Source of the DNA: Anaerolineae bacterium
Lineage (GTDB): Bacteria > Chloroflexota > Anaerolineae > Aggregatilineales > Ch27
Direction: 5' to 3'
Assembly (NCBI GenBank): GCA_013178165.1
Contig: JABLXG010000008.1
Coordinates: 62,001 to 126,000 of the forward strand
Length of the DNA stretch: 64,000 bases
The notes beneath the pieces were generated by a model. It was given only the letters and a program-made list of their open reading frames with translations, was not told the DNA's origin and searched no databases. Numbering within the stretch: the first letter of the stretch is position 1; the number at the start of each line of letters is the position of its first letter. The position numbers and the translations under genes were made by a program. Shown here piece by piece: positions 1 to 64,000 of the stretch.

Positions 1-1781
1 TCGGCCCAGCGGTGCAGCGCCAGCAGCGCCTCCGGCGTGGGTTGCAGATGGAGGACGGTCAGGCGGCCCTGACCGCGCACCTGCGTGAAGCCGATGGTGT
101 AGCGTGTTCCAGCCTGCAGGTTGAACTGCAGAGCCAGTTCTTCCGAGGACAGACTGACCAGTGGCAGGCGCTCGGCCACAACAGGCTGGCCGGGGACGGT
201 CGCATAATGGCCCAGCCAGGGACTTTCGATAATCTGGCCATCAAACAGGGACAGGCGCAGCGTGGCCGCCACGCCGGTCAGGAAGCCGTCCGGTGCGGGA
301 ATCTCCAGCAGATTCAGGTGGCGCAGATGCTCGTCATAGTGCGGGTAGGCGCCCAGGCAGATCAGGTGGCCGCCGCCCTCAACGTACTCGACCAATCGCC
401 GTTGCCCGGCTTCGTCAAGCCAGGGGCCGCCCGCGTACAGGGCCAGCGGGGCGTCTGTTGAACTGCGGCTGACATCCCAGAATTCATAGTCGATATCCGC
501 TTCATAGAGGCTGTGCAACAGGAGGCGGCCCGGTCGCTCTGTACCGCGCTGGAGCGGGTCAAAGGTGACCGCGGTGCGAACCTGCTTGAGCAGGGCGGGC
601 GGATCGATAGCCCGGTAAAGGTCGGTGATCTGGCGGAAGGCGGCAAAGAGATCGGGGCGGGTGCGGCCCCATTCGTTGATCGGACTCTGCGTCCAGTTAT
701 CGCGGTTGACCAGCATGTACCAGTTCCAGCCAGCGACCCCCGCCAGCAGGGCGGAAAGGGCCATCAGGCGGTAGTGATTGGGCGGCAGCGTGCCCACATC
801 AGCCAGCCAGTCGTGCCAGATGCCCGCTTCGAATTCCGGGATGTAGGGCAGCTTTGAATAGGTGCGGGTGTAGCGGACGGCTTCCAGCAGGTGGCGGTGT
901 TCCTGGTGCCGCAGGGCGAATTCCCGCGAGGGATAGATATCCGGCCCGGCCAACCCGGCAAGCGCCTCAAAGTCAGCCCAGCGCTGCACACCCGTGCCGC
1001 TATAGGCGTTGAGCAGCATCGGCACATCAACACCCAGCCGACGGTAGGTATCTACTGCCCAGCGGGCGGCCCGGCTGGTGTACCAATGCAGGAAGGCACG
1101 GTAGTCGTGATAGCGGGCCTGCAGAGCGGGATCATCAGCGCAGGCGTCAGTTGTCACGGCGCGGGCCTCATTAAAGGAACGATAGGCGGTGTTCCAGGCG
1201 GCGTTGAGCGCCGCGATGTCTCCATAGCGTTCCTGCAGATATTCCTGAAAAAGGCCGCTTCCCTGGCCGAGACCAAGCGGTTCGGCGTAGAACTGCGGCC
1301 AGGGGTCGATTTCGTTGTCAGCCTGCCACAGGATGATCCGGCCGCCCTGGGTGGCCAGGTAAGGGCGGGCAGTCTCGGTGACGGCAGCCATGTAGTGCTC
1401 CGCCAGGGCCAGGTAGGCCGGGTGCAGGCGGTGATAGCGGGCCGCGTGATCGGGCACGCCGTTGTTCGACCATTCGCTGTAGATGTACGGTCCCGGTCGC
1501 AGGATAATCCAGAAGTCTTCCGCGGCCAGTAGCTGCAGAAAGCCAACCAGATCGCGTCGCGGGTCCGTCCGCCCGGTGAAGTCGTAGAGGCCGGGCGCGA
1601 CCTCATGAAAGTCCCAGCAAACATATGTAGCGACCACCTGCAGGCCAAGCTCTCTGACCCGCTGCAGGATAGGCCGCCAGTTGGCCGGGTCCAGCCGCCA
1701 GTAGTGAACTTCGCCGCTCAGCAGGGCGATGGGCTGGTCATCCACCCGGACCCTGCCTGCGGAGATGGTGACATTGGCCAT
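1..1781 (-). CDS. GH35-like beta-galactosidase (C-terminus beyond window)
   Basis: Likely a cytoplasmic exo-beta-galactosidase of the GH35/GH42 clan; no signal peptide is visible. About 593 residues are present and the reading frame runs off the left edge. The N-terminal TIM barrel shows GEVHYWRL near residue 23, CWDFHEVAPG near 55, RPGPYIYSEW near 95, an acid/base candidate E157 in WQADNEIDPW, and a nucleophile candidate at E316 or E318 in PYIPEFEAGIW. The start ATG overlaps the stop of the upstream glycosidase gene (TGATG), so the two are translationally coupled. It is the last gene visible in an operon with a CUT1 transporter and another glycosidase. Family membership is inferred from motifs; the exact substrate is not known. 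Confidence 0.8.
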   Translation of the reverse strand, partial: MANVTISAGRVRVDDQPIALLSGEVHYWRLDPANWRPILQRVRELGLQVVATYVCWDFHEVAPGLYDFTGRTDPRRDLVGFLQLLAAEDFWIILRPGPYIYSEWSNNGVPDHAARYHRLHPAYLALAEHYMAAVTETARPYLATQGGRIILWQADNEIDPWPQFYAEPLGLGQGSGLFQEYLQERYGDIAALNAAWNTAYRSFNEARAVTTDACADDPALQARYHDYRAFLHWYTSRAARWAVDTYRRLGVDVPMLLNAYSGTGVQRWADFEALAGLAGPDIYPSREFALRHQEHRHLLEAVRYTRTYSKLPYIPEFEAGIWHDWLADVGTLPPNHYRLMALSALLAGVAGWNWYMLVNRDNWTQSPINEWGRTRPDLFAAFRQITDLYRAIDPPALLKQVRTAVTFDPLQRGTERPGRLLLHSLYEADIDYEFWDVSRSSTDAPLALYAGGPWLDEAGQRRLVEYVEGGGHLICLGAYPHYDEHLRHLNLLEIPAPDGFLTGVAATLRLSLFDGQIIESPWLGHYATVPGQPVVAERLPLVSLSSEELALQFNLQAGTRYTIGFTQVRGQGRLTVLHLQPTPEALLALHRWA

Positions 1782-3502
1782 CAGGAGTCTCTCCCTGTAG
1801 TTTGGGCACGCCACCGCATCCAGCTTTCACGAATCAGGCTGTAATCGGCCTCGGTCAGTGGCTCGCCGGTGGTGTCAATGTGGGTGGCGTAGTACAGCGA
1901 AGGCACGCCCAGCTCTGGTTGAAGCGCCACATATGCCCGCCAGGTGGCTTTGTCGGTAATCGGCCAGTTGTCGGTGTCGATGATCGCTTCGGGGCAGGCC
2001 AGGCGGGCGACCCTGGCCCGGTGCGTCATGGCCTGCAGGACATCCTGTCCGATGTTGATGTCGTTGAGGCGGATCATGTCCAGCATATCAGCCAGGTAAG
2101 GGTGGGCAGTGTGGGTCATGATCAGAGCATCAGGTTTGACCTGCTTCGCTTCATCATAGATGATGCTCAGGTAATGGCGCATCAGTTCCAGACCCCAGAT
2201 CGGCTGGTGACTGCGCAGCCCTGGGCCGCTGGGGATGCGTGCTGTGAAATCGATCTTGAAGCCATCGGCATCGTAGCCTGCCGGAGAAAGCATCTGGCGG
2301 ATGGCGGCACGCAGGCGGCGCTCATAAGCCGGGTGGGTGGGGTCGACCGCTATCGGCAAACCGCCCGGATGGGTGATGCATTCGTCAACTGGCACGCCTT
2401 CTGGGTCCCAGGCTTTGAACCACAGCAACACCCGCCGACCGCGATCGTGCTGCCTGGCGATGAATCCTGGCAGGTCGGGCCATTTGGCGATGTCCGCCCG
2501 GCTATCGCCGTAGACGGCCTGCCATTTGTCGTCCAGGACAATAATGCCTGGCTGGAGATCGTGCGCTTCCAGCGCGGCAAGGAAGCCCTCGTACAGGCTC
2601 TGGCGGGCGTAGTCCGGCGCGCGGCCACCTTCCCGGCTGGCGTTGTGGCACTGCGCCCCCCAGCCACAGAAGATCGGCGCCTGCCACCAGTCCGGCGTTG
2701 TTTCCCGGCGGGGAACAGGCACCAGGTTGGCAGTCCGCAGTGCGGTGACATGCGCGCCCAGCGCAGCGTATTCATCCGGGGCGAAGTCAAAGCCAATGGC
2801 TGGCAGGGTCATCCGCCCGCGCACGGCTGTATGCCCTTCATAGGAAAGCGCCAGATAAAAGGCCCCCGGACTGCCATGGTAGTGGTATTCCGTGAAGCTG
2901 TTGTTCCCTGGCGCGGCTTCTACGCCCAGTGCCAGCCAGCCGTCGGTGACCTGCGCGGCGAAGCAGAAGGGTGGCGGGGTGAAGAACCAGTCGCCTCTGG
3001 CCGGGATCGGAACGCCTGTCATGTCGATACGGGAGTGGCTGGAGGGAGGATGGTGGAAGATTTCCGAGATATTCGGCTCAGGGTTGAACACCTGGCTGAA
3101 GCGCTGCCCTGACCAGAAGAAGCCACTTCCCCAGCGCAGACTCTCCGCGTAGTACCCTCCGAAGTAGAGGACTTCCGCCAGCGCACCATCGCCTTCGATT
3201 TCAATCTCGTAGGTCAGGCGTTGCGGCGTGCAGCGGAACCGGTAAGTCTTAGCGGCCCAGGCGGTGCTCCGGGCGGTACAGAAGAGCGTGTAACCGTCCG
3301 CTGTCGGCTGGAACTCCCAGGGGGTGGTCTGGTAAGTGTTGTCGCGTTCGTTGAGTGGGTGGACGCTTGAAAAGGGGAATAGCTCAGCCAGGCGTTCGCC
3401 CTGCGGGCTTTCCAGCACCACAAACAGCCGATCAGCGGGCAGACGCAGGCAGTAACGTTCTGCCTGGAGGAGCTTCTCGTTGTTCTGGTTCAGAACTTCC
3501 AC
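1781..3502 (-). CDS. GH31/GH36-like TIM-barrel glycosidase
   Basis: A glycosidase with an N-terminal beta-sandwich followed by a TIM barrel. The probable nucleophile is the last Asp of DGFKIDF. WWQAPIFCGWGAQ opens the barrel, IIVLDDKWQ and RVLLWFKAWDPEG follow, and IIDTDNWP near the C-terminus may carry the acid. The mix resembles alpha-galactosidase (GH36) and alpha-glucosidase/xylosidase (GH31) barrels without being a clean match to either. No signal peptide is seen. The frame stays open to an ATG at 3619, but the extra residues (rich in Cys, Arg and Ser) look non-coding; GTG codons at 3517, 3511 and 3502 are alternatives, and 3502 has AGGG at a usable distance. Co-oriented with the transporter upstream and coupled to the GH35-like gene downstream. 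Confidence 0.7.
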   Translation of the reverse strand: MEVLNQNNEKLLQAERYCLRLPADRLFVVLESPQGERLAELFPFSSVHPLNERDNTYQTTPWEFQPTADGYTLFCTARSTAWAAKTYRFRCTPQRLTYEIEIEGDGALAEVLYFGGYYAESLRWGSGFFWSGQRFSQVFNPEPNISEIFHHPPSSHSRIDMTGVPIPARGDWFFTPPPFCFAAQVTDGWLALGVEAAPGNNSFTEYHYHGSPGAFYLALSYEGHTAVRGRMTLPAIGFDFAPDEYAALGAHVTALRTANLVPVPRRETTPDWWQAPIFCGWGAQCHNASREGGRAPDYARQSLYEGFLAALEAHDLQPGIIVLDDKWQAVYGDSRADIAKWPDLPGFIARQHDRGRRVLLWFKAWDPEGVPVDECITHPGGLPIAVDPTHPAYERRLRAAIRQMLSPAGYDADGFKIDFTARIPSGPGLRSHQPIWGLELMRHYLSIIYDEAKQVKPDALIMTHTAHPYLADMLDMIRLNDINIGQDVLQAMTHRARVARLACPEAIIDTDNWPITDKATWRAYVALQPELGVPSLYYATHIDTTGEPLTEADYSLIRESWMRWRAQTTGRDS

Positions 3503-3685
3503 GTCAATCACCCTCACAAGCGCCGGACGGCTATCCGGCGCGGACAGAGCACAAGAGCACGATTTCCGATCCCGGTGACGGGTATGCGCCGGAGCGGCGC
3601 AGCCAGAGGATACCACCATCTGCGCGCCATCTGTGTCGGCGGAGATGCCGGAATAGCCGGAGCGTGTGATCCCTGGGCCAGCCGG

Positions 3686-4588
3686 TTAGCCCTTGAGGCC
3701 GCTGGTGGCGATGCCCTCCATGAAGTAGCGCTGCCCCAGGAAGAAGATCAAGATCATGGGGATCGTGACGATCACGCTGGCCGCCAGGACGATCTCCCAT
3801 TGCATTTCGCCGCCCTGACCGAACTGATCCAGGATGGCTTTCAAGCCGCGCGGCAGGGTGAAGAGGGCGGTGTTGTACAGGTAGATCAGCGGCTTGATCA
3901 GGTCTGTCCAGCTTGCTTTGAACTCAAAGATGAAGACCACGATCAGCGCCGTGCGCGTCAATGGCAGGGCGATATGGCGCCAGATTTGCAGGTAATTCGC
4001 GCCATCAACACGCGCCGCTTCGAATAGCTCTCTGGGTAGCGACAGGTAGAACTGCCGGATCATGAAGATGTAAAAAGCCGAGCCGAACAGGTTACCTGCC
4101 CACAGGGGAACCTGAGTGTTAACCAGGCCCAGGCCATTCCAGACTAGGAATACCGGCACCATCGTCACCGCGCCGGGCAACATCATTGTCGCCAGCACAA
4201 GCCCGAACAGCGTATCCCGCCCCGGAAAACGGAAGTACGAGAAGCCAAACGCGATTGCCGCGCAGCTTACCGTCACCGTGGCAGCAGCCAGGAAGCCGAC
4301 AACCACACTGTTCTTGAGCCAGCTCAGCACCGGCGCGGCCTGCCAGACGTTGACATAGTTCTCCCAGGCGATGGGGTCGGGGATCAGTTCATTGTTGAAG
4401 ACTTCGGCGCGGACCTTCAGTGAGGCGCTGATCAGCCAGACAAACGGCGCCATGAACATAATCGTGCAGCCGATCAACAGGGCGATGAAGATAATGCGTG
4501 CCAGCAGGCGGCGAATCGCCGCCTGGCGCAGGCGCTGTGCCTGCTGCCGCCGGATGTCGGCGAGGGCTTCAGGAGTGCTTGCAGCCAT
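3686..4588 (-). CDS. CUT1 sugar ABC permease, MalG type
   Basis: Inner-membrane permease of a binding-protein-dependent sugar importer. 300 residues with a basic cytoplasmic N-terminus, about six membrane segments, and the EAA loop that docks the ATPase (RELFEAARVDGANYLQIWRH, around residues 185-205). It ends in the GLKG tail common to MalG-type subunits. It starts 2 bp after the MalF-type gene, so they are co-translated. No ATP-binding subunit gene is adjacent; a shared MsmX-like ATPase encoded elsewhere is the usual explanation. Substrate is unknown; the neighbouring galactosidase-like enzymes suggest galactose-containing oligosaccharides. Confidence 0.9.
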   Translation of the reverse strand: MAASTPEALADIRRQQAQRLRQAAIRRLLARIIFIALLIGCTIMFMAPFVWLISASLKVRAEVFNNELIPDPIAWENYVNVWQAAPVLSWLKNSVVVGFLAAATVTVSCAAIAFGFSYFRFPGRDTLFGLVLATMMLPGAVTMVPVFLVWNGLGLVNTQVPLWAGNLFGSAFYIFMIRQFYLSLPRELFEAARVDGANYLQIWRHIALPLTRTALIVVFIFEFKASWTDLIKPLIYLYNTALFTLPRGLKAILDQFGQGGEMQWEIVLAASVIVTIPMILIFFLGQRYFMEGIATSGLKG

Positions 4589-4590
4589 GG

Positions 4591-5529
4591 TTACGCTCCT
4601 TCGTAATACACCCAGCGGTTACTTGTCCGGAGCTGAATCACGGTCAGGATCATGATGATGACGAACAGCAGCCAGGCCATAGCCGAGGCATACCCCATGC
4701 GCAGAAACTCGAATGCCTGGCGAAACAGGTAGATGTTGTAGAACAGGCCCGCAGAAGCTGCCGCGCCAGAGTTCATGTTGCCGAAGTACATGGTATAGAC
4801 TTCGGTGAAGATCTGCAGGGAAGCAATGGTGTTGACTACCAGCGTGAAGAAGATCGTGCCGCTGATCATGGGGGCGGTGATATGGCGGAACTGCTGCCAG
4901 CCGTTCGCGCCGTCGATACGGGCGGCTTCATACAGCTCAGGCGGTACATTGCGCAGCGCGGCCAGGTACAGGATCACCGTGCTGCCAACGCTCCACAGGC
5001 TCATCAGGACGATGCCCGGCTTGATCCAGTTCGGATCGGTTGTCCAGCCCGGCCCGACGATGCCTAGCAGCGCCAGACTGCGATTGATCAGGCCGATGCG
5101 CGGGTTGAGGATCCACAGCCACAGCGCCCCGACGGCTACCGCTGGCGTGATCGATGGCAGGTAAAACGCCGTGCGGAAGAAACCAGCGGCTTTGCCCACG
5201 CGGTTTAGCAGCAGGGCCAGCCCCAGGGCGACCATCATCACCAGCGGGACATGCAGCACGGTGTAGAAGATCGAGTTGCCCAGGCTCAATCCCAGCCGGG
5301 GATCGGTCAGCAACCGCTGGAAGTTTTGCAGGCCGACAAACTTGGGCGGGTTGAGTACATCATATTCGGTGAAAGCCAACCCCAGGCTGGCGATCATCGG
5401 CCCGGCAGTGAAAACCAGAAAACCGATGAACCAGGGCGAGATGAATGCCAGCCCGGCCAGCATCTCGTTGCGTTGGAGGGGGGTGGTCCGCCTCTTCGGG
5501 CGGACCACCACTGCTGTTTGCTGCGTCAT
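4591..5529 (-). CDS. CUT1 sugar ABC permease, MalF type
   Basis: Partner permease of the MalG-type gene that follows. 312 residues, with the first membrane span at LAFISPWFIGFLVFTAGPMI and an EAA loop at PPELYEAARIDGANGWQQFR. The charged N-terminus (VVVRPKRRTTPLQRNE) is cytoplasmic. It begins 6 bp after the binding-protein stop codon; this is the only one of the five CUT1 sets here without a hairpin between binding protein and first permease. Forms a heterodimer with the MalG-type subunit by family knowledge. Confidence 0.9.
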   Translation of the reverse strand: MTQQTAVVVRPKRRTTPLQRNEMLAGLAFISPWFIGFLVFTAGPMIASLGLAFTEYDVLNPPKFVGLQNFQRLLTDPRLGLSLGNSIFYTVLHVPLVMMVALGLALLLNRVGKAAGFFRTAFYLPSITPAVAVGALWLWILNPRIGLINRSLALLGIVGPGWTTDPNWIKPGIVLMSLWSVGSTVILYLAALRNVPPELYEAARIDGANGWQQFRHITAPMISGTIFFTLVVNTIASLQIFTEVYTMYFGNMNSGAAASAGLFYNIYLFRQAFEFLRMGYASAMAWLLFVIIMILTVIQLRTSNRWVYYEGA

Positions 5530-5535
5530 TGGGCT

Positions 5536-6888
5536 TTACTGCTGGCTCCATGCCTCGTCCAGCGCGGCCTGAGCCTCTTCCTGCGCCTGGGCCAGCGCTT
5601 CTTCCGCCGATTGTTCACCGTTCAGGACACGGTTGACGGCATCCTGCCAGGCCTGCTTGAACTCAGCGGCAGCGGGATTGGCGGGGATGGCGTAGGCGCT
5701 GTCCTGGACGGACAGGATGACTTCCACGCCGGTCTTGAAGGTTTCGTTGGTGAGCGCGGGCAGGACGATCTCGGAGAAAATCACCTCGTCGGCGGCGCGG
5801 TTAGCGGTGTAGACGCCGGTGTTGATCGTACCAGCTTCGGCGCGCAGTTCAGCGCGAGCGGTGGCCGCGGCGACCCAGGTGTCGACCGAGGTCATGGTCT
5901 TCATCCAGGCGCAGGCTGCCTCAGGGTTGGCGGAGCCGCGCGGAATAGCCCAGGTATTGCCGGTGGCGTAGGTCAGCGGGTTGCCCTCGCGGCCGGTGAA
6001 GGCCTTGAAGGTGATGTCCGCATCCGGTGAGACATTAGCCAGGACGTTCATGTACCACTGTTCCATCGGGAAGACGCCGAGCTGGTCGGACACCATCTGG
6101 TTCTGGGCGCCAAAGAAGTCCCAGGTGTCGCGGAAGGCCATGAAGGCCTGGCGGCCGCCAGCTGGTTCATGCAGGCCGACGGTGAATTGCAGGGCTTCCA
6201 GCACACGCGGGTCATTCAGTTGAGCCGTGCGGCCGTCTTCCGAGAGCAGGGAAACACCATTAGCCATCGCCCATAGCGGCAGGAACTCAGGCAGCTTGGG
6301 GTCAAAGCCGATGCGGGTCAGCGTGCCATCCTCAATGCGGGTCAGGGCCTGATTGATCTCCGCGACCTTGTCCCAATCGGAGACATCAACATCATCCGGT
6401 GTCAAGCCAGAATCCGCCAGCGCCTTGTTGTTGATGAAGAGCATGATGCTGTTGAAGAACTCCGGGATGCCGTAGACTTCGCCGTTAACGGTGACCTGAG
6501 CAACCGCCGCCTGGCGGTACTGGCTCATGTCAATGCCCATGCTATCGATGCAGTCGGTCAGCGGGACAATCGCGCCACGGACAGCGTAAGAACTAAGGAC
6601 ATCACGGCCCATGTAGACCACATCCGGGGCGTTGCCGCTGGCGATAGCCGTCAGGAACTGCTGTTCATCCAGGGCACCTTCGGTGATGTTCACCGTCACA
6701 TCAGGATAAGCTGCCTTGAACTGATCGACGCGCACAGTGGCGATCTCATCGGGCAGGCTGAAGCCCATCACATTCAGTGTGCCGGTGACTTCGCCCTGCG
6801 CCTGGGAAGTCCGCTGAATCGGGAATGCCACAGCGACCAGGATGATCGCCAGTACGGCCAGAACGGTTCTTGATTTGGAGCCGAACAT
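5536..6888 (-). CDS. Extracellular sugar-binding protein (CUT1)
   Basis: Solute-binding protein that captures a sugar outside the membrane and delivers it to the permeases encoded just downstream. 450 residues with a signal peptide (basic MFGSKSRT, hydrophobic core to about residue 22, probable cleavage TSQA|QG). There is no lipobox cysteine. Typical binding-protein segments include VYMGRDVLSSYA and YGIPEFFNSIMLFINNKAL. The C-terminal tail is Glu/Ala/Gln-rich (EEALAQAQEEAQAALDEAW). First gene of the operon; its upstream region carries a LacI-type operator-like sequence, and a LacI regulator gene lies just beyond. Confidence 0.9.
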   Translation of the reverse strand: MFGSKSRTVLAVLAIILVAVAFPIQRTSQAQGEVTGTLNVMGFSLPDEIATVRVDQFKAAYPDVTVNITEGALDEQQFLTAIASGNAPDVVYMGRDVLSSYAVRGAIVPLTDCIDSMGIDMSQYRQAAVAQVTVNGEVYGIPEFFNSIMLFINNKALADSGLTPDDVDVSDWDKVAEINQALTRIEDGTLTRIGFDPKLPEFLPLWAMANGVSLLSEDGRTAQLNDPRVLEALQFTVGLHEPAGGRQAFMAFRDTWDFFGAQNQMVSDQLGVFPMEQWYMNVLANVSPDADITFKAFTGREGNPLTYATGNTWAIPRGSANPEAACAWMKTMTSVDTWVAAATARAELRAEAGTINTGVYTANRAADEVIFSEIVLPALTNETFKTGVEVILSVQDSAYAIPANPAAAEFKQAWQDAVNRVLNGEQSAEEALAQAQEEAQAALDEAWSQQ

Positions 6889-6952
6889 TGAGAAGGCCTC
6901 CTTATTTGGGAGAAGAACGCTTTGTTACGCCTCTTGGCGGAATGCTACCGCG

Positions 6953-6965
6953 CAAAACGCTCACG
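6953..6965. promoter_or_regulatory. Possible LacI-type operator upstream of binding-protein gene
   Basis: CAAAACGCTCACG reads CGTGAGCGTTTTG on the other strand, a fair match to the TGnAAGCGnTTnCA style of LacI-family operators. It lies about 65 bp before the binding-protein start and downstream of the LacI gene. A single short match, so weak on its own; the better sites are at 8085-8112. Confidence 0.3.
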
Positions 6966-7037
6966 ACAACGGTTGGAAAGTGACCCTGTGCTGACTGCTG
7001 AGGCTAGCCTCCTTTCTTACTTGCTCGCCTGGGAAAG

Positions 7038-8060
7038 CTATTCGACCCGGCGTGTTGTGCCGCGTTCGACAAGGTGAAGCTGGATGCGAATCTGCTGGGG
7101 AGGGCGCGATGGTTCGGCCAGCCGGGCTAGCAGTAGTTCGACGGCCAGTTCGCCTGACCTGACCAGGGACTGATCGACCGTTGTCAGGTCGACATGTTCG
7201 GCGATGTCGATGCCGTCAAACCCGATCACGGAGATGTCGCGGGGGGTGTGGACGCCCAGTTCCCGCGCCCGGTGAATCACCCGGATCGCCAGGTCGTCCG
7301 CCGGGGCAAAGATCGCAGTGGGCGGTTCCGGCAATTCGAATAGCTCGCAAAGCTTCTCCTTAATGCCGACCCGCGAGACAGGCAGATACTTGATGTACGC
7401 ATCAGGCAATGACAGCCCATGCTCCGCCAGCACTTCCCGGAAGCCTGCCAGGCGGTCCACTTCCGGGTGGATGGCGTATTCCGGGTGCTGTCCGAAGTAG
7501 ACATAAGCGCAGCGGCGGTGACCCAGGCTGACCAGGTGCTGGGCCGCCAGCCGACCGCCGATCCGATCCTGCACCACGATCGAGCTGAACCTGGGATGAA
7601 TCTGCTCAACCAGCACTGTTTGAATCTGGCTGCTCAGCAGGCGCTGGGCAGCATCTTCCGAAAGGGGCAGGGATAGCAGGATCAACCCGTCCACATTGCC
7701 CGTGATCGGCAGGGTGGAGAGATAACCCTGCAGACGGGCCATGGAGTCGACCGTATAGATGACCAGCTCATAGCGTGAATTAGCCAGGGCAGAGGCGATT
7801 CCACGCAGGCGGTCGACGAACGACGGAGAGGTGAAGAACGGTGTGATCACGCCGATCCGCCCGGTACTCTGCATAGCGCGTGCTCTGGCTTCTGCTTTGG
7901 GGACAAACCCCAGCGCATCGATGGCCCTCATCACTTTCTGGCGGGTGCCTTCGCTCACCCGTTCCGGCGAGTTCAGCACCCGCGAGACAGTGGCGATACT
8001 CACGCCAGCCTGGCGGGCGACATCATAAATTGTGGCAGGATTGCCTTTTTTGTCGGGCAT
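7038..8060 (-). CDS. LacI-family transcriptional regulator
   Basis: Sugar-responsive repressor, 340 residues. The N-terminal helix-turn-helix and hinge cover residues 8-60 (ATIYDVARQAGVSIATVSRV, then VLNSPERVSEGTRQKVMRAI). A periplasmic-binding-protein-like sensor domain follows (VDGLILLSLPL, VIGFDGIDIAEHVDLTTVDQ). It lies upstream of the co-oriented transporter/glycosidase operon and divergent from the FAD oxidoreductase gene. The intergenic region holds tandem LacI-type operators at 8085-8112, so autoregulation and control of both directions are likely. Effector sugar unknown. Confidence 0.92.
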   Translation of the reverse strand: MPDKKGNPATIYDVARQAGVSIATVSRVLNSPERVSEGTRQKVMRAIDALGFVPKAEARARAMQSTGRIGVITPFFTSPSFVDRLRGIASALANSRYELVIYTVDSMARLQGYLSTLPITGNVDGLILLSLPLSEDAAQRLLSSQIQTVLVEQIHPRFSSIVVQDRIGGRLAAQHLVSLGHRRCAYVYFGQHPEYAIHPEVDRLAGFREVLAEHGLSLPDAYIKYLPVSRVGIKEKLCELFELPEPPTAIFAPADDLAIRVIHRARELGVHTPRDISVIGFDGIDIAEHVDLTTVDQSLVRSGELAVELLLARLAEPSRPPQQIRIQLHLVERGTTRRVE

Positions 8061-8084
8061 AGCAACAAACGCCAGTGTTGCCTT

Positions 8085-8112
8085 TGTAAGTGCTTTCGTG
8101 TAAGCTCTTACA
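8085..8112. promoter_or_regulatory. Tandem LacI-type operators in divergent region
   Basis: Two back-to-back 14-bp sites: TGTAAGTGCTTTCG (8085-8098) and TGTAAGCTCTTACA (8099-8112). The second has perfect 6-bp arms, and both match the TGTAAGCGCTTTCA style of LacI-family sites. They lie 25-52 bp before the LacI gene start and about 110 bp before the oxidoreductase gene. The intergenic stretch 8061-8221 holds nothing else I can name except a GGGGGAG ribosome binding site at 8210. Confidence 0.6.
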
Positions 8113-8221
8113 GTAATTCTATGATGACATTTGGGCGCGTGTCAAGTAGTTTGGGTGAGTTTTTCCGGGGTAAGTTTCACAGGCTTATCCCGGTGGTGCT
8201 GGCCCAGGCACGGGGGAGACG

Positions 8222-9466
8222 ATGGTGTTCTTCGATCGCACTATGGACGTTGACGTTGTCGTGGCGGGCGGGGGGACGGCCGGCTGCGCCGCTGCCGTCG
8301 CCGCTGCACGGCGCGGGCATCGCGTCCTGCTGGTGGAGGAAAGTAACAGTCTGGGGGGTGTCTCTACCACTGGCGGGGTTAACGAGTGGTTTGCCTCCCT
8401 GGATGGGCTGGGGGATATCTTTGCCAGGGTGATCCGCGAACTGGACGCTTTTGGGGCACGCTTTGGACGCTTTTATAACCCGGAATATCTCAAGATCATC
8501 TGGCAACTGATGGTTGAGGAGGCTGGCGTCGAGGTGCTGTTTCACGCCAGTGTGATTGACGCCATGGCCGGGGATGGGCGGGTACACCGTGTCCGGCTGG
8601 TGTCGTGCAGCCGGGCGATTGAGGTCACGGCGCGCTATTTCATCGATGCGACTGGCGAGGGCGATCTGGCCGCCCTGGCCGGGGCGCAGTTCATGCTGGG
8701 CGACCCGGCCAGGGGGCATACGCTGCATATGAGCCTGACCTGCCTGCTCCATGATACCGGCCAGCCGGTGATGCCTTACCTGCCGCCCGGTTTGCCCCCC
8801 ATTGACCGGGTCGAGGATCTGCCTGGTCTGCGAACGTACCACCGGCTGCCGGATGGGCGGGTGTATTGCAACATGACCAAGGTGATGGCTTACGATCCTA
8901 CCGATCCTTTTGACCTGAGTGCCGCCGAGCGTGAAGCGCGTCGCCAGCTCATCCGGACCGTGCACTATCTGCAGCGTTTTCACTACCCCACGTACATGCT
9001 CTGCGCGTCTGGGGCCAGGATCGGCATCCGCGAAGGGCGGCGGATTGTCGGCGATTATGTGCTCACTGAGGCCGATATTACCGGCGCAGGGCCTTGCGAT
9101 CAGGCTGATGGCGTGGCGGTGGCCACCTGCCAGATCGATTTCCACAGCCTGACTCAGGCGGGCGACGCCGGACGACGGCAGCGCGTCGAGCCGTACGCGA
9201 TCCCGTTGCGTTGCCTGGTCGCCAGGGGATTCGCCAACCTGTTGATGGCGGGCAAATGTGCCAGTGGCGATCAGGTGGCCCAGAGCAGCTTCCGGATGAC
9301 GCCGACCTGCTGCGCTATGGGGCAGGCGGCAGGGACAGCGGTAGCCCTGGCGCTGGAGGACGCTGCGGACGACATCCGGGCGGTGGACATCGTGCGCCTG
9401 CGCGGGGAACTGACAGCGGCAGGCATGGAGCTTGACCCGACCAGGCACCAGGCGTTTGCACCCTAA
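8222..9466 (+). CDS. FAD-dependent oxidoreductase (FAD_oxidored family)
   Basis: Flavoprotein of unknown substrate, 414 residues. The N-terminal Rossmann motif is VVVAGGGTAGCAAAVAAARR (residues 11-30), followed by VEESNSLGGVSTTGGVNEWF, a hallmark of the PF12831 family. YFIDATGEGDLAALAG and CASGARIGIREGRRIVGDYV also fit that family. ATG at 8222 is preceded by GGGGGAG; an in-frame ATG at 8243 is an alternative. No signal peptide. It is divergent from a LacI regulator and shares its operator region, so it is probably part of the same sugar regulon. Such enzymes often occur in carbohydrate clusters, but the reaction is not established here. Confidence 0.85.
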   Translation: MVFFDRTMDVDVVVAGGGTAGCAAAVAAARRGHRVLLVEESNSLGGVSTTGGVNEWFASLDGLGDIFARVIRELDAFGARFGRFYNPEYLKIIWQLMVEEAGVEVLFHASVIDAMAGDGRVHRVRLVSCSRAIEVTARYFIDATGEGDLAALAGAQFMLGDPARGHTLHMSLTCLLHDTGQPVMPYLPPGLPPIDRVEDLPGLRTYHRLPDGRVYCNMTKVMAYDPTDPFDLSAAEREARRQLIRTVHYLQRFHYPTYMLCASGARIGIREGRRIVGDYVLTEADITGAGPCDQADGVAVATCQIDFHSLTQAGDAGRRQRVEPYAIPLRCLVARGFANLLMAGKCASGDQVAQSSFRMTPTCCAMGQAAGTAVALALEDAADDIRAVDIVRLRGELTAAGMELDPTRHQAFAP

Positions 9467-9516
9467 GCTTCTGCGAGCCTGGCCGGATGATGTTGCAGCG
9501 CAGCGCTAGCCCCCGA

Positions 9517-10458
9517 TCACGTTCTGCTGGCCGCGCGGCGCAGTCTGGTGAACAGATCGCGGTAGATCGGATCGCGGTGGATGTAGCTAACGTAGCGGAT
9601 GAAGTGCCGCGTCGGATCGTGTGACCATGTCTGTTGATCGGTTGGCAGCGGGCTGGGAACCAGGTGCGATTCCAGCCATGTGGGGTTGACCAGATAGGCC
9701 ACTGCGGCGATATCCCACAGGACTTTTGACCAGCCGAAATGATCGCTTTCGTACGCAGCGAAGATATCCGCCAGGTATTCGCCGATGGCTCCCTGGCCGC
9801 GGACATATTGCTCGATCTCGGCGACAGTTGTCAGCAGGTGGGAAGTCACCCCCAGGCAGGGGAGTTGCACCAGCGGCACGCCGCTATTGAAGACCAGGCG
9901 GGCGGCATGGACATCCTGAGCGAGATTGAACTCGCGGGTGTGTGGCCAGTGCAAGGCGTGCCCGCCCAGCCACACCACCACGATCCGGTCGATGATCTCC
10001 GGGGCGATCAGGAGCGCCGAGGCGACATTGGTGATCGCGCCGATGGCTATGACAAACAGCGGGTCGTCGGGCGCGCTCCGCTGTGCCCGCGCTATAAGGT
10101 CCAGAGCTGCTGCGCTGGGAAACGGTGTCAGCGAGCTATCAAGGAAGCCCGGTGATCCCTTGTAAACAAAACCCTCAGCAGATCTGCCCAGTTTGCTCAG
10201 CAGACGGAGGATCTCCCGGTAGCTCTTTTCCATGCCGTCAGTGGGGCCAGTTGACCGGTCGTTGTGGAATGGCGCGGCGTAGATCGCCTCGAGGGCGATC
10301 CGCTCCGGGGAGAGCAGGGCATAAACCAGAGCAAACTGGTCATCGATCTCGTTGAAAGTATCGGTATCCAGCACGGCCCGCACCCGGCCTGCGGGTGGTT
10401 CCAGGCGGGCCAGCCGGTGGGACATACTGAGTGTGGGAAACCGGGGCATAGGGTTCAT
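9517..10458 (-). CDS. Inosine-uridine-type nucleoside hydrolase
   Basis: Ribonucleoside hydrolase fold, 313 residues. The N-terminal Ca-binding cluster VLDTDTFNEIDDQFALVYAL (residues 29-48) keeps the aspartates of the family DTDxxxDD motif. AIGAITNVASALL and the EFNLAQDVHAARLVF segment (NxxxD) complete the active site. No signal peptide. The ORF begins MNPMPRFPTLSMSHRL; a start at Met12 is possible. Convergent with the oxidoreductase gene, with only 50 bp between the stops. Neighbours are glycosidases, so a nucleoside-like or N-glycoside substrate is likely but not proven. Confidence 0.85.
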   Translation of the reverse strand: MNPMPRFPTLSMSHRLARLEPPAGRVRAVLDTDTFNEIDDQFALVYALLSPERIALEAIYAAPFHNDRSTGPTDGMEKSYREILRLLSKLGRSAEGFVYKGSPGFLDSSLTPFPSAAALDLIARAQRSAPDDPLFVIAIGAITNVASALLIAPEIIDRIVVVWLGGHALHWPHTREFNLAQDVHAARLVFNSGVPLVQLPCLGVTSHLLTTVAEIEQYVRGQGAIGEYLADIFAAYESDHFGWSKVLWDIAAVAYLVNPTWLESHLVPSPLPTDQQTWSHDPTRHFIRYVSYIHRDPIYRDLFTRLRRAASRT

Positions 10459-10499
10459 CCACGATATTCCTGGTTCTCCGGGGCAGCAGTCACAGGGGG

Positions 10500-10512
10500 C
10501 GAAACGCTTACA
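10500..10512. promoter_or_regulatory. LacI-type operator-like site upstream of nucleoside hydrolase gene
   Basis: CGAAACGCTTACA (TGTAAGCGTTTCG on the minus strand) matches the sites at 8085-8112. It lies about 40 bp upstream of the nucleoside hydrolase start, suggesting the same LacI-family regulon. Single site, no test possible here. Confidence 0.4.
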
Positions 10513-10528
10513 GGTTCTGGTGGTCGGG

Positions 10529-10574
10529 AAGGCTCCCGGCGCGCATCACCTGAGGCGAACGATCCGGGAGCCTT
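10529..10574. terminator. Stem-loop between GH2 and nucleoside hydrolase genes
   Basis: Perfect 11-bp inverted repeat AAGGCTCCCGG / CCGGGAGCCTT with a 24-nt loop, directly after the GH2 stop codon. No T-run follows on either strand, so it may stabilise the GH2 mRNA 3' end rather than terminate it. Confidence 0.45.
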
Positions 10575-10596
10575 GCCGATGCCTGGATGGCGTTGA

Positions 10597-12411
10597 TCAG
10601 GGCGCGTCTGCTACCGGTGGGATGATACGCTGATTGACTTCCCTCAGCCAGTCCGCGTCCATTTTGATCACCGCGCGGTCATAGGTCATGATGCCATTGA
10701 CCTCGATTTCCACGTCGGTAGTCTGGGTGTAGATGGCCGCCGCCAGGCCGCGCTCCTGAAGCTCGGCCAGGCGGGTCAGCAGGCTGCTGTAGGCTTCCTG
10801 CAGAGCCGCGCTATTCTCAAAGGCACGGTATCCCCAGGCGCCATATTCCTGCCAGAGATGCCCCGCGACGGGCAACCCCAGGCCGCCGAATTCGCCCAGT
10901 ACTGCGGCCCGATCGGCGGAAAGGGGCGGCATATCCGGCCCGGGATAGCTGTGAATGTCATAGACATCGCCGACGCCGAAGTCGTTCCAGCCACTGGCGC
11001 TGTTGACCAGCCGGGTCGGATCAGCGTTCTCAAGCCATTCGGTCAGGCGCACGGTGTCGTACTGTCCCCAGCCCTCGTTGAACAGCACCCACATGACGAT
11101 CGACGGGTGGTTGTAGTGCGTCTCCACCAGCCGGGCGAGTTCCGCTTCGAACTGCTGGGCAGAAACTGGCAGACGGGTGATCTCACCGTTGTTGGGCAGG
11201 ACGAAGGCGTCGCCGCTGGGCATATCCTGCCAGACCAGCACACCCAGCTTATCCGCCCAGTAGTACCAGCGTTCAGGCTCAACCTTGACATGCTTGCGGA
11301 TGGTGTTGAAGCCAAGCTGGCGGGTGATCTCGATGTCATAGCGCAGGGCTTCATCGGTGGGGGCGGTATAGAGGCCGTCCGGCCAGAAGCCCTGATCCAG
11401 CAGGCCAAAGTGGAACAGAGGCGCGTTATTCAGGTACAGGCGTACTACACCCCTATCGTCCGTGCCCAGCGCGATCTTGCGCATGCCGAAATAGCTGGTG
11501 ACCCGATCCACAACCTGCCCATTTTCCAGTAGGGTGACTTCCAGATCGTAGAGGTGCGGCGATTCCGGCGACCAGAGTCGGGGATTAGGGATGGTCAGTT
11601 CAAGGGTGTTGTCTGCCGTGCCCTTAGCCTCAGCAACAACGGCATCTCCGTCGCGGGCGATGGCTTCGATCGCCAGTGTCCCGGTGGCGCCGGAAAGCGT
11701 TGTCTGTAAGGCCAGCACACCCTGGTCAATATCGGGCGTCATCTTCAGGCTGGCAATGTACATAGCCGGAACGGGTTCCAGCCAGACCGTTTGCCAGATG
11801 CCGGTGGTGGGCGTGTACCAGATGCCCTGAGGGCGGGCGACCTGCTTGCCACGCGGTTGCAGGCCGATGTCGGTGGGGTCCCAGACGGCAACCAGAATCT
11901 CCTGGGGGCCTTCTGGCCTGAGGGCATCGGTGATATCAAACGTGAACGAGTCGTAGCCGCCCTGGTGTGTACCGACCTCAACGCCATTGACCCAGACTAC
12001 CGTCTCCCAGTCCACCGCGCCAAAGTGTAGCAGGACACGCTGCCCGGCCCAGGTGGCGGGCACATCGAAGGTGCGCCGATACCACAGCCGGTCGTTGACG
12101 CTCAATGTCATCCCAACGCCAGATAGCGCCGATTCCACGGGGAAAGGCACCAGAATCTGACCGCGGAATTCCTGCGGCGGTTCGGCGATACGGGCAGTCA
12201 GAGCATAATCCCACAGGCCGTTCAGGTTCAGCCAGGCTTCCCGCACGAGTTGCGGCCGGGGGTATTCGGGGTGAACGTTGTCCGGGGAAACATCCCGTGC
12301 CCAGCGGGAGGTCAATCCGTCACCCTGGGCCTGAGCAGGCATCAGGGCGGAAAGTCCCGCCAGGGCGGTCAGACAGGTGAGGACAGTGGCGAGGCGTTTC
12401 ATCATGCTCAA
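10597..12411 (-). CDS. Exported GH2 glycosidase (beta-galactosidase/glucuronidase type)
   Basis: Retaining beta-glycosidase of GH2, 604 residues, exported. Signal peptide MKRLATVLTCLTALAGLSAL then cleavage at AQA|QG; starts at Met1 or Met4 are possible. The sugar-binding jelly-roll domain is seen at WLNLNGLWDYAL and WVNGVEVGTHQGGYDSFTFD, an Ig-like domain follows, then the TIM barrel with GFNTIRKHVKVEPE, acid/base Glu in VMWVLFNEGWGQYD and nucleophile Glu in AVLGEFGGLG. No C-terminal anchor is evident. The gene is divergent from an ArsR-type regulator across a 339-bp promoter region with LacI-type operator sequences. Confidence 0.9.
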   Translation of the reverse strand: MSMMKRLATVLTCLTALAGLSALMPAQAQGDGLTSRWARDVSPDNVHPEYPRPQLVREAWLNLNGLWDYALTARIAEPPQEFRGQILVPFPVESALSGVGMTLSVNDRLWYRRTFDVPATWAGQRVLLHFGAVDWETVVWVNGVEVGTHQGGYDSFTFDITDALRPEGPQEILVAVWDPTDIGLQPRGKQVARPQGIWYTPTTGIWQTVWLEPVPAMYIASLKMTPDIDQGVLALQTTLSGATGTLAIEAIARDGDAVVAEAKGTADNTLELTIPNPRLWSPESPHLYDLEVTLLENGQVVDRVTSYFGMRKIALGTDDRGVVRLYLNNAPLFHFGLLDQGFWPDGLYTAPTDEALRYDIEITRQLGFNTIRKHVKVEPERWYYWADKLGVLVWQDMPSGDAFVLPNNGEITRLPVSAQQFEAELARLVETHYNHPSIVMWVLFNEGWGQYDTVRLTEWLENADPTRLVNSASGWNDFGVGDVYDIHSYPGPDMPPLSADRAAVLGEFGGLGLPVAGHLWQEYGAWGYRAFENSAALQEAYSSLLTRLAELQERGLAAAIYTQTTDVEIEVNGIMTYDRAVIKMDADWLREVNQRIIPPVADAP

Positions 12412-12550
12412 GCTCCTTCTAGCCGCCAGCGCAGGGCGGCAGGTTAAGCGATGGGGGGGTATTGTGTAGGATGCCTAACAAGCAGGATCCGGGCTGTTAA
12501 CAGTAATTTTGCCAATTTGCCCAATATTGAATGAAGCAACCCAACCCGTT

Positions 12551-12588
12551 GCGAAGCGCTTGACAAATTCACGGATTGGCCATACTTT
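12551..12588 (+). promoter_or_regulatory. Sigma-70-like promoter with LacI-type operator
   Basis: TTGACA (12560-12565), 17-bp spacer, TACTTT (12583-12588), reading toward the ArsR-type gene. GCGAAGCGCTT (12551-12561), a LacI-style palindromic core, overlaps the -35. A second operator-like stretch, GAAGCGTTTCG, lies at 12710-12720. The 12412-12750 gap is AT-rich relative to its surroundings and contains no gene that I can support. Confidence 0.5.
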
Positions 12589-12750
12589 GAAGTTGTAAAA
12601 TATGTTTTCCTGTTTCAGTTGTAGCAATTGCCGGCTATTTTACCACTACTTTGTCGAACTTCCTCAAAATGAAGCAGGATTAATTGTTTCAGTGGTAAGC
12701 ACTGGTGTAGAAGCGTTTCGTGTAAGCAGGGATAGCACGGAAAGAACACC

Positions 12751-13728
12751 GTGACCGCCAGGAAACACCTCAAGTCCATCGGCAGTGTGCATGTTGTACA
12801 ACTGGATCAGGATGCTACCAGTGGCGCTTTGCTCTTCAAGGCTTTAGGTTCCGAACCCCGGCTGCAGATCCTGCGTCTTCTGGCCAATTGTAACCGCAGT
12901 GTCAACGAGATCGCTGAGGCGCTGGATATGCCTACCTCAACTGTTGCGATGCACATTAATGTGCTGGAACGGGCTGGCTTGATCCAGACCGAATTGACCC
13001 CGGTCAGCCGGGGGGTGCAGAAGGTATGTTACCGCATTTGTGATCAACTTGTGGTGACCCTGCCCAAGGCCAGAGAGCACACGCAGGACACGATCGAACT
13101 TGAGATGCCTATTGGCGCCTATAGCGATTGTCAGGTACAGCACCCGTGCGGCCTGGCCAGCGAATCCGGCGTGATCGGTCAGTTCGATGATCCGTCCAGC
13201 TTCTATGATCCGGACCACATCTATGCTCAGTTGCTCTGGTTCAAACAGGGCTACGTGGAGTATCGCTTTCCCAATCGACCGCCGAAAGGCGCAGTGCTTG
13301 AGTTCCTGCAGATCAGTCTGGAGCTGTGTTCAGAGGCGCCGCTGTATAACGACAACTGGCCTTCTGATATCACCATGTGGATTAATGGTGTGGAGATCGG
13401 CACGTGGACCAGTCCCGGTGATTTTGGCGGATTGCGGGGCAATTTGACTCCGGCCTGGTGGGAGGACTGGAGCACGCAGTATGGCATTCTGAAGGTGTGG
13501 AAAGTCACCGACCATGGGACGTATGTAGATGGCATCCAGGTTTCCGATGTGACGCTCAAGCACCTGAATCTTGGGCAGAACAGTTTCGTTTCCATGCGGT
13601 TGGGCATCAAGAACGATGCGCTGAATGTTGGTGGTATGAACCTGTTTGGCAGGAAGTTTGGCAATTACCCGCAGGATATCCTGATACAGTTCACCTACGC
13701 GACCAACACGGGAAATGAAAGGAGGTGA
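12751..13728 (+). CDS. ArsR-type HTH regulator with large C-terminal domain
   Basis: 325 residues, GTG start. Residues 25-110 form an ArsR/GntR-like winged helix (LFKALGSEPRLQILRLLANC, then DMPTSTVAMHINVLERAGLI). Residues 130-320 are a separate, aromatic-rich domain of beta type (DITMWINGVEIGTWTSPGDF, TPAWWEDWSTQYG). A helix-turn-helix with such a domain is known from sugar-related clusters and is plausibly a carbohydrate sensor; that is inference. The gene ends 76 bp before the start of a CUT1 binding-protein gene and reads in the same direction, so it probably controls that transporter. No metal-binding cysteine pattern typical of ArsR is seen. Confidence 0.75.
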   Translation: MTARKHLKSIGSVHVVQLDQDATSGALLFKALGSEPRLQILRLLANCNRSVNEIAEALDMPTSTVAMHINVLERAGLIQTELTPVSRGVQKVCYRICDQLVVTLPKAREHTQDTIELEMPIGAYSDCQVQHPCGLASESGVIGQFDDPSSFYDPDHIYAQLLWFKQGYVEYRFPNRPPKGAVLEFLQISLELCSEAPLYNDNWPSDITMWINGVEIGTWTSPGDFGGLRGNLTPAWWEDWSTQYGILKVWKVTDHGTYVDGIQVSDVTLKHLNLGQNSFVSMRLGIKNDALNVGGMNLFGRKFGNYPQDILIQFTYATNTGNERR

Positions 13729-13804
13729 AAACTGGCGGTTCAGCTGGATGATTGTTTTTGCTCAGGTCAGTGATCCCATAGAAAGAAAGCTGGAGGTAGA
13801 AGAG

Positions 13805-15157
13805 ATGAGGAGAAGTTCTGTTCCCCTGACGTTTGCGGCGGTAAGCGTGCTGCTCCTGATGGTCGCCATGATGATCTTCATGTCGGCCCCCGCCTTGGCT
13901 CAGGAAAATCCTACCCCGACCCCCATCGTTGCTGAGGCCGGTACCGGCGCCATCCAGCTCCGTTACTGGAACGGCCTGACCGGTAGCGACGGCGTCACGA
14001 TGAACGAAATGGTCGCCAAGTTCGCGGAGGAGAATCCGGAAGTTTCCATCCGCGTAGAAAGCATGGTCTGGGCCACCTACTTTGACAAACTGCTGACCTC
14101 CCTGGTGGCCGGCGATCCGCCAGAGCTGTTCCTGCTGCACCATCAGGAGATTCCGCAGTTTGCCCGTCTGGGTGTGCTGGGCGCGACGGATGACATGTTT
14201 GACTATGCTGGTGGCCCGCTGCCCGCTGCTGACTTCGCCGAGCCAATCTTCAGCGCCACAGTGTATAACGGCGTGCGCTATGGTGTCGTGATCGACAACC
14301 ATGGCTGGGGCCTGTGGGTCAACAATGACCTGTTTGAGGCTGCCGGCCTGGATCCCTCTGTACGCCCGGCCAATGCCGAGGAATACATCCGGTATGCCAC
14401 TTTGCTGACGCTGGACGCCAACGGCAAGCACCCCAACGAGGAAGGCTTTGACCCCGAAAATGTCGTGCAGTGGGGCGCCTGCATTAGCTGGCTTAAGCCG
14501 ACATTCCTCTCGACGCTCTGGCAGTTTGGCGGTGATATTGTCAGCGAAGACGGCAAGACAGCCACCATTAACAGTGAAGCGGGCCACAAGGCGTTGCAGT
14601 TCCTATATGACCTGATCTATGTCCACCATGTGGCGCCCGCGCCTGCTGGTTTTGACTCCTGGCAGACCTTTGCTGCGAATAAACTGGCCATGATCCCTGA
14701 GGGGACGTGGTTCCGCAACTTTGTGACCCTGGACAACCCGGATCTCAACTGGACGGCCCATGGCCTGCCACAGTGGGGCGATGTCCGCCCGGCGACCTGG
14801 GTTAGCTCGCATGTGCTGTACTGGCCAGCCAGCCTGACCGGCGAGAAGCTGGAGTGGGCGCGCAAGCTGGCGATCTACCTGTCAGAGCAAGGCCTCTACT
14901 GGGCGACCTCCGGCCAGGTGCCTGGTCGTCTGTCCCAGCGTGCGGAGCTTGATCCGGAAGTCTTCCCCTCCAACATCGCCATTGGCCGTGCTTTCGAGGA
15001 ATACGGTGTTCCTGAGCTGGCCAGCCCCTATAGCACCGAACTGGTGGCGGCCTTCGAGCCGGAGATCGATGCTGCGCTGAACAACCTGAAGACGATCGAT
15101 CAGGCGCTCGACGACGCCAATAACCGTATCCAGGCCATCCTGGACCGCGGCGGCTAG
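13805..15157 (+). CDS. Extracellular sugar-binding protein (CUT1)
   Basis: 450-residue solute-binding protein. The start ATG is chosen because it follows GGAGGTAGAAGAG and begins a clean signal peptide (MRRSSVPLTFAAVSVLLLMV, cleavage near ALA|QE). A short Pro/Thr linker (ENPTPTPIV) precedes the folded domain, and there is no lipobox cysteine. Binding-protein features include WNGLTGSDGVTMNEMVAKFA and YGVVIDNHGWGLWVNNDLFE. Followed by a strong hairpin with T-run and then two permease genes. Probably regulated by the ArsR-type protein upstream. Confidence 0.9.
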   Translation: MRRSSVPLTFAAVSVLLLMVAMMIFMSAPALAQENPTPTPIVAEAGTGAIQLRYWNGLTGSDGVTMNEMVAKFAEENPEVSIRVESMVWATYFDKLLTSLVAGDPPELFLLHHQEIPQFARLGVLGATDDMFDYAGGPLPAADFAEPIFSATVYNGVRYGVVIDNHGWGLWVNNDLFEAAGLDPSVRPANAEEYIRYATLLTLDANGKHPNEEGFDPENVVQWGACISWLKPTFLSTLWQFGGDIVSEDGKTATINSEAGHKALQFLYDLIYVHHVAPAPAGFDSWQTFAANKLAMIPEGTWFRNFVTLDNPDLNWTAHGLPQWGDVRPATWVSSHVLYWPASLTGEKLEWARKLAIYLSEQGLYWATSGQVPGRLSQRAELDPEVFPSNIAIGRAFEEYGVPELASPYSTELVAAFEPEIDAALNNLKTIDQALDDANNRIQAILDRGG

Positions 15158-15176
15158 CCAATCAGGCGTGAATCCT

Positions 15177-15211
15177 GTGGAGGAGCTTGCCTGGCAGGCT
15201 CCTCCACTTTT
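15177..15211 (+). terminator. Terminator/attenuator between binding protein and permeases
   Basis: Perfect 10-bp stem GTGGAGGAGC / GCTCCTCCAC, 11-nt loop, then TTTTG. In this position it would let the binding protein be made in excess over the permeases, as with malE-type intergenic stem-loops. Confidence 0.75.
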
Positions 15212-15280
15212 GCCCGAAACCCTGCAAAAGTTACAATCGAATTACGCTGGCGGCGCCAACAGGTTAAGGAGGATTCTGTC

Positions 15281-16210
15281 ATGCAGAAGGTGGCCACAGG
15301 TCCAACGCTACAGGGTCGGATCGGGCGGTTTCAGTTCACGTTGCGCAGGCAAGAAGCCGTCACGGGTTTACTGTTCATTCTGCCGTTTGTGGTTTTCTTT
15401 GTAGTCTTTCGTGTCTGGCCGGCCATCCAGGCGATCCTGATGAGCTTCCGGCAATGGGAAATCCTGATGCCGGAACATCCCTATATTGGTCTCAACAACT
15501 TCCGGGAGCTGATGAACGATGACCTGTGGTGGCTCTCGCTCAGGAATACGAGTCTGTTTGCCGTCCTGACGGTTATCGGCAATACCGTCATCTCGCTGGC
15601 GGCGGCGCTGGTGGTGATCCAGCCGATCCGGTTCCAGACGCTTTACCGGGTTGTGTTCTACGCGCCGGTATTGCTATCGGTTTCCAGCGTCTGCGTGATC
15701 TGGAACTGGATTTTGAATAATCAATTTGGGGTATTGAACTATTTCTTATCCAAGTTTGGAATTGCGCCGGTGCCCTGGACGGCGGATCCGAACATCGTGA
15801 TTCCGTCGCTGAGTCTGGTGACCATCTGGTGGGGCTTTGGCTTCCCCATGCTGGTGTTTATGGCCGGGCTGCAGGCCATCCCGGAGCATCTCTATGAAGC
15901 GGCCAAGATCGATGGCGCTAACGCCTGGCAGCGTTTCCGTTTTGTGACGTTGCCGTTGCTCCGCCCGACGATTCTGTTTGTGACGGTGACCCAGTTCATC
16001 GCACATTTGCAGGTGTTCGGCCAGTCCTTCATCATCACCGGCGGTGGCCCTGGGCGCAGCTCATACACCGTGATCATGCACCTGTACTACACCGCCTGGC
16101 GTTTCTATCGCATGGGCTATGGCGCTGCGATGGCGGTAGCACTGGGGATCATCATGATTATCCTGACCCTGATTCAGTTCCGCTTCTTTGGTCGGCGGGA
16201 AGAAGAATAG
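15281..16210 (+). CDS. CUT1 sugar ABC permease, MalF type
   Basis: 309-residue membrane subunit. ATG preceded by AAGGAGG. The first membrane span is near residues 25-45 ([19 protein letters not shown]), and the EAA loop reads [21 protein letters not shown]-terminal span followed by [10 protein letters not shown]. Pairs with the MalG-type gene 13 bp downstream and with the binding protein upstream. No ATPase gene nearby. Confidence 0.9.
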
Positions 16211-16223
16211 CAGGAGAACGGCC

Positions 16224-17090
16224 ATGGCTGCTACTTACAGTGATATTCACTACAAAAGAATCCAGCTGCTAAAGAAGACGCTGGTTCAGATTGTGCTGCT
16301 GTTCATCGCGTTTGTCGTGTTCTTCCCGATCATGTGGATGATCTCGCAGTCGTTGACGCCCAACAGCGAGGTCTGGGACTGGCCGCCACAATTCATCCCC
16401 CAGAATCCAACGCTGGAAAATTACCAGACTCTCTTCACACGGCAGGACCTTGCTATCGGCCACTGGTTCATGAACAGCCTCTTTGTTAGTACGATCACCA
16501 CGATCCTGACTCTATTCATCACCAGCCTGGCCGCCTATTCCTTTGCCCGGTTGCGTTTTCCGGGGCGCGATGTCATCTTCTTCATCCTGCTCTCCGCGTT
16601 GGTGATCCCGGCGCAGGTAACGCTGATCCCCATCTTCCTGTTGATGCGTGATTTGAAGTGGCTGGATACCTACCATGCCCTGATCTGGCCGGCGATGGCT
16701 AATGTTTTCGCGGTATTCATGCTGCGCCAGTTCTTCCTGGGCATCCCGCGCGAACTGGAAGAAGCCGCCATTCTTGATGGTGCTACCCGCTTTGGCATCT
16801 ACTGGCGTATCATCCTGCCGATGTCTTCCTCGGCTCTGACTGCCCTGGCGATCTTTGTCTTCTTGGGGAGCTGGAATGACCTGTTCTGGCCGCTGATTGT
16901 GTTGAACCGGCTGGAAATGCGCACGCTACCGGTCGGGTTGACTGTGCTTTCCAGTGCTTATTACACCCGTGAGCAGTCACTGGTGCAGGCCGGAGCGGTG
17001 ATTGCCAGTGTGCCGGTGCTCATCTTCTATGCCTTCTTCCAGCGCCAGATTCTCAAGGGGATCACCTTCACTGGCATGGCCGGGATATAA
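16224..17090 (+). CDS. CUT1 sugar ABC permease, MalG type
   Basis: 288-residue permease. Start ATG chosen because AGGAGAACGGCC precedes it; the open frame extends 36 bp further upstream into the previous gene. Membrane spans include [22 protein letters not shown] loop at [21 protein letters not shown]-terminal [13 protein letters not shown]. Last gene of the transporter operon, ending before the bidirectional stem-loop at 17164. Confidence 0.9.
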
Positions 17091-17163
17091 CCCTGAATCG
17101 GGAACTATAAGGACTGGCTTGTTGCCAGGGATATCCGACGGCCAACGGAAGCGCCGCGCAAAA

Positions 17164-17194
17164 AGACGCCCGGAGCGATCCGCCCCGGGCGTCT
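17164..17194 (-). terminator. Intrinsic terminator of the csx15 operon
   Basis: Stem AGACGCCCGG / CCGGGCGTCT with an 11-nt loop; on the minus strand it is followed by TTTTT (AAAAA at 17160-17164 on the plus strand). It lies 20 bp after the csx15 stop codon and also separates the convergent transporter operon. Confidence 0.8.
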
Positions 17195-17213
17195 GCACGT
17201 GGACGGCTGATGA

Positions 17214-17594
17214 TCACCGGCGGGCGCGCGCCGCCTGGCGGACCTGTTCCAGGTTGACGATTTCGGCAACCTCATACTCGGTTACCAGGGCGTTCGGCAC
17301 GGGCCGCAGGCGCACAATGGCCGGAAAGTGACCCATGCGCCCGTGCAATTCCGCTAGCAGGATCGCCGCGATATAGTTAAGCGAGGGCAGGATAAGCATC
17401 CATGGCTCGCCCTGCCAGCGCTCCGGAGCGATATTGAGATCGTCCAGGAGCCTGATAACCTGGGCGACGAAGGACTCTTCGAGATCGAACTGGACACGCG
17501 CCTCGATGATGGCGCTGGCCGGTTGCCCGACCAGCGCCTCGATTTGTTCGATCTGTCGCGCCGTTAGAGGGTGTGAGAGGTTGAGGAGGTTCAT
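17214..17594 (-). CDS. csx15: CRISPR-associated protein Csx15
   Basis: 126-residue accessory protein of type III CRISPR systems, recognised from MNLLNLSHPLTARQIEQIEA, LPSLNYIAAILLAELHGRMG and the AEIVNLEQVRQAARAR C-terminus, which match my recollection of the Csx15 family. Csx15 is encoded next to CARF proteins, and its proposed role is in cyclic-oligoadenylate binding or turnover; I do not assert an activity for this one. The gene starts 3 bp after the CARF-RelE stop codon, so it is co-translated and is the last gene before a terminator. Length is normal for the family. Confidence 0.85.
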   Translation of the reverse strand: MNLLNLSHPLTARQIEQIEALVGQPASAIIEARVQFDLEESFVAQVIRLLDDLNIAPERWQGEPWMLILPSLNYIAAILLAELHGRMGHFPAIVRLRPVPNALVTEYEVAEIVNLEQVRQAARARR

Positions 17595-17597
17595 GGG

Positions 17598-18782
17598 TTA
17601 GCTTAGATCACCTTCCCAGATCATTACAGGGCCGTAGTCTGCACGACGCAATCCCCTCGATGCTAAACGTTCGTAGGAGTCATCACTGTGACGTGCAATT
17701 TCGGCAATAAGGATGGAGCCGTCATCTTCCTCAAAGTAGAAGATACGCTCATCGCTGGCTGGTTTTGCGATCTTCACCTTGCCGCCGAGCGTTGCATGTT
17801 CCTGCAAGCTACGCCACTCCGGATCACGCATGCGGTTGAGAAGTTTCCGCCATATATCTCTTTGAGTGCTATCAAGAGCGCGAATAGCATCCTGGGCTTG
17901 TTTCGACAGATAGAGCTTGGATTTTTGTTTGTCACGAAAATGCTCGATAACGATGTGCCCTAGACCACTGGGTTCGTAGTAGGTCTCGCCGTTGTCATCA
18001 ATAAAGTCAAAGAGTGACCACAGCGGATGAGTCGCAACGGGTTGGTCTTCGTTGCCCAGTGCTTTTCGGAGCTCAGCTTCGGTGAGGGGTGTCTCGGGAT
18101 TGCTACACTTCACGAGCGCCTCATATGCTGCTTCCATCTGTTCGAAATCAAGGCGGAGGGGCACAGGAGCAAGCCGGATCATTTCAGACGAGGACTCATA
18201 GATATAGCTGAGTTCTACATTCTCAAGCATCCCGATAAGTGTAAGATACGGCACGACGCCTTTGAAGCCACCGGTGGGGTTGATGATCCGTTGATAGGTT
18301 CCCGCGGGTGCTCTACGAAGAATGCTGAAGACTTTGCTAATCAGGTTATTGAGACCCTTACGGCGGAACCTGTCACCATTTTCAACCTGCAAACCTTCAA
18401 TAATCTCGACTTGCGTTTCTCGTTGAAAGTATTCCTTGCAAAAATCAGCCAGGATGCGAGCAGCTAACACGCCGTCGGGAGTTTCAGAAGCAAGGAAGTG
18501 GAGACAATCGTTTCGATTCGGTGGCTGATCCTGGAGTGTGGGGACAAGGTGATTTAGCTCCGCACTGGCCCTTCTGAGCAAAGCTACGTCATTCGCTTTG
18601 GCGCGGAGGCTGGCCATCACAATGCTGTACCACTGCTCACCCGGGAAATTGAGCTTATTACCGGCAATTGCCTTCAGGTCAACATCCCGTTGCCGCCCAA
18701 ACTCTCGCAAGAAGTCGCGGGCCTGCGTATCCGAGTTGGTGATAACGGTTTGACCAACTGTTGAAATGATGCAGTAAGGCAT
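17598..18782 (-). CDS. CARF-RelE ribonuclease (Cami1-like CRISPR effector)
   Basis: 394 residues. N-terminal CARF domain (about 1-190) with the ligand-loop motif NPTGGFKG near residue 168 and the start MPYCIISTVGQTVITNS, which is typical of APE2256-type CARF proteins. A middle helical region follows. The C-terminal 90 residues resemble RelE-fold mRNA interferases (RDIWRKLLNRMRDPEWRSLQ, then RIFYFEEDDGSILIAEIARH). CARF-RelE proteins (Cami1) are known to cut mRNA at the ribosome when the CARF domain binds cyclic oligoadenylate made by Cas10. By inference this is a type III effector. Middle gene of the operon CARF-HTH > CARF-RelE > csx15; 33 bp separate it from the CARF-HTH gene. Catalytic residues of the RelE part are not assigned. 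Confidence 0.82.
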   Translation of the reverse strand: MPYCIISTVGQTVITNSDTQARDFLREFGRQRDVDLKAIAGNKLNFPGEQWYSIVMASLRAKANDVALLRRASAELNHLVPTLQDQPPNRNDCLHFLASETPDGVLAARILADFCKEYFQRETQVEIIEGLQVENGDRFRRKGLNNLISKVFSILRRAPAGTYQRIINPTGGFKGVVPYLTLIGMLENVELSYIYESSSEMIRLAPVPLRLDFEQMEAAYEALVKCSNPETPLTEAELRKALGNEDQPVATHPLWSLFDFIDDNGETYYEPSGLGHIVIEHFRDKQKSKLYLSKQAQDAIRALDSTQRDIWRKLLNRMRDPEWRSLQEHATLGGKVKIAKPASDERIFYFEEDDGSILIAEIARHSDDSYERLASRGLRRADYGPVMIWEGDLS

Positions 18783-18815
18783 TTCGTACCCTCCAGATGC
18801 TGACCAGTCGTTTTC

Positions 18816-19631
18816 TCACACCCGCCCGGTCAGGATGTCCAGCAGGACCTGGCGCTTGCGAGTTGCCGTCTCTGCTTCCTCGCAGAGATCGAACATCTTC
18901 TGGTAGATAGCACGCATCTGATTCTCCACCGTGCGCCGATCTTTGCCCAGTATCTGGGCCAGCTGGCCATCGCTGGCGTACGGATGTAGCTCGAACAACT
19001 CGGCCAGTTGCCGTTCGCTGGGGGTCAGGCGGCTCAGCAGCACCTGGCGAGGATCACGACGGCGAGCGATCAGTTCCAGCGGCCTGTCCAGCACAGCGAT
19101 CTCCGCCGCATTCAGGCGCGGCGGCAGCACCGGCAGGTCGACCAGCGTCACCTGATCACGTAGCCCCGGCGGGATGTGGAACCCGCCAGAGCGCAGCATC
19201 TCCTCCGGCGAGAGCACCGTCCACACCCGATCGCGGGGGCCAAAGATCAGCGCCGCAGCCAGTGTGGCGTAGACGCTCATCGCCTTACGCCCGCCAGCAA
19301 CCAGCAGATGGATGGTATACCCCTCGGCCCGATAGTTGCGCAGGGTGATCAGCACATCCTGAAAGTAGGCGTTGGCCGTGTCCTGGCTGGTGATGTCCAG
19401 TAGCGGGCCGCCATCCGCGCCATGGATTTCGTGCCAGTCCACAGCCAGAGCGGGGTAATCGGCGGTGAAGACAGCCGCCAGTCGTTCCCGTGCCTCGGCA
19501 ATGCCGGATAGATGCGGTTCAGTGTGCAGGATGACCACCCTGGCGAAGTGGTAGCGGTCCTTGAGCAAATCCAGCGCGACGGTGATCGCCTCCGGGCGCT
19601 GGCCAAGCGTGGCGACGAACAGATCGGGCAT
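18816..19631 (-). CDS. CARF domain-HTH fusion regulator (NE0113/Csx14-like CARF)
   Basis: 271 residues. Residues 1-180 are a CARF/ring-nuclease-like domain beginning MPDLFVATLGQRPEAITVAL and containing LLVAGGRKAMSVYATLAAAL; GGRKxM is typical of the NE0113-type family. Residues 205-255 form a LuxR/GerE-like helix-turn-helix (LTPSERQLAELFELHPYASD, then GQLAQILGKDRRTVENQMRA). Start chosen at 19631 because AGGAGG (complement of 19642-19647) lies 10 bp upstream; the frame extends to 19694, but that would run through the promoter. A DNA-binding domain fused to a cyclic-oligoadenylate sensor suggests a transcription factor responding to CRISPR signalling. The promoter module just upstream has a palindrome also found before both zinc-ribbon genes. 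Confidence 0.8.
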   Translation of the reverse strand: MPDLFVATLGQRPEAITVALDLLKDRYHFARVVILHTEPHLSGIAEARERLAAVFTADYPALAVDWHEIHGADGGPLLDITSQDTANAYFQDVLITLRNYRAEGYTIHLLVAGGRKAMSVYATLAAALIFGPRDRVWTVLSPEEMLRSGGFHIPPGLRDQVTLVDLPVLPPRLNAAEIAVLDRPLELIARRRDPRQVLLSRLTPSERQLAELFELHPYASDGQLAQILGKDRRTVENQMRAIYQKMFDLCEEAETATRKRQVLLDILTGRV

Positions 19632-19651
19632 GGGTTCCCTACCTCCTGATC

Positions 19652-19710
19652 GGCGAAGTGTTTCCAGCATAGCACAGGCTGCTGGCGGGCGCATGAGTAG
19701 TTGTACTCAT
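19652..19710 (-). promoter_or_regulatory. CARF-HTH regulon promoter module, copy 1
   Basis: Plus-strand order: GGCGAAGTGTTTCC (19652-19665), AGCATA (19666-19671, TATGCT as a minus-strand -10), exactly 21 bp, then the palindrome ATGAGTAGTTGTACTCAT (19693-19710, 7-bp arms around GTTG). The palindrome lies where an activator overlapping the -35 would bind; no good TTGACA is present. Two further copies with identical spacing are at 20507-20565 and 22976-23034. Drives the CARF-HTH > CARF-RelE > csx15 operon. Confidence 0.75.
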
Positions 19711-19759
19711 CTGGCCAATCATGATCGTCATGATTCATGTCGTCGAGGATTTCTCGCAA

Positions 19760-19885
19760 TCAGCAGATGTCCCAGGGTACCCATGCCTGGCGCGGATCGC
19801 CCCGATTGTCATCCCAGATGAAGCGCTTCCAGATCGGCCAGATTTTATTGCCCGGCCAGACGCTGAAGATGATGGTGCCCAGCAT
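19760..19885 (-). CDS. Small Trp-rich ORF (41 aa), unknown function
   Basis: 41 codons: MLGTIIFSVWPGNKIWPIWK, then a polar Trp-containing tail ending PWDIC. ATG preceded by AAGGG 5 bp upstream. Composition (six Trp, one short hydrophobic stretch) is protein-like rather than random, and the same frame is open further upstream, so it may be the tail of a decayed membrane protein. It lies between zinc-ribbon gene 1 and the CARF-HTH promoter, reading the same way. No family recognised. Confidence 0.35.
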   Translation of the reverse strand: MLGTIIFSVWPGNKIWPIWKRFIWDDNRGDPRQAWVPWDIC

Positions 19886-19930
19886 CAGCACCCTTATACC
19901 GATGCGAAACCCCGAAGTATGTTTTTCAGG

Positions 19931-19958
19931 GTGGGGGGGCGGTTGCTGCCCCCCCCAC
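19931..19958. repeat. GC-only hairpin downstream of zinc-ribbon gene 1
   Basis: GTGGGGGGGC / GCCCCCCCCAC with a 7-nt loop. No T-run on the minus strand, so it is not a standard terminator; it may block transcription or be a decay product of homopolymer tracts common in this island. The rest of 19711-20039 holds the small ORF and the end of the 321-bp repeat. Confidence 0.4.
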
Positions 19959-19976
19959 ACACCTGTTGGAGCCAGC

Positions 19977-20297
19977 GGCAGGGTCTGGAGCCTTACCCCG
20001 GAGCGATGGTTTGCCAACCGACCCTGACGACAGCCATCCCTACCCCTTGGAAATATCCCTGCCGCAGTGCTTACAGACCTTCGCTTCCGCCTTAACCAGT
20101 TCCGCGCAGTAGGGGCAATGTCTTGTTTGACCGACGACAACCCCGCGTCTTTCCAGTTCCTCCTCATTCCTGCCCGAGATCAGGGCGATCAGCAGGCCGA
20201 TGGGGCCGAGCAGGACGCCGAGCAGACAACCCGTCGCAAAAGGGTTGCCCTTGCTCTGGTTGATGTAGCCGGCAATCAGCCCGAACAGCAGCCAGAC
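19977..20297. repeat. 321-bp direct repeat, copy 1
   Basis: Near-identical to 22318-22638 (constant offset 2341 bp). It contains most of zinc-ribbon gene 1 plus about 60 bp after its stop codon. Differences are scattered single bases. Shows a recent segmental duplication within the CRISPR island. Confidence 0.85.
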
Positions 20298-20330
20298 GAC
20301 TATTGCTCCCCCGTCGATGCCTGATTCCAT
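20040..20330 (-). CDS. Small membrane protein with C-terminal zinc ribbon, copy 1
   Basis: 96 residues. Two predicted membrane segments (AIVVWLLFGLIAGYI near 9-23 and GCLLGVLLGPIGLLIALISG near 34-53) followed by a cytoplasmic zinc ribbon CPYCAELVKAEAKVCKHCG (CxxC...CxxC, residues 72-90). The ATG follows GGAGGCAAGT. A paralogue at 22381-22671 is nearly identical from residue 15 on. Both have a copy of the 59-bp promoter module upstream (here at 20507-20565, leaving a leader of about 180 nt). Similar short proteins occur widely in bacteria with no set function; a link to CRISPR signalling is my inference from promoter sharing. The frame stays open for 38 codons after the TAG. Confidence 0.8.
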   Translation of the reverse strand: MESGIDGGAIVVWLLFGLIAGYINQSKGNPFATGCLLGVLLGPIGLLIALISGRNEEELERRGVVVGQTRHCPYCAELVKAEAKVCKHCGRDISKG

Positions 20331-20506
20331 ACTTGCCTCCTTCAGTGGCAGTTCCGTTACAGTGCAGCCATGACCGATGCGCGGGCCGACTGAAAGAAGC
20401 GTTCATGCTGAACCTGTCCCTTCCTTCACTCCAGCCACGATTCTGTCATGGACTGGTGCCCCGACGAGTAAGCGCAGGCTCCACCGGCGCTCCTCGCCTT
20501 GCTGTG

Positions 20507-20565
20507 GGCAAAGTAGCCTCAGCATACCAGGAACGACCCGTGCATTCATGAGTGGGCGTACTCAT
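20507..20565 (-). promoter_or_regulatory. CARF-HTH regulon promoter module, copy 2
   Basis: GGCAAAGTAGCCTC (20507-20520), AGCATA (20521-20526; TATGCT on the minus strand), 21 bp, palindrome ATGAGTGGGCGTACTCAT (20548-20565, 6-bp arms). Same geometry as copies 1 and 3. Reads toward zinc-ribbon gene 1. Outside this module, 20331-20687 holds no gene I can support. Confidence 0.72.
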
Positions 20566-20687
20566 AATGTGCCGGATCGTTGTGGCGATCAGTGGCGGAG
20601 GTCGTCCTGGCAGGGTACATGGAAGGGGTGGGGGCAAGGTATGTTGCAGAAGGACGCACGTCTTATAACGCCTGTCCTTGTGCAGTG

Positions 20688-21026
20688 TCAAATTTTCCTG
20701 CTTCCCTTGTGATTCTTTATCCATCCCCGGAGCCAGAAGAGATACCTTATGAAGCTCACGTCAATGGCAATGATCCACAGGTAGATGACATCGATGATGA
20801 GCGCGCGAGAGAAATCCCGCGTCTCAGGGTAGAAAAACGTCAATATGAACGCTATCGCACAGACCGGAGTGACGAAAGTGAGGAACGTGGCATTGGCATA
20901 ATCAATAACCGCCCCAAACCGGCTTTCGCCTTCTTCGCTGATAAGGCCCCTCACCAGAAGTCTGAGCCACCCGTCACCGCTGTTAGACCACTCCAGAAGC
21001 CGCTCCCTCACAATATTCTTCTCCAT
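20688..21026 (-). CDS. Small membrane protein, unknown function
   Basis: 112 residues, start ATG chosen because AAAGGAGGGAATACC precedes it. Soluble N-terminus (MEKNIVRERLLEWSNSGDGW), then hydrophobic spans at ATFLTFVTPVCAIAFILTFF and ALIIDVIYLWIIAIDVSFIR, and a basic tail KNHKGSRKI. The upstream glycosyltransferase remnant is in the same frame with no stop between, so a longer fused product is possible. No family recognised. Confidence 0.6.
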   Translation of the reverse strand: MEKNIVRERLLEWSNSGDGWLRLLVRGLISEEGESRFGAVIDYANATFLTFVTPVCAIAFILTFFYPETRDFSRALIIDVIYLWIIAIDVSFIRYLFWLRGWIKNHKGSRKI

Positions 21027-21368
21027 GGTATTCCCTCCTTTCGCGTAGTCAGCCAGAAATCCCTCGTAAGCCCGCGCCCAGGATTTCCACTGCGCTTCCA
21101 GCGAATAATGCTCTCTGGCCACCTTTTCGGCTACCGCCCCGTAAAAACGCAACCGTTTGCGCTTGCGAACCAGGTCTTCCAGCGCCCTGATCCACTCCTC
21201 CGGATCGTCCTTGACGAAGATGAGTGGCAGATCGCTCAGGTAATCCGGCAGGAAACCGGAAACTTCAAAGCGAACGTAAGGATATTTCTCGGCCAGATAG
21301 TGCAGGGCGGGAGAAACTATCCGCCAGTCCCTTTCGTGTGTTGACGAGCCGCTGATACCGATGGTCAC
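21027..21368 (-). pseudogene. Glycosyltransferase (GT4-type) remnant with internal deletion
   Basis: Begins MTIGISGSSTHERDWRIVSP, the typical start of the second Rossmann domain of GT4-like glycosyltransferases, and ends with their C-terminal helix (HYSLEAQWKSWARAYEGFLA). The donor-binding middle is missing: VSGFLPDYLSDLPLIFV runs straight into KDDPEEWIRALEDLVRKRKR. The 5' end is cut exactly at the edge of the decayed repeat block at 21371. It continues in frame into the membrane protein downstream. Confidence 0.6.
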
Positions 21369-21370
21369 CC

Positions 21371-21604
21371 TCTTTCCAGTTCCTCCTCATTCCTGCCCGA
21401 GATCAGGGCGATCAGCAGGCCGATGGACAATCAGCCCGAACAGCAGCCAGATAATGATGGTTGGTTCGCAGACCGGCTGAGCCGCGCGCCAGTCGCCGCT
21501 CGATGCCCCGGGCTGGGTCCGCGTCACGGCGATGATCCGGGGCTTCACCAGGCGGGGGGGGGGCGACATCAGTGCCCCGAAGGGCAATTGAAGGACCGCA
21601 CGTC
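21371..21604. repeat. Decayed copy of zinc-ribbon/array-trailer segment
   Basis: A collapsed version of 22490-23088. It keeps the region around TCCTCATTCCTGCCCGAGAT, then jumps to TCAGCCCGAACAGCAGCCAG, then to the block around CCGGCTGAGCCGCGCGCCAG, then to a run of ten G and one CRISPR repeat. At least three internal deletions relative to the intact copy. Confidence 0.7.
21566..21604 (-). repeat. Orphan degenerate CRISPR repeat
   Basis: ACATCAGTGCCCCGAAGGGC continues as AATTGAAGGACCGCACGTC: one extra base and one change near the 3' end. Its ACATCAG start is identical to the degenerate terminal repeat at 23051, and both follow a run of G and a CGAC. It therefore descends from an array's trailing end. 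Confidence 0.8.
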
Positions 21605-21636
21605 GTAGCATTGCTCCTTCCTGGTTATGATGGCGG

Positions 21637-22041
21637 TTAGAGGGGCGGCAGAAGGTTATCATCATCGCCGTCGCCAAAGAAACCGTGTTCTGTCAGTTCG
21701 TTCAGCAGGTATTCGGTGTAAACGTGCTTCAGATAGCCGTTGTCAGTGCTGCTGTACCGGCGCTGATCGTCGCTACTGTCGCTGAAGTTGGGGCGGTGGT
21801 ATTCAAAGGGCTTGGGGGTAGGGCGCGGCTCTGGATTGTAATACCATCCCGGCAGTTCTTCCGGCGAGGGGCTGTCCGATGAAGGTTTCTGCGAACGGTA
21901 GTAGCGGTATTCCAGCCAGTCGCGGATGTGTTTGCCCAGACCCGTATACCTGTAGACAACCCAACCCAAGAAGGCAAAAAAGGCCAGGAAGAGGGGCAGA
22001 TCGACGCAGTAAAGCTCAAGGTTGCGTATATCGGTTATCAT
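21637..22041 (-). CDS. Hypothetical membrane-anchored protein
   Basis: 134 residues with a strong ribosome binding site (GGAGGTGAACG before ATG). One N-terminal membrane span (LPLFLAFFAFLGWVVYRY, residues 15-32), then a Pro/Ser-rich linker (SSDSPSPEELPGWYYNPEPR) and an acidic Tyr-rich C-terminus ending GDGDDDNLLPPL. No family recognised. Follows the terminator at 22083 and reads leftward into the decayed repeat. Type II-like orientation is uncertain. Confidence 0.65.
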   Translation of the reverse strand: MITDIRNLELYCVDLPLFLAFFAFLGWVVYRYTGLGKHIRDWLEYRYYRSQKPSSDSPSPEELPGWYYNPEPRPTPKPFEYHRPNFSDSSDDQRRYSSTDNGYLKHVYTEYLLNELTEHGFFGDGDDDNLLPPL

Positions 22042-22082
22042 CGTTCACCTCCGTGTAGTCTGTCAGAACCGTTCTGAAAAAT

Positions 22083-22123
22083 GGGGCAGGGGGGCGGAAA
22101 TCTCTGTCATCCCTGCCCCTTTT
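22083..22123. terminator. Bidirectional intrinsic terminator
   Basis: GGGGCAGGG (22083-22091) pairs with CCCTGCCCC (22111-22119). TTTT follows on the plus strand, and TTTTT follows on the minus strand (AAAAA before 22081). On the minus strand it comes right after the read-through tail of zinc-ribbon gene 2. Confidence 0.75.
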
Positions 22124-22134
22124 AGGGAGCCTGT

Positions 22135-22380
22135 TTAGAACAGGCTCAGTTGCACCGGCACTCCCGTCCACAGCGGTTCCGGCTTCCGGGCGAAAACGGG
22201 TTCCGGTTCTTCGGCAAAGACGGGTTCTGGTTCGGGTACAACATCCTCGGTGGCCCGGTCTTCCTCGCCATCCCGGTCGGGCAGGTCGGCGTCCCGGGTG
22301 TCCTCGGTTTCGGCTCCGGCAGGGTCTGGACCCTTACCCCGGAGCGATAGTTTGCCAGCCGACCCTGACGACAGCCATCC
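22135..22380 (-). pseudogene. In-frame acidic tail after the zinc-ribbon TAG stop
   Basis: Directly after the TAG of zinc-ribbon gene 2, the same frame stays open for 81 codons. The second half is clearly protein-like: EEDRATEDVVPEPEPVFAEE, then PEPVFARKPEPLWTGVPVQL and SLF, then TAA. There is no ATG, GTG or TTG that could start it usefully. It may be the tail of an ancestral longer protein, the fossil of another gene fused by recombination, or a product of stop-codon read-through. A terminator follows 12 bp later. Confidence 0.45.
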
Positions 22381-22638
22381 CTACCCCTTGGAAATATCCT
22401 TGCCGCAGTGCTTACAGACCTTTGCTTCCGCCTTAACCAGTTCCGCGCAGTAGGGGCAATGTCTTGTTTGGCCGACGACAACCCCGCGTCTTTCCAGTTC
22501 CTCCTCATTCCTGCCCGAGATCAGGGCGATCAGCAGGCCGATGGGGCCGAGCAGGACGCCGAGCAGACAACCCATCGCAAAAGGGTTGCCCTTGTTGTGG
22601 TTGATGTAGCCGGCAATCAGCCCGAACAGCAACCAGAT
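22318..22638. repeat. 321-bp direct repeat, copy 2
   Basis: Matches 19977-20297 at a constant offset of 2341 bp, with few substitutions. Homology extends past the zinc-ribbon stop codon but ends before the start codons, so the first 10-15 residues and the leaders differ. Confidence 0.85.
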
Positions 22639-22671
22639 GATGATGGTAAGAGGATTAAAAACTGAATCCAT
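22381..22671 (-). CDS. Small membrane protein with C-terminal zinc ribbon, copy 2
   Basis: 96 residues, paralogue of the gene at 20040. N-terminus MDSVFNPLTIIIWLLFGLIA differs from copy 1 and then identity is almost complete; differences are conservative (QSKGNPFATG versus HNKGNPFAMG, CGRDISKG versus CGKDISKG). Two membrane segments plus CPYC...CKHC zinc ribbon. ATG at 22671 preceded by GGAAGGTGATAAAC. A longer in-frame extension exists upstream but lacks protein character. The promoter module copy 3 lies 305 bp upstream, and leftward transcription of the CRISPR array would also reach it. Confidence 0.8.
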   Translation of the reverse strand: MDSVFNPLTIIIWLLFGLIAGYINHNKGNPFAMGCLLGVLLGPIGLLIALISGRNEEELERRGVVVGQTRHCPYCAELVKAEAKVCKHCGKDISKG

Positions 22672-22837
22672 GTTTATCACCTTCCGTCGACCGTGCAATT
22701 TTTGACTGGTTCGCCGACCGGCTGAGCCGCGCGCCAGTCGCCGCTCAATGCCCCGGGCTGGGGCCGCGTCACGGCGATGATCCGGGGCTTCACCAGGCGG
22801 GGGTGAACGCCAGGAAAGGGTGGAGGCGCCTGTGTGA

Positions 22838-22987
22838 TCAGGAGTGCCGTTCGAGGTAGGTATCCCACACTGCCCGCCAAACACTGTAAACGAACACCGG
22901 AATAGCGATACCGCCGCCGATAGCCGCCCCAAGATGCAGGTGCGGGAACAGGATGATCGCAATCGCTGCGGCAGCGGAGAAGTACCC
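22838..22987 (-). pseudogene. C-terminal fragment of a small membrane protein
   Basis: In one minus-strand frame, 49 codons read as a glycine/alanine-rich membrane segment (SAAAAIAIILFPHLHLGAAI, then GGGIAIPVFVYSVWRAVWDT and YLERHS) ending in TGA. No start codon; the frame is closed just upstream by TGA inside the -10 of promoter copy 3. It looks like the 3' end of a gene whose 5' part was replaced. The rest of 22672-22975 holds nothing else I recognise. Confidence 0.4.
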
Positions 22988-23034
22988 TCAGCTTAGCACT
23001 GGCTTTGGGGAGAGGCATGAGTAGGTGTACTCAA
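22976..23034 (-). promoter_or_regulatory. CARF-HTH regulon promoter module, copy 3
   Basis: GGAGAAGTACCCTC (22976-22989), AGCTTA (22990-22995; TAAGCT on the minus strand), 21 bp, palindrome ATGAGTAGGTGTACTCAA (23017-23034; last base breaks the arm). Points away from the array toward zinc-ribbon gene 2, and lies 16 bp from the terminal CRISPR repeat. Confidence 0.7.
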
Positions 23035-23050
23035 TTCCGGGGGGGGGACG

Positions 23051-26000
23051 ACATCAGTGCCCCGAAGGGCAATTGAAGGACGTACGTCCCGCTGCGCCGA
23101 GCGGCGGGAAACGCACTCACCCCTTCAGTTTCAGTGCCCCGAAGGGCAATTGAAGGACGTACGTCTATCTAGCCGACCAGATAGTCAAAGAGATAATGGG
23201 CTAGTTTCAGTGCCCCGAAGGGCAATTGAAGGACGTACGTCCGCGCAGAGTTTGAGGAAGTTGAACATTTGGCAAGGTTTCAGTGCCCCGAAGGGCAATT
23301 GAAGGACGTACGTCGCAGGAGAGAAAGAAATGTCTGTCAGCTTTCTGCTGTGGTTTCAGTGCCCCGAAGGGCAATTGAAGGACGTACGTCATGGAGATCA
23401 TGCCGTATCGTTCAACGTCTCTGGAGTTTCAGTGCCCCGAAGGGCAATTGAAGGACGTACGTCTTTTGGGTCAGGCTCGGCGCGGTCGGACTGGCGGCTG
23501 GGTTTCAGTGCCCCGAAGGGCAATTGAAGGACGTACGTCTCACCATCTCAGGTAGCTCGCTGGTGAGCGCCACCGGGTTTCAGTGCCCCGAAGGGCAATT
23601 GAAGGACGTACGTCCTGCCATCTTTCACCCCCCTGCCTTACAGCTACAGCGGTTTCAGTGCCCCGAAGGGCAATTGAAGGACGTACGTCAATGTCAAGCA
23701 ACAGCTGGCTGATGTAGTGTTTCAGGCGTTTCAGTGCCCCGAAGGGCAATTGAAGGACGTACGTCCGGTATCTACGATCAGGCCGGTTTTGTGGCGGCGG
23801 TGTTTCAGTGCCCCGAAGGGCAATTGAAGGACGTACGTCCACCAGCGCGGGGCGGACTGGTGAAATACCTGAAAAGTTTCAGTGCCCCGAAGGGCAATTG
23901 AAGGACGTACGTCGTGGCGGCACTGGGCGGGAGCGCAGTTGCCGTAGGGTTTCAGTGCCCCGAAGGGCAATTGAAGGACGTACGTCAACGGCAGGGCGAG
24001 GAGCTGGCTACGGTGTTTCTGAGGTTTCAGTGCCCCGAAGGGCAATTGAAGGACGTACGTCACGAGCTACGGCAAGATGCTGATGGCGCTCTATGGGGGT
24101 TTCAGTGCCCCGAAGGGCAATTGAAGGACGTACGTCGGGCTGATCAGCCGCCTGGCTAAAGAGGGTTGGGACAGTTTCAGTGCCCCGAAGGGCAATTGAA
24201 GGACGTACGTCTCAATGGTCTGAGTACGGGGCATCCGGAACAATTTGAGTTTCAGTGCCCCGAAGGGCAATTGAAGGACGTACGTCATAAGCGAATCTAC
24301 AGCCATTGTACTGCTCCTTCGGGTTTCAGTGCCCCGAAGGGCAATTGAAGGACGTACGTCCTGAGTAACTCGGTCGCCAGTGTACCGCGCAGATCGTGGT
24401 TTCAGTGCCCCGAAGGGCAATTGAAGGACGTACGTCGGGGGTACGACAAGTCTTTGCAGGCGCTATTGGCCGTTTCAGTGCCCCGAAGGGCAATTGAAGG
24501 ACGTACGTCCGCTCCCGCCCGAACGATACGCGCTCCTGTGGCCAGTTTCAGTGCCCCGAAGGGCAATTGAAGGACGTACGTCTCTGGGCTTGGAGTATCA
24601 GGTTATTCCCGGCCCCCGGTTTCAGTGCCCCGAAGGGCAATTGAAGGACGTACGTCCGCATCATCATCGTACTGTGCACCATGATGTTCCTGTTTCAGTG
24701 CCCCGAAGGGCAATTGAAGGACGTACGTCAAGAACCGGGCTGAGGCTGAAAGCGCCCTGCAGCGGTTTCAGTGCCCCGAAGGGCAATTGAAGGACGTACG
24801 TCTCTTATGTCCGGTAGAACTAGAGGGTGGCAGTTGACCTAGTTTCAGTGCCCCGAAGGGCAATTGAAGGACGTACGTCTAGCCACACATCGCGCCGCTC
24901 TCCCGGCCAGTTCGAGTTTCAGTGCCCCGAAGGGCAATTGAAGGACGTACGTCGGCTGTATTATCCGGGCGACCGGAATGCTAATAAGGTTTCAGTGCCC
25001 CGAAGGGCAATTGAAGGACGTACGTCTGTAGTGATGAATTAGGAAACTGGGAATTTGCAAGTAGTTTCAGTGCCCCGAAGGGCAATTGAAGGACGTACGT
25101 CCAAAAAAGCGACCGCGTCTTGGCGCGGCCTCGAAAATAGTTTCAGTGCCCCGAAGGGCAATTGAAGGACGTACGTCCTGGCCGGTCTGCGCAGGGCAGA
25201 AGCCGCCGCCCTGGTTTCAGTGCCCCGAAGGGCAATTGAAGGACGTACGTCTCAGGCCGAGATCTTCGCCGGGGAGTGGTGGGTTTCAGGTTTCAGTGCC
25301 CCGAAGGGCAATTGAAGGACGTACGTCCCGCCCTTTACGGCCAGGAAGCCCTGGACGCGCTCACGTTTCAGTGCCCCGAAGGGCAATTGAAGGACGTACG
25401 TCCTTCACGATCGATAGCCACCAGCCGGATGCAAAGGCGTTTCAGTGCCCCGAAGGGCAATTGAAGGACGTACGTCGTGCATTTTATTATCCTTGTCATC
25501 CTTTTCCCCTTCAGTTTCAGTGCCCCGAAGGGCAATTGAAGGACGTACGTCTCGGAGTGCTTCCAGCACTCCAGCCTTGATTTCGTGACGTTTCAGTGCC
25601 CCGAAGGGCAATTGAAGGACGTACGTCTCTGAAAAGGGGACGTCGTTCTCAGCGGAGATGTGGAGTTTCAGTGCCCCGAAGGGCAATTGAAGGACGTACG
25701 TCAGTGCTGAGCGCAATGCCCGGACAAAACTTGTGCCGGTTTCAGTGCCCCGAAGGGCAATTGAAGGACGTACGTCTGCTCTCGGAGCGACCAGTAACGT
25801 GCCCTGTTGTGCCGTTTCAGTGCCCCGAAGGGCAATTGAAGGACGTACGTCCATGCTCACCGCATAGCACCAGGCACCAGTCGCCCGGGTTTCAGTGCCC
25901 CGAAGGGCAATTGAAGGACGTACGTCAGCGGGAAGTGTCGCCCATCGTCTGTAATCAGGTAGGTTTCAGTGCCCCGAAGGGCAATTGAAGGACGTACGTC
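23051..26000 (-). CRISPR. CRISPR array, 40 repeats of 38 bp, 39 spacers
   Basis: Plus-strand repeat: GTTTCAGTGCCCCGAAGGGC followed by AATTGAAGGACGTACGTC. Spacers are 35-39 bp and all differ. I counted 40 repeats at 72-77 bp spacing; all look identical except the first (23051-23088), which starts ACATCAG. Read on the minus strand, the repeat ends CACTGAAAC, the usual 8-nt crRNA handle of type III and some type I systems, and contains the stem GCCC-TTCG-GGGC. The altered repeat is then at the trailing end, so the array is transcribed leftward with the leader at 26001. No cas adaptation or interference genes are in the window. Nearby CARF proteins suggest type III. Confidence 0.97.
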
Positions 26001-26126
26001 CCGCCGCGCCGCTGGCCGCCCACAGGTCAAAAATGACCTGCAGGACACGTTGCGGGGCTTCTACGGCCCTTCTACGCGGTCGGCTTTTGGCGCTGACAGT
26101 TAGCATTATAGCATACCTTTCTATTT
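26001..26126 (-). promoter_or_regulatory. CRISPR leader with promoter
   Basis: The 126 bp to the right of the last perfect repeat carry ATTATA at 26105-26110 (TATAAT on the minus strand), about 100 bp from the first transcribed repeat. The -35 is weak. A TATGCT overlaps it at 26110-26115. Contains the short inverted repeat AGGTCAAAAATGACCT (26026-26041), possibly a regulatory or integration-host site. Confidence 0.55.
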
Positions 26127-26300
26127 TTGCGAGGATCGGATTCTGCTGAAAAACGGGGGGGATCCTCGCAGACTAATAGCCTCATTTGTCCAGGTGTTGC
26201 CCGGAATTCCGGGCTTTGCGACGGGGTGAAGCTGGACAACAGGCGGACAATCTGACGGTGCTGCACTTCACCCCCCGAAAATGGCGACCGATCCTCGCAA
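26127..26300. repeat. 174-bp element with 13-bp terminal inverted repeats
   Basis: TTGCGAGGATCGG (26127-26139) and CCGATCCTCGCAA (26288-26300) are perfect inverted copies. Inside lie more nested pairs: GATCCTCGC (26161-26169), TTGTCCAG with CTGGACAA, GGGGTGAAG with CTTCACCCC, and the 14-bp palindrome CCCGGAATTCCGGG (26202-26215). No coding potential and no evident target-site duplication. Could be a MITE-like element or a structured RNA; it lies between the leader and the ROK gene's 3' end. Confidence 0.5.
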
Positions 26301-26329
26301 GAGGCAGGTGGCCAGAGGAGGCCGGGAGG

Positions 26330-27289
26330 TCAGGGGGCGCTGAGGCCCAGCAGGGCAATGACCGCACCCAGCAGACCGGTCTCGTTGCCCTGCTCGCCAA
26401 GCACGATCTCCACTTCCCGGAAGTGCCCGCGTGTATTGGCGGCAATATCCCGGAAGAACGGGCCGACCAGCGCCTCAAAGCTCTCCTGGCAGGCGGCCAG
26501 CAGCACCGGCCCGGCGGCGGCGGTCCCGCCGGTCAGGGCGATGCGGTGGGGGTAGAAGATCACGCTGAGCGAGGCTAGCGTCTGCCCCAGGTACGCGCCG
26601 ATCTGCCGGATGATCCCGCTGGCGATGGGGTCATTGCCTTCCCGCGCCGCGGCGATGACATTGTAGGCGGGCACGTCACGGCCATATCGTTCGCGGGCCA
26701 GCCGTTCGATTCCCCGTACGCCGCACAGACCTTCCGCCGAGCCACGGATGCCGTTGTGATCGACCGGCCCCTGCGGGTCGAGGATGATCAGGCCAGTGTT
26801 GCCGGAATTGCCGCCGTCGATGATCAGGGGCTTGCCTTTGACGATAACCCCGGCCCCCAGGCCGGTGCCGATGGCCAGGCACATGAAGCGCTCCACTCCC
26901 CGGCCAGTGCCGAAGTAGTACTCCCCAAGGGAGTGGGCGGTGAGGTCGTTGTACACGTCGACGGGCAGCCGGTAGTGGCGCTCCAGCGTACCGCGCATGT
27001 CGAAGTTGCGCAGGGCGGGGGTGTTGCCGGCGATGATCGGGCCACGGCGGTCGTCGTCCAGCTCGCCGTGCATGGAGACGCCGAGGCCAGCTACCGGCCC
27101 TTTCGCCGCGGCCAGCAGCTCATCGATCTGTGCCAGCAGGCGGGTGACGAAAGGCAGCGGGTCGGTTCCCTGCGCCTCGGTCGGGATGCGCCGGAAGGCC
27201 GAGATGTTCCCCGCGCTGTCTACCAGCCCCAGCTTGGTATGGGTGCCGCCGATGTCAATGCCGATGGCGACGGTGTGGGAAGCACTCAT
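26330..27289 (-). CDS. ROK-family sugar kinase
   Basis: 319 residues. ATP-binding motif AIGIDIGGTHTKLGLVDSAG at the N-terminus, and the catalytic-region motif YNDLTAHSLGEYYFGTGRG with the Asp expected of a kinase base. No N-terminal DNA-binding domain, so an enzyme rather than a ROK repressor. The Cys-rich zinc motif of many ROK kinases is absent, as in its close paralogue at 38132. Start at 27289 puts AGGAG 8 bp upstream; an ATG at 27295 is too close to it. Follows the SIS gene by 24 bp. By context, phosphorylates an amino sugar such as GalNAc or GlcNAc at O6. Confidence 0.85.
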   Translation of the reverse strand: MSASHTVAIGIDIGGTHTKLGLVDSAGNISAFRRIPTEAQGTDPLPFVTRLLAQIDELLAAAKGPVAGLGVSMHGELDDDRRGPIIAGNTPALRNFDMRGTLERHYRLPVDVYNDLTAHSLGEYYFGTGRGVERFMCLAIGTGLGAGVIVKGKPLIIDGGNSGNTGLIILDPQGPVDHNGIRGSAEGLCGVRGIERLARERYGRDVPAYNVIAAAREGNDPIASGIIRQIGAYLGQTLASLSVIFYPHRIALTGGTAAAGPVLLAACQESFEALVGPFFRDIAANTRGHFREVEIVLGEQGNETGLLGAVIALLGLSAP

Positions 27290-27313
27290 GGGCATCGCTC
27301 CTGAAGGGTAACC

Positions 27314-28354
27314 TCACGCGCGCTGGCCGGGCAGGTCGGGGTTCAGGCCGCGGGCCATGGATTGGCGGCAGATGATCTGCTGGAGCAGCGGCAGGTAGAG
27401 GATGGCCCGCGCTTCGAGGGGCAGGCCGGTCTCCAGGCTGATCGGGAAGAGGCGTTCACCGGCGGCGGGCAGGCCGTCCTGCCGGTCACTGATCCACAGA
27501 CAGGTTGCGCCCCGCTGGTGGGCATCGTCCATCGCCCGGCGTTCTTCCGGCAACAGGTCGTCTGTCAGCAGCCCGACCACCAGCGTGCGCTCCGTGACGA
27601 TGTACTTTGGCCCGTGCAGGTATTCCAGGGTGTGGAAGGCCAGGGCGGGCAACAGGGTGGTCTCCAGGGCTTTGAGCGCGGCTTCGCAGGCCAGGCCGTA
27701 CAGCGGGCCAGACCCCAGGAACAGGAAACGCTCCAGGCGCAGGTCGGCGCCCAGGTCGGCGACCAGGGGCGCATAACGGGCAGCCAGGCGTTCCAGGTGA
27801 GCGGGCAGCGCGGCCAGCGGTTCGAGCGCGTCCTGACCGGCAAAGAGCAGCGCCAGCGCCTGCAGGACGAGGGTCATGCTGCTGAAGGAGCGCGTCTGGG
27901 CGCGGCTGACTTCCCGCGCGGTGTCGATGGCCAGCACAAAGTCGGCTTCCTGGGCCAGGACGCTTTCGCTGGTGCAGGTCACGGCCAGCGTCATTCCCCG
28001 GCCACAGGCGCGGAACAGGCGGGCGGCTTCGATGGTCTCGCGGGTCTTGCCCTCGCGAGAGACAGTGATCAGCAGGGTGGGACGCTGCGGCGAAAATTCG
28101 CGGCGGGGAAAGAGCATCAACTCCGAGGCGGACAGCGCCCGGCAGGGGAGACCGGTGATCTGCTGGATCAGCGCCGCGCCGACCAGGGCGGCGTAACAGG
28201 TGGAGCCGCAGCCGGTGAGGATGAGCTGCTCAAAGCGGTGCTGCGCCCACATGGCCCGGATTTCCGGGCTGCGCCGGGCGATCACATCCAGCGCGTCGCG
28301 CCAGATGGCCGGCTGGCTGAGGATTTCGGTCAGGGTGTGGGTGGTTGCCGTCAT
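27314..28354 (-). CDS. SIS-domain sugar-phosphate isomerase/deaminase (AgaS/FrlB-like)
   Basis: 346 residues with two SIS domains. SIS1: LTGCGSTCYAALVGAALIQQ and LLITVSREGKTRETIEAARL (phosphosugar-binding Ser/Thr loops). SIS2: LFLGSGPLYGLACEAALKAL and the FHTLEYLHGPKYIVTE segment with the catalytic E-x-x-HGP. Lacks the glutaminase domain of GlmS. Paralogue of the gene at 31731. Probable role: conversion of an amino-sugar 6-phosphate (e.g. galactosamine-6-P to tagatose-6-P plus ammonia), from context. Confidence 0.82.
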   Translation of the reverse strand: MTATTHTLTEILSQPAIWRDALDVIARRSPEIRAMWAQHRFEQLILTGCGSTCYAALVGAALIQQITGLPCRALSASELMLFPRREFSPQRPTLLITVSREGKTRETIEAARLFRACGRGMTLAVTCTSESVLAQEADFVLAIDTAREVSRAQTRSFSSMTLVLQALALLFAGQDALEPLAALPAHLERLAARYAPLVADLGADLRLERFLFLGSGPLYGLACEAALKALETTLLPALAFHTLEYLHGPKYIVTERTLVVGLLTDDLLPEERRAMDDAHQRGATCLWISDRQDGLPAAGERLFPISLETGLPLEARAILYLPLLQQIICRQSMARGLNPDLPGQRA

Positions 28355-28389
28355 ACTGCCTCCTGAAGGCGGGCTGCCCGGCGGGTGGA

Positions 28390-29154
28390 TCAGGCTTCAA
28401 TGACTTCGATGCCCATCTGACGGATCTGGGCCAGCAGGGCGGGGTCGGCTTCCCGGTTGGTGACCAGGCGGGTGATGCGGTCGATCGGGGCGACGTAGGC
28501 GGAGGCCGTCTTGCCCAGCTTGGTGTGATCGACGACGAGGATGTTTTCCGGGGCGACCTGCAGGATGGCCCGGTCGGTCATGATTTCCGGGAGGTAGTCG
28601 TTGGTCAGTCCGGCTTCTGGGCTGACGGCGCGCATGCCGATGATGACCTTGTCGATGCGCACTTCGCGAAGGGCCTGCTCGGTGATATGGCCGACCATCG
28701 ACAGCTCCGAGGCGCGTAGCATCCCGCCCAGCACCACCACGGTGATCCCCTCGGCGGTGGCCAGTTCGGTGGCCACGCTGATCGAGTTGGTGACCACGGT
28801 AAGGTTTTTGCGATCGGCCAGTTGCCGGGCGACGTAGGTAGCGGTGGAGCCGGAGCTGAGGAAGATGGTGTCACCGGGAGCGACGAGTCTGGCGGCTGCC
28901 CTGGCGATGCGGATCTTGAGGTCGCGGTTTTCCTGCATGCGCTGGATCACCGGCGGTTCCGGGGGCGTTTCGATGGGGTAGACAGCCCCGCCATGAGCGC
29001 GGCGGACCAGACCCTGGCGGGCCAGTTCATTGAGATCACGGCGGATGGTGATCTCGCTGACCCCGAAGATGCTGCTCAGTTCAGGGACGGTCACTTTGCC
29101 CTGCTCGCGGAGCGCCTCCAGCGTCAATCGCAGTCGTTCCTCTTTGAGCAACAT
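28390..29154 (-). CDS. DeoR-family transcriptional regulator
   Basis: 254 residues. N-terminal HTH KVTVPELSSIFGVSEITIRR and DLNELARQGLVRRAHGGAVY; C-terminal DeoR sensor with DTIFLSSGSTATYVARQL, which binds phosphorylated sugars. Between the LacD and SIS genes on the same strand. The candidate operator CACAAACAATCAT appears in the promoter of lacD/gatZ-like (30249-30261) and before the second SIS gene (31686-31698). Confidence 0.92.
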   Translation of the reverse strand: MLLKEERLRLTLEALREQGKVTVPELSSIFGVSEITIRRDLNELARQGLVRRAHGGAVYPIETPPEPPVIQRMQENRDLKIRIARAAARLVAPGDTIFLSSGSTATYVARQLADRKNLTVVTNSISVATELATAEGITVVVLGGMLRASELSMVGHITEQALREVRIDKVIIGMRAVSPEAGLTNDYLPEIMTDRAILQVAPENILVVDHTKLGKTASAYVAPIDRITRLVTNREADPALLAQIRQMGIEVIEA

Positions 29155-29241
29155 AGCTTTATCCCTTACCCTGCCTGGCCGTATGGGCGGGTATCCCGGT
29201 GTCGGCCCGGCGGCAATGCCCGAAGCTGGCGCGCTTACGGC

Positions 29242-30207
29242 TCAGCGATAGTGGCGGTACCACCCCTCGCTGACCGCCATCGGTTGGTAGAAATCCGTCC
29301 AGGGGCGGGCTTCTGCATTGGCAATGGCCACCAGCCGGCGCATGCGCTCGGTGGCTACCTCCGCCAGGAAGCGCTGCCGTTCCGCCGGGGGCATAGTGAT
29401 GCACTCTTTCCAGATCGCCCGCCCGCCGATGAATCCGCTGGCGCCGTTCTGGCAGGCCACACGCACCTGCTGCTCGAACACGTCGAAATCCACCCCCGCG
29501 CTGAGCAGCGCCCACGGCACCCGGCTGGCCTCGCTGACCGCGGCGCAGGCCTCGGCCCAGGAGCGCGGGTCGCGGTCAAAGGCGACATCGACCGGGAACT
29601 CCAGCTTGAGGATGTCCGGCCCCAGGCGGCTCAGACGGGCGGCTGTTTCGCGCACCAGGCGGGGCCGCTGCCGGGCGAAGGCCTCGCTGGACCTGGGGAC
29701 GGTGGCATCCAGGCTGTAGGTCAGCGGTTCCAGGTAGAAAGGGATGTCTTCCGCCCGGCACTGCTCCCGGACCCGGACAACCAGGGCATCCAGTTCGTCG
29801 GCCAGAGGGCCGGAATCGGGGTGGTAGTAGATGAGCAGCTTGACCGCCGACGCGCCCATACGCTTGATCTTGGCGACCGACCAGTCCGGGTCAAATTCGG
29901 TGCGGCGGTAGGTGGCATCGCCGGAATAGCCGCTTTCTTCCAGGGCCATCAACAGGCCACAATGGCCGGACATGTGCAGGGCTGCTTCCAGCCCATAGGT
30001 GGGATCGAGCAGTACCGCGCTGGCGATCTCTGAGAGCGCCACCGCTGTATCGCGCTTGATGGCGGCGGCGTCCTCAAAGGTAGCCGAGGGCGGCAGTAAC
30101 TGGCGGTAGTTGTTGCGCTGGTCAAAGGCAAGGATGGCGAAGGTATGGTGGGACGTGCTGGTCGCTTTGATGCCGCGCAGTCTACCGGGTTCAAGAGCGA
30201 TTTTCAT
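29242..30207 (-). CDS. lacD: Tagatose-1,6-bisphosphate aldolase, LacD class
   Basis: 321 residues. Class I (Schiff-base) aldolase of the LacD family cleaving tagatose-1,6-bisphosphate into DHAP and glyceraldehyde-3-phosphate. FAILAFDQRNNYRQLLPP, the Lys-bearing strand ASAVKLLIYYHPDSGPLADE, DILKLEFPVDVAFDRDPRSW and GASGFIGGRAIWKE are characteristic. Start ATG at 30207 has GGGGGGAATCC upstream; the longer frame to 30264 overlaps the promoter. First gene of the minus-strand amino-sugar operon; transcribed from TTGCAC/TATAAT at 30236-30264. Confidence 0.88.
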   Translation of the reverse strand: MKIALEPGRLRGIKATSTSHHTFAILAFDQRNNYRQLLPPSATFEDAAAIKRDTAVALSEIASAVLLDPTYGLEAALHMSGHCGLLMALEESGYSGDATYRRTEFDPDWSVAKIKRMGASAVKLLIYYHPDSGPLADELDALVVRVREQCRAEDIPFYLEPLTYSLDATVPRSSEAFARQRPRLVRETAARLSRLGPDILKLEFPVDVAFDRDPRSWAEACAAVSEASRVPWALLSAGVDFDVFEQQVRVACQNGASGFIGGRAIWKECITMPPAERQRFLAEVATERMRRLVAIANAEARPWTDFYQPMAVSEGWYRHYR

Positions 30208-30235
30208 GGTGGATTCCCCCCGATCCTTTGAGGTG

Positions 30236-30264
30236 ATTATAGGCGAAAATGATTGTTTGTGCAA
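30236..30264 (-). promoter_or_regulatory. lacD promoter with DeoR-type operator
   Basis: Minus strand: TTGCAC (30264-30259), 17 bp, TATAAT (30241-30236). The sequence CACAAACAATCAT (30261-30249) fills the spacer and recurs at 31686-31698, so repression by the DeoR protein at this site is likely. Confidence 0.75.
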
Positions 30265-30268
30265 TTAT

Positions 30269-30296
30269 TTGACTGTTTATGACTTCTTGTTAGAAT
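30269..30296 (+). promoter_or_regulatory. Divergent promoter for the GatZ/KbaZ-like gene
   Basis: TTGACT (30269-30274), 16 bp, TAGAAT (30291-30296), reading right. Back-to-back with the lacD promoter; only 5 bp separate the two -35 boxes, so one bound repressor could affect both. Confidence 0.6.
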
Positions 30297-30391
30297 GAAA
30301 ACAACCATTCGAACACGCCAATTCATCCCGTTTTCCCCGCTGTTCTTCCACCAGGGCGATCGGCCTGTTGGCCCTGGAAAGGTGTCTGGCC

Positions 30392-31618
30392 ATGCACATC
30401 AAGACGATGATCGAGCGTATCATTGCCCTGCGGGAAACGCAGGGGATCACTCTGTGCCTGCTGGCGGTTTGCCCCAACTCAGAGGCTGTGCTGGAGGCGG
30501 CGGTGAAGGCCGCCGGGCGCAACCGCACACCCATGCTCTTCGCTGCCACCCTGAACCAGGTTGACCGCGATGGTGGCTATACCGGCTGGACTCCCGCTCA
30601 GTTTGTCGAGCGGCTGAACCACTATGCCGCCGTCTATGGCGTCGACCCGGAGACGCTGCTGCCCTGCCTGGATCACGGCGGCCCCTGGCTGAAAGACCTG
30701 CACACGATCAACTGGCTCAGTTTCGAGGAGACCTGGGAAGCGGTCAAAGCCTCGATCACGGCGGTGCTGCAGGCCGGGTACCGGCTGCTGCACATCGATC
30801 CGACGGTAGACCGCACCATCGCCGGGCCGCTACCGGTGGAGCTGGTGGTGGAGCGCAGCCTGGACCTGATCGCCTACGCCGAGGCTGAGCGCGAACGCCT
30901 GAAGCTGCCGCCGGTGTCATACGAAGTCGGCACGGAGGAGGTGCATGGTGGGCTGGTCAACCTGGACAACTTCACGCAATTTCTGCGCCTGTTGTACGCC
31001 GGGCTGGAGGCGCGCCAGCTCAGCCATGCCGCCCCGGCCTTTGTGGTGGCCCAGGTAGGCACTGATCTGCACACCACTGCTTTTGACCGCCAGGCGGCAC
31101 AGCGGCTACGGGAGATTGTCGCACCGTATGGGGCGCTCATCAAGGGGCATTACACCGACTGGGTGGAGAATCCGGCGGCGTACAGCGAGGTGGGCATGGG
31201 CGGGGCGAATGTCGGGCCGGAATTCACCGCCGCCGAATTCGAAGCGTTGCAGGCGCTGGCCGCCCGCGAGGCCGACCTGGCGCGCACCGATCCCCGGCTT
31301 GTTCCCGCCGGATTCTTCGATCACCTGACAGAAGCTGTGGATCGTTCCAATCGCTGGAAGAAGTGGCTCCAGCCGGAGGAACAGGGCAAGGCGTTGCGGG
31401 AACTCTCGCCTGCCCGGCAGGAGTGGATGCTCAAGACGTGCGCCCGCTATGTATGGACGGATAGCGCTGTGGTCGCCGCCCGGCAGCGCCTGTATGACAA
31501 CCTGAGTCCGGTCTTTCCAGACCCGCACGGGTATGTGGTAGACTGGATTGTAGGGAGTATTGAACGCTATATCGTGGCTTTTCATCTGTTTAACGCGCGG
31601 GTTTTCTTCTGCGAATAG
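30392..31618 (+). CDS. GatZ/KbaZ-like tagatose-bisphosphate aldolase subunit
   Basis: 408 residues. Matches the non-catalytic/chaperone-like subunit family of class II tagatose-1,6-bisphosphate aldolase (GatZ, KbaZ, AgaZ): [67 protein letters not shown] and IEKYIV-like C-terminus [23 protein letters not shown] at 30392 has GGAAAGG 9 bp upstream; a TTG at 30368 is an alternative. No GatY/KbaY partner is seen in the window, while a LacD-type aldolase is encoded divergently. Confidence 0.85.
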
Positions 31619-31641
31619 AGGGTATTTCGGCGCTGAACCGG

Positions 31642-31698
31642 TTGACGGGCATCGGGAATCGTACTAGGATATATTCGTATACAATCACAAACAATCAT
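31642..31698 (+). promoter_or_regulatory. Promoter with DeoR-type operator upstream of SIS gene
   Basis: TTGACG (31642-31647), 17 bp, TAGGAT (31665-31670), then CACAAACAATCAT (31686-31698) about 10-20 bp downstream of the expected start site. The operator matches the lacD promoter exactly over 13 bp. A repeated ACAATCA lies in the same stretch. Confidence 0.68.
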
Positions 31699-31730
31699 AT
31701 ACGTTCATTTGCGTACGGAAGGCGGGGTCC

Positions 31731-32789
31731 ATGGACGAGCGTGGCAAACACACGCTGGCCGAAATCCTGAGCCAGCCAGAGATCTGGTCAAACGCCCTCC
31801 AGGTGATCAACGCTCAGGCGCAGGCGCTGGGCGACTTCTGGGGGCAGAACCACTTCGAGCAAGTTCTGTTTACCGGCTGCGGATCCACCTACTATCTGGC
31901 GCAATTTGCGGCGGCGCTGCTGCGAAGCCAGTCGCATATTCCCGCCCGCGCTTACCCGGCCTCCGAACTCGCGCTTTTCCCCGACTCCTGTTTTGACCCC
32001 CAGAGCAACACCCTGCTGGTCGCCATCTCCCGTTCCGGAGAGACGACTGAAACGCTGGCGGCCGTCCGACTGTTCCGGGCACGTTACCGTGGCCAGGTGC
32101 TGGTGGTGACCTGCTACAGTGAGAGCGCCCTGGCAGCCGAAGCCAACCTGCTGGTCGCCATTGATGCGGCCCGCGAGCAAAGTGTCGCCCAGACACGCTC
32201 TTTCAGCAGCATGGCGCTGGTCAGCCAGGCGATTGCCGGGATATTCGCCGGGCAGGCGCTCGATCTCTCGCCATTGCCAGCAGTGGCCCGGCGGCTGCTG
32301 ACTGACTACGGCAGTCTTGCCCGCGAACTGGGGGAAAACGGCCAGATCGAACGGTTCTTCTTCCTGGGGTCGAACGTGCTGTACGGGTTGGCCTGCGAGG
32401 CCATGCTGAAGATGAAGGAAATGTCGCTGTCCTACAGCGAGGCGTATCACATGCTGGAATTCCGGCATGGCCCGATGTCGATGGTCAACGAGCATGCCCT
32501 GGTGGTCGGTCTGCTTTCGGATCAGGCCAGCGCCCAGGAGACGGCCGTTCTGCGTGATATGCGCGCGCGCGGCGCATGTATCCTGGCCATCGGCGAGGCG
32601 CCGGGCGAGGATGTCGCCAGCCTGGGGCAGGTGGTGGCGCTGCAGACCGGGCTGCCGCTGGCGGCGCGGGCCATTGCCTACCTCCTGGTGCTGCAATTGC
32701 TGGCCTATTACCGCGCGATCTTCAATCAACAGAATCCTGATCAGCCGGCCAACCTGCACGCGGTGATCGTCCTGGAGCCACTGGTATAA
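31731..32789 (+). CDS. SIS-domain sugar-phosphate isomerase/deaminase, paralogue
   Basis: 352 residues, two SIS domains, related to the gene at 27314 throughout (LFTGCGSTYYLAQFAAALLR, LLVAISRSGETTETLAAVRL, FFLGSNVLYGLACEAMLKMK, AYHMLEFRHGPMSMVNE). ATG is 8 bp after GGCGGGG. First gene after the DeoR-operator promoter and upstream of the third CUT1 transporter. Two related deaminase/isomerases imply two amino-sugar epimers or substrates; which one each acts on cannot be told. Confidence 0.82.
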   Translation: MDERGKHTLAEILSQPEIWSNALQVINAQAQALGDFWGQNHFEQVLFTGCGSTYYLAQFAAALLRSQSHIPARAYPASELALFPDSCFDPQSNTLLVAISRSGETTETLAAVRLFRARYRGQVLVVTCYSESALAAEANLLVAIDAAREQSVAQTRSFSSMALVSQAIAGIFAGQALDLSPLPAVARRLLTDYGSLARELGENGQIERFFFLGSNVLYGLACEAMLKMKEMSLSYSEAYHMLEFRHGPMSMVNEHALVVGLLSDQASAQETAVLRDMRARGACILAIGEAPGEDVASLGQVVALQTGLPLAARAIAYLLVLQLLAYYRAIFNQQNPDQPANLHAVIVLEPLV

Positions 32790-32938
32790 CGCGCAGGTGG
32801 CACTGAACCGAGCCGCGACCGGCGGGTTCCCGGAATAGTTCGGAAAAGGAGGGCAGCGCGTATCCAATAAAAGCGTCTGGTAAGCCTAACCGTCTCATCT
32901 AACGAACGTTCTTTGGTCCCAAGAGTAGGAGAAGAAGC

Positions 32939-34237
32939 ATGTTAAGAGCCAAAGGAATTGTCAGTCTGGTTGTTCTCCTGGCGATGGTCGTAATCGCCTT
33001 GGGGAGCGTGGCTGCTCAGGAAGAGCAGATCGAGCTGGTATACTGGTCGATGTGGAATGAGACCGAAGGCCAGGCGTTGGTCATCCAGAAGTGGATCGCG
33101 GCGTTTGAGGCTGAACATCCCAACATCAAGATCAACGCCGTGTGGAACGGGCGCCAGAACCAGACGCTGGTGCGGACGGCGCTGGCCGGTGGGACAGTGA
33201 TCGATATCGTCGATCAGGATGCTGACCAGATCGCCGGCGGCCTGATGCAGGAGGGCTTCGGCCTGCGGCTGAATGACTACCTGGAGATGCCGGCGCTGGA
33301 TGAGGATGTGCCGCTGAAGGATGTCTTCCTGCCCGGCACGCTCGATCTATTCGCCATGGACGGGGACATCTACCTGCTGCCGTACATCTACAACACGGTG
33401 CAGTTCTGGTATGACAAGCGGGTCTTCCGGGAAGTCGGCATCGAAGTGCCGCTGACCTGGGAGCAGTTCCTGGCGAATAACGACAAACTGCGGGAAGCGG
33501 GCTATGCCCCCATCGCTGCTGAAGGCAACGAGCCGTTCTACTCCACCTTCTACCTGGCCAACATGGTGGCCCGCATCAAAGGCCCTGGCTTCCTGCTGCA
33601 GACGGCTGAGGATCGCACCGGCGAGATGTGGCGCGACCCGGTTTACCTGCAGACCTCTGAGATGCTGCGCCTGCTGTGGGACCGCGGCGACATCCCCGCT
33701 GTGACCCTGGGCTATGTGTGGCCGCAGGGCCAGAACACCCTGGCCTTTGGCGAGGCGGCGCAGTCGCTGGTTGGCTCCTGGCTGCCGATTGAGCTGGCGA
33801 ACATGGTCGACCCCGGCTTTGAGTGGGGTGGCTTCAACTTCCCGGCGGTGGAAGGTGGTGAGGGGTCAGTGAACGATACCCAAGCCCTGCTGCTGGCGTT
33901 CATGATCATCAAGGATACACAGCATCCGGATGAGGCGGCGGAATTCCTGCGCTTCATCATGACCAAGGAAAACCAGCAACTAATGGCCGATGAATCGCTG
34001 GTGGGTGTGACTCGCCAGGGTATCGAGTGGGCGCCGGCGATCGCCGATGCTCAGGCCGCAGCCATGAACGCCGAGAGGATCTTCCCGGATGTGGATGGTG
34101 TCTACGCCAAACATGCGGAATACCTGAACACGATTCTGGGGGTCAACTACTCTGAACTGTGGCAGGGCAAGATCACGCCTCAGGAATTCGTCGACAAGAT
34201 GGCAACCCAGTCGGCGGAATACTGGGCCACGCACTAG
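32939..34237 (+). CDS. Extracellular sugar-binding protein (CUT1)
   Basis: 432 residues, signal peptide MLRAKGIVSLVVLLAMVVIA with cleavage VAA|QE; no lipobox cysteine. ELVYWSMWNETEGQALVIQK begins the mature fold; the sequence VAGSWLPIEL-like LVGSWLPIELANMVDPGFEW and KDTQHPDEAAEFLRFIMT are typical. RBS AGGAGAAGAAGC. A GAACGTTC palindrome at 32904-32911, 28 bp upstream, may be an operator. The 32790-32938 gap otherwise shows nothing distinct. Context suggests amino-sugar or chitobiose-like uptake. Confidence 0.9.
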   Translation: MLRAKGIVSLVVLLAMVVIALGSVAAQEEQIELVYWSMWNETEGQALVIQKWIAAFEAEHPNIKINAVWNGRQNQTLVRTALAGGTVIDIVDQDADQIAGGLMQEGFGLRLNDYLEMPALDEDVPLKDVFLPGTLDLFAMDGDIYLLPYIYNTVQFWYDKRVFREVGIEVPLTWEQFLANNDKLREAGYAPIAAEGNEPFYSTFYLANMVARIKGPGFLLQTAEDRTGEMWRDPVYLQTSEMLRLLWDRGDIPAVTLGYVWPQGQNTLAFGEAAQSLVGSWLPIELANMVDPGFEWGGFNFPAVEGGEGSVNDTQALLLAFMIIKDTQHPDEAAEFLRFIMTKENQQLMADESLVGVTRQGIEWAPAIADAQAAAMNAERIFPDVDGVYAKHAEYLNTILGVNYSELWQGKITPQEFVDKMATQSAEYWATH

Positions 34238-34261
34238 TCGCCTGTTGCCAATAGCACGTCC

Positions 34262-34290
34262 GGTGGGGACGGGAACACCCCGTCCCCACC
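34262..34290 (+). terminator. Stem-loop between binding-protein and permease genes
   Basis: Perfect 12-bp stem GGTGGGGACGGG / CCCGTCCCCACC with a 5-nt loop AACAC. No T-run, so it more likely protects the upstream mRNA than terminates it. Same position as hairpins in three other transporter operons here. Confidence 0.6.
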
Positions 34291-34343
34291 ATCGATTATT
34301 CCCGTTTTGATTGCGCGTTGAGCGTATAAAGGGGGGAGGGTAG

Positions 34344-35231
34344 ATGAGAATTTCCAAGCGCCTCATCATCCTTTTCTTGCTGCCCGCCAGTGCCCTCTAT
34401 TTCTGGTTTTTCCTGGTGCCGACCTTGTCCGCTCTGGGCTACAGCCTGTACGACTGGCGCGGGTTTGGCACCAACCAGACCTTTGTTGGCCTGAGCAACT
34501 ATTCGGAGTTGTTTAACGACCGGCTGTTCTGGCGCAGCATGTCCAATACAATTCTGATTCTGTTGCTGGGCGGGCTGATCACCTTCGGCCTGGCGTTTGT
34601 GATGACCATGCTGGTCACCTCCGGCATCAAGGGTCGCAAGCTCTTCCGGGCCATCATCTTTTTGCCGAACGTGATTGCGGTCATCGCCCTGACAACGCTA
34701 TGGGGCTACCTCTACACGCCCAAGTTCGGGTTGCTGGGCGCTTTTTTCGATCTGATCGGGCTGGATCAGCTGGCGGAATTCCCCTGGCTGGGGCCGGATA
34801 CGATCTTCTGGGCGATGCTGGTGGCGATCATCTGGATTGAAGTCGGGTTCTACCTGGTGCTGTTCCTGGCCGGGGTGGATAAGATTCCCGAAGATTTCTA
34901 CGAAGCTGCCCGCCTGGATGGCGCCAACCAGTTCCAGATGTTCCGGCTGATCACCGTCCCGCTGCTCTGGGATGTGATCACCGTAGGCATGGTGCTATGG
35001 AGCATCTATGCCGTCAAGATCTTCGAATTCCCGTTCTCGTTCACCGGCCTGGAGCCGAACGTGAATTCGTACACGGTAGCCGTGTACATGTATATTCTGG
35101 GCTTCGGCCAGCGCCAGCCCATCTACCGCCTGGGCTACGCGACTGCTGTCGGGGTCATGCTGTTGCTGGTGGTGATCCTGGTGGTGATGGTGCTGCGCCG
35201 GCTTATGCGCCGTGAACAGCTACAGTATTAG
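34344..35231 (+). CDS. CUT1 sugar ABC permease, MalF type
   Basis: 295-residue membrane subunit starting MRISKRLIILFLLPASALYF; spans also at VTSGIKGRKLFRAIIFLPNV. EAA loop: PEDFYEAARLDGANQFQMFR. RBS GGGGGGAGGGTAG. Followed after 23 bp by the MalG-type subunit. Needs an ATPase from elsewhere. Confidence 0.9.
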   Translation: MRISKRLIILFLLPASALYFWFFLVPTLSALGYSLYDWRGFGTNQTFVGLSNYSELFNDRLFWRSMSNTILILLLGGLITFGLAFVMTMLVTSGIKGRKLFRAIIFLPNVIAVIALTTLWGYLYTPKFGLLGAFFDLIGLDQLAEFPWLGPDTIFWAMLVAIIWIEVGFYLVLFLAGVDKIPEDFYEAARLDGANQFQMFRLITVPLLWDVITVGMVLWSIYAVKIFEFPFSFTGLEPNVNSYTVAVYMYILGFGQRQPIYRLGYATAVGVMLLLVVILVVMVLRRLMRREQLQY

Positions 35232-35254
35232 GTGGAACATCGCAGGAGGCGTCC

Positions 35255-36142
35255 ATGGTTGAGCAAGCCGTGAGCACTGGACTATCGCCACAACCCGCCC
35301 GCACCGCGCTTTCGGACCGCCGATGGATTCGGCATATCCCCGCCTATCTGGTGCTGGGTGGCTGGTCGCTGTTCACTATTTTTACGATTGGCTGGATCGC
35401 GCTGGCCTCCCTGAAGTCCAACCGGGAAGTCTTCCGCGAGCCGTGGAAGCTGCCGACCAGTCTGCAGTTCGTCAACTACGAACGCGCCTGGAATAGCGCC
35501 AAGCTGGGGGAAAACTTCTTCAACAGCGTGCTGATTGTCGGCGTCTCGGTGCTGGTCATCCTGCTGGTCAGCGCCCCGGCTTCTTATATTCTGAGCCGGG
35601 TCAAATTCCGGGGCAGGGAGCTGATCACCATGATCTACATCGCCGGGATTGGCATCCCCTATCCGCTGCTGTTCATCCCCCTGTTCGCCATGCTGGCCGC
35701 GATGGGGATGACCAATTCCAAAGAGGGGTTGATCCTGGTTTATGTCAGCCTGTCGATACCATTTACGGTTTATATCCTGACAGGCTTCTTCTCCACCCTG
35801 CCGGTTGACCTGGAGGAAGCGGCGGTCATTGACGGGGCGAGCGATTTCCAGGTGTTCCGCCATGTGATGCTCCCCCTGGCCTCTCCCGGAATCCTGACGG
35901 CGGCGATCTTCAACTTCATTGGCCTGTGGAACGAATTCCAGCTTGCCCTGATCTTCATCCAGGATCCGGCCCAGCGGCCCCTGTCGCTGGGGTTGTACTC
36001 GCTGAAGAACTCGATGACTTACACCGGCGACTGGGTAGGGCTGTTTGCCGGGGTGGTGCTGGTGATGGCTCCCACGATCCTGTTGTTCATCATTCTCTCT
36101 GAGCGGATGATCTCCGGGATCACGATGGGGTCGGTGAAGTGA
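35255..36142 (+). CDS. CUT1 sugar ABC permease, MalG type
   Basis: 295-residue permease with a polar N-terminus of about 30 residues, spans such as IPAYLVLGGWSLFTIFTIGW, and the EAA loop PVDLEEAAVIDGASDFQVFR. C-terminus SERMISGITMGSVK. RBS GCAGGAGG. Third gene of the set, and 43 bp before nagA. Confidence 0.9.
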   Translation: MVEQAVSTGLSPQPARTALSDRRWIRHIPAYLVLGGWSLFTIFTIGWIALASLKSNREVFREPWKLPTSLQFVNYERAWNSAKLGENFFNSVLIVGVSVLVILLVSAPASYILSRVKFRGRELITMIYIAGIGIPYPLLFIPLFAMLAAMGMTNSKEGLILVYVSLSIPFTVYILTGFFSTLPVDLEEAAVIDGASDFQVFRHVMLPLASPGILTAAIFNFIGLWNEFQLALIFIQDPAQRPLSLGLYSLKNSMTYTGDWVGLFAGVVLVMAPTILLFIILSERMISGITMGSVK

Positions 36143-36185
36143 AGCGCTAGCCCTGTCCATCCGATTGAAGGGGGAGAATCTGACC

Positions 36186-37358
36186 ATGCGCACGCTTGTT
36201 GCAGGTGGCAGGGTGCTGACGCCTGCTGCGCTGCTGCCCGACCACGCTGTTGTGATGGAAGACGGCCGGATCGTCTCGATTACCAGAGGCCGGCCAGAAG
36301 GTTCCTTTGACCGGGTAATTGATGCCTCCGGTATGTGGGTGGTTCCCGGCTTTATCGATGTGCATGTGCATGGCGGGGATGGGTTTGATGCCATGGATGC
36401 CACGCCGGAGGCGCTGCTGGGCATGGGGCGTTTCTTTGCCCGGCATGGCGTGACGGCCTACTATGCTACCACAACCAGCGCTCCCGCTGATTCCATTCTG
36501 GCCGCGATCGAAACGGTGATGACCACGCCGCAGCCTCGCGATGGCGCCCGGCACCTGGGCGTGCACGTGGAAGGCCCCTACCTGAATCCGGCCCATTGCG
36601 GCGCGCAGCAGGTCAGCGACATGCGCGATCCTGACCCGGAGGAATACGGCAACTGGCTGGAGAGCGGCGTGGTCAAGCTGGTGACCGTGGCCCCGGAACG
36701 ACCCGGTGTGATGGAGTTTATCAGGGAAGGTGCCAGAGAAGGGGTGGAGTTCGCCGTCGGGCATAGCGGCGCCAGTTACGAGCAGATGCTGGAAGCGGCC
36801 AATCACGGGCTGCGACAGGCGACCCATACCTACAACGGTATGCTGGGGCTACATCACCGCGAGCCGGGCACACTTGGCGCTATCATGACCGATGACCGCA
36901 TCTACGGCCAGTTGATCTGCGACGGCATCCATGTTCACCCGGCTATGGTTAAGCTCCTGATCCGCGCTAAGGGCGCCGCGCGCACAATCCTGATCACCGA
37001 TTCTATCCGCGCTGCTGGCCTGCCGGATGGCGAATACGACATCGGCGACGGCCAGATCGCTACCGTGCGGAATGGCATCGTGCGCGTGCCCAGCGGCAGC
37101 CTGGCCGGGAGCACGTTGACCATGGATGCTGCCGTGCGGAACGCGATCGCCTTCACCGGCATGTCGCTGCAGGAAATGCTGCCGATGGCGACATCGGTTC
37201 CCGCGGAAGCGATGGGCCTGGCTGGCAAGAAGGGCGTGCTGGCGGTGGGGGCTGATGCCGATCTGGTGCTGCTTGATCCCGATCTGTGTGTCCGGATGAC
37301 GCTGGTCGCCGGGGAAGTTGTTTACCGGGCCGGTCAGGAAGCCGCGAGCGTCGGTTAA
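36186..37358 (+). CDS. nagA: N-acetylglucosamine-6-phosphate deacetylase
   Basis: 390 residues. Amidohydrolase removing acetyl from GlcNAc-6-P (or GalNAc-6-P for AgaA-type). Metal and substrate motifs: DVHVHGGDGFDAMDATPE (HxHGG), LGVHVEGPYLNPAHCGAQ, VGHSGASYEQM, the THTYNG-like ATHTYNGMLGLHHREPG, and ITDSIRAAGLPDGEYDIG with the catalytic Asp. The ATG at 36186 follows GGGGGAGAATCTGACC; an upstream in-frame TTG is less likely. Full family length. Ends 23 bp before the SIS gene. Supplies amino-sugar phosphate to the SIS enzymes. Confidence 0.92.
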   Translation: MRTLVAGGRVLTPAALLPDHAVVMEDGRIVSITRGRPEGSFDRVIDASGMWVVPGFIDVHVHGGDGFDAMDATPEALLGMGRFFARHGVTAYYATTTSAPADSILAAIETVMTTPQPRDGARHLGVHVEGPYLNPAHCGAQQVSDMRDPDPEEYGNWLESGVVKLVTVAPERPGVMEFIREGAREGVEFAVGHSGASYEQMLEAANHGLRQATHTYNGMLGLHHREPGTLGAIMTDDRIYGQLICDGIHVHPAMVKLLIRAKGAARTILITDSIRAAGLPDGEYDIGDGQIATVRNGIVRVPSGSLAGSTLTMDAAVRNAIAFTGMSLQEMLPMATSVPAEAMGLAGKKGVLAVGADADLVLLDPDLCVRMTLVAGEVVYRAGQEAASVG

Positions 37359-37381
37359 GCTTTGTTGGAGAGAGAATTGCT

Positions 37382-38125
37382 ATGGCTCTGTTGCACGATT
37401 ATGCTGAACAGGTTACCGCGTTGCTCCACCGCCTTGTGGATGAGGAAGCGGAAAACATCCGGAAGGCGGCGCAGATTCTGGCGGATGCTATCGCCGGGGA
37501 TGGGCGGATTTTCGCTTTCGGTTGTACGCATTCCTCCACCGTGCTGCAGGATATCCTGGTGCGGGCCGGCGGACTGATGCTGATCAATCCGATCTTTGCG
37601 CCGGGTCTGGAGGCGATTGATACCCACCCCGTGACGCTTTCCTCAGCCATCGAGCGGCTGGAAGGGTACGCCGCCGGTATCCTGGACAATACGCCGATCC
37701 GGGCCGGGGATGTGTTGATTCTGGTTTCAGTCTCCGGGCGCAACGCGGTTCCGGTAGAGATGGCGATGGAGGCAAAGGCGCGCGGGATCAAGGTGATTGC
37801 CATGACCTCCATGACCTACACGCAGTCCGTTGAGTCGCGCCATTCTTCCGGCAGGAAGATGTACGAATTCGCTGATGTGGTGCTGGACAACAAGGCTCCC
37901 AAGGGGGATGCCATTCTGTCGGTGGCGGGGGTTCCACAGCGCATCTGCCCGGTTTCCGGGGTGACCGGCCCAGCCCTGCTGCAAATGCTGGTGGCGGCTA
38001 CCGTGGAGGAACTGCTGGCGCGGGGCGTCACGCCGCCGGTATTCCTGGCGGCCAATGTCGAGGGCGGGGATGAGTACAATGCCGCCCTGCTGGCGCAGTA
38101 TAAGGACCGCATTTTCTACCTGTGA
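37382..38125 (+). CDS. SIS-domain protein, UPF0309-like
   Basis: 247 residues, one SIS domain. FAFGCTHSSTVLQDILVRAG and VLILVSVSGRNAVPVEMAME give the phosphosugar-binding loops; SVESRHSSGRKMYEFADVVL is typical of the UPF0309 group found in NagA/ROK clusters. Start chosen at the ATG after GAGAGAATTGCT; the frame extends into nagA. It could be a sugar isomerase or a phosphosugar sensor. Six bp before the ROK gene. Confidence 0.85.
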   Translation: MALLHDYAEQVTALLHRLVDEEAENIRKAAQILADAIAGDGRIFAFGCTHSSTVLQDILVRAGGLMLINPIFAPGLEAIDTHPVTLSSAIERLEGYAAGILDNTPIRAGDVLILVSVSGRNAVPVEMAMEAKARGIKVIAMTSMTYTQSVESRHSSGRKMYEFADVVLDNKAPKGDAILSVAGVPQRICPVSGVTGPALLQMLVAATVEELLARGVTPPVFLAANVEGGDEYNAALLAQYKDRIFYL

Positions 38126-38131
38126 GGGGCA

Positions 38132-39109
38132 ATGGTGAGTTCTGATTCCCTGGCGCTGGGGATTGATATTGGCGGCTCCAATACCAAGATGGGGCTGGTC
38201 AGTCCGGAGGGCGTCCTGACCGATGTGCGTCGCATGCCAACCGAGGCACGGGGCAGCGATCCGGGGCCGTTCCTCAGTCGCTTCCTGCCGCTGGTGGATG
38301 AGGTGTTTGCAGCGGGCGAGGGGCGGCTTATCGGCATTGGCGTTTCCATGCACGGCGCGATTGATGAGGAACGGCGCGGGCCGATCGCTTGCAACAATAC
38401 GCCGGCGCTGCGTGGCCTGAACATGCGCGGACTGCTGGAGGAACGCTATGGCCTGCCGGTGGTGGTGAATAACGATCTCACCGCGCACTCACTGGGCGAA
38501 TACCGCTTTGGCACCGGGCGCGGATCGCGCCGGTTCATGGCCCTGGCGATTGGCACAGGATTAGGAGCCAGCATCATCCTTGATGGCGAGCCACTGCGCT
38601 TCGGGTATGGCACGGCAGGGGATACCGGACGGCTGATCCTTGACCCGGATGGCCCGGTTGACGTGTACGGGGTGCGTGGTTCGGCGGAAATCCTGTGCGG
38701 CGTGCCGGGCATTGAACGGCTGGCCCGGATGCACTACGGACGCGATGTCCCGGCGCGGGATGTGATCACCGCTGCACGCGAACGCAGCGACGAACGGGCG
38801 GTCGCCATCATCCAGCAGATCGGCGCTTACCTGGGCTTTACCCTGGCTAACCTGAGCATGATCTTCTATCCGGATAAGGTGGCTCTGACCGGTGGCACCG
38901 CTGAGGCCGGGGAGGTGCTGCTGGAGGCCGTCCGCAAGCGCTTCTACGAGTTGCTGGGTGACTACTACCGCATCGTCTCCGAATTGACCGGCGGGGCCAT
39001 TCGCCCGGTGGAAATTGTGCTGGGGAGGGGCGGCGAAACAGGCATCCTGGGAGCGGTGGTCGAATTGCTGCCCCCGGCGGGCCAACCGCCTGATCCGCAG
39101 TCGCCATGA
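38132..39109 (+). CDS. ROK-family sugar kinase, paralogue
   Basis: 325 residues, closely related to the gene at 26330 (both share GVSMHG, NTPALR, NDLTAHSLGEY, FGTGRG, LAIGTGLGA). ATP-binding ALGIDIGGSNTKMGLVSPEG at the N-terminus. No DNA-binding domain, no zinc Cys cluster. Last gene of the transporter-nagA-SIS operon; C-terminus is Pro-rich (PPAGQPPDPQSP). Probably phosphorylates the imported amino sugar. Confidence 0.85.
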   Translation: MVSSDSLALGIDIGGSNTKMGLVSPEGVLTDVRRMPTEARGSDPGPFLSRFLPLVDEVFAAGEGRLIGIGVSMHGAIDEERRGPIACNNTPALRGLNMRGLLEERYGLPVVVNNDLTAHSLGEYRFGTGRGSRRFMALAIGTGLGASIILDGEPLRFGYGTAGDTGRLILDPDGPVDVYGVRGSAEILCGVPGIERLARMHYGRDVPARDVITAARERSDERAVAIIQQIGAYLGFTLANLSMIFYPDKVALTGGTAEAGEVLLEAVRKRFYELLGDYYRIVSELTGGAIRPVEIVLGRGGETGILGAVVELLPPAGQPPDPQSP

Positions 39110-39127
39110 CAGCGCGGGATGATTCGC

Positions 39128-39754
39128 TCAGGCTGCCGCCGGCGGTTTGAGCCTTTCAATGGTCTTGACCACGGCGCGGTTAGCCAGGTAGGCGCACAGG
39201 CTGGCCGAGATCACGACCCAGGCGGGCAGGAATACCAGCAGGCTGACCGCGCCGATGATCAGCACCGGCACGAGCGCGCTCAGGGCGAGGCCGGGGCAGC
39301 GCAGAAACAGCACGGCGCTGTTACGGGTGGCGATCAGGAAGCGCCGGTCAGTCTGTTCCAGCAACAAAGGAAAGGTGAATAGCTGGAGTTCGGCCCAGAT
39401 AGCCCCGGCGATCAGGATTGGCCAGCGTATCCAGCTCAAGGCCGGGATTTCAAGCTGGCTGTAGAACTCATAACTCACGCCCAGGACGATGAAGACCGCA
39501 GCATTGATCAGGCCCCAGCGCCAGCTGAGCCAGAAGTGCTGGCGGAAGCCTTCCCAGAAGACGCGCCAGTTGCCGCCGCTGCCGTGCGCCAGCCGGTTGG
39601 TCGCGTGGAACAGGCCGCCCAGGGCGGGGATGGCTGTGATCAGCGGCACAGAGCACAGGAACCAGGTCAGGTTGATCAGGATCAGATCGATGGTGTCGTA
39701 GTAGGCATTCCAGAACTGGTCCTGAAGCACGCGATCGCTCATCCGACGGGACAC
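39128..39754 (-). CDS. DUF624 (YesL-like) membrane protein
   Basis: 208 residues from a GTG start at 39754, chosen because AAGGGGAG precedes it by 6 bp and it lies 2 bp after the upstream stop; ATG at 39742 is the alternative. QFWNAYYDTIDLILINLTWF and LGGLFHATNRLAHGSG are typical of the YesL/DUF624 family, which lies in many sugar-transport clusters and has no set function. Four to five membrane segments. Last gene of the long minus-strand run and convergent with the ROK gene. Confidence 0.8.
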   Translation of the reverse strand: MSRRMSDRVLQDQFWNAYYDTIDLILINLTWFLCSVPLITAIPALGGLFHATNRLAHGSGGNWRVFWEGFRQHFWLSWRWGLINAAVFIVLGVSYEFYSQLEIPALSWIRWPILIAGAIWAELQLFTFPLLLEQTDRRFLIATRNSAVLFLRCPGLALSALVPVLIIGAVSLLVFLPAWVVISASLCAYLANRAVVKTIERLKPPAAA

Positions 39755-39756
39755 GG

Positions 39757-40941
39757 TCAGCTCCCCTTCGCCCCCAGGTAATCCAGCAGGAACAGGAATC
39801 CACGGATGTGGTGGGTGGCCTGGTCGCCGGACACTGTGTAATCGTAGTACGGGTCCCACGACCAGAATCCCCACGCGACGCCGGGATCATCCGCATAGGG
39901 ATGCGGCCCGCCCGGCACGATCTGCATACTCAAGCTATAACGCAGGGCCAGCTGTGCAGCGTCCAGGTAGGCGGCCTGGCCGGTGACAGCATGCAACCGG
40001 AGCAGGGCAATGGCGATGTTGGGTATGTCGCCGGGGCCGACAGTGGGGACAACCACATTACCGTCACGGTCGATAGTCAGCGGCCAGGCGCCATCTGCGC
40101 GCTGGCGGGCCAGCAGCCAGCCGGCAAAGCGCACGGCGGCGGCCAGGAAGCGCTCCTGACCGGTTTGCTCGTACAGGAAGGTCAAGGCTCGCAACTCATC
40201 GGCGGCGATGTCCGTGTTGAAGTAGTCATCATCGATCAGGTAAAAACTGCCGTTTTCCGCCTGCAGGCCCAGGCCGAACTCACCCCACGCCAGGGCACGT
40301 TCCTGCCAGCGGGTGTCACCGGTGAGATCGGCCAGTTCCAGGAACGCTTCCACGACTCTTCCAAATGACTGCCAGCCTAGCGGCAACCATGCACCGCTGC
40401 GGACATCGTAGCGGGGGGCGAAGTGGTGACGGCTCGACTGGATCAGAAAGCCGGCGCTCTGCAGGGCACGCTGCAAAGCGGTCTGGTCGCCAGTGCGGCG
40501 ATACAGGCCGGCCACCAGCAGCACGTACTCTGCCGCGAATTTAGTCCACAGCGCACCATCCGGCAGGCTTTCGCGCACGCCGCCGATGGCCACGCTCATC
40601 GGGTGGGTGATGACAAAGCGATCATAGAACCAGGTGGCTGCTCGCTGCGCCATCTGCAACAGGGAGTCATCCTGAAAGCGATCGTAGGCGGCCAGCAGCA
40701 GCCAGGGCGCGATCAGGTTGACCGTCTGCGGTGGTTCAAGATGTTGGCGGGGGGCGCTGTAGAAGCCGTGGAACGCCCCTTCGGCGGCATTGAAGTGGCG
40801 CGGCAGCCAGTGGTACAGGCAGTGCTGAACGCGCTGCTCCAGCTCCGCGACTGTGATTCCCAGCCTGTCCAACCGGGCGTTGCCGTCCCACCTGGCTACG
40901 GGTAGACCCCAGTCCTGCGGAGAAATGACGCCGATTCGCAT
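39757..40941 (-). CDS. Six-hairpin glycosidase-like protein
   Basis: 394 residues of helical (alpha/alpha)6-toroid type with repeated aromatic helices: VNLIAPWLLLAAYDRFQDDS, GALWTKFAAEYVLLVAGLYR, YFNTDIAADELRALTFLYEQ, WLLARQRADGAWPL. No signal peptide. Resembles unsaturated glucuronyl hydrolase/GH88-105 and related families in style, but I cannot assign the family. Stop overlaps the RBS of the DUF624 gene; the start overlaps the stop of the SpeE-like gene by 1 bp. Confidence 0.65.
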   Translation of the reverse strand: MRIGVISPQDWGLPVARWDGNARLDRLGITVAELEQRVQHCLYHWLPRHFNAAEGAFHGFYSAPRQHLEPPQTVNLIAPWLLLAAYDRFQDDSLLQMAQRAATWFYDRFVITHPMSVAIGGVRESLPDGALWTKFAAEYVLLVAGLYRRTGDQTALQRALQSAGFLIQSSRHHFAPRYDVRSGAWLPLGWQSFGRVVEAFLELADLTGDTRWQERALAWGEFGLGLQAENGSFYLIDDDYFNTDIAADELRALTFLYEQTGQERFLAAAVRFAGWLLARQRADGAWPLTIDRDGNVVVPTVGPGDIPNIAIALLRLHAVTGQAAYLDAAQLALRYSLSMQIVPGGPHPYADDPGVAWGFWSWDPYYDYTVSGDQATHHIRGFLFLLDYLGAKGS

Positions 40942-43256
40942 CAGTCACCTCCCAAAGCCCATCGAGAAAGCAGGGCCAGCGTTGCATAAAGCGCAGCGCC
41001 CATCAACAACGCAGCGCCAAAACCCCATGTCATCGAGATGGCCAGTGCAAGGGTAGACCCCAGCACCGAAAAGACGCCGTTCAAAGCCCAGATCAGCGCA
41101 ACCTGGCGCTGTTGCTGGCCGACCCGCCGGATCAGGCTGGGGAAGGGGATGCCCATCGGCACGCCCAGCAACGCCGTCAGCGCCACGGTGACCGCGATGC
41201 GTAACGGCAGGGACGCCGCCAGCGCGGCTTCCACCACGGCGGGCAGGGCAAAGTGGTAGATCAGGCTGACGGCAGCGATCCACAGCCCGGCTGCCATAAC
41301 CGGCCCGACTAGCCGGGAAGCGGCCAGACGCTGGCTGAGCAGGCTGCCTGCTCCCCCGCCCAGCAGCAGGGCGCTCAACACAACCGCCAGCGAGAGCACC
41401 GGATATCCCAGCAGCAACTGGAAGCGCTGGATCAGCGGGATTTCCACCAGCATGAAAGCGGCGCCGATGATCATAGCGTAAAGCATCCTGCTGGCCCAGA
41501 TACCTGTGCTGCTGGCAGACCGGCTGGCGCTGCCGCCCATCAGGAAGGCCAGGGCGGCCAGACCGATCGCCAGCAGCCCGGCAGTGACCAGCGCCGATTG
41601 CACCGGGCGGGGCAGACCAAAGTCGAGATGGAAGAAGAAGGGGCTGTCATCACTGGTCGGCGCCAGATTGTAGTCTGCGTCGTCAGCGGCGAAGGTGTCC
41701 AGGCTCATCCCATCCCGCAGTGGTGCGAAGAGGACCTCATACGCGCCGGGCACGAACAACTCCTGCATCCCCAGGCGCCGGGCGTTGGCCGTGAACGTGT
41801 CGATCACTTCAGCAGTGAACGCCTCCCGTCCGACCAGCAGCACTGACGTGCGCACGGTGGCGTCAGCAGCAGGGAGCATCCACAGCATCAGATGATCGAG
41901 CGCCTGCGCAGGGGGCACTCCCATTGCCTGGAGCGCCTGCAGGGCGGTCACAGCAGCTCGGCTGGCTTCCAGCGCGTTGTGCGAGATGATGGCCAGCCGC
42001 CCGCCGGGACTCAGGCGGTTCAGGTAGGTCTGGAAGGCCTGCCAGGTGAAGATGTAGTTTTCGACCAGCACCTGGCTGCCCGGTTCCGCGGCCTGGGTAT
42101 AGACGACATTCAGGTAGATCAGGTCGTATGTACTGGTGTCACGCTCGGCAAAGGTGCGGGCGTCCCCTGTTACCAGGTTGACCTGCGGGAGATCGAGGAT
42201 GTTGCCGTTGTAGTCGGCGAAGGCGCGTGTGGCTTCAATGACGGCGGGGTTGACCTCCACCGCAGTGATGTTGTGTGCCCCGGCCAGCAACCCCAGCAGG
42301 ATGTCCTTGCCGCCGCCAGCGCCAATGACGAGCAGACGGTCGGCCTGGCCAGTGGTGAAAGGCAGGTATTCAATGCCCTCGCGCCAGCTTTGCAGGGCAT
42401 CTAGCGAGCCATCAAAGCGCAGCATGTAGCTGCCTGCGCCGCCATCGGTGAAGATGAACCTGGCCGCCGGATCGGCGGTTTCGACCACATCCACGCGGGC
42501 GAAGGGACTCCAGACCGTGCGGGCGATCCGGGCCTGCCGGGCCGGATCGGCCAGGATCATTAGCATCGTTTTGTCACGCGGTGCGTCGGCCAGGTTCTGC
42601 GGGTGAAAATCAGTCACGCCGGTTGCGACGTTGGCGAGCAGCAGCAGCATGCTGACGCTACTGCTCAACGCGGCGGCGACCGGCAGCCGTCCCCGGCGCA
42701 AGCCTGGATCGCTCAGGCTGATGGCGAGCGCGGTAAAGCTGACCAGCACGCCCAGCAGCAGTGTCATGCTGAAGGCGCTCCACAGGTTCAGGAGCAGTAA
42801 GACGGCGATCACGCCCACCGCAGCACCGATTAGATCGGCGGCGTAGAGCAGCCCGCCAGTGTCTGCATGGCGCTCGAAGATCAGCGCCATAAAGAGGCCT
42901 GCCAGCAGAAACGGAATCAGAGCCAGGACGGCGTATGGCACCACCGAGGCTGCTGAGGGATACCAGGACAGGGCCAGCGTGACCAGCGGGTAGGCAGCGC
43001 CCAGTGCCGTCAGCACGGTAACTGGCAGGCCCGGCGCTGGCCGCCGGATGAAGTACCCGGCGCTGGCTCCCAGGCTCAGGCCCAGTACTGCCAGCGAGAC
43101 CGCCAGAAAGGCGAAATGGTACTGGAAGTACAGCGAGAACACGCGTGTCAGCGCGATCTCAAAGGCCAGGCCCGCTGCGGATACCGCAAAGACGGCCAGG
43201 AAGGTGGCAGGACGCCGCGGCGTCCCGGCGCTGCGGGCGCGGGCTATTGCGGCCAT
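40941..43256 (-). CDS. Spermidine-synthase-like membrane fusion protein
   Basis: 771 residues. N-terminal membrane block of about six spans (residues 15-210), a soluble SAM-dependent methyltransferase/aminopropyltransferase-like domain (DRLLVIGAGGGKDILLGLLA at 307-326, TAVEVNPAVI, VTGDARTFAERD, YDLIYLNVVY), then a second membrane block from about residue 560. Such SpeE-fold membrane fusions are widespread; substrate unknown. It overlaps the preceding glycosidase gene by 13 bp, so is co-translated, which is odd for a sugar cluster. Confidence 0.78.
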   Translation of the reverse strand: MAAIARARSAGTPRRPATFLAVFAVSAAGLAFEIALTRVFSLYFQYHFAFLAVSLAVLGLSLGASAGYFIRRPAPGLPVTVLTALGAAYPLVTLALSWYPSAASVVPYAVLALIPFLLAGLFMALIFERHADTGGLLYAADLIGAAVGVIAVLLLLNLWSAFSMTLLLGVLVSFTALAISLSDPGLRRGRLPVAAALSSSVSMLLLLANVATGVTDFHPQNLADAPRDKTMLMILADPARQARIARTVWSPFARVDVVETADPAARFIFTDGGAGSYMLRFDGSLDALQSWREGIEYLPFTTGQADRLLVIGAGGGKDILLGLLAGAHNITAVEVNPAVIEATRAFADYNGNILDLPQVNLVTGDARTFAERDTSTYDLIYLNVVYTQAAEPGSQVLVENYIFTWQAFQTYLNRLSPGGRLAIISHNALEASRAAVTALQALQAMGVPPAQALDHLMLWMLPAADATVRTSVLLVGREAFTAEVIDTFTANARRLGMQELFVPGAYEVLFAPLRDGMSLDTFAADDADYNLAPTSDDSPFFFHLDFGLPRPVQSALVTAGLLAIGLAALAFLMGGSASRSASSTGIWASRMLYAMIIGAAFMLVEIPLIQRFQLLLGYPVLSLAVVLSALLLGGGAGSLLSQRLAASRLVGPVMAAGLWIAAVSLIYHFALPAVVEAALAASLPLRIAVTVALTALLGVPMGIPFPSLIRRVGQQQRQVALIWALNGVFSVLGSTLALAISMTWGFGAALLMGAALYATLALLSRWALGGD

Positions 43257-45328
43257 TGCAGATCCGTAGAGTCGCCGGGCGCCAGCATGACTCCCACCAC
43301 GTGGTCTCGATACTGGATACGTCGCGTGAGGGTCGCCGTCGCCTCGTTGCGCAGGGTACAGCTGACCTGCGAGCCGTTGTATCGCGCTGATACCGTCAGC
43401 CCTGCTGCCAGCAGGTTCTCAAAAGCCGCTTCCGGCCAGGCGGAAGGCAGGGCCGGGAAGAGGCGGATGGTATCCGGTGGGGCGACCTGTAGCAGCAACT
43501 GGTGCAGCGCCGTGCAGACGGCCGCCTGCGCCGTGCCGAAGTATTGCATGTTCCATTCGCCCGCTTCCATTACTTCAGTCATCCCGCCGAAGCAGCAGAT
43601 TGTCGGGCGCGCCCCTTCCAGGACCGCCCAGGCCGCGTCGCCGTCGTTCTGCCGGGCGACCACCGTCGCCAGCACACCGGCCAGCCAGGGGAACCCGTAC
43701 TCGTGGCTGCCATCGCCCATCAGCCGGCCATGATATTTCTCAACGAACGCACGGGCGGTCTGAATGGCCCGCGGATCGGTCGGTTCGATGACGCCCATTG
43801 GATAGATCGGGCCAAGCGAACTCATGTTGAGGATGTCCTGGTCAGCTGAGGCCTGGAAGTAGCGGCCATTATAAAGCTGATCCTGGGTCTTTTTCAGACC
43901 CTCGGCCACGGTCGCGCAGCGCCGGGTGAATTCCGATTCCAGGCCGAGTAAGCGCGCCGCTTCGGCGCAGTGGCGCAGGATGGCGATCGTTGCCGCCAGG
44001 TTCATGCCGTCGTTGCGCACCTTTTCCGGACTTTCGTGTACGCCGACCTGATAGCCGACTTCGTACCCCTGCTCGGTGGTGGTGACAATGCAGTTCAGGT
44101 AGAAGCGGGCCAGCCCTTCCAGGATGGGGTAGAACTCCTGCAGCATGGCGTGATCTTGCGTGTAGTCATAGTAACCCCAGATTTCGTTGGCATAGGAGCC
44201 ATTATTGTGAATCTGGTACTTCATGTGCAAGAGCGCGCCATACGCCTTGCGCCCGTCATGGGTGATCTCCCAGTCCCACTTGAGGCCATCGCAGCCGAAT
44301 TCTTCCCGTGCATGGCGGCGGGCATGGTCAATCGTGCGCTGGAAGAAGCGGCAGCCTTCCAGCGCCTCATGGCGGTGGTTCGCTTCCAGCAGGGCGCGCT
44401 GGAGGAAGTACGAGTCCCAGAAGATATGCGACGACCAGGTGCGACGCAGGTTGTTAACCGGCAGACCACCAGACTCGCGGTTTTGCATCGCCTTGAAGTG
44501 GTACATGCTGGCGTTGTAGAAGTACTGGAATTGCGGATCGGGGATCGTGATATTCGACACAGCGAAGTATGCGCGCCAGAAGGCCAGATGCTCCTCACGC
44601 AATGCATCATAGCCCCGCGCGATCTGCCGGTCGATAATCGCCGGATCCAGTGCGCCTTGCCGGTTATCGATGATGGCAAAGTACTTGGTCACCTCAGTGG
44701 CGCGCACCGTCAGCGAACGGTTAAGCCCTTCTTCGCCCAGCCGGGCAGTGTCGTCCGCCAGCCGCAACAGCATGATCCCCTGCGTTTCGCCGAGGTCGTA
44801 GCGGATTTGAGGGGCGTGCTCAAGAGCCTCAACCGCGTAGAACGGATCGCTGTCCCACCCTTCCTCGATCCACACGCCGGGTCCCATCCAGGCGCGGAAC
44901 TCCACCTCCTGGCTGAAGGTATAGTGTTCGACCAGCAGAGATTGCGTTGGGTGAAGCCAGGTGACGACCTCGCCGGTGACAGGGCCGTAGTCCACCCGCG
45001 TATAGAGCGTGCCCTCCTGGGGGACAAAGCGCTGCTGGCTGGCCTGCAACTCAAGCGGCTGCCCGTCGACCAGCACCTCATACCAGGTATGGCCCAGCGG
45101 CGCAACATCATACCAGCCAGACCCAGCGGCGTGTTCCAGGGGCCTGTCCACCGGCCAGCGCCCCGCAGGCAGCACCAGTTTGTCTTCGGGGTAATAGCGG
45201 TCGGCTTTGTACCAGTAACAACGGTCTACGCCGACTTTATCCCCGACCATCGACCCGGTCGGGCCGATGAGCACGGCGTCAAGACCGTTACCGAGGAAGC
45301 AGTGGTAGTAATCAGCAGGCAGTTTCAC
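43244..45328 (-). CDS. GH65/GH95-like glycoside hydrolase
   Basis: 694 residues: N-terminal beta-sandwich (DYYHCFLGNGLDAVLIGPTG) and an (alpha/alpha)6 barrel. RTWSSHIFWDSYFLQRALLE parallels the FWDTE motif of GH65; QVGVHESPEKVRNDGMNLAA lies where GPDEYHxxVxNNxYTN is found in GH65, with the Glu of HES as probable acid; the C-terminal sandwich follows at about 620. No signal peptide. Starts 6 bp after the permease gene. The exact family and substrate are uncertain; both phosphorylase and hydrolase are possible. Confidence 0.72.
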   Translation of the reverse strand: MKLPADYYHCFLGNGLDAVLIGPTGSMVGDKVGVDRCYWYKADRYYPEDKLVLPAGRWPVDRPLEHAAGSGWYDVAPLGHTWYEVLVDGQPLELQASQQRFVPQEGTLYTRVDYGPVTGEVVTWLHPTQSLLVEHYTFSQEVEFRAWMGPGVWIEEGWDSDPFYAVEALEHAPQIRYDLGETQGIMLLRLADDTARLGEEGLNRSLTVRATEVTKYFAIIDNRQGALDPAIIDRQIARGYDALREEHLAFWRAYFAVSNITIPDPQFQYFYNASMYHFKAMQNRESGGLPVNNLRRTWSSHIFWDSYFLQRALLEANHRHEALEGCRFFQRTIDHARRHAREEFGCDGLKWDWEITHDGRKAYGALLHMKYQIHNNGSYANEIWGYYDYTQDHAMLQEFYPILEGLARFYLNCIVTTTEQGYEVGYQVGVHESPEKVRNDGMNLAATIAILRHCAEAARLLGLESEFTRRCATVAEGLKKTQDQLYNGRYFQASADQDILNMSSLGPIYPMGVIEPTDPRAIQTARAFVEKYHGRLMGDGSHEYGFPWLAGVLATVVARQNDGDAAWAVLEGARPTICCFGGMTEVMEAGEWNMQYFGTAQAAVCTALHQLLLQVAPPDTIRLFPALPSAWPEAAFENLLAAGLTVSARYNGSQVSCTLRNEATATLTRRIQYRDHVVGVMLAPGDSTDLQWPQ

Positions 45329-45334
45329 GATTCT

Positions 45335-46222
45335 CTAACCCTTCAGTCCGGTCATGGTAATGCCTTCGACAAACGCGCGTTGCGCGATGAAAAACAGGAT
45401 GAGCGTCGGCATCATCAGCGTCACGGAGGCGGCCATCAGCAGGTTCATCTGGGTGTCGAATTGCCCGTTGAGATAGGCCAGACCCACCGCCACCGTATAC
45501 TTGCTGATTTCATTGAGGTAGAGCAACGGCCCCATGAAGTCGTTCCAGATGTCCTTGAAGCTCAAAATCCCGATCACGGTTAGCACCGGAATGCTGAGTG
45601 GGACGATGATCCGGAAGATCACCTGCAGGCGGTTAGCGCCATCGACGATGGCCGATTCTTCCAGTTCTTTAGGGATGGTGCGGAAGAACTGGCGCATCAG
45701 AAAGATTGCATACGCCTCGCCAAACCAGGCCGGGACGATCAGCGGATTGAAGGTGTTGATCCAGCCCATCTGGCTAAACAGGATGAAGCGCGGGATGAGC
45801 AGCACGGCGCCGGGCAGCATCAGTGTCGCCAGCAGGATGCCGAAGATCAGGTCCCTACCGGGCGCTTCCAGCCTGGCGAAGCCATAGGCGACCAGCGTGC
45901 ACGAGATCAGTCGACCGGTGATCATCCCGACTTCCAGGATAAGGGTGTTCTTGATGAACACCTGGAAGGGCAGGTAGGGATTGCTGAAGACATCCGCGAA
46001 GTTCGACCACTGGATCGGGTCAGGAAACCACTGAGGCGGCCACCGGTAAATCTGATGCTCAGGCTTCAGCGCGGAAAGGATCATCCAGAAGAAAGGAAAC
46101 AGGAAAAGCAGGCTAAGGCCAATCAGCAGGGCGTAAACAACGCCCTTATGGAGGATATCCCCGAGGTTGTAGTCTTGGCGCCTGGCAGCCGGCGCTGGCC
46201 GGGAGGTCGTCTGGATAGCCAT
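45335..46222 (-). CDS. CUT1 sugar ABC permease, MalG type
   Basis: 295 residues. N-terminus IQTTSRPAPAARRQDYNLGD is cytoplasmic; first span VVYALLIGLSLLFLFPFFW. EAA loop PKELEESAIVDGANRLQVIF; C-terminus FVEGITMTGLKG. Twelve bp after the MalF-type gene. Belongs with the binding protein at 47238. Confidence 0.9.
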   Translation of the reverse strand: MAIQTTSRPAPAARRQDYNLGDILHKGVVYALLIGLSLLFLFPFFWMILSALKPEHQIYRWPPQWFPDPIQWSNFADVFSNPYLPFQVFIKNTLILEVGMITGRLISCTLVAYGFARLEAPGRDLIFGILLATLMLPGAVLLIPRFILFSQMGWINTFNPLIVPAWFGEAYAIFLMRQFFRTIPKELEESAIVDGANRLQVIFRIIVPLSIPVLTVIGILSFKDIWNDFMGPLLYLNEISKYTVAVGLAYLNGQFDTQMNLLMAASVTLMMPTLILFFIAQRAFVEGITMTGLKG

Positions 46223-46234
46223 GGTTTGCTCCCT

Positions 46235-47164
46235 TTACCCGTAGAACACCCAGCGGTTGGAGGTGCGGTTGATCAGGTAGGTGATGGAGACAATCACAAT
46301 GAAGAGCACCCAGGCCATCGCCGCCGCGTAACCCATCTTCAGGAAGCTGAAAGCATTTTGATACAGATACAGCATGTAGAACAGGGTCGATTTAAGCGGC
46401 GAACCGATCGCACCGGCGCGGGCGGTGGAGATGACAAAGGCGCTGTCGAAGGTCTGGAAGGAACCGATCACGGACATGACCAGGTTGAAGAAAATGGTGG
46501 GGCTGAGGATGGGCAGTGTGATGCGCAGGAAGCGCTGTAACCGCCCCGCACCATCGATCTCGGCGGCCTCGTACAGCGTCTGCGGGATGCCCTTCAGGCC
46601 AGCCAGGAAGATCAACATCTCGCCGCCGACCCCCCAGGCGCTCATGATCACCAGCCCCCAGATTGCCCAGTTGGGGTCGCTGAACCAGCTGGGTCCCTGA
46701 ATGCCAAAGAGCTTCAGCGCAGCGTTAAACGGCCCAAAGCGCGGATTGAAGATCCATTGCCACAGCACAGCAACACTGACGCTGGCAACTACCCCTGGCA
46801 GATAGAAGGCCGTCCGGAACAAACCTACCGCAATCGTCGCTTCGTTGAGCAAGATGGCCAGGAACAGCGCGACCACCAGCCGCAACGGCACGCTGGCCAG
46901 AGAGTATTTGGCCGTGATTGCGAGTGAATGGCCGATGTCAGGGTCCTGAAGGATATTCCGGTAGTTCTCCAGTCCGACCCAGGCTGGCTCGCTCAACATA
47001 CTCCATTGGGTGAAGCTCACATAGAGGGAGAACAGAATCGGCCCCAGGGTGAAGACCAGAAATCCAATGACCCAGGGCGCTACCATCAGGTAAAAGATCG
47101 CAGCTTCCCGGCGTTTCGTCGTCCAGAAGGGTTTTCTTAATTGAATGCTAGAAGAAACGGCCAT
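46235..47164 (-). CDS. CUT1 sugar ABC permease, MalF type
   Basis: 309 residues; spans at AIFYLMVAPWVIGFLVFTLG and LLNEATIAVGLFRTAFYLPG. EAA loop PQTLYEAAEIDGAGRLQRFL. RBS GAGGGAATTC. Lies after a hairpin at 47187-47217 that separates it from its binding protein. Confidence 0.9.
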   Translation of the reverse strand: MAVSSSIQLRKPFWTTKRREAAIFYLMVAPWVIGFLVFTLGPILFSLYVSFTQWSMLSEPAWVGLENYRNILQDPDIGHSLAITAKYSLASVPLRLVVALFLAILLNEATIAVGLFRTAFYLPGVVASVSVAVLWQWIFNPRFGPFNAALKLFGIQGPSWFSDPNWAIWGLVIMSAWGVGGEMLIFLAGLKGIPQTLYEAAEIDGAGRLQRFLRITLPILSPTIFFNLVMSVIGSFQTFDSAFVISTARAGAIGSPLKSTLFYMLYLYQNAFSFLKMGYAAAMAWVLFIVIVSITYLINRTSNRWVFYG

Positions 47165-47186
47165 GAATTCCCTCCAGCGGTATCAA

Positions 47187-47217
47187 GATGAGGCGGACCG
47201 GCTTGGCCCGCCTCATC
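47187..47217 (-). terminator. Stem-loop between binding-protein and permease genes
   Basis: GATGAGGCGG / CCGCCTCATC, 10-bp perfect stem with an 11-nt loop. No strong T-run on the minus strand; probably a partial terminator or mRNA stabiliser. Confidence 0.6.
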
Positions 47218-47237
47218 CTCTTCATGGGTTAGTCAGG

Positions 47238-48533
47238 TTACTGGTTGTAGCCGTCGAGGCAAGCTTGCGCTTCAGCGGCTGCGGCGTCCAGGGCTTCCTG
47301 AACTGGCATATCCTCGAGGAAGATCTTCTCAAGGTGCTGCTGGAAAGGAGTCACCACGCACTCCCCGGCGTAAGGCGACAGCGCTTCGGGGATGGGGGCA
47401 ACGTTCTCCAGGTAGGCGATGATCGGGCCATCATACTCGTCTTCGGTCAGGCCCTGTGCTTCAGCGATCGGCTGGACAGCCGTGAAGGCGTAGTTGGCGA
47501 ACTCCTTGGCGCCATCGCCAGCGGCGATGTACTTCAGGAAGGTCCAGGCGGCTTCCTTGTTCTGGCTGGCGGCGTTGATGGCGAAACCAGCCCAGCAGAG
47601 GGTGTTGCCCTCGCCGGCAGGACCGGCGGGCAGGCCCATCGTGCCGAAGTTGAAGCCGTCAATGACGCGCCAGTCCTTCAGCGGCCAGCGGCCCGTCCAC
47701 ACCATTGAGACGACGCCATTGGCAAAGAGGTCAGCGCCAGCGAAGGATTCCACATCCTGGCGGGTGGGCGCAACTTTGTGCACCTTGAACAGGTCCACAT
47801 ACCACTGAATCGCTTCGACAGTAGCTTCACTGTTCAGGATGCCTTCAACGGTCAGGCCGTCTTCGCTCAGCAGGTGGGTGCCGTTCTGAGCCAGCAGCGG
47901 CAGGATACCGCGCGTCCACAGCCAGTCACCCCAGTGCGCCGGGATCATCAGGCCCCAGCGGTCTGCCGTGGTGAGGGCCTTGGCCGCGTTCAGCAGGTCA
48001 TCCCATGTCCAGTCCGGATTGGGGTATTCCAGCCCTGCCGCATCGAAGTGGTCCTTGTTGTAGTAGAGCACCAGCGGGCTGTAGTCCTTGGTCAGCAGGT
48101 AGGTCACGCCGCCCACCTGGCCAAAGGAGGCTACGCCGGGGAAGAACACATCCATGCTGAAGTCCGGATCGTTCTCGATCCAGGAATCGAGCGGCTCCAT
48201 CATGCCTTCGCGGGCGAAGCGGGCCACATCGCCGTCACCGACCTGGAAGATGTCAGGGGCCGTGCCCGCCGCGATCTGAGCCAACAGCTTGGTGCCATAT
48301 TCCTGCGGAATCGGCTCCAGCTCAACATTGATGTCCGGATACTCCGCCTCAAACGCGGCGATGGCATTGGTGAACGGTTCCAGCGCGTTGCCGCTGTCCC
48401 AGGTGGTCACGCGGATCGTGCCTGATCCCTGAGCGTCCGCCACGGGCAGCTGGAAAATCGCGCCGTTTGCCATCAAGCTCATGAACGTGAGGACGATGGT
48501 CAGGGCGATCAGCAGTTTCTTCTGAGTGGCCAT
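47238..48533 (-). CDS. Extracellular sugar-binding protein (CUT1)
   Basis: 431 residues from ATG at 48533, which has AGGAG at a good distance; an ATG nine bases upstream overlaps that site. Signal peptide KKLLIALTIVLTFMSLMANG, cleavage near ADA|QG, no lipobox Cys. Typical fold segments: RVTTWDSGNALEPFTNAIAA, DIFQVGDGDVARFAREGMME, ADLFANGVVSMVWTGRWPLK. Lies directly after the bPGM-GH65 fusion gene, suggesting an alpha-glucobiose such as maltose, kojibiose or trehalose as substrate. Confidence 0.9.
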   Translation of the reverse strand: MATQKKLLIALTIVLTFMSLMANGAIFQLPVADAQGSGTIRVTTWDSGNALEPFTNAIAAFEAEYPDINVELEPIPQEYGTKLLAQIAAGTAPDIFQVGDGDVARFAREGMMEPLDSWIENDPDFSMDVFFPGVASFGQVGGVTYLLTKDYSPLVLYYNKDHFDAAGLEYPNPDWTWDDLLNAAKALTTADRWGLMIPAHWGDWLWTRGILPLLAQNGTHLLSEDGLTVEGILNSEATVEAIQWYVDLFKVHKVAPTRQDVESFAGADLFANGVVSMVWTGRWPLKDWRVIDGFNFGTMGLPAGPAGEGNTLCWAGFAINAASQNKEAAWTFLKYIAAGDGAKEFANYAFTAVQPIAEAQGLTEDEYDGPIIAYLENVAPIPEALSPYAGECVVTPFQQHLEKIFLEDMPVQEALDAAAAEAQACLDGYNQ

Positions 48534-48590
48534 GTTATACATCTCCTTTGAGAAATCTCTATGGCCGGCGTATTGGGATTACGGTTGTAC

Positions 48591-51458
48591 TTACTGCGAA
48601 ATGACCTTATAGGCGCCTCCTTCACGACAGATATCCACAGAGTGGCGTTCTCCACGGTAGTAGTAGCGGAAGGCCATGCGTCGCCAGTGGCCGGGGAAGC
48701 GGGGCCTCAGCGACGGGCCAGCCGGCCCGAATCGCAGGCCAGCAAACCCGAAGACAGCAGCCTGCCAGAGGCCGCCCGCAGAGGCGGCGTGAATGCCATC
48801 ACCCGCGTTGCCACGGACGTCGTACAGATCCGCCTGAGCGGCCAGCATGAAATGCTTGTAGGCTTCCTCCGGTTCGCCTATCTCACAGGCTGCCCAGGCA
48901 TGGAAGCTCGGCCCCAGCGAGGAACCGTACTGGTGATCGGTGATGGGCATGTAGGTGTCCCAGTTCTTACGCCAGGTCTTGTGATCGTAGTCATCCCGGA
49001 ACAGGCACAGCAGCATGATCACGTCGGCCTGCTTGAGCACCTGGCTGGCATTAGCTCCTTCGATACCCAGCACCACCTGCATTGACCGATCGGTGCTGGC
49101 GATCACCTGCGGGTCGATGTATTGCCGTTCGAAGAAACCGTCAAACTGTACCATCAAGCCCGTCTCAGGATCGTAGTTGATGATGATGTGGTCGATCACG
49201 TCCCGCCAGTGCGCCAGACGCGTTTCGGTCAGGTCAAGTTGCTCGCGCAGTACCCGCGCCCGGTCAGGGTAGTGGGCCTCCAGCCAGGCCAGTACTTTCA
49301 GCGCCGTTTGCAGATGCCACTGGGCCATCCGGTTGGTGTAGACGTTGTTGTCCACGTGGTCGTGGTATTCGTCGGGGCCGATGACATTACGGAGCGCATA
49401 GCGCCGGCGGCCATTTTCCTCCTCCGGTTCGGCACGGTCGCCCCAGAAGCGCGCCGTATCCAGCACAATCTCCGCGCCATAGTCGCGCATGAAGGCGTCA
49501 TCGCCGGTGGCCGACCAGTACTGCAGAATCGCGTAAGCAACATCAGCAGTGATGTGGATTTCAATATCGCCCGTCCAGATGCGCACCAGCTCCTTGCCGT
49601 CAAAACTGGGGACCCAGGTTGGGGTGACTTCGTCGCCGGTGGCCGCGCTCTCCCAGGCGTATTGCGCCCCGCTGAATCCATTAGCGGCGGCCTTCCGCCG
49701 GGCGCCGGGCAGGGTATGGTAGCGGTACATCAGCATATTGCGTGCCAGCGCGGGCCGTGTGTGGATGAAAAATGGCAGGATAAAGATCTCAGTATCCCAG
49801 AAGACATGGCCCCGGTAACCCAACCCGCTGAGCGTCTTGGCGCCGATGCTGACCCGGTCATTATGCTGAGGGGCGGCGATGAGTAACTGGTACAGGTAGA
49901 AGCGGATCGCCAGTTGCGCCTGGTCATCACCTTCGATAATCACATCGCAATCTGTCCACAGCGCGTCCCAGGCGGCAACCTGTGTCGCCCGCAGCATGTC
50001 GTAGTCCAGGCCCTGCAGCGCCGCCAGAGCGCGGCCAACCACATCGGCAGCCTGTTCAACCGGATCGCAGCTGGCGGTGTAGCTCACCAACTTATCGATC
50101 TGCAGGGTCTGATGCCTATCCAGCGGGCTTTCGAGGACGACGCCGGGGTGGCCGGGGCACTGGCGCGGTTCCGGCGTCCCATTTCCGGACGCCGTGATTA
50201 GTGCTGCAGTTCCCAGATGAAGACCGCTGTGCCGGGTACAACTGTGCATCCAGACCGCGCCATCGGCTGTCTGGCCCTGGTCAAGATGCCGCCAGTGCAA
50301 GAGGTCGCCATTGGCGACATGGCCGTTGATGCCTGCCTGGACTCCGATCTGGCAGGGTCGGTTGACGGCAGTGACCAGCACGCGCAACGCGCCGACGTGC
50401 TCATGGGCGTAACTGGCAAAACGCTCGAAAGTCAGGTCAAGCACGACACCGCCCGGCGACTGCCAGCGCACCTCGCGTCGCAGCATCCCCCTGCGCAGAT
50501 CGAGCAGGCGCCGGAAGTGCAGCAGCTGCCCCTGATCCAGGCGGAACGGTTCGCCATCGACGATCAGCGTGAGATCAAGCCAGTTTGGCAGGCTGGCCAG
50601 TTCAGTGAAGGAGATCGGCATATCGTCAAAGATGCCATGGGCCAGCGTGAGCGGGTGGTCGCCCGGATAGCCCTCCTCGAAGCTGCCGCGACTGCAAAAG
50701 TAGCCGTTGCCGTTGGTGAAGACAGTTTCCATGTGGTGCTGGCGTTCCGGCTCAAAGCTCGCCTGGACGACGGCCCATGTGCTGTCCGGGCGGGCGGCGG
50801 CCTCCAGTTCGGCAAGGCGAACATCCCGCAGGTCATCGCGCCGGGCGATCAGCCCGAACCGGCGCTGCAACTCGGCGAAACGTTCCTCAGGGCCGAGCGC
50901 CAGGCAGGGCATCCCGGCTACCAGCGCCGCCTCGACCCCCGCCGCAGCGTCCTCGACGACCAGACACTGCGAGGGATGGCGGTCGAGCATGGCCGCTGCG
51001 CAACGGAACAGGTCAGGATGCGGCTTCTGGCGGGTCACGCTGTTGCCGTCAGCCAGGGCGCTCAGGCGCTCCAGAATACCCAGCCGCTCAATCACGGTGC
51101 GGGCGTTGCGGCTGGCGGAGGCGATGGCGTAAGGGATACCGGCGGCGTCCAGTTGATCCAGCAGTTGCGGCACGCCCGGCAGCAGATCATCTGGCGTGAT
51201 CCGGGTCAGCAGGTCCTGGTAGTAAGCGTTCTTGCGGGCCATCATGGCCTGCATCTGTTCCTCAGTAACGGGCTTGCCTTTCAGCAGGCGCAGCAACGAT
51301 TCCCGGCGTGGGACGCCGCGCAGCGCCTCATTGTCCTGGCGGGTGAAGGGTAGACCCTCCTCTTCAGCAAGACGCTTCCAGGCCTGAAAGTGGTATTCGG
51401 CGGTATCGGTGATGACGCCATCAAGGTCAAAGATGACGGCTTTGATCGCTTCAGACAT
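48591..51458 (-). CDS. Beta-phosphoglucomutase-GH65 disaccharide phosphorylase fusion
   Basis: 955 residues. Residues 1-215 are a HAD-family beta-phosphoglucomutase (VIFDLDGVITDTAEYHFQAW with catalytic D11 and D13; GVPRRESLL substrate loop; KPHPDLF; VVEDAAAGVEAAL). Residues 230-955 are a GH65 phosphorylase: N-terminal super-sandwich, GHVFWDTEIFILPFF, catalytic acid E697 in IGPDEYHDHVDNNVYTNRMA, KKW-like WRKNWDTYMPITDHQYGSSL, C-terminal sandwich. The pair performs successive steps: phosphorolysis of an alpha-glucobiose to beta-glucose-1-P and glucose, then isomerisation to glucose-6-P. Start overlaps the LacI gene end by 8 bp. Cytoplasmic. Confidence 0.92.
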   Translation of the reverse strand: MSEAIKAVIFDLDGVITDTAEYHFQAWKRLAEEEGLPFTRQDNEALRGVPRRESLLRLLKGKPVTEEQMQAMMARKNAYYQDLLTRITPDDLLPGVPQLLDQLDAAGIPYAIASASRNARTVIERLGILERLSALADGNSVTRQKPHPDLFRCAAAMLDRHPSQCLVVEDAAAGVEAALVAGMPCLALGPEERFAELQRRFGLIARRDDLRDVRLAELEAAARPDSTWAVVQASFEPERQHHMETVFTNGNGYFCSRGSFEEGYPGDHPLTLAHGIFDDMPISFTELASLPNWLDLTLIVDGEPFRLDQGQLLHFRRLLDLRRGMLRREVRWQSPGGVVLDLTFERFASYAHEHVGALRVLVTAVNRPCQIGVQAGINGHVANGDLLHWRHLDQGQTADGAVWMHSCTRHSGLHLGTAALITASGNGTPEPRQCPGHPGVVLESPLDRHQTLQIDKLVSYTASCDPVEQAADVVGRALAALQGLDYDMLRATQVAAWDALWTDCDVIIEGDDQAQLAIRFYLYQLLIAAPQHNDRVSIGAKTLSGLGYRGHVFWDTEIFILPFFIHTRPALARNMLMYRYHTLPGARRKAAANGFSGAQYAWESAATGDEVTPTWVPSFDGKELVRIWTGDIEIHITADVAYAILQYWSATGDDAFMRDYGAEIVLDTARFWGDRAEPEEENGRRRYALRNVIGPDEYHDHVDNNVYTNRMAQWHLQTALKVLAWLEAHYPDRARVLREQLDLTETRLAHWRDVIDHIIINYDPETGLMVQFDGFFERQYIDPQVIASTDRSMQVVLGIEGANASQVLKQADVIMLLCLFRDDYDHKTWRKNWDTYMPITDHQYGSSLGPSFHAWAACEIGEPEEAYKHFMLAAQADLYDVRGNAGDGIHAASAGGLWQAAVFGFAGLRFGPAGPSLRPRFPGHWRRMAFRYYYRGERHSVDICREGGAYKVISQ

Positions 51459-52506
51459 GCGCTCTTTCCTGCTCGGCGGGCTGGTAGCCCAGGCTGGATT
51501 CCCGGATCACGAGTTTTGAGGGCAATAGAAGTTGCTGGCAGCCGGTCGTTTCGCCGCTCAGCTGGCTGACCAGCAGCCGCACAACATGCTGGCCGACCTC
51601 CCAGGCCGGCTGGCTGATCGATGTCAGGGCAGGCTTCAGGTAACGGGCCACTGGCGTGTCATCAAACCCGATCACGGCGATATCCCGGCCAACCGTCATG
51701 CCGCGTTCTTCGATGGCACGCATGGCCCCGATGGCGATCAGGTCCAGCATGGTGACGACAGCGGTAGGGCGCTGGGCGGGGGGCAGGGCCAGGAATTGCT
51801 GCATCGCCATGTAGCCAAAGTTGTAATCGCTCTCACCGCGCACGATCCACGCCGGGTCAACCGGTAGGCCGGCGGTTGCCATGGCCTGGAAGTACCCGGC
51901 CAGACGCTCATTCCCGACGCGGGAATACTCTGGCCAGGCCAGGGCGGCGATGCGCCTGTGGCCCTGGGCGAGCAGATGCTCGACAGCCTGTTGGACGCCA
52001 ATACCGCCATCAACATCGACGTAGGCACTGGGAGGTTCGCTCTGGGTACGGCCAAAAGCCACGAGCGGCACCTGAAGCTTCTGCAGGATAGGGATGCGGG
52101 GATCGTTGTATTCGATGCCGGAGAGAATGAACCCATCGACGCGGCCGGTGATAACCAGATCGCGGTAAGTTTCTTCCTGCTCGGCCCCTTCGCCCTGAGG
52201 AAAGAGCAAAATGTGGTAGCCGTATTCTTCGGCTGCACAGACGATGCTCTGCTCGAATTCTTCCAGGATCGGGTTGAAATAGCCCTGGCGATCTGGTTGC
52301 CAGGAGTAGCCGATCAGATGGCTAGACTTGGCCCGAAGATTACGGGCGATGACGTTGGGGCGATAGCCCAGCTCTTCAACAGCTGCATAGATGCGTTCAC
52401 GCACTTCGGGTGAGACCCGCATCTGGTTGCGGAGGACTTTGGAGACTGTCTGGTAGCTGACCCCCGCGCGCCGGGCGACGTCTTTGAGGGTAGCTTTGCT
52501 GGACAT
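51451..52506 (-). CDS. LacI-family transcriptional regulator
   Basis: 351 residues. HTH at 5-28 (TLKDVARRAGVSYQTVSKVL), hinge VRERIYAAVEELGYRPNVIA, sensor domain with VDGFILSGIEYNDPRIPI and VIGFDDTPVARYLKPALTSI. Overlaps the bPGM-GH65 gene, so they are co-expressed. Its own promoter, just upstream, has the perfect 18-bp palindrome CAGGCGAACGTTCGCCTG, probably its operator. Confidence 0.93.
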   Translation of the reverse strand: MSSKATLKDVARRAGVSYQTVSKVLRNQMRVSPEVRERIYAAVEELGYRPNVIARNLRAKSSHLIGYSWQPDRQGYFNPILEEFEQSIVCAAEEYGYHILLFPQGEGAEQEETYRDLVITGRVDGFILSGIEYNDPRIPILQKLQVPLVAFGRTQSEPPSAYVDVDGGIGVQQAVEHLLAQGHRRIAALAWPEYSRVGNERLAGYFQAMATAGLPVDPAWIVRGESDYNFGYMAMQQFLALPPAQRPTAVVTMLDLIAIGAMRAIEERGMTVGRDIAVIGFDDTPVARYLKPALTSISQPAWEVGQHVVRLLVSQLSGETTGCQQLLLPSKLVIRESSLGYQPAEQERAHV

Positions 52507-52530
52507 CGGACTTTCCCCCCACTTGCCACA

Positions 52531-52583
52531 CAGGCGAACGTTCGCCTGGATTCATCGTATAACTGAATCTGTGCACTTGTCAA
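52531..52583 (-). promoter_or_regulatory. LacI promoter with perfect palindromic operator
   Basis: Minus strand: TTGACA (52583-52578), 16 bp, TATACG (52561-52556), then CAGGCGAACGTTCGCCTG (52548-52531) across the expected transcription start. The 18-bp palindrome has no mismatch and the CG centre usual for LacI-family operators. Confidence 0.8.
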
Positions 52584-52691
52584 GTAGGTTGGAAGGAATC
52601 GATGGCGCAGCTAAAGCAGAAACGCGGCCCGCCTGGAGCCGCCATGATCGGCCTGCTTGGCTGATCACCGGACTGGTGCAGGGTAGCCGCT

Positions 52692-53585
52692 TTACCCTTT
52701 GACCGCGCCGAGGGTCAGGCCGCTGATGAAGTAGCGCTGGAAGAAGATGAAGATGAACAGGGTAGGGATGCTGGCAATGACGGACATCGCCCCCTGGACG
52801 CCCCAGGCCACCGAGTATTGCCCTTTGAGCGAGATCAGACCCACCATGATCGTCCGGCTGCTATCCGACTGGGTGAAGATCAGCGGCCACAGAAAGTCGT
52901 TCCAGATCCAGGTGAATTGCAGGGTGGCCAGCACTGCCAGCGCAGGCAGGCTGATCGGCAACATGACCCTGACCAGAATCTGGCCCTCGTTAGCGCCATC
53001 GATGATCGCCGCTTCCCGCAGCGCAGAAGGCACAGTGGCGAAGAAGTTGCGCGTGATCAGGGTGCAGATCGGCAGCCCGAAGGCCACGTGGACGATGATC
53101 ATCGGCCACAGGGTGTTGTACAGGCCAACGGTGTTGAACAACCGGAACAGGGGCACCAGGACAATCTGGGGCGGGAAGAACATCCCGGCGACGATCAGGA
53201 TGAACAGCGCCTCGCTGCCGCGGAAGGGAAGCTGGCTGAAGACATATCCCAGCAGCACACCGAGGGCGATGGAGAGCACAGTCGCCGGGATGGTCACCAG
53301 GAAGGAGTTGAGTGCGTAGGTGCGCACGTTGCCGTTGACCCAGGCTTCCTGGTAGTTGGCAAAGTTGAGTTGCGCTGGTACTGACCATAGCCCGCCCCGC
53401 GAGATCTCGGCGTCCGATTTGAAAGAGGTGATCAGCACGCCAATGCTGGGCATCGAATAGAGAATCACCAGGACAGTCAGCAGCAGGTAGAGCACAGCCT
53501 GAAGCACACGCCGCCGGGTCATCTCCCGCGCCGCCAGCCGATCCCATTCCTCCTGCGAGTAGCGATAGAGCGACAGGTCAGTCAT
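52692..53585 (-). CDS. CUT1 sugar ABC permease, MalG type
   Basis: 297 residues. Long cytoplasmic N-terminus (SLYRYSQEEWDRLAAREMTR), first span AVLYLLLTVLVILYSMPSIG, EAA loop PSALREAAIIDGANEGQILV, C-terminus FISGLTLGAVKG. Overlaps the MalF-type gene by 8 bp. Last gene before the LacI promoter region (52507-52691). Confidence 0.9.
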   Translation of the reverse strand: MTDLSLYRYSQEEWDRLAAREMTRRRVLQAVLYLLLTVLVILYSMPSIGVLITSFKSDAEISRGGLWSVPAQLNFANYQEAWVNGNVRTYALNSFLVTIPATVLSIALGVLLGYVFSQLPFRGSEALFILIVAGMFFPPQIVLVPLFRLFNTVGLYNTLWPMIIVHVAFGLPICTLITRNFFATVPSALREAAIIDGANEGQILVRVMLPISLPALAVLATLQFTWIWNDFLWPLIFTQSDSSRTIMVGLISLKGQYSVAWGVQGAMSVIASIPTLFIFIFFQRYFISGLTLGAVKG

Positions 53586-54459
53586 ACAGGTGCTCCAGCG
53601 CCCGAATCTGACGGAAATAGAAGGCGATGACGGTCACCGCAATCATGAAAAGCACGACCGAAATCGCACTGCCGTAACCCATGTAGTACTTCTTGAACGA
53701 CTCGTGGTACATGAACATGGCCAGCGTGTCGGAGGAATGAAACGGCCCGCCGCCGGTCATGATGTACACAATGTCAAAGCTCTTGAGGGAGTTGATCACC
53801 GCCAGAGCCACAACTACCACCGTGGAAGGCTGCAGCAGCGGTACCACCACGTGGCGCAGGGTCTGCCAGTAGTTAGCGCCATCGATCTGGGCGGCGTCGG
53901 TCAATTCGGTTGGCACGGCGGTCAGCCCGGCCAGGAAGATGACCATTCCCAGGCCGAGCTGCTGCCAGACCCAGGCCAGAATCACCGAAGACAGGGCTGT
54001 GCCGGGGTCAGCTAACCAGGCGCGGGAGAGGTCTTCCAGGCCGATCCCATTCAGGGTCAGGTTGAGCAGTCCCCAGCGTGGTTGGTAAATCCAGATCCAG
54101 ATCTGACCGATCACGGCCAGCGATAGGCAGATGGGCAGGTAGAACAGCGACTTGTACAGGTTAGCGCCGCGCATCCCCTCATGCAGGATCAGGGCCAGTC
54201 CTAGGCCACCCAGCACCGGCACGGTCAACGCGACCGCAATCCAGATCACTGTGTTTTTGATGGCGTTGCCAAAGAGCGGGTCGCTGAAGATGCGTTCGAA
54301 GTTACCCAGCCCGACAAAGTTGTACTCCGGGTTGAAGCCGTTCCAGTCGGTCAGGCTGAAAAAGAAGGAGTAGGCGAGCGGAGCGATGACGATCACCATG
54401 TACAGGATGAGTGGCAGCGCCAGGAAGCCAATCCGCCACAGCCATTGTGATCGAGCCAC
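53578..54459 (-). CDS. CUT1 sugar ABC permease, MalF type
   Basis: 293 residues from a GTG at 54459, chosen because AAAAGGAG lies 8 bp upstream and the protein then begins VARSQWLWRIGFLALPLILY directly at the first span; the frame extends to 54558 through the intergenic hairpin. EAA loop PTELTDAAQIDGANYWQTLR. C-terminal QIRALEHLYD. Confidence 0.88.
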   Translation of the reverse strand: MARSQWLWRIGFLALPLILYMVIVIAPLAYSFFFSLTDWNGFNPEYNFVGLGNFERIFSDPLFGNAIKNTVIWIAVALTVPVLGGLGLALILHEGMRGANLYKSLFYLPICLSLAVIGQIWIWIYQPRWGLLNLTLNGIGLEDLSRAWLADPGTALSSVILAWVWQQLGLGMVIFLAGLTAVPTELTDAAQIDGANYWQTLRHVVVPLLQPSTVVVVALAVINSLKSFDIVYIMTGGGPFHSSDTLAMFMYHESFKKYYMGYGSAISVVLFMIAVTVIAFYFRQIRALEHLYD

Positions 54460-54536
54460 CGGGGACACTCCTTTTGTACCGCTGGTCTGGTACCGCCGGG
54501 GCGGGTTTCCCCTGCGGCACCAGCGCGTAAAGCTGG

Positions 54537-54574
54537 ACAATGAGGGCAGGGGGAACATTCCCTGCCCTCATTGT
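54537..54574 (-). terminator. Long stem-loop between binding-protein and permease genes
   Basis: Perfect 15-bp stem ACAATGAGGGCAGGG / CCCTGCCCTCATTGT with an 8-nt loop, 19 bp after the binding-protein stop. No T-run. Strongest of the four binding-protein/permease hairpins. Confidence 0.7.
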
Positions 54575-54592
54575 AAACGAAGATGCGGGGCG

Positions 54593-55858
54593 TTAGCTGC
54601 CGCCGAAGACCTGGACGGCGACCGCCTGGGTTTCCTCCAGGTAGGTCTGGTAGCCAGCCGGATCGTTCATGAACTTGGCGAACAGGTCCAGCCCGCCTTC
54701 CGCCATTGGTGGGGTGGTCGCCAGGTCGTAGTTGAAGGCAAAGGTATCCGCGGCGGCCACGGTATCGGCAGCGCGGCTCATCACATCATTGTAGATCGAG
54801 GGATCAACGTTGACGTTCGGCGACAGGGCGCCCTGGCCTACAGCCCAGATGGCCTGCGCGTCGGTGTTGGTCAGCAGGTAGAGCAGCAGCTTCTGGGCGC
54901 TGATCGGGTGGGCGGCGTTGGCGGACATCACAAAGCCATCCACCGGGCCAACCACCGCGTTGGGCACACCCTCATCGATGGTCGGGAAGGGGAAGAAGTC
55001 ATAGTTGGTGACCGGTTCCAGCCCCTGCCCATTCCAGTAACCGGTGATCCAGGTGCCCATCAGGGTCATGGCCGCTTCGCCGTTGGCCACCTGATCGGCG
55101 GCATCCGTCCAGTCATAGGCATTGGCGTCGGGAACGAAGTAGCCCTTGTCGACCAGTTCCTTCCACAACTCCATGACACGCACAACCTGCGGATCGGTGT
55201 AGGAGGCTTCGCCGGCCATCAGGGCAGCGCGGTATTCCGGCCCAGCGGTGCGCAGGAGCAGGTAGTCAAACCAGAACTGAGCTGGCCAACGGTTCATCGA
55301 ACCGAGCGCGATAGGGGTAACGCCGGAGGCCAGCAGGGTATCGCACATGGCCTTGAACTCATCCCAGGTAGCCGGGAATTCGGTGATGCCCGCTGCTTCC
55401 ATCACCGCCGGATTGTAGAAGAACCCGGCATAGTGATAGCCGAAGGGGATCAGGTAACGCGCTCCGTTGTAGAGCGTGGCGCCCTGGGCAATGGAGGCCG
55501 GGACGACCTCATCCAGGTTATTGGCGTTCCACAGCTCATCGATCGGGGCCAGCGCGCCGCTGTCCACCACGAACTGCACGCGCGCGCCCGCCCAGTAGGA
55601 GAACAGGTCAGGCAGGTCACCTCCAGCCGCCATCACCAGGATGGTTGTCTTGAAGTCCTCGTGACCGATCGGGTTATCGAAGATCGTGATGCCGGTCTCG
55701 TGCTGGAACTCCTGGAAGATCTGGTTGAGCGACTCGCGGCCCAGCGTACCGGTGAAGTAATGCATCACCGTGACGAAACTCTCGCCCTCCTGGGCCAGCG
55801 CCGGGAAGACACTGGCGATCAGGAGCACTGCGACCAACAGGACAGAAAGGCGTTTCAT
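54593..55858 (-). CDS. Extracellular sugar-binding protein (CUT1)
   Basis: 421 residues from the ATG with AGGAGGAG 8 bp upstream; the frame extends 30 bp further. Signal peptide MKRLSVLLVAVLLIASVFPA, cleavage ALA|QE, no lipobox Cys. GRESLNQIFQEFQHETGITI and MTLMGTWITGYWNGQGLEPV are typical. Begins 60 bp after the Rbs-type binding-protein gene, without a clear promoter of its own. Confidence 0.9.
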   Translation of the reverse strand: MKRLSVLLVAVLLIASVFPALAQEGESFVTVMHYFTGTLGRESLNQIFQEFQHETGITIFDNPIGHEDFKTTILVMAAGGDLPDLFSYWAGARVQFVVDSGALAPIDELWNANNLDEVVPASIAQGATLYNGARYLIPFGYHYAGFFYNPAVMEAAGITEFPATWDEFKAMCDTLLASGVTPIALGSMNRWPAQFWFDYLLLRTAGPEYRAALMAGEASYTDPQVVRVMELWKELVDKGYFVPDANAYDWTDAADQVANGEAAMTLMGTWITGYWNGQGLEPVTNYDFFPFPTIDEGVPNAVVGPVDGFVMSANAAHPISAQKLLLYLLTNTDAQAIWAVGQGALSPNVNVDPSIYNDVMSRAADTVAAADTFAFNYDLATTPPMAEGGLDLFAKFMNDPAGYQTYLEETQAVAVQVFGGS

Positions 55859-55918
55859 GTTTGGGACTCCTCCTGAAAAGAACTCCATACAACGGTCTTT
55901 AACGACAGCCCAGTTTCG

Positions 55919-56839
55919 CTACTGAGCCAGCGTTTCCTGCGTAATGAACTGCACCGGGATGGTGTTCTGCACCGGTACGGCAATGTCATGGGTGACTGCC
56001 CAGACCCCAAAGCGGGTTGCCCAGCGGCCCATATCGTAGACCGGGATGCGGATGGTCATTGCCAGCTTGCCCGCACGGACCGCTTCCAGCGCATCCGGGA
56101 GAGCATCGATGCCGGTGACGATCACATCGTCGCGGCCAGCGGCTTCCAGGGCGGCCAGGGCGCCCATGGCCATTTCGTCGTTGTAGCAGAAGACGGCATC
56201 GATGTCCGGCGTGGCCTGGAGGATGTTTTCCATCACAGTGAGGGCGGTAGCCCGGTCATATTCGGCGGTCTGCTGGGCGACGATCTCAATGCCCTCAGCG
56301 GCTTCGAAGACAGGGGTTGAGCCGGTCTTACGATTCTCCGAACTGGCAGCGCCGGGGATGCCCTCCAGCACAACAATGCGGCCTGTTCCGCCGAGGCGGT
56401 TGACCAGCCATTCAGCAGCCAGTTTGCCGATCAGGACGTTGTCAGTGCCGATGTGGCTGGTGACCAGCGAGGAGGGCACACCACGCTGCATGGTGATCAC
56501 GGGGATGCCCGCCTGGGCGGCCTGTTCGACGACGCCGACCGCGCCATCCTGGGTGGCGTTGATGAGCAGAGCGTCGACGCCCGCGGCGATCAGGTCCTCA
56601 ACATCTGAAATCTGCTTTTCGAGCTGGTCGTCCGCGCTGAGAACGGTGACCTGTGCGCCAAGCGCCTGCGCTTCAGCGACGACACCCTCGGCCAGATTCC
56701 GGTAGAAGGGGTTGCTCTGGGTGGAAACCGACAGCCCCAGTAGAACTGATTCCTGCGCTGCGGTGGCAGCGGGACCGGCCAGAGCGGTCAGCAGGAGCAC
56801 AATGACAATGATCAACCCTAAATGTCGTGAGTGAAACAT
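55919..56839 (-). CDS. Rbs-type sugar-binding protein
   Basis: 306 residues, periplasmic-binding-protein class I (RbsB-like). Signal peptide FHSRHLGLIIVIVLLLTALA with cleavage TAA|QE, no lipobox Cys. LLGLSVSTQSNPFYRNLAEG, LIAAGVDALLINATQDGAVG and AVFCYNDEMAMGALAALEAA are family motifs. Start at 56839 follows GGGGGAACCT. Third gene after RbsA- and RbsC-like genes; ligand probably a pentose or modified hexose. Confidence 0.9.
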   Translation of the reverse strand: MFHSRHLGLIIVIVLLLTALAGPAATAAQESVLLGLSVSTQSNPFYRNLAEGVVAEAQALGAQVTVLSADDQLEKQISDVEDLIAAGVDALLINATQDGAVGVVEQAAQAGIPVITMQRGVPSSLVTSHIGTDNVLIGKLAAEWLVNRLGGTGRIVVLEGIPGAASSENRKTGSTPVFEAAEGIEIVAQQTAEYDRATALTVMENILQATPDIDAVFCYNDEMAMGALAALEAAGRDDVIVTGIDALPDALEAVRAGKLAMTIRIPVYDMGRWATRFGVWAVTHDIAVPVQNTIPVQFITQETLAQ

Positions 56840-56932
56840 AGGTTCCCCCTTCGGCTGTAAGAATCGGTTTTTTAGTCGCACTCCCTGGGCGGGGTGGCAT
56901 AAGACTAAAGTGGAGTGCTCAGACTGAGGCGT

Positions 56933-57901
56933 TCATGCGGCGCTGCTCGCACGAACCCGACGATCTACCAGGATAGCGATCAGGATGACGACACCCTTCG
57001 CTACGGGCTGGTAGTAGGCATTGACATTCAGCAGGTTGAGGCCGTTGGAGAGGATGCCGATGATCAGCGCGCCGATCAGCGTCCCGACGATGCCACCCCG
57101 GCCACCAGCCAAGCTGGTGCCTCCCAGAACGACCGCGGCGATGGCGTCCAGTTCGTCCCCTGAGCCGAGGTTGGGCTGGGCTGAGCCGAGTCTGCCGGTC
57201 AGGATCACCCCGGTGAGACCGGCCAGCAGACCGCTGATGGCATACGTGGCGGCTTTGATCAGGCGCACCCGCACACCCGACAGGCGCGCGGCTTCCTGGT
57301 TGCCGCCGATAGCGTAGACATAGCTGCCGAATGTCGTACGGTTAAGCACAAAATAGACGGCTACATACACCACGATCAGAATGACGATGGGGATCGGTAG
57401 AGGACCGATGACCCCCCGACCAAGGAAGCGAAAGTCGTTATCCATGGCCATAATGGGCGCGCCGTTCGTGTAGACCAGGGCGATGCCGCGCGCGATGGTC
57501 AATGTGCCCAGCGTGACGATAAATGGCGCAACATCGCCAACGGTGATGATCAGGCCGTTGGCCACACCGAAGGCAAGCCCGATGGCAATGCCAACCAGGA
57601 CGGCTGCCAGTGGACTGCTCCCGGCCGCCAGTGTCCCGGCGCTGAACACGCTGCTGACCGCCAGCAGCGATCCCACGGAAAGATCAATGCCGCCGGTCAG
57701 GATGACCAGCGTCATCCCGGCGGCAACAATGGCGTTAAGCGAAGACTGGCGCACCACATTGATCAGGTTCTCGGAGGTCAAAAAGCGGGGAGTGAGCAGG
57801 GACAGCAGCAGGCAGATCAGGATCAGCACCACAATGGGTGCTACACTCCCGCCGATTCGGCGCCAATCGCGAGTCTCAGTCCGCAAACGCGCCGGAAGCA
57901 T
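56933..57901 (-). CDS. Rbs-type sugar ABC permease
   Basis: 322 residues from MLPARLRTETRDWRRIGG; earlier in-frame ATGs at 57931 and 57994 lie inside the ATPase gene. CUT2 permease motifs: VVRQSSLNAIVAAGMTLVIL, TGGIDLSVGSLLAVSS, GGNQEAARLSGVRVRLIKAA, LSNGLNLLNVNAYYQPVAKG. About ten membrane segments. Overlaps the RbsA-like gene by 26 bp. Confidence 0.88.
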   Translation of the reverse strand: MLPARLRTETRDWRRIGGSVAPIVVLILICLLLSLLTPRFLTSENLINVVRQSSLNAIVAAGMTLVILTGGIDLSVGSLLAVSSVFSAGTLAAGSSPLAAVLVGIAIGLAFGVANGLIITVGDVAPFIVTLGTLTIARGIALVYTNGAPIMAMDNDFRFLGRGVIGPLPIPIVILIVVYVAVYFVLNRTTFGSYVYAIGGNQEAARLSGVRVRLIKAATYAISGLLAGLTGVILTGRLGSAQPNLGSGDELDAIAAVVLGGTSLAGGRGGIVGTLIGALIIGILSNGLNLLNVNAYYQPVAKGVVILIAILVDRRVRASSAA

Positions 57902-59432
57902 AACGAATGATGGTCTCCGCAGTGGCAGCATGCCGTTCGAATTGGGCGACAAGACGACCTCCGTAGACGACCACGACTCGATCACAAAGGCCAAGGAGTT
58001 CGGGTAGATCAGATGAGATCAGCAGGATGGCTTTTCCCTGTTCTACAAGCTGGCCGATGACGCGGTAGATTTCAGCACGGGCGCCCACGTCAACGCCGCG
58101 TGTTGGTTCATCCAGGATGAGCACATCACAGTGGCTGGCCAGCCACTTGGCCAGGATGACCTTTTGCTGGTTTCCTCCGCTCAGGGTGCGGACTACCTGA
58201 GCGATATGCTGAATCCGGATGTCGATCGCTTTGACCAGCGCTCTGACCATGTTCCGGATGTCAGCCCGCCTTACGACCATCGCACGGGCATATCTGGACA
58301 GCACGGGGAGGCTGATGTTATCGGCTACCGAACGCTCCAGGATCAGCCCCTGAGTCTTACGATCCTCAGGAACCATGCCGATCCCGGCCTCAATCGCCTG
58401 CCAGGTAGAATGGATGCGTACCAGGCGGCCACGGATTTCGATCCGGCCATAAGGCATGGGATCAGCGCCAAATATCTGGCGGGCCAGTTCCGTCCGCCCG
58501 GAACCCATCAGCCCGGCCAGCGCGACGATCTCCCCGGCACGGACGACCAGTTCGGCGTCGTGGGCGGTTCGGCCCGGCAGACCGCTGACACGCAAGACCA
58601 CCTCACCCGGCTGGACCGGGTTCTTGGGGTATTGTTCGGTGATTTCCCGGCCAACCATCATCCGCACCAGGTCGTCGCGGGTCACGGCTGCTACGGGCCG
58701 CGTTCCGATCACCCGCCCATCGCGCAGGACGGTGACCCGATCGGCCAGCCTGAATACTTCCTCAAGCCGGTGAGAGATGTAGATGACGGTTACTCCCTGC
58801 TGGCGAAGCCGCCGGACGACCTCAAATAGATTGGCCGTCTCCTGTTCGCTGAGGGGGGCGGTAGGTTCATCCATGATGAGCAACCGCACACGCCGGGAGA
58901 GCGCCTTGGCGACTTCCACCAGCTGGCGTGCTGCGATGCCGAGATCGGCAACAAGTCGGGTGGGTGGGAGGTCAATCCCCAGCAGGTTAAGCAATTCCCG
59001 GCTGCGTTGATGCATGGTGCGGAAGTCGATGACTCCCTGCACAATTTGCGGCTCGTGACCCAGAAAGATGTTGCGTGCCACGCTGAGGTACGGCACCAGG
59101 TTCAGTTCCTGGTAAATCACGCTCACCCCGATGTGTTGCATACGCGCCGGGGTGGGCTGCTGAATACGCTGGCCGTCAAAGATGAGGTCGCCGCTGTCAG
59201 CCTGGTAAGCGCCGGAGAGGATTTTGATCAGGGTGGATTTGCCCGCCCCATTTTCGCCAATGAGGGCATGAATCTCGCCAGTCTGGACTTCGAAGTCCAC
59301 GCTGTCCAGCGCGAGCACGCCCGGAAAGCGCTTGGAAACCTGGCTCATGCGTAACAGGCACGGTGAAGCTGCGCTGCCGGTGGTGGTATCCGGCGGGTGA
59401 GCTTGACCGGTGGTGTGCATCAGGTCGTTCAT
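57876..59432 (-). CDS. Rbs-type sugar ABC ATP-binding protein
   Basis: 518 residues with two fused nucleotide-binding domains. NBD1: Walker A GENGAGKSTLIKIL, signature-like GIAARQLVEVAKALSRRVRL, Walker B LLIMDEPTAPLS. NBD2: degenerate Walker A GLMGSGRTELARQIFG and intact signature LSGGNQQKVILAKWL. Typical of RbsA/XylG. This is the only transport ATPase gene in the window and is of CUT2 class, so it does not serve the CUT1 permeases. First gene after the IclR-type operator at 59513. Confidence 0.93.
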   Translation of the reverse strand: MNDLMHTTGQAHPPDTTTGSAASPCLLRMSQVSKRFPGVLALDSVDFEVQTGEIHALIGENGAGKSTLIKILSGAYQADSGDLIFDGQRIQQPTPARMQHIGVSVIYQELNLVPYLSVARNIFLGHEPQIVQGVIDFRTMHQRSRELLNLLGIDLPPTRLVADLGIAARQLVEVAKALSRRVRLLIMDEPTAPLSEQETANLFEVVRRLRQQGVTVIYISHRLEEVFRLADRVTVLRDGRVIGTRPVAAVTRDDLVRMMVGREITEQYPKNPVQPGEVVLRVSGLPGRTAHDAELVVRAGEIVALAGLMGSGRTELARQIFGADPMPYGRIEIRGRLVRIHSTWQAIEAGIGMVPEDRKTQGLILERSVADNISLPVLSRYARAMVVRRADIRNMVRALVKAIDIRIQHIAQVVRTLSGGNQQKVILAKWLASHCDVLILDEPTRGVDVGARAEIYRVIGQLVEQGKAILLISSDLPELLGLCDRVVVVYGGRLVAQFERHAATAETIIRYASGAFAD

Positions 59433-59512
59433 GGCTCGCTACCCTGACTGTATCTCGGCAAGCGCAGCCGTGCTGATAAAGAGACATAAACCGGGAATCT
59501 CCGGTGTCAGTC

Positions 59513-59548
59513 GTTGTTTATTGTACAACTGAGTTTCTGTATTGTCAA
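59513..59548 (-). promoter_or_regulatory. Rbs-type operon promoter with IclR-type operator
   Basis: Minus strand: TTGACA (59548-59543), 17 bp, TACAAT (59525-59520). The 17-bp palindrome GTTGTACAATAAACAAC (59529-59513) contains the -10 box at its positions 5-10. Confidence 0.82.
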
Positions 59549-59564
59549 CAACTATGGATTTTCG

Positions 59565-59600
59565 TTGACAGTCCGGTTCGGCTGTTGTATAATGCACAAC
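59565..59600 (+). promoter_or_regulatory. iclR-type gene promoter with operator
   Basis: Consensus TTGACA (59565-59570), 17 bp, TATAAT (59588-59593). GTTGTATAATGCACAAC (59584-59600) is the same palindrome with the -10 at the same positions. Back-to-back with the Rbs promoter. Confidence 0.88.
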
Positions 59601-59639
59601 GACTAGACCGGAAGCCGCTTACCAGTAAAAGGAACGATC

Positions 59640-60383
59640 TTGTCCGAGATCAAATCACTCGCACGCGGGCTGAAGCTGTTGGAGCGTCTGGCTTTGGCTG
59701 AAAATGGCGCCGGGATCACGGAATTAGCTGCCCAGCTTGACATCGACAAGAGCAGCGCCTCGCGGTTGGTGCAGACGCTGGCCAGCTACGGCTTTGCCGA
59801 ACAGGACCCCGATACGCGCCGTTACCGGCTCGGCCCGCGCATCGTCACCCTCAGCCGCTATATGTTGACGCGCATGCCGCTCCGCGATGAGGCCAAGCCG
59901 TACCTGCGCCGCCTGGTGGAGCGGACCGGCGAGGGCGCCCACCTGGCCATCCTTTCCCAGGGGGGTGCTCTGTATATTGATCAGGTCGAATCGCCCGCTA
60001 CCCTGCGGGCTACTACCGGCGTAGGCACTGTGGCCCCCCTGCATTGCACGGCCCTGGGCAAGGTGTTGCTGGCCTTTGACCCCAATGCCCGCATGCCGGA
60101 TGAGCTGAAGGCCTACACGCCACGGACGATCACATCTCCAGAAACCTTGCGCATGCATCTGGAGCAGACCCGCCGCCAGGGCTATGCTATCGATGACGAG
60201 GAGTACGAATACGGCGTCCGCTGTGTAGCGGTGCCGGTGTTCGACTACCGGGGGAAGGCTGTCGGCGCGATCGGGATTTCCGGCCCGGCGGGCCGGATCA
60301 GCCTGGAACGCCTCCCTGAGCTGGCGGCGATCACCAAGCAAATCGGCCAGGAATTGACCGATCGGTTGAGCTTCCGGCCCTAG
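59640..60383 (+). CDS. IclR-family transcriptional regulator
   Basis: 247 residues, TTG start with AAGGAACGATC upstream. N-terminal winged helix (LKLLERLALAENGAGITELA, DKSSASRLVQTLASYGFAEQ) and C-terminal effector domain (HLAILSQGGALYIDQVESPA, LHCTALGKVLLAF, GIRCVA-like YGVRCVAVPVFDYRGKAVGA). Regulates, by operator positions, itself, the Rbs-type operon and the downstream oxidoreductase operon. Confidence 0.9.
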   Translation: MSEIKSLARGLKLLERLALAENGAGITELAAQLDIDKSSASRLVQTLASYGFAEQDPDTRRYRLGPRIVTLSRYMLTRMPLRDEAKPYLRRLVERTGEGAHLAILSQGGALYIDQVESPATLRATTGVGTVAPLHCTALGKVLLAFDPNARMPDELKAYTPRTITSPETLRMHLEQTRRQGYAIDDEEYEYGVRCVAVPVFDYRGKAVGAIGISGPAGRISLERLPELAAITKQIGQELTDRLSFRP

Positions 60384-60419
60384 GTACCGGCCTAGGCAGG
60401 GCTGGAAGGCCGGTTATTC

Positions 60420-60457
60420 GTTGCTGGTTTACGCAACAGGGTTGCATAATAAGCAAC
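60420..60457 (+). promoter_or_regulatory. Oxidoreductase operon promoter with IclR-type operator
   Basis: TTGCTG (60421-60426), 18 bp, CATAAT (60445-60450). GTTGCATAATAAGCAAC (60441-60457) again has the -10 at operator positions 5-10. A looser site GTTGC-N8-GCAAC lies on the -35 (60420-60437). Confidence 0.78.
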
Positions 60458-60468
60458 ATGGAGGCATT

Positions 60469-61536
60469 ATGGATCAACTGCGAGTAGGCTTCATCGGTAC
60501 TGGGCGCATCTCCGACCTGCACGCGCTGGGCTACCTGGGGGATGACCGGGCGCGCATCGTCGCGGTTTGCGACGTCAACGGGGAAGTAGCCCGCCAGCGC
60601 GGGCAGGCCTGGGGTGTCCCTGAAGATCGCATTTTTACCGATTACCGGGACCTGCTGGCGCTGCCGGATGTCGATCTTGTTGAGAATCTGTTGCCCCATC
60701 ACCTCCATTACCAGTCTACGCTGGACATCGCCGCCGCCGGCAAGCACATCTCCCTGCAGAAGCCGATGGCGCTCACCGTGGCGCAGGCGGACGAGATGAT
60801 CGCCGCGGCCAAACGGGCCGGGGTGATCTTCAAGGTGTTTGAGAACTTCATCTTCTATCCGCCCATTCAGCGGGCCAAGGCGCTGATCGATGCTGGCGAA
60901 ATCGGCGATCCGCTGACCATTCGCATCAAGAGCAATTCCGGGATCAGTCCCAACGAGTGGGAAATCCCCGGGACGGCGTGGGCCTGGCGCTTCAACCGGG
61001 AGACGTGTGGCGGCGGCCCGCTCGTTTTTGATGACGGCCACCATAAGTTCTCGCTGGGCTGGTACTTTATGGGCGAAATTGCCGAAGAAGTCCACGCCTG
61101 GATTGGTGAGACCGAGTTCGCCCCCGGCCTGGTTCTCGATTCCCCGGCGGCAGTGACCTGGAAGTTCTCCAACAACCGTTTTGGCCTGTTTGAGGCGGTT
61201 CGTTCGCCGGAGCTGGTTATGGATACCAACCACTACGCGCAGGACGACCGGATCGAAATCACCGGCACTAAAGGCGTGATCTGGATCACCCGCGGCCATG
61301 GCAAGATGCTGGACATCCCGCCGGTGATCCTCTATCGCGACCGGCAGACGCGCGCTTTCTCTGATATGCCCGTAGGCTGGGAACACAGCTTCATCAATTC
61401 GACGCGCCACTTCATCGATGCCTATTTCAAGGGTGAGCCGCCCAGCCTGACCGCTGAACAGGGGCGGGAAATCCTGCGCTTTGCGCTGGCCGCTCAAGAG
61501 TCTGCACGGACTGGCCGTGCTGTGTCGTTGAAGTAA
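60469..61536 (+). CDS. Gfo/Idh/MocA-family oxidoreductase
   Basis: 355 residues; ATG after GGAGGCATT. NAD(P)-binding LRVGFIGTGRISDLHALGYL, the family motif SLQKPMALTVAQADEMI (EKP variant with Gln), and substrate-domain GGGPLVFDDGHHKFSLGWYF with DxxxH-like residues. Likely oxidises or reduces a sugar or sugar acid. Co-transcribed with a ThDP enzyme and a transketolase subunit. The Gln in place of Glu before KP is unusual but tolerated in the family. Confidence 0.9.
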   Translation: MDQLRVGFIGTGRISDLHALGYLGDDRARIVAVCDVNGEVARQRGQAWGVPEDRIFTDYRDLLALPDVDLVENLLPHHLHYQSTLDIAAAGKHISLQKPMALTVAQADEMIAAAKRAGVIFKVFENFIFYPPIQRAKALIDAGEIGDPLTIRIKSNSGISPNEWEIPGTAWAWRFNRETCGGGPLVFDDGHHKFSLGWYFMGEIAEEVHAWIGETEFAPGLVLDSPAAVTWKFSNNRFGLFEAVRSPELVMDTNHYAQDDRIEITGTKGVIWITRGHGKMLDIPPVILYRDRQTRAFSDMPVGWEHSFINSTRHFIDAYFKGEPPSLTAEQGREILRFALAAQESARTGRAVSLK

Positions 61537-61557
61537 GCCCGGAAGGCGGGTGGAACT

Positions 61558-63357
61558 ATGAGACTGACAGGCGCAGAAATCGTCGCCGAGATGCTGATCC
61601 GGGAGGGCGTCCCCTATGCGATCGGTATCGGCGGCCACGGCAACCTTCCGCTGCTCGATGCGTTCCGGCAGCGACGGGATCGAATCCGGGTGATCATGCC
61701 CCGCCATGAGCAGGCGGCTGTCCATATGGCGGATGGCTACTACCGGGTCAAGGGGCAGCCGCTGGCAGTTTTTACCTCTATCGGCGCAGGCGCTTCCAAT
61801 ACCGCCATTGGTCTGGCAACCGCCTATGTTGATTCCATCCCCTTGCTGTTGCTGATCGGGGAAACGCATACCTATATGCGCGGCGTTGGCGTACTGCAGG
61901 AGATCGAACGCCAGCGCTGGTCTGATCTGCCACGTATGCTGGAGCCGGCCGTCAAGCGGAGCTGGCACATCGACAGCGCGGTCCAGTTGCCGCGGGCGGT
62001 GGCCCAGGCCTTTAACGCCATGTGCACCGGGCGGCCCGGCCCAACCCTGATCACGTTGCCGATGGATGTGCAGGCCGATACGGTCGAAGTCGATGCGCTG
62101 AATCCAGCGGCCCGGCGGCCTCATGACCGTCCAGCGGGCGACCCGGCGGTGATCCGGCAGGCGGCAGAATTGTTGCTACAGGCCAGGCGGCCCGTCATTG
62201 TGGCGGGCGGCGGGGTGATCCTCGCTGGGGCGGAGGCCGAACTCCTGGCCCTGGCGGAACATGTCGGGGCCTGTGTAGTAACGACTATGCAGGGCAAGAG
62301 CGCCTTCCCGGAGCAACATCCCCTGTACGCCTGGCATATGGGCACCAATGCCACCACCTGTGGCAACCATATGACGGTCAACGCGGATGTCATCCTGGCG
62401 GTCGGGGTGCGTTTTGCTGACAAGGCGACCTGCTCCTACCGGCCCGGCCAATCGTTCAGCATCCCGCCCACCCGGCTGATTCATGTCGATATCGATCCGT
62501 TCGAGATCGGCAAGAATTACCCGGTGGAGTACGGCATTGTGGGGGACGCTAAGGCTGTGCTGGCCGGATTGGTGGCGGCGGTCAGGGAGGTTGCGCTGCC
62601 CCGCCCCTGGCAGGACTCTCCTTACACGCGCGAAATCGCCAAGCAGGTTCAGGCCTGGTTCGCCAGCAACCGCGACCTGCGTGAAGCAGATACGACTCCG
62701 GTGACGATGGGGCGGGTGATAACCGAGGTGCGCAGGGTCTTGCCCCAGGAGGGCATCGTACTGACCTCTTCCGGTAACATCCAGGCGCAGGTGTTCCAGG
62801 AGATGCCCTTCAGCCAGCCGCGCACATACATCTCGGCGGGCGGTTTCAGCACCATGGGCTGGTCGTACCCGGCGGCGCTGGGCGCCAAGCTGGCCGCGCC
62901 AGAAAAGCCGGTCGTGGCCATGGTGGGCGACGGCGACTTCCTGATGACCTTTCAGGAGGTGGCTACCGCCGTGCAGTACAACATCCCGGTTGTGGCGGTG
63001 GTGCTGAATAACGTGGGCTGGCAGGCTATCCGCGACCTGCAGAAGATCGCCTTCGCTGATGATGCGGACTATGCCACGATGTTCGAGCAGGATGGCCAGC
63101 CGATCACGCCGCATATCGCCAACGCTGCAGCGGCTTTCGGAGCCTATGCGGTGCGGATCAGCCGCCCGGATGAAGTCGCGCCGGCACTGCGTGAAGCGCT
63201 GGCCGCCAACCGGCCGGCTGTCGTGGAAGTGATGGTCGATACCCGCTTCGGGACTTCCGGTGGGCTGGCGCCTGGCTGGTGGGATGTGCCTATTCCGGAA
63301 TACTACCGGGATCGCTATGAAGCCTATGTGCAGGCCCGGCGCGAAGAGCGCGTGTAA
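61558..63357 (+). CDS. Thiamine-diphosphate enzyme (acetolactate synthase-like)
   Basis: 599 residues, three-domain ThDP fold. Catalytic E51 in MPRHEQAAVHMADGYYR; central FAD/nucleotide-like domain (ARRPVIVAGGGVILAGAEAE); ThDP/Mg motif MVGDGDFLMTFQEVATAVQY ending in VVLNN. Related to acetolactate synthase, sulfoacetaldehyde acetyltransferase, IolD and similar enzymes; an unusual GIGGHGNLPLLDAF replaces the GIPG(G)x of ALS, so biosynthetic ALS is unlikely. Catabolic context with split transketolase. Confidence 0.85.
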   Translation: MRLTGAEIVAEMLIREGVPYAIGIGGHGNLPLLDAFRQRRDRIRVIMPRHEQAAVHMADGYYRVKGQPLAVFTSIGAGASNTAIGLATAYVDSIPLLLLIGETHTYMRGVGVLQEIERQRWSDLPRMLEPAVKRSWHIDSAVQLPRAVAQAFNAMCTGRPGPTLITLPMDVQADTVEVDALNPAARRPHDRPAGDPAVIRQAAELLLQARRPVIVAGGGVILAGAEAELLALAEHVGACVVTTMQGKSAFPEQHPLYAWHMGTNATTCGNHMTVNADVILAVGVRFADKATCSYRPGQSFSIPPTRLIHVDIDPFEIGKNYPVEYGIVGDAKAVLAGLVAAVREVALPRPWQDSPYTREIAKQVQAWFASNRDLREADTTPVTMGRVITEVRRVLPQEGIVLTSSGNIQAQVFQEMPFSQPRTYISAGGFSTMGWSYPAALGAKLAAPEKPVVAMVGDGDFLMTFQEVATAVQYNIPVVAVVLNNVGWQAIRDLQKIAFADDADYATMFEQDGQPITPHIANAAAAFGAYAVRISRPDEVAPALREALAANRPAVVEVMVDTRFGTSGGLAPGWWDVPIPEYYRDRYEAYVQARREERV

Positions 63358-63396
63358 CGGGCGGCTAGCAGGCCCAATGGGAAAGAGGTAGCTGGC

Positions 63397-64000
63397 ATGC
63401 ATGCGCATACCGACAGTCTGATCAGCGAGTTGCAGGAGCGGGCGCGCCAGATCCGCCTGGATACGCTGGATATGGTCTACCGACGCCAGGCGGGCCACCC
63501 CGGCGGATCGTTCTCAGCGGCGGAAATCCTGGCGGCGCTGTACTTTCACCATCTCAAGATTGACCCGACAAATCCCCGCTGGCCGGAGCGCGACCGCTTC
63601 ATCCTGAGCAAAGGTCATGCCGCCGCGGCGCTCTACGCGGCGCTGGCCCGGCGCGGTTACTTCCCGGTGGAAGACCTGGCAAAATGGGGGCACCTGGACG
63701 GTCACCTGCAGGGGCACCCGGATCGCGTCAAGACGCCTGGCGTGGAGATGTCTTCCGGCTTTCTGGGGCATGGGTTGTCGGTTGCGGTGGGGATGGCCCT
63801 GGCGCAGCGTCTGGGTGGACCGCGTTACCACATCTATGTCCTGATGAGCGATGGCTGTATGCAGTCCGGGGTCGCCTGGGAAGGGGCACTGGCGGCGGCC
63901 AAGTATCGCTGCCATGAGGTCACGGTGATCATGGACTACAACGATGTGCAGCTGGACGGCGCAGCTCATGACATCATGCCGCTGGAGCCGCTGATCGATA
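63397..64000 (+). CDS. Transketolase N-terminal subunit (runs off window)
   Basis: 201 residues visible. ThDP-binding half of a split transketolase: RLDTLDMVYRRQAGHPGGSF, DRFILSKGHAAAALYAALAR, SSGFLGHGLSVAVGMALAQR, MSDGCMQSGVAWEGALAAAK and VIMDYNDVQLDG. The usual GDGE(L)xEGxxWEA reads SDGCMQSGVAWEGA. ATG at 63397 follows AAAGAGGTAGCTGGC. Preceded by the ThDP enzyme by 39 bp; a C-terminal subunit gene is expected just beyond the window. Confidence 0.9.
   Translation, partial: MHAHTDSLISELQERARQIRLDTLDMVYRRQAGHPGGSFSAAEILAALYFHHLKIDPTNPRWPERDRFILSKGHAAAALYAALARRGYFPVEDLAKWGHLDGHLQGHPDRVKTPGVEMSSGFLGHGLSVAVGMALAQRLGGPRYHIYVLMSDGCMQSGVAWEGALAAAKYRCHEVTVIMDYNDVQLDGAAHDIMPLEPLID

Follow-up and report, generated by a model that had tools for sequence, protein, structure and literature searches.

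A CARF protein fused to a LuxR-type helix-turn-helix as a candidate cOA-responsive regulator beside a CRISPR array of an Anaerolineae bacterium

Control of transcription by cOA is still an open question, since in the best-studied case, the archaeal CARF-wHTH protein Csa3a (Sso1445), the binding to DNA is non-specific and the affinity for it is left unchanged by cA4 (PMC8699464). The window analysed here, a stretch of 64,000 nucleotides from the genome of an Anaerolineae bacterium, holds a gene for a CARF protein that seems to carry an HTH of another kind (the CARF-HTH protein). An earlier note had proposed that this protein, due to a GGRK motif, might be a ring nuclease that degrades its own inducer, and therefore a built-in timer for transcription. 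Does it work as such a timer, as a sensor that controls genes, or as neither of them?

Architecture of the CARF-HTH protein

The frame of the gene extends exactly from 18816 to 19631 on the minus strand and encodes 271 aa. A longer alternative frame, reaching 19694, was rejected, and the internal ATG that opens the sequence MPDLF is preferred as the start, because the relatives begin at this position and the ATG is preceded by AGGAGG. Relatives of the protein are found in 123 of the 396 genomes of the class, so this is not a chance frame.

Residues 1-168 (19128-19631, minus strand) constitute the CARF domain. The protein matches the Pfam family PF09623 (Cas_NE0113) with 83.9 bits, well over the gathering cut-off of 23 (E 1.7e-23), and the PADLOC model CARF3 covers its full length (E 2.3e-58). 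By profile, the closest CARF proteins are those of the Crn1/Csx14/NE0113 family, represented by Sso2081 and Sis0455 (E 5.8e-12). In an AlphaFold model of the protein built on 29 sequences (pLDDT 89), residues 1-173 align with Sso2081, Sis0455, and Cad1, the ring nuclease Sso2081 having the closest fold (Z 18.2, rmsd 1.7 over 144 residues), with the ring nuclease Sis0455 and the CARF domain of Cad1 also among the nearest.

The C-terminal part, residues 200-271 (18819-19034, minus strand), corresponds to an HTH of the LuxR/GerE type. No HTH family of Pfam exceeded its cut-off for the window protein alone. When a profile was built from 29 relatives, its C-terminus matched VraR (E 1.7e-8), GerE (1.1e-7), and FixJ (1.2e-7), and Pfam GerE recognises 23 of the 29 with an E of 0.01 or less. 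Residues 190-271, modelled alone with a pLDDT of 92, resemble EL222, StyR, VraR, NarL, and FixJ at Z 9-9.8. The model presents the four-helix GerE fold, and the top structural matches are nearly all of the LuxR/NarL/FixJ type; the Z of the best match (Z 9.8, rmsd 2.3 over 69 residues), taken by itself, is modest for a small helical domain. Weak matches to a ParB-like HTH, obtained from a single-sequence search of the PDB, were set aside, and Rfam yielded no matches in the window. The fusion of a NE0113-type, Crn1-like CARF domain to a LuxR/GerE-type HTH is thus confirmed. The protein shares its output domain with the LuxR/NarL/FixJ response regulators and the LuxR receptors, while the input, a receiver or an acyl-homoserine lactone domain in those proteins, is here a CARF domain.

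Signal binding, signal removal, and the operon

Two motifs bear on the proposed timer. In Sso2081, motif I corresponds to G9-T10-S11 and motif II to G104-R105-K106 (PMC10018336). The GRK of Crn1 proteins mainly serves to bind cA4 and to stabilise intermediates, and the G-T-S of motif I marks the CARF domains that cleave (PMC10018336; PMC8844856). In work on Csa3, similarly, GxS/T is the catalytic motif and motif II the binding one (PMC8844856). The presence of motif I has been put forward as the mark by which CARF domains that cleave can be told from those that do not, Can2 and Card1 being examples that do not have motif I and do not cleave (PMC10018336).

The window protein agrees with Crn1 in only one of the two. 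The GGRK motif is present, in the form GGRKAM (residues 113-118), and its G114-R115-K116 (19284-19292, minus strand) aligns with motif II of Sso2081; over the 30 rows of the alignment, these columns hold G in 30, R in 29, and K in 27. Motif I is G10-Q11-R12 (19596-19604, minus strand) instead of G-T-S. A Ser or Thr at the third position of motif I is found in none of 56 HTH-fused relatives, which exhibit GGQ, GSE, GTE, STE, GQR, and similar variants, and in three of the four HTH-less members of PF09623 compared, with GTS or GES. Therefore, the loss of the cleavage motif appears to accompany the HTH, in a comparison of related sequences that includes only four HTH-less proteins. The NCBIfam models for the ring nuclease (TIGR02584, 26.7 bits against a cut-off of 80.65) and for Csx14 (TIGR03642, 51.3 against 90.35) were not reached by the window protein.

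A regulator that cleaves its own cOA inducer, and in this way times its binding to DNA, is possible in principle, because the archaeal CARF-wHTH protein Sso1393 has ring nuclease activity (PMC8699464). The closeness of the fold to that of the Crn1 ring nuclease Sso2081, the conserved GRK, and the annotation of a Rhodothermus relative as a "CRISPR-associated ring nuclease" point in the same direction. Nevertheless, the GQR of the window protein, the distribution of Ser and Thr at motif I among proteins with and without the HTH, and the low score in the ring nuclease model make this reading rather improbable. The motif I of the Rhodothermus protein itself is GEQ, and its label is probably misleading. 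Neither ring nuclease activity nor the self-degrading timer of the earlier note is supported by these data; its reading of the protein as a likely cOA-responsive regulator does find support, with the fold and motif II suggesting that cOA is bound. Judged by its motifs, the CARF-HTH protein most likely resembles a sensor more than a timer that destroys its own signal.

A better candidate for the timer is encoded in the same operon. CARF-HTH is the first gene, and the second one, which starts 33 nt past its stop, encodes a Cami1-like CARF-RelE effector of 394 aa (17598-18782, minus strand; PADLOC CARF_RelE, E 1.3e-49; Cami1 structures 8phb/8phj, E 5.8e-25). Only 3 nt past it, the third gene (17214-17594, minus strand) encodes Csx15, a protein of 126 aa predicted to be a cA4 ring nuclease or sponge, which matches NF040560 with 152.6 bits against a cut-off of 35 (E 5.4e-45). 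Its closest match in the PDB is CliCsx15 (9teu, E 9.5e-22), which has been demonstrated to be a cA4-specific ring nuclease (PMC13148439), and histidines are kept opposite the H13 and H90 region of that protein. It is due to this likeness and to the retained histidines that Csx15, a separate gene product, is probably the likelier off-switch. In the sister species (L004), where CARF-HTH is 88% identical and the gene order is the same, a Csx1-type CARF gene (L004 4033-5190) occupies the place of CARF-RelE, so the effector has been swapped between the two species while the regulator and Csx15 stay.

Upstream of the operon lies a CRISPR array (23051-26000) of 40 repeats of 38 nt, with the handle ACTGAAAC and a degenerate repeat at 23051; the end of the repeat and the position of the degenerate copy indicate that the minus strand is probably the transcribed one. 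Two models failed to find Cas10 in this assembly. The genes csm3, csm4, and csm5 start at the edge of another contig (C16:1-2978), the assembly lacks the other genes of this operon, and the absence of Cas10 is most likely due to an assembly gap. In the assembly of the sister species, neither Cas10 (with the same number of models) nor RAMP genes were found.

A candidate operator at three promoters

About sixty nt upstream of the CARF-HTH start there is a perfect dyad of 18 bp, ATGAGTA-N4-TACTCAT (site A, 19693-19710, minus strand), followed 21 nt downstream by a -10 box, TATGCT (19666-19671, minus strand), extended by a preceding TGC. The minus strand contains two more dyads of this kind, ATGAGTACGCCCACTCAT (site B, 20548-20565) and TTGAGTACACCTACTCAT (site C, 23017-23034), with TATGCT at 20521-20526 and TAAGCT at 22990-22995, respectively. 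The distance from dyad to hexamer is exactly 21 nt in the three cases, and a TGN precedes each hexamer, as in extended -10 promoters; none of them shows a recognisable -35 box. In the whole 4.19-Mb genome, sites A, B, and C are the only dyads with up to one mismatch, all of them within 3.4 kb and on one strand, when about 0.15 would be expected from base composition alone. A genome-wide search for the composite of dyad, 21 nt, and -10 box returned three perfect matches and no site with a single mismatch. Another perfect dyad, AATCATGA-N3-TCATGATT (19717-19735, minus strand), is located upstream of site A and is imperfect in the sister species.

Sites B and C precede two copies of a zinc-ribbon gene. 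The first copy (20040-20330, minus strand), downstream of site B and with GGAGG before its start, encodes a protein of 96 aa with a hydrophobic N-terminus that matches PF13248 over the cut-off. The second copy (22381-22671, minus strand), downstream of site C, matches the region of the first with 96.8% identity along 309 nt. The sister species holds a copy at the same place, 68% identical. Between the array and the regulator, the zinc-ribbon gene has been duplicated and has partly decayed, with remnants near 21387-21590 and 22146-22508.

Comparison with other genomes extends the pattern to two relatives. The best composite site in the genome of the sister species is the one in front of its CARF-HTH gene, and sites B and C are absent there. 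A CARF-HTH that is 43% identical, from genome G131 (L059), is preceded by TACTCAT-N21-TATATT, that is, by a half-site and a -10 box with the same spacing, a match reached by 14 of 20,000 simulated sets. Upstream regions of more distant relatives contain no outstanding perfect dyads and no motif shared beyond L004 and L059, because the HTH diverges too much. In four further relatives, the composite pattern gave only chance-like sites with two or three mismatches, and the Rhodothermus gene, which directly follows a CRISPR array, has no dyad nearby.

These three promoters represent a candidate regulon of the CARF-HTH protein, to which the binding of the dyads is attributed by their position. Another regulator could own them. 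In that case, the HTH might be a relic used for dimerisation or as a scaffold, in a protein that only binds cOA, and this reading would agree with the doubts raised about a direct link between ligand and transcription for most CARF proteins (PMC4012209). However, it is very improbable, as the LuxR-type features of the HTH are retained in most relatives, and the best dyad in both species, as well as the half-site of L059, stand before the CARF-HTH gene itself.

If the -10 boxes have been correctly assigned, the centre of each dyad falls near -42.5 and the dyad overlaps the -35 region; for the CARF-HTH promoter, the predicted transcription start is near 19659. Sites of class II activators lie at this distance from the start, the lux box among them. 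The same overlap is equally suited to repression, with the apo protein sitting on the dyad until cA4 releases it, and autorepression is common among one-component regulators. Repression by the apo protein is nonetheless considered unlikely, since an extended -10 without a -35 box and a spacing of exactly 21 nt repeated three times look more like dependence on an activator.

The reading that we favour, with somewhat better than even confidence in the full scheme, is that CARF-HTH is a one-component, cOA-responsive transcription regulator of a type III CRISPR system. According to this scheme, foreign RNA would be seen by Cas10, which would make cA4, and the homology suggests that this molecule would be bound across the CARF dimer, by way of motif I and GGRK. 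The pair of LuxR-type HTHs would then alter its grip on the 18-bp dyad. As a result, the own operon of the regulator, consisting of CARF-HTH, the CARF-RelE RNase, and Csx15, together with the two zinc-ribbon genes, would most likely be activated and, less likely, derepressed, so that the effector and Csx15 would rise together and Csx15 would afterwards clear the signal. This removal would depend mainly on Csx15 and not on CARF-HTH, because the latter does not have the GxS/T cleavage motif. The switch itself may not be a simple one in an analogue of Csa3a, considering that the affinity of that protein for DNA is not affected by its ligand.

Linkage to cas10 and relation to known regulators

A match to cas10 was obtained in 100 of the 123 genomes with a CARF-HTH relative and in 85 of the 273 without one (Fisher 4e-21, in a test that ignores phylogeny). 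Fifty-eight places were compared by hand, and in 56 of them cas10 lies no more than 10 kb away on the same contig. In this set, which by its choice selects for linkage and not for strand or order, all 56 pairs have both genes on one strand, and in 55 of them cas10 comes after the regulator gene, mostly at about 2 kb. Within Chloroflexota, such relatives occur often, in most cases immediately before cas10. The typical wider locus consists of CARF-HTH, cas10, csm3, csm4, csm5, then Csx1 or CARF-RelE, and then Csx15, the neighbours of the regulator in this cassette being of the cA4 type. In G087 (L056), a single run of genes comprises a complete cmr operon, which encodes a Cas10 with an intact GGDD, directly after it CARF-HTH, CARF-RelE, and Csx15, and then type I-B cas genes.

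Regulators with a CARF domain and an HTH were already known. In fact, a role in the regulation of transcription was predicted as early as 2014 for NE0113 and Csa3 CARF proteins that carry no effector domain (PMC4012209). Csa3a, which shares with CARF-HTH the CARF sensor, the HTH, and the proximity to CRISPR, binds cA4 and has no ring nuclease activity, and the CAPPa palindrome linked to Csa3, TCCCN8GGGA, is restricted to CRISPR promoters, at four places in the genome (PMC8699464), a distribution that resembles that of the dyads described here. The two differ in that CARF-HTH is bacterial and not archaeal, holds a LuxR/GerE HTH and not a wHTH, and is associated with another palindrome and with sigma-70-type promoters. 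Moreover, motif 1 of Csa3 is absent from CARF-HTH, which scores 15 bits against a cut-off of 60.2 in TIGR01884. Sso1393 and Sis0811 likewise combine a CARF domain of similar fold (Z 13.4-15.1) with an HTH, but they cleave cA4, and CARF-HTH lacks the GxS/T motif. Sso2081, in turn, has the GRK motif in common with CARF-HTH and differs in motif I and in having no HTH. What is new, therefore, is an output domain of the LuxR type, a type III setting in bacteria, a loss of GxS/T that correlates with the HTH, and the set of three promoters. A full-text literature search for a CARF domain together with LuxR retrieved no paper, the Makarova 2020 CARF classification lying outside that comparison.

As a tentative generalisation, which we regard as possible but still short of probable, these proteins could make up a widespread clade of bacterial transcription factors that descend from ring nucleases, have lost the cleavage motif and kept the LuxR-type HTH, exert a cA4-gated positive feedback on type III operons, leave the off-switch to Csx15, and in some cases are still annotated as ring nucleases. 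If this were true, such annotations would have to be corrected, and the output of type III CRISPR systems would include the control of genes besides damage to RNA or DNA. The defined 18-bp candidate operator, the three promoters of the same design, and the existence of a relative in the cultured Rhodothermus marinus make the question directly testable.

The R. marinus relative is borne by the plasmid pRMAR01 (L117 8974-9879), one of only two plasmid records with a match; it has the HTH and a GEQ motif I, and is encoded directly before csm1-csm5. In G131 (L059 3067-6081), no Cas10 or RAMP was found, and the CARF-HTH gene, whose motif II is SGHK, is followed by genes identified by eye as an AAA+ (MoxR/ChlI-like) ATPase and a vWA protein, so that the regulator has possibly been reused outside CRISPR. 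Finally, the CARF-HTH gene of G266 (L061, near 9110-9180) has an apparent frameshift near its start, with GQRPQAVT in the other frame, which appears to be a sequencing error or a sign of decay.

Follow-up and report, generated by a model that had tools for sequence, protein, structure and literature searches.

Palindromic promoter modules beside a CARF-LuxR gene of Chloroflexota: candidate operators of a cyclic oligoadenylate-responsive regulator

Background

In a 64,000-nucleotide stretch of DNA from an Anaerolineae bacterium (hereafter, the window), the same promoter-like module occurs three times, once in front of an operon for a CARF domain regulator and twice upstream of zinc-ribbon genes close to a CRISPR array. 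What is this module, and which protein reads it? Little is known of how transcription responds to CRISPR second messengers; the literature found offers the archaeal regulator Csa3 and the CalpL sigma-factor route. Transcriptional regulators have been named in general terms among the effectors of cyclic oligoadenylate, or cOA (PMC12669027), and PMC11229360 leaves regulators to future study. The present analysis yields a bacterial regulator family, predicted operators in several lineages, predicted transcription starts, and, for the whole genome, a list of four target promoters; the genes behind such boxes provide a route to finding new antiviral genes.

Results and discussion

Promoter geometry of the three window modules

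A preliminary description of this DNA reported three 59-bp modules, and these are indeed in place, complete with palindromes, the 21-bp gap and the -10 hexamers (Table 1). Read on the minus strand, each module consists of the palindrome, exactly 21 bp, one of the hexamers TATGCT, TATGCT and TAAGCT, respectively, and then G-N5-ACTT. All three hexamers are TG-extended, with TGN directly upstream, and a consensus scan detects no -35 element in these promoters, as had been noticed before. With the A of ACTT taken as +1, the hexamer spans -12 to -7, and the palindrome is centred at -42.5 from this predicted start, which is the position of a class II activator. The window modules have the features of class II promoters, namely a -10, no -35, and a palindrome overlapping the -35 position.

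In the window alone, three palindromes with at most two mismatches are found versus 1.37 expected, which is a weak statistic. The spacers, previously thought to be otherwise unrelated, turn out to be identical at 13 of 21 bases in copies 1 and 3 (shuffle P about 0.002), so that these two copies are probably related by descent; the spacer of copy 2 is dissimilar to both. Two other readings of the palindromes were rejected: no Rfam family is found at the modules, and none of the terminator-like sites found coincides with a palindrome.

Table 1. Features of the locus and of the fourth module (window positions unless a contig or locus is named)
Feature	Coordinates	Strand	Details
csx15	17214..17594	-	NF040560, E 5.4e-45
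CARF-RelE (Cami1-like) effector	17598..18782	-	PADLOC CARF_RelE, E 1.3e-49
CARF-LuxR regulator, 271 aa	18816..19631	-	PF09623, E 1.7e-23; PADLOC CARF3
-10 of module 1, TATGCT, TG extension	19666..19671	-	predicted start 19659; 28-nt leader to CARF-LuxR gene
Box 1, palindrome ATGAGTACAACTACTCAT	19693..19710	-	0 mismatches to ATGAGT-N6-ACTCAT
Zinc-ribbon gene 1	20040..20330	-	PF13248; 184-nt leader from predicted start 20514
-10 of module 2, TATGCT	20521..20526	-	predicted start 20514
Box 2, palindrome ATGAGTACGCCCACTCAT	20548..20565	-	0 mismatches to ATGAGT-N6-ACTCAT
Zinc-ribbon gene 2	22381..22671	-	PF13248; 312-nt leader from predicted start 22983
-10 of module 3, TAAGCT	22990..22995	-	predicted start 22983
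Box 3, palindrome TTGAGTACACCTACTCAT	23017..23034	-	1 mismatch to ATGAGT-N6-ACTCAT
Fourth module: TTGAGTACAACCACTCAG, 21 bp, TAAACT	G000:C16:9623-9667 (= L201:1624-1668)		
Three-gene stretch behind fourth module (orf195, Band-7-like, 1887-aa ORF)	L201:1731-9348		

The regulator and its operon

Module 1 precedes an operon in which the gene of the CARF-LuxR regulator is followed by that of a CARF-RelE (Cami1-like) effector and then by csx15. The GGRK motif of the CARF domain is conserved. A profile built from 26 relatives matches ring-nuclease CARFs with its N-terminus, and structures of LuxR/NarL proteins (VpsT, VraR, NarL, and DevR; best E 2.5e-5) with its C-terminus; Csa3 is matched too. GerE is matched in 8 of the 26 family members, the window protein on its own not being among the matches, and the assignment of its HTH to the LuxR/GerE type is made by family profile. 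With an AlphaFold model of the regulator (pLDDT 89.8), the best Foldseek matches are among cA4-binding CARF proteins (Cad1 and Sso2081), with Csa3 lower down; judging by this model, the N-terminus has a CARF fold close to those of cA4-binding CARFs. The score with TIGR01884 (Csa3) is 15.0 bits, below the curated cut-off of 60.2. That cA4 is the acting cOA species is a guess by analogy, made from these CARF neighbours and from the presence of Csx15 and Cami1 (PMC13148439, PMC11229360).

A fourth module elsewhere in the genome

We searched the 4.185-Mb genome with a pattern for the full module (an 18-bp palindrome, then 21 bp exactly and TANNNT; up to two mismatches allowed). It matched at four places only, each time perfectly: at the three modules of the window and at one more on another contig, which the preliminary description, with its three-copy module, had missed. 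Controls gave no hits, and the four perfect modules are far above chance. Beyond the window copies, the whole genome contains no palindrome match with at most one mismatch. The full pattern was also run on seven other genomes, of which only that of the sister species (G001) has a match; it stands before the CARF-LuxR gene.

The fourth module faces orf195 (194 codons), which has a good ribosome-binding site. Behind orf195 come a gene with weak similarity to Band-7 (PF01145 E 0.012, under the cut-off) and an 1887-aa ORF carrying an aminotransferase domain; together they may form a new cOA-regulated operon. The same contig, C16, opens within csm3, with csm4 and csm5 next, and a type III-A system is therefore at least partly present in the genome. 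A search of this assembly for Cas10 gave no PF22335 match, as would be expected if cas10 should lie beyond the edge of the contig at which csm3-csm4-csm5 are located.

Conservation of the box in orthologous operons

If the boxes serve the CARF-LuxR protein, they should accompany its gene elsewhere. CARF-LuxR genes with their own leader have the box in front of them in G001 (88% identity, 21 bp), G020 (70%, 20 bp), G442 (69%, 20 bp), and on contig C4 of G023 (44%, 21 bp); two more such genes, L021 and L049, have no box of the window type. In operons of the order csx15-effector-CARF-LuxR, the box stands before csx15 (G026, G041, and G010), as it also does, with 21 bp and TATAAT, at a site not used in training, L065 from a Chloroheliaceae MAG, where the gene order is csx15, a Csx1/Csm6-type effector, CARF-LuxR, and cas10. 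The search for the motif upstream of orthologous operons, suggested at the outset, is thus positive in five own-leader orthologues, the window one included, and in four operons that begin with csx15. Where an orthologue immediately follows another gene, there is no box at the orthologue itself, and no convincing box was seen near several operon-internal orthologues in type III operons (e.g., G042 and G018). The promoters of G020, G442, and G023 are without TG extension.

In G001 and G023, which have the box and the CARF-LuxR gene, no Cas10 and no RAMP genes were detected; either these assemblies are incomplete or the regulator stands alone. Weak box-like sequences are seen 21 bp before TATAAT in G020 and G442 (L197:8360 and L198:6901, both on the minus strand), probably ahead of cas10; with scores of 18 and 16, and a control maximum of about 16, they are suggestive only. 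Matches to GAGTACNNNTACTCA in other relatives were discarded as being at background level.

The wider CARF-LuxR family

Around 81 CARF-LuxR loci, we scanned without bias for 18-bp palindromes of any sequence that have a -10 downstream of them; spacing 21 stood out as a sharp peak. After dereplication, this spacing is seen in 14 of 61 loci (a count that includes the ambiguous L021, in G023 between convergent genes, and L101, with the site 255 bp upstream); other spacings average 0.68, and dinucleotide shuffles average 0.31 and never exceed 1. Most of a secondary peak at spacing 32 is due to divergent boxes that overlap. The promoter geometry proposed for the window recurs beside more distant CARF-LuxR genes, but the palindromes there differ: they vary by clade (TTAGGGGAAAACCCGCAT, ATACGGGTTTTCCCGCAT, ATCCGAGGTAGTTCGGAT, ATGCGACTCGAGTCGAAT, ATCAGCAGTGGTGATGAT, and others), and clades named by their box include the ATGAGTAC and GGGGAAAACCC clades.

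In the wider family, the box is usually found immediately downstream of the CARF-LuxR gene. It is followed by cas10 in L074-L076, L149, L152, L154, L155, and L158, and probably in L157 and L159, a link that the preliminary description had missed; in L150 it is followed by cas6. Distances between boxes correlate with those between the proteins (Mantel r 0.61, 0 of 2000 permutations; L049 and L101 left out of the box list). Partial r is 0.23 for the HTH and 0.26 for the CARF domain, i.e., the two have about equal explanatory power, and the correlation is therefore read as co-inheritance, inseparable from shared ancestry, and not as proof of contact.

In five loci from Chloroflexia (L103, L115, L120, L121, and L124), boxes that are paired or that overlap, with a -10 on each strand, are seen just after the CARF-LuxR gene, and the leftward box of each pair would be antisense to the 3' end of that gene.

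Zinc-ribbon genes at the array end

A CRISPR array adjoins box 3 (window 23040-26000); the orientation of its repeats (GCACTGAAAC 3' end, minus strand) aims transcription at box 3 and the zinc-ribbon genes. There are two copies of the zinc-ribbon cassette, 97% identical over 300 bp (window 19976-23081), and a third that is truncated; a stray CRISPR repeat lies beside a poly-G tract at about 21553-21603. Together, these features suggest that the array end has been rearranged repeatedly. Control of both zinc-ribbon genes, as proposed earlier, has in its favour boxes 2 and 3 upstream of them, and against it their long leaders and the situation in the sister species, where a single zinc-ribbon gene, between the array and the CARF-LuxR operon, has no box. 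That the two window genes belong to the regulon is plausible, but as a lineage-specific feature. We rejected as a target a small frame in front of zinc-ribbon gene 2, as it has no start codon in the window; its relative in G001 has an ATG and, read by eye, looks frameshifted.

What the modules probably do

We consider it likely that each module is an operator-promoter of the neighbouring CARF-LuxR protein, working by class II activation under cOA control. What is observed is the site, its geometry, its conservation, its co-occurrence with the CARF-LuxR gene, and the domain make-up of the protein; the locally encoded CARF-HTH protein, the candidate named in the preliminary description, gains support from the boxes before orthologous operons and from the recurring geometry. 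Binding, start sites, activation, and cOA control are predictions from sequence. A CARF-LuxR dimer would bind the 18-bp palindrome about 42.5 bp upstream of the transcription start, replace the missing -35 contact, and recruit RNA polymerase to the -10. On detection of phage RNA, type III-A Cas10 would make cOA, to be sensed by the CARF domain, and infection would raise the regulator itself, the effector Cami1, and the brake Csx15 together, along with the distant three-gene operon and, probably, the two zinc-ribbon membrane proteins. In other genomes the Cas10 complex would be raised, giving an infection-driven amplification.

The same protein might instead bind the boxes as a repressor that blocks RNA polymerase at the extended -10 and is released by cOA. 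The TG-extended -10s of the window promoters might function without a -35, a dimer at -51 to -34 could block polymerase too, autoregulation is common, and binding by Csa3 was reported to be cA4-independent (PMC8844856). We nevertheless regard repression as unlikely, because the window promoters are without a -35, the TG extension is absent in G020, G442, and G023, and the fixed 21-bp spacing fits a need for polymerase contact, whereas a repressor site would allow more variation.

It is quite improbable that the boxes belong to another transcription factor that controls defence genes, and stand beside the CARF-LuxR gene on that account. The genome has four sites only, three of them within 3.4 kb of the regulator gene, and in many families the geometry is found again next to the CARF-LuxR gene, with a palindrome that varies along with the protein; this holds even though the link of the boxes to the CARF-LuxR protein is a putative binding, and though box and regulator occur in G001 and G023 with no type III genes detected. 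Passive duplication debris at the array end, with no regulatory role, would agree with the duplicated and truncated cassettes, the stray repeat, and the spacer bases common to copies 1 and 3, but is hardly credible: although the zinc-ribbon copies are 97% identical, all that their boxes retain is palindrome, spacing, and -10, another contig carries a fourth module, and the sites are conserved in other genera.

Beyond the activator reading for this locus, we tentatively propose, as a possibility somewhat short of probable, that Chloroflexota possess a family of one-component CARF-LuxR activators, with 18-bp operators particular to each lineage, through which type III immunity is amplified upon infection, the targets being cas10 operons in several lineages and, here, effectors together with genes that have no recorded CRISPR link. 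If this is true, the zinc-ribbon membrane proteins, orf195, the weakly Band-7-like gene, and the 1887-aa protein would be new cOA-induced antiviral genes.

Comparison with known systems

In the LuxR/NarL family, a palindromic site is found near -42. The regulator described here resembles LuxR/NarL activators (VpsT, VraR, DevR, and NarL) in its HTH, of GerE type by family profile, and in the predicted position of the window site at -42.5, and differs from them in having a CARF domain as the sensor in place of a receiver or acyl-homoserine-lactone domain.

CARF-HTH regulators are already known, e.g., Csa3, an archaeal CARF-winged-HTH regulator (PMC8844856, PMC8699464). As in Csa3, which binds cA4, a CARF sensor is fused to a DNA-binding domain and linked to CRISPR; Csa3, however, carries a winged HTH and belongs with type I-A systems, while the HTH here is of LuxR type by family profile and the -10 geometry is bacterial. 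Our search covered the open-access literature and found no described CARF-LuxR operator there; within that literature we judge such an operator to be new.

By profile, the CARF-RelE gene and csx15 of the operon match the Cami1 and Csx15 families, and the parts of the respective papers available to us (PMC11229360, PMC13148439) describe no transcriptional control of either. The CalpL-CalpT-CalpS system (PMC11229360) likewise turns cA4 into a bacterial transcription response; it does so by proteolysis of an anti-sigma factor, whereas a one-component CARF regulator would take that role here.
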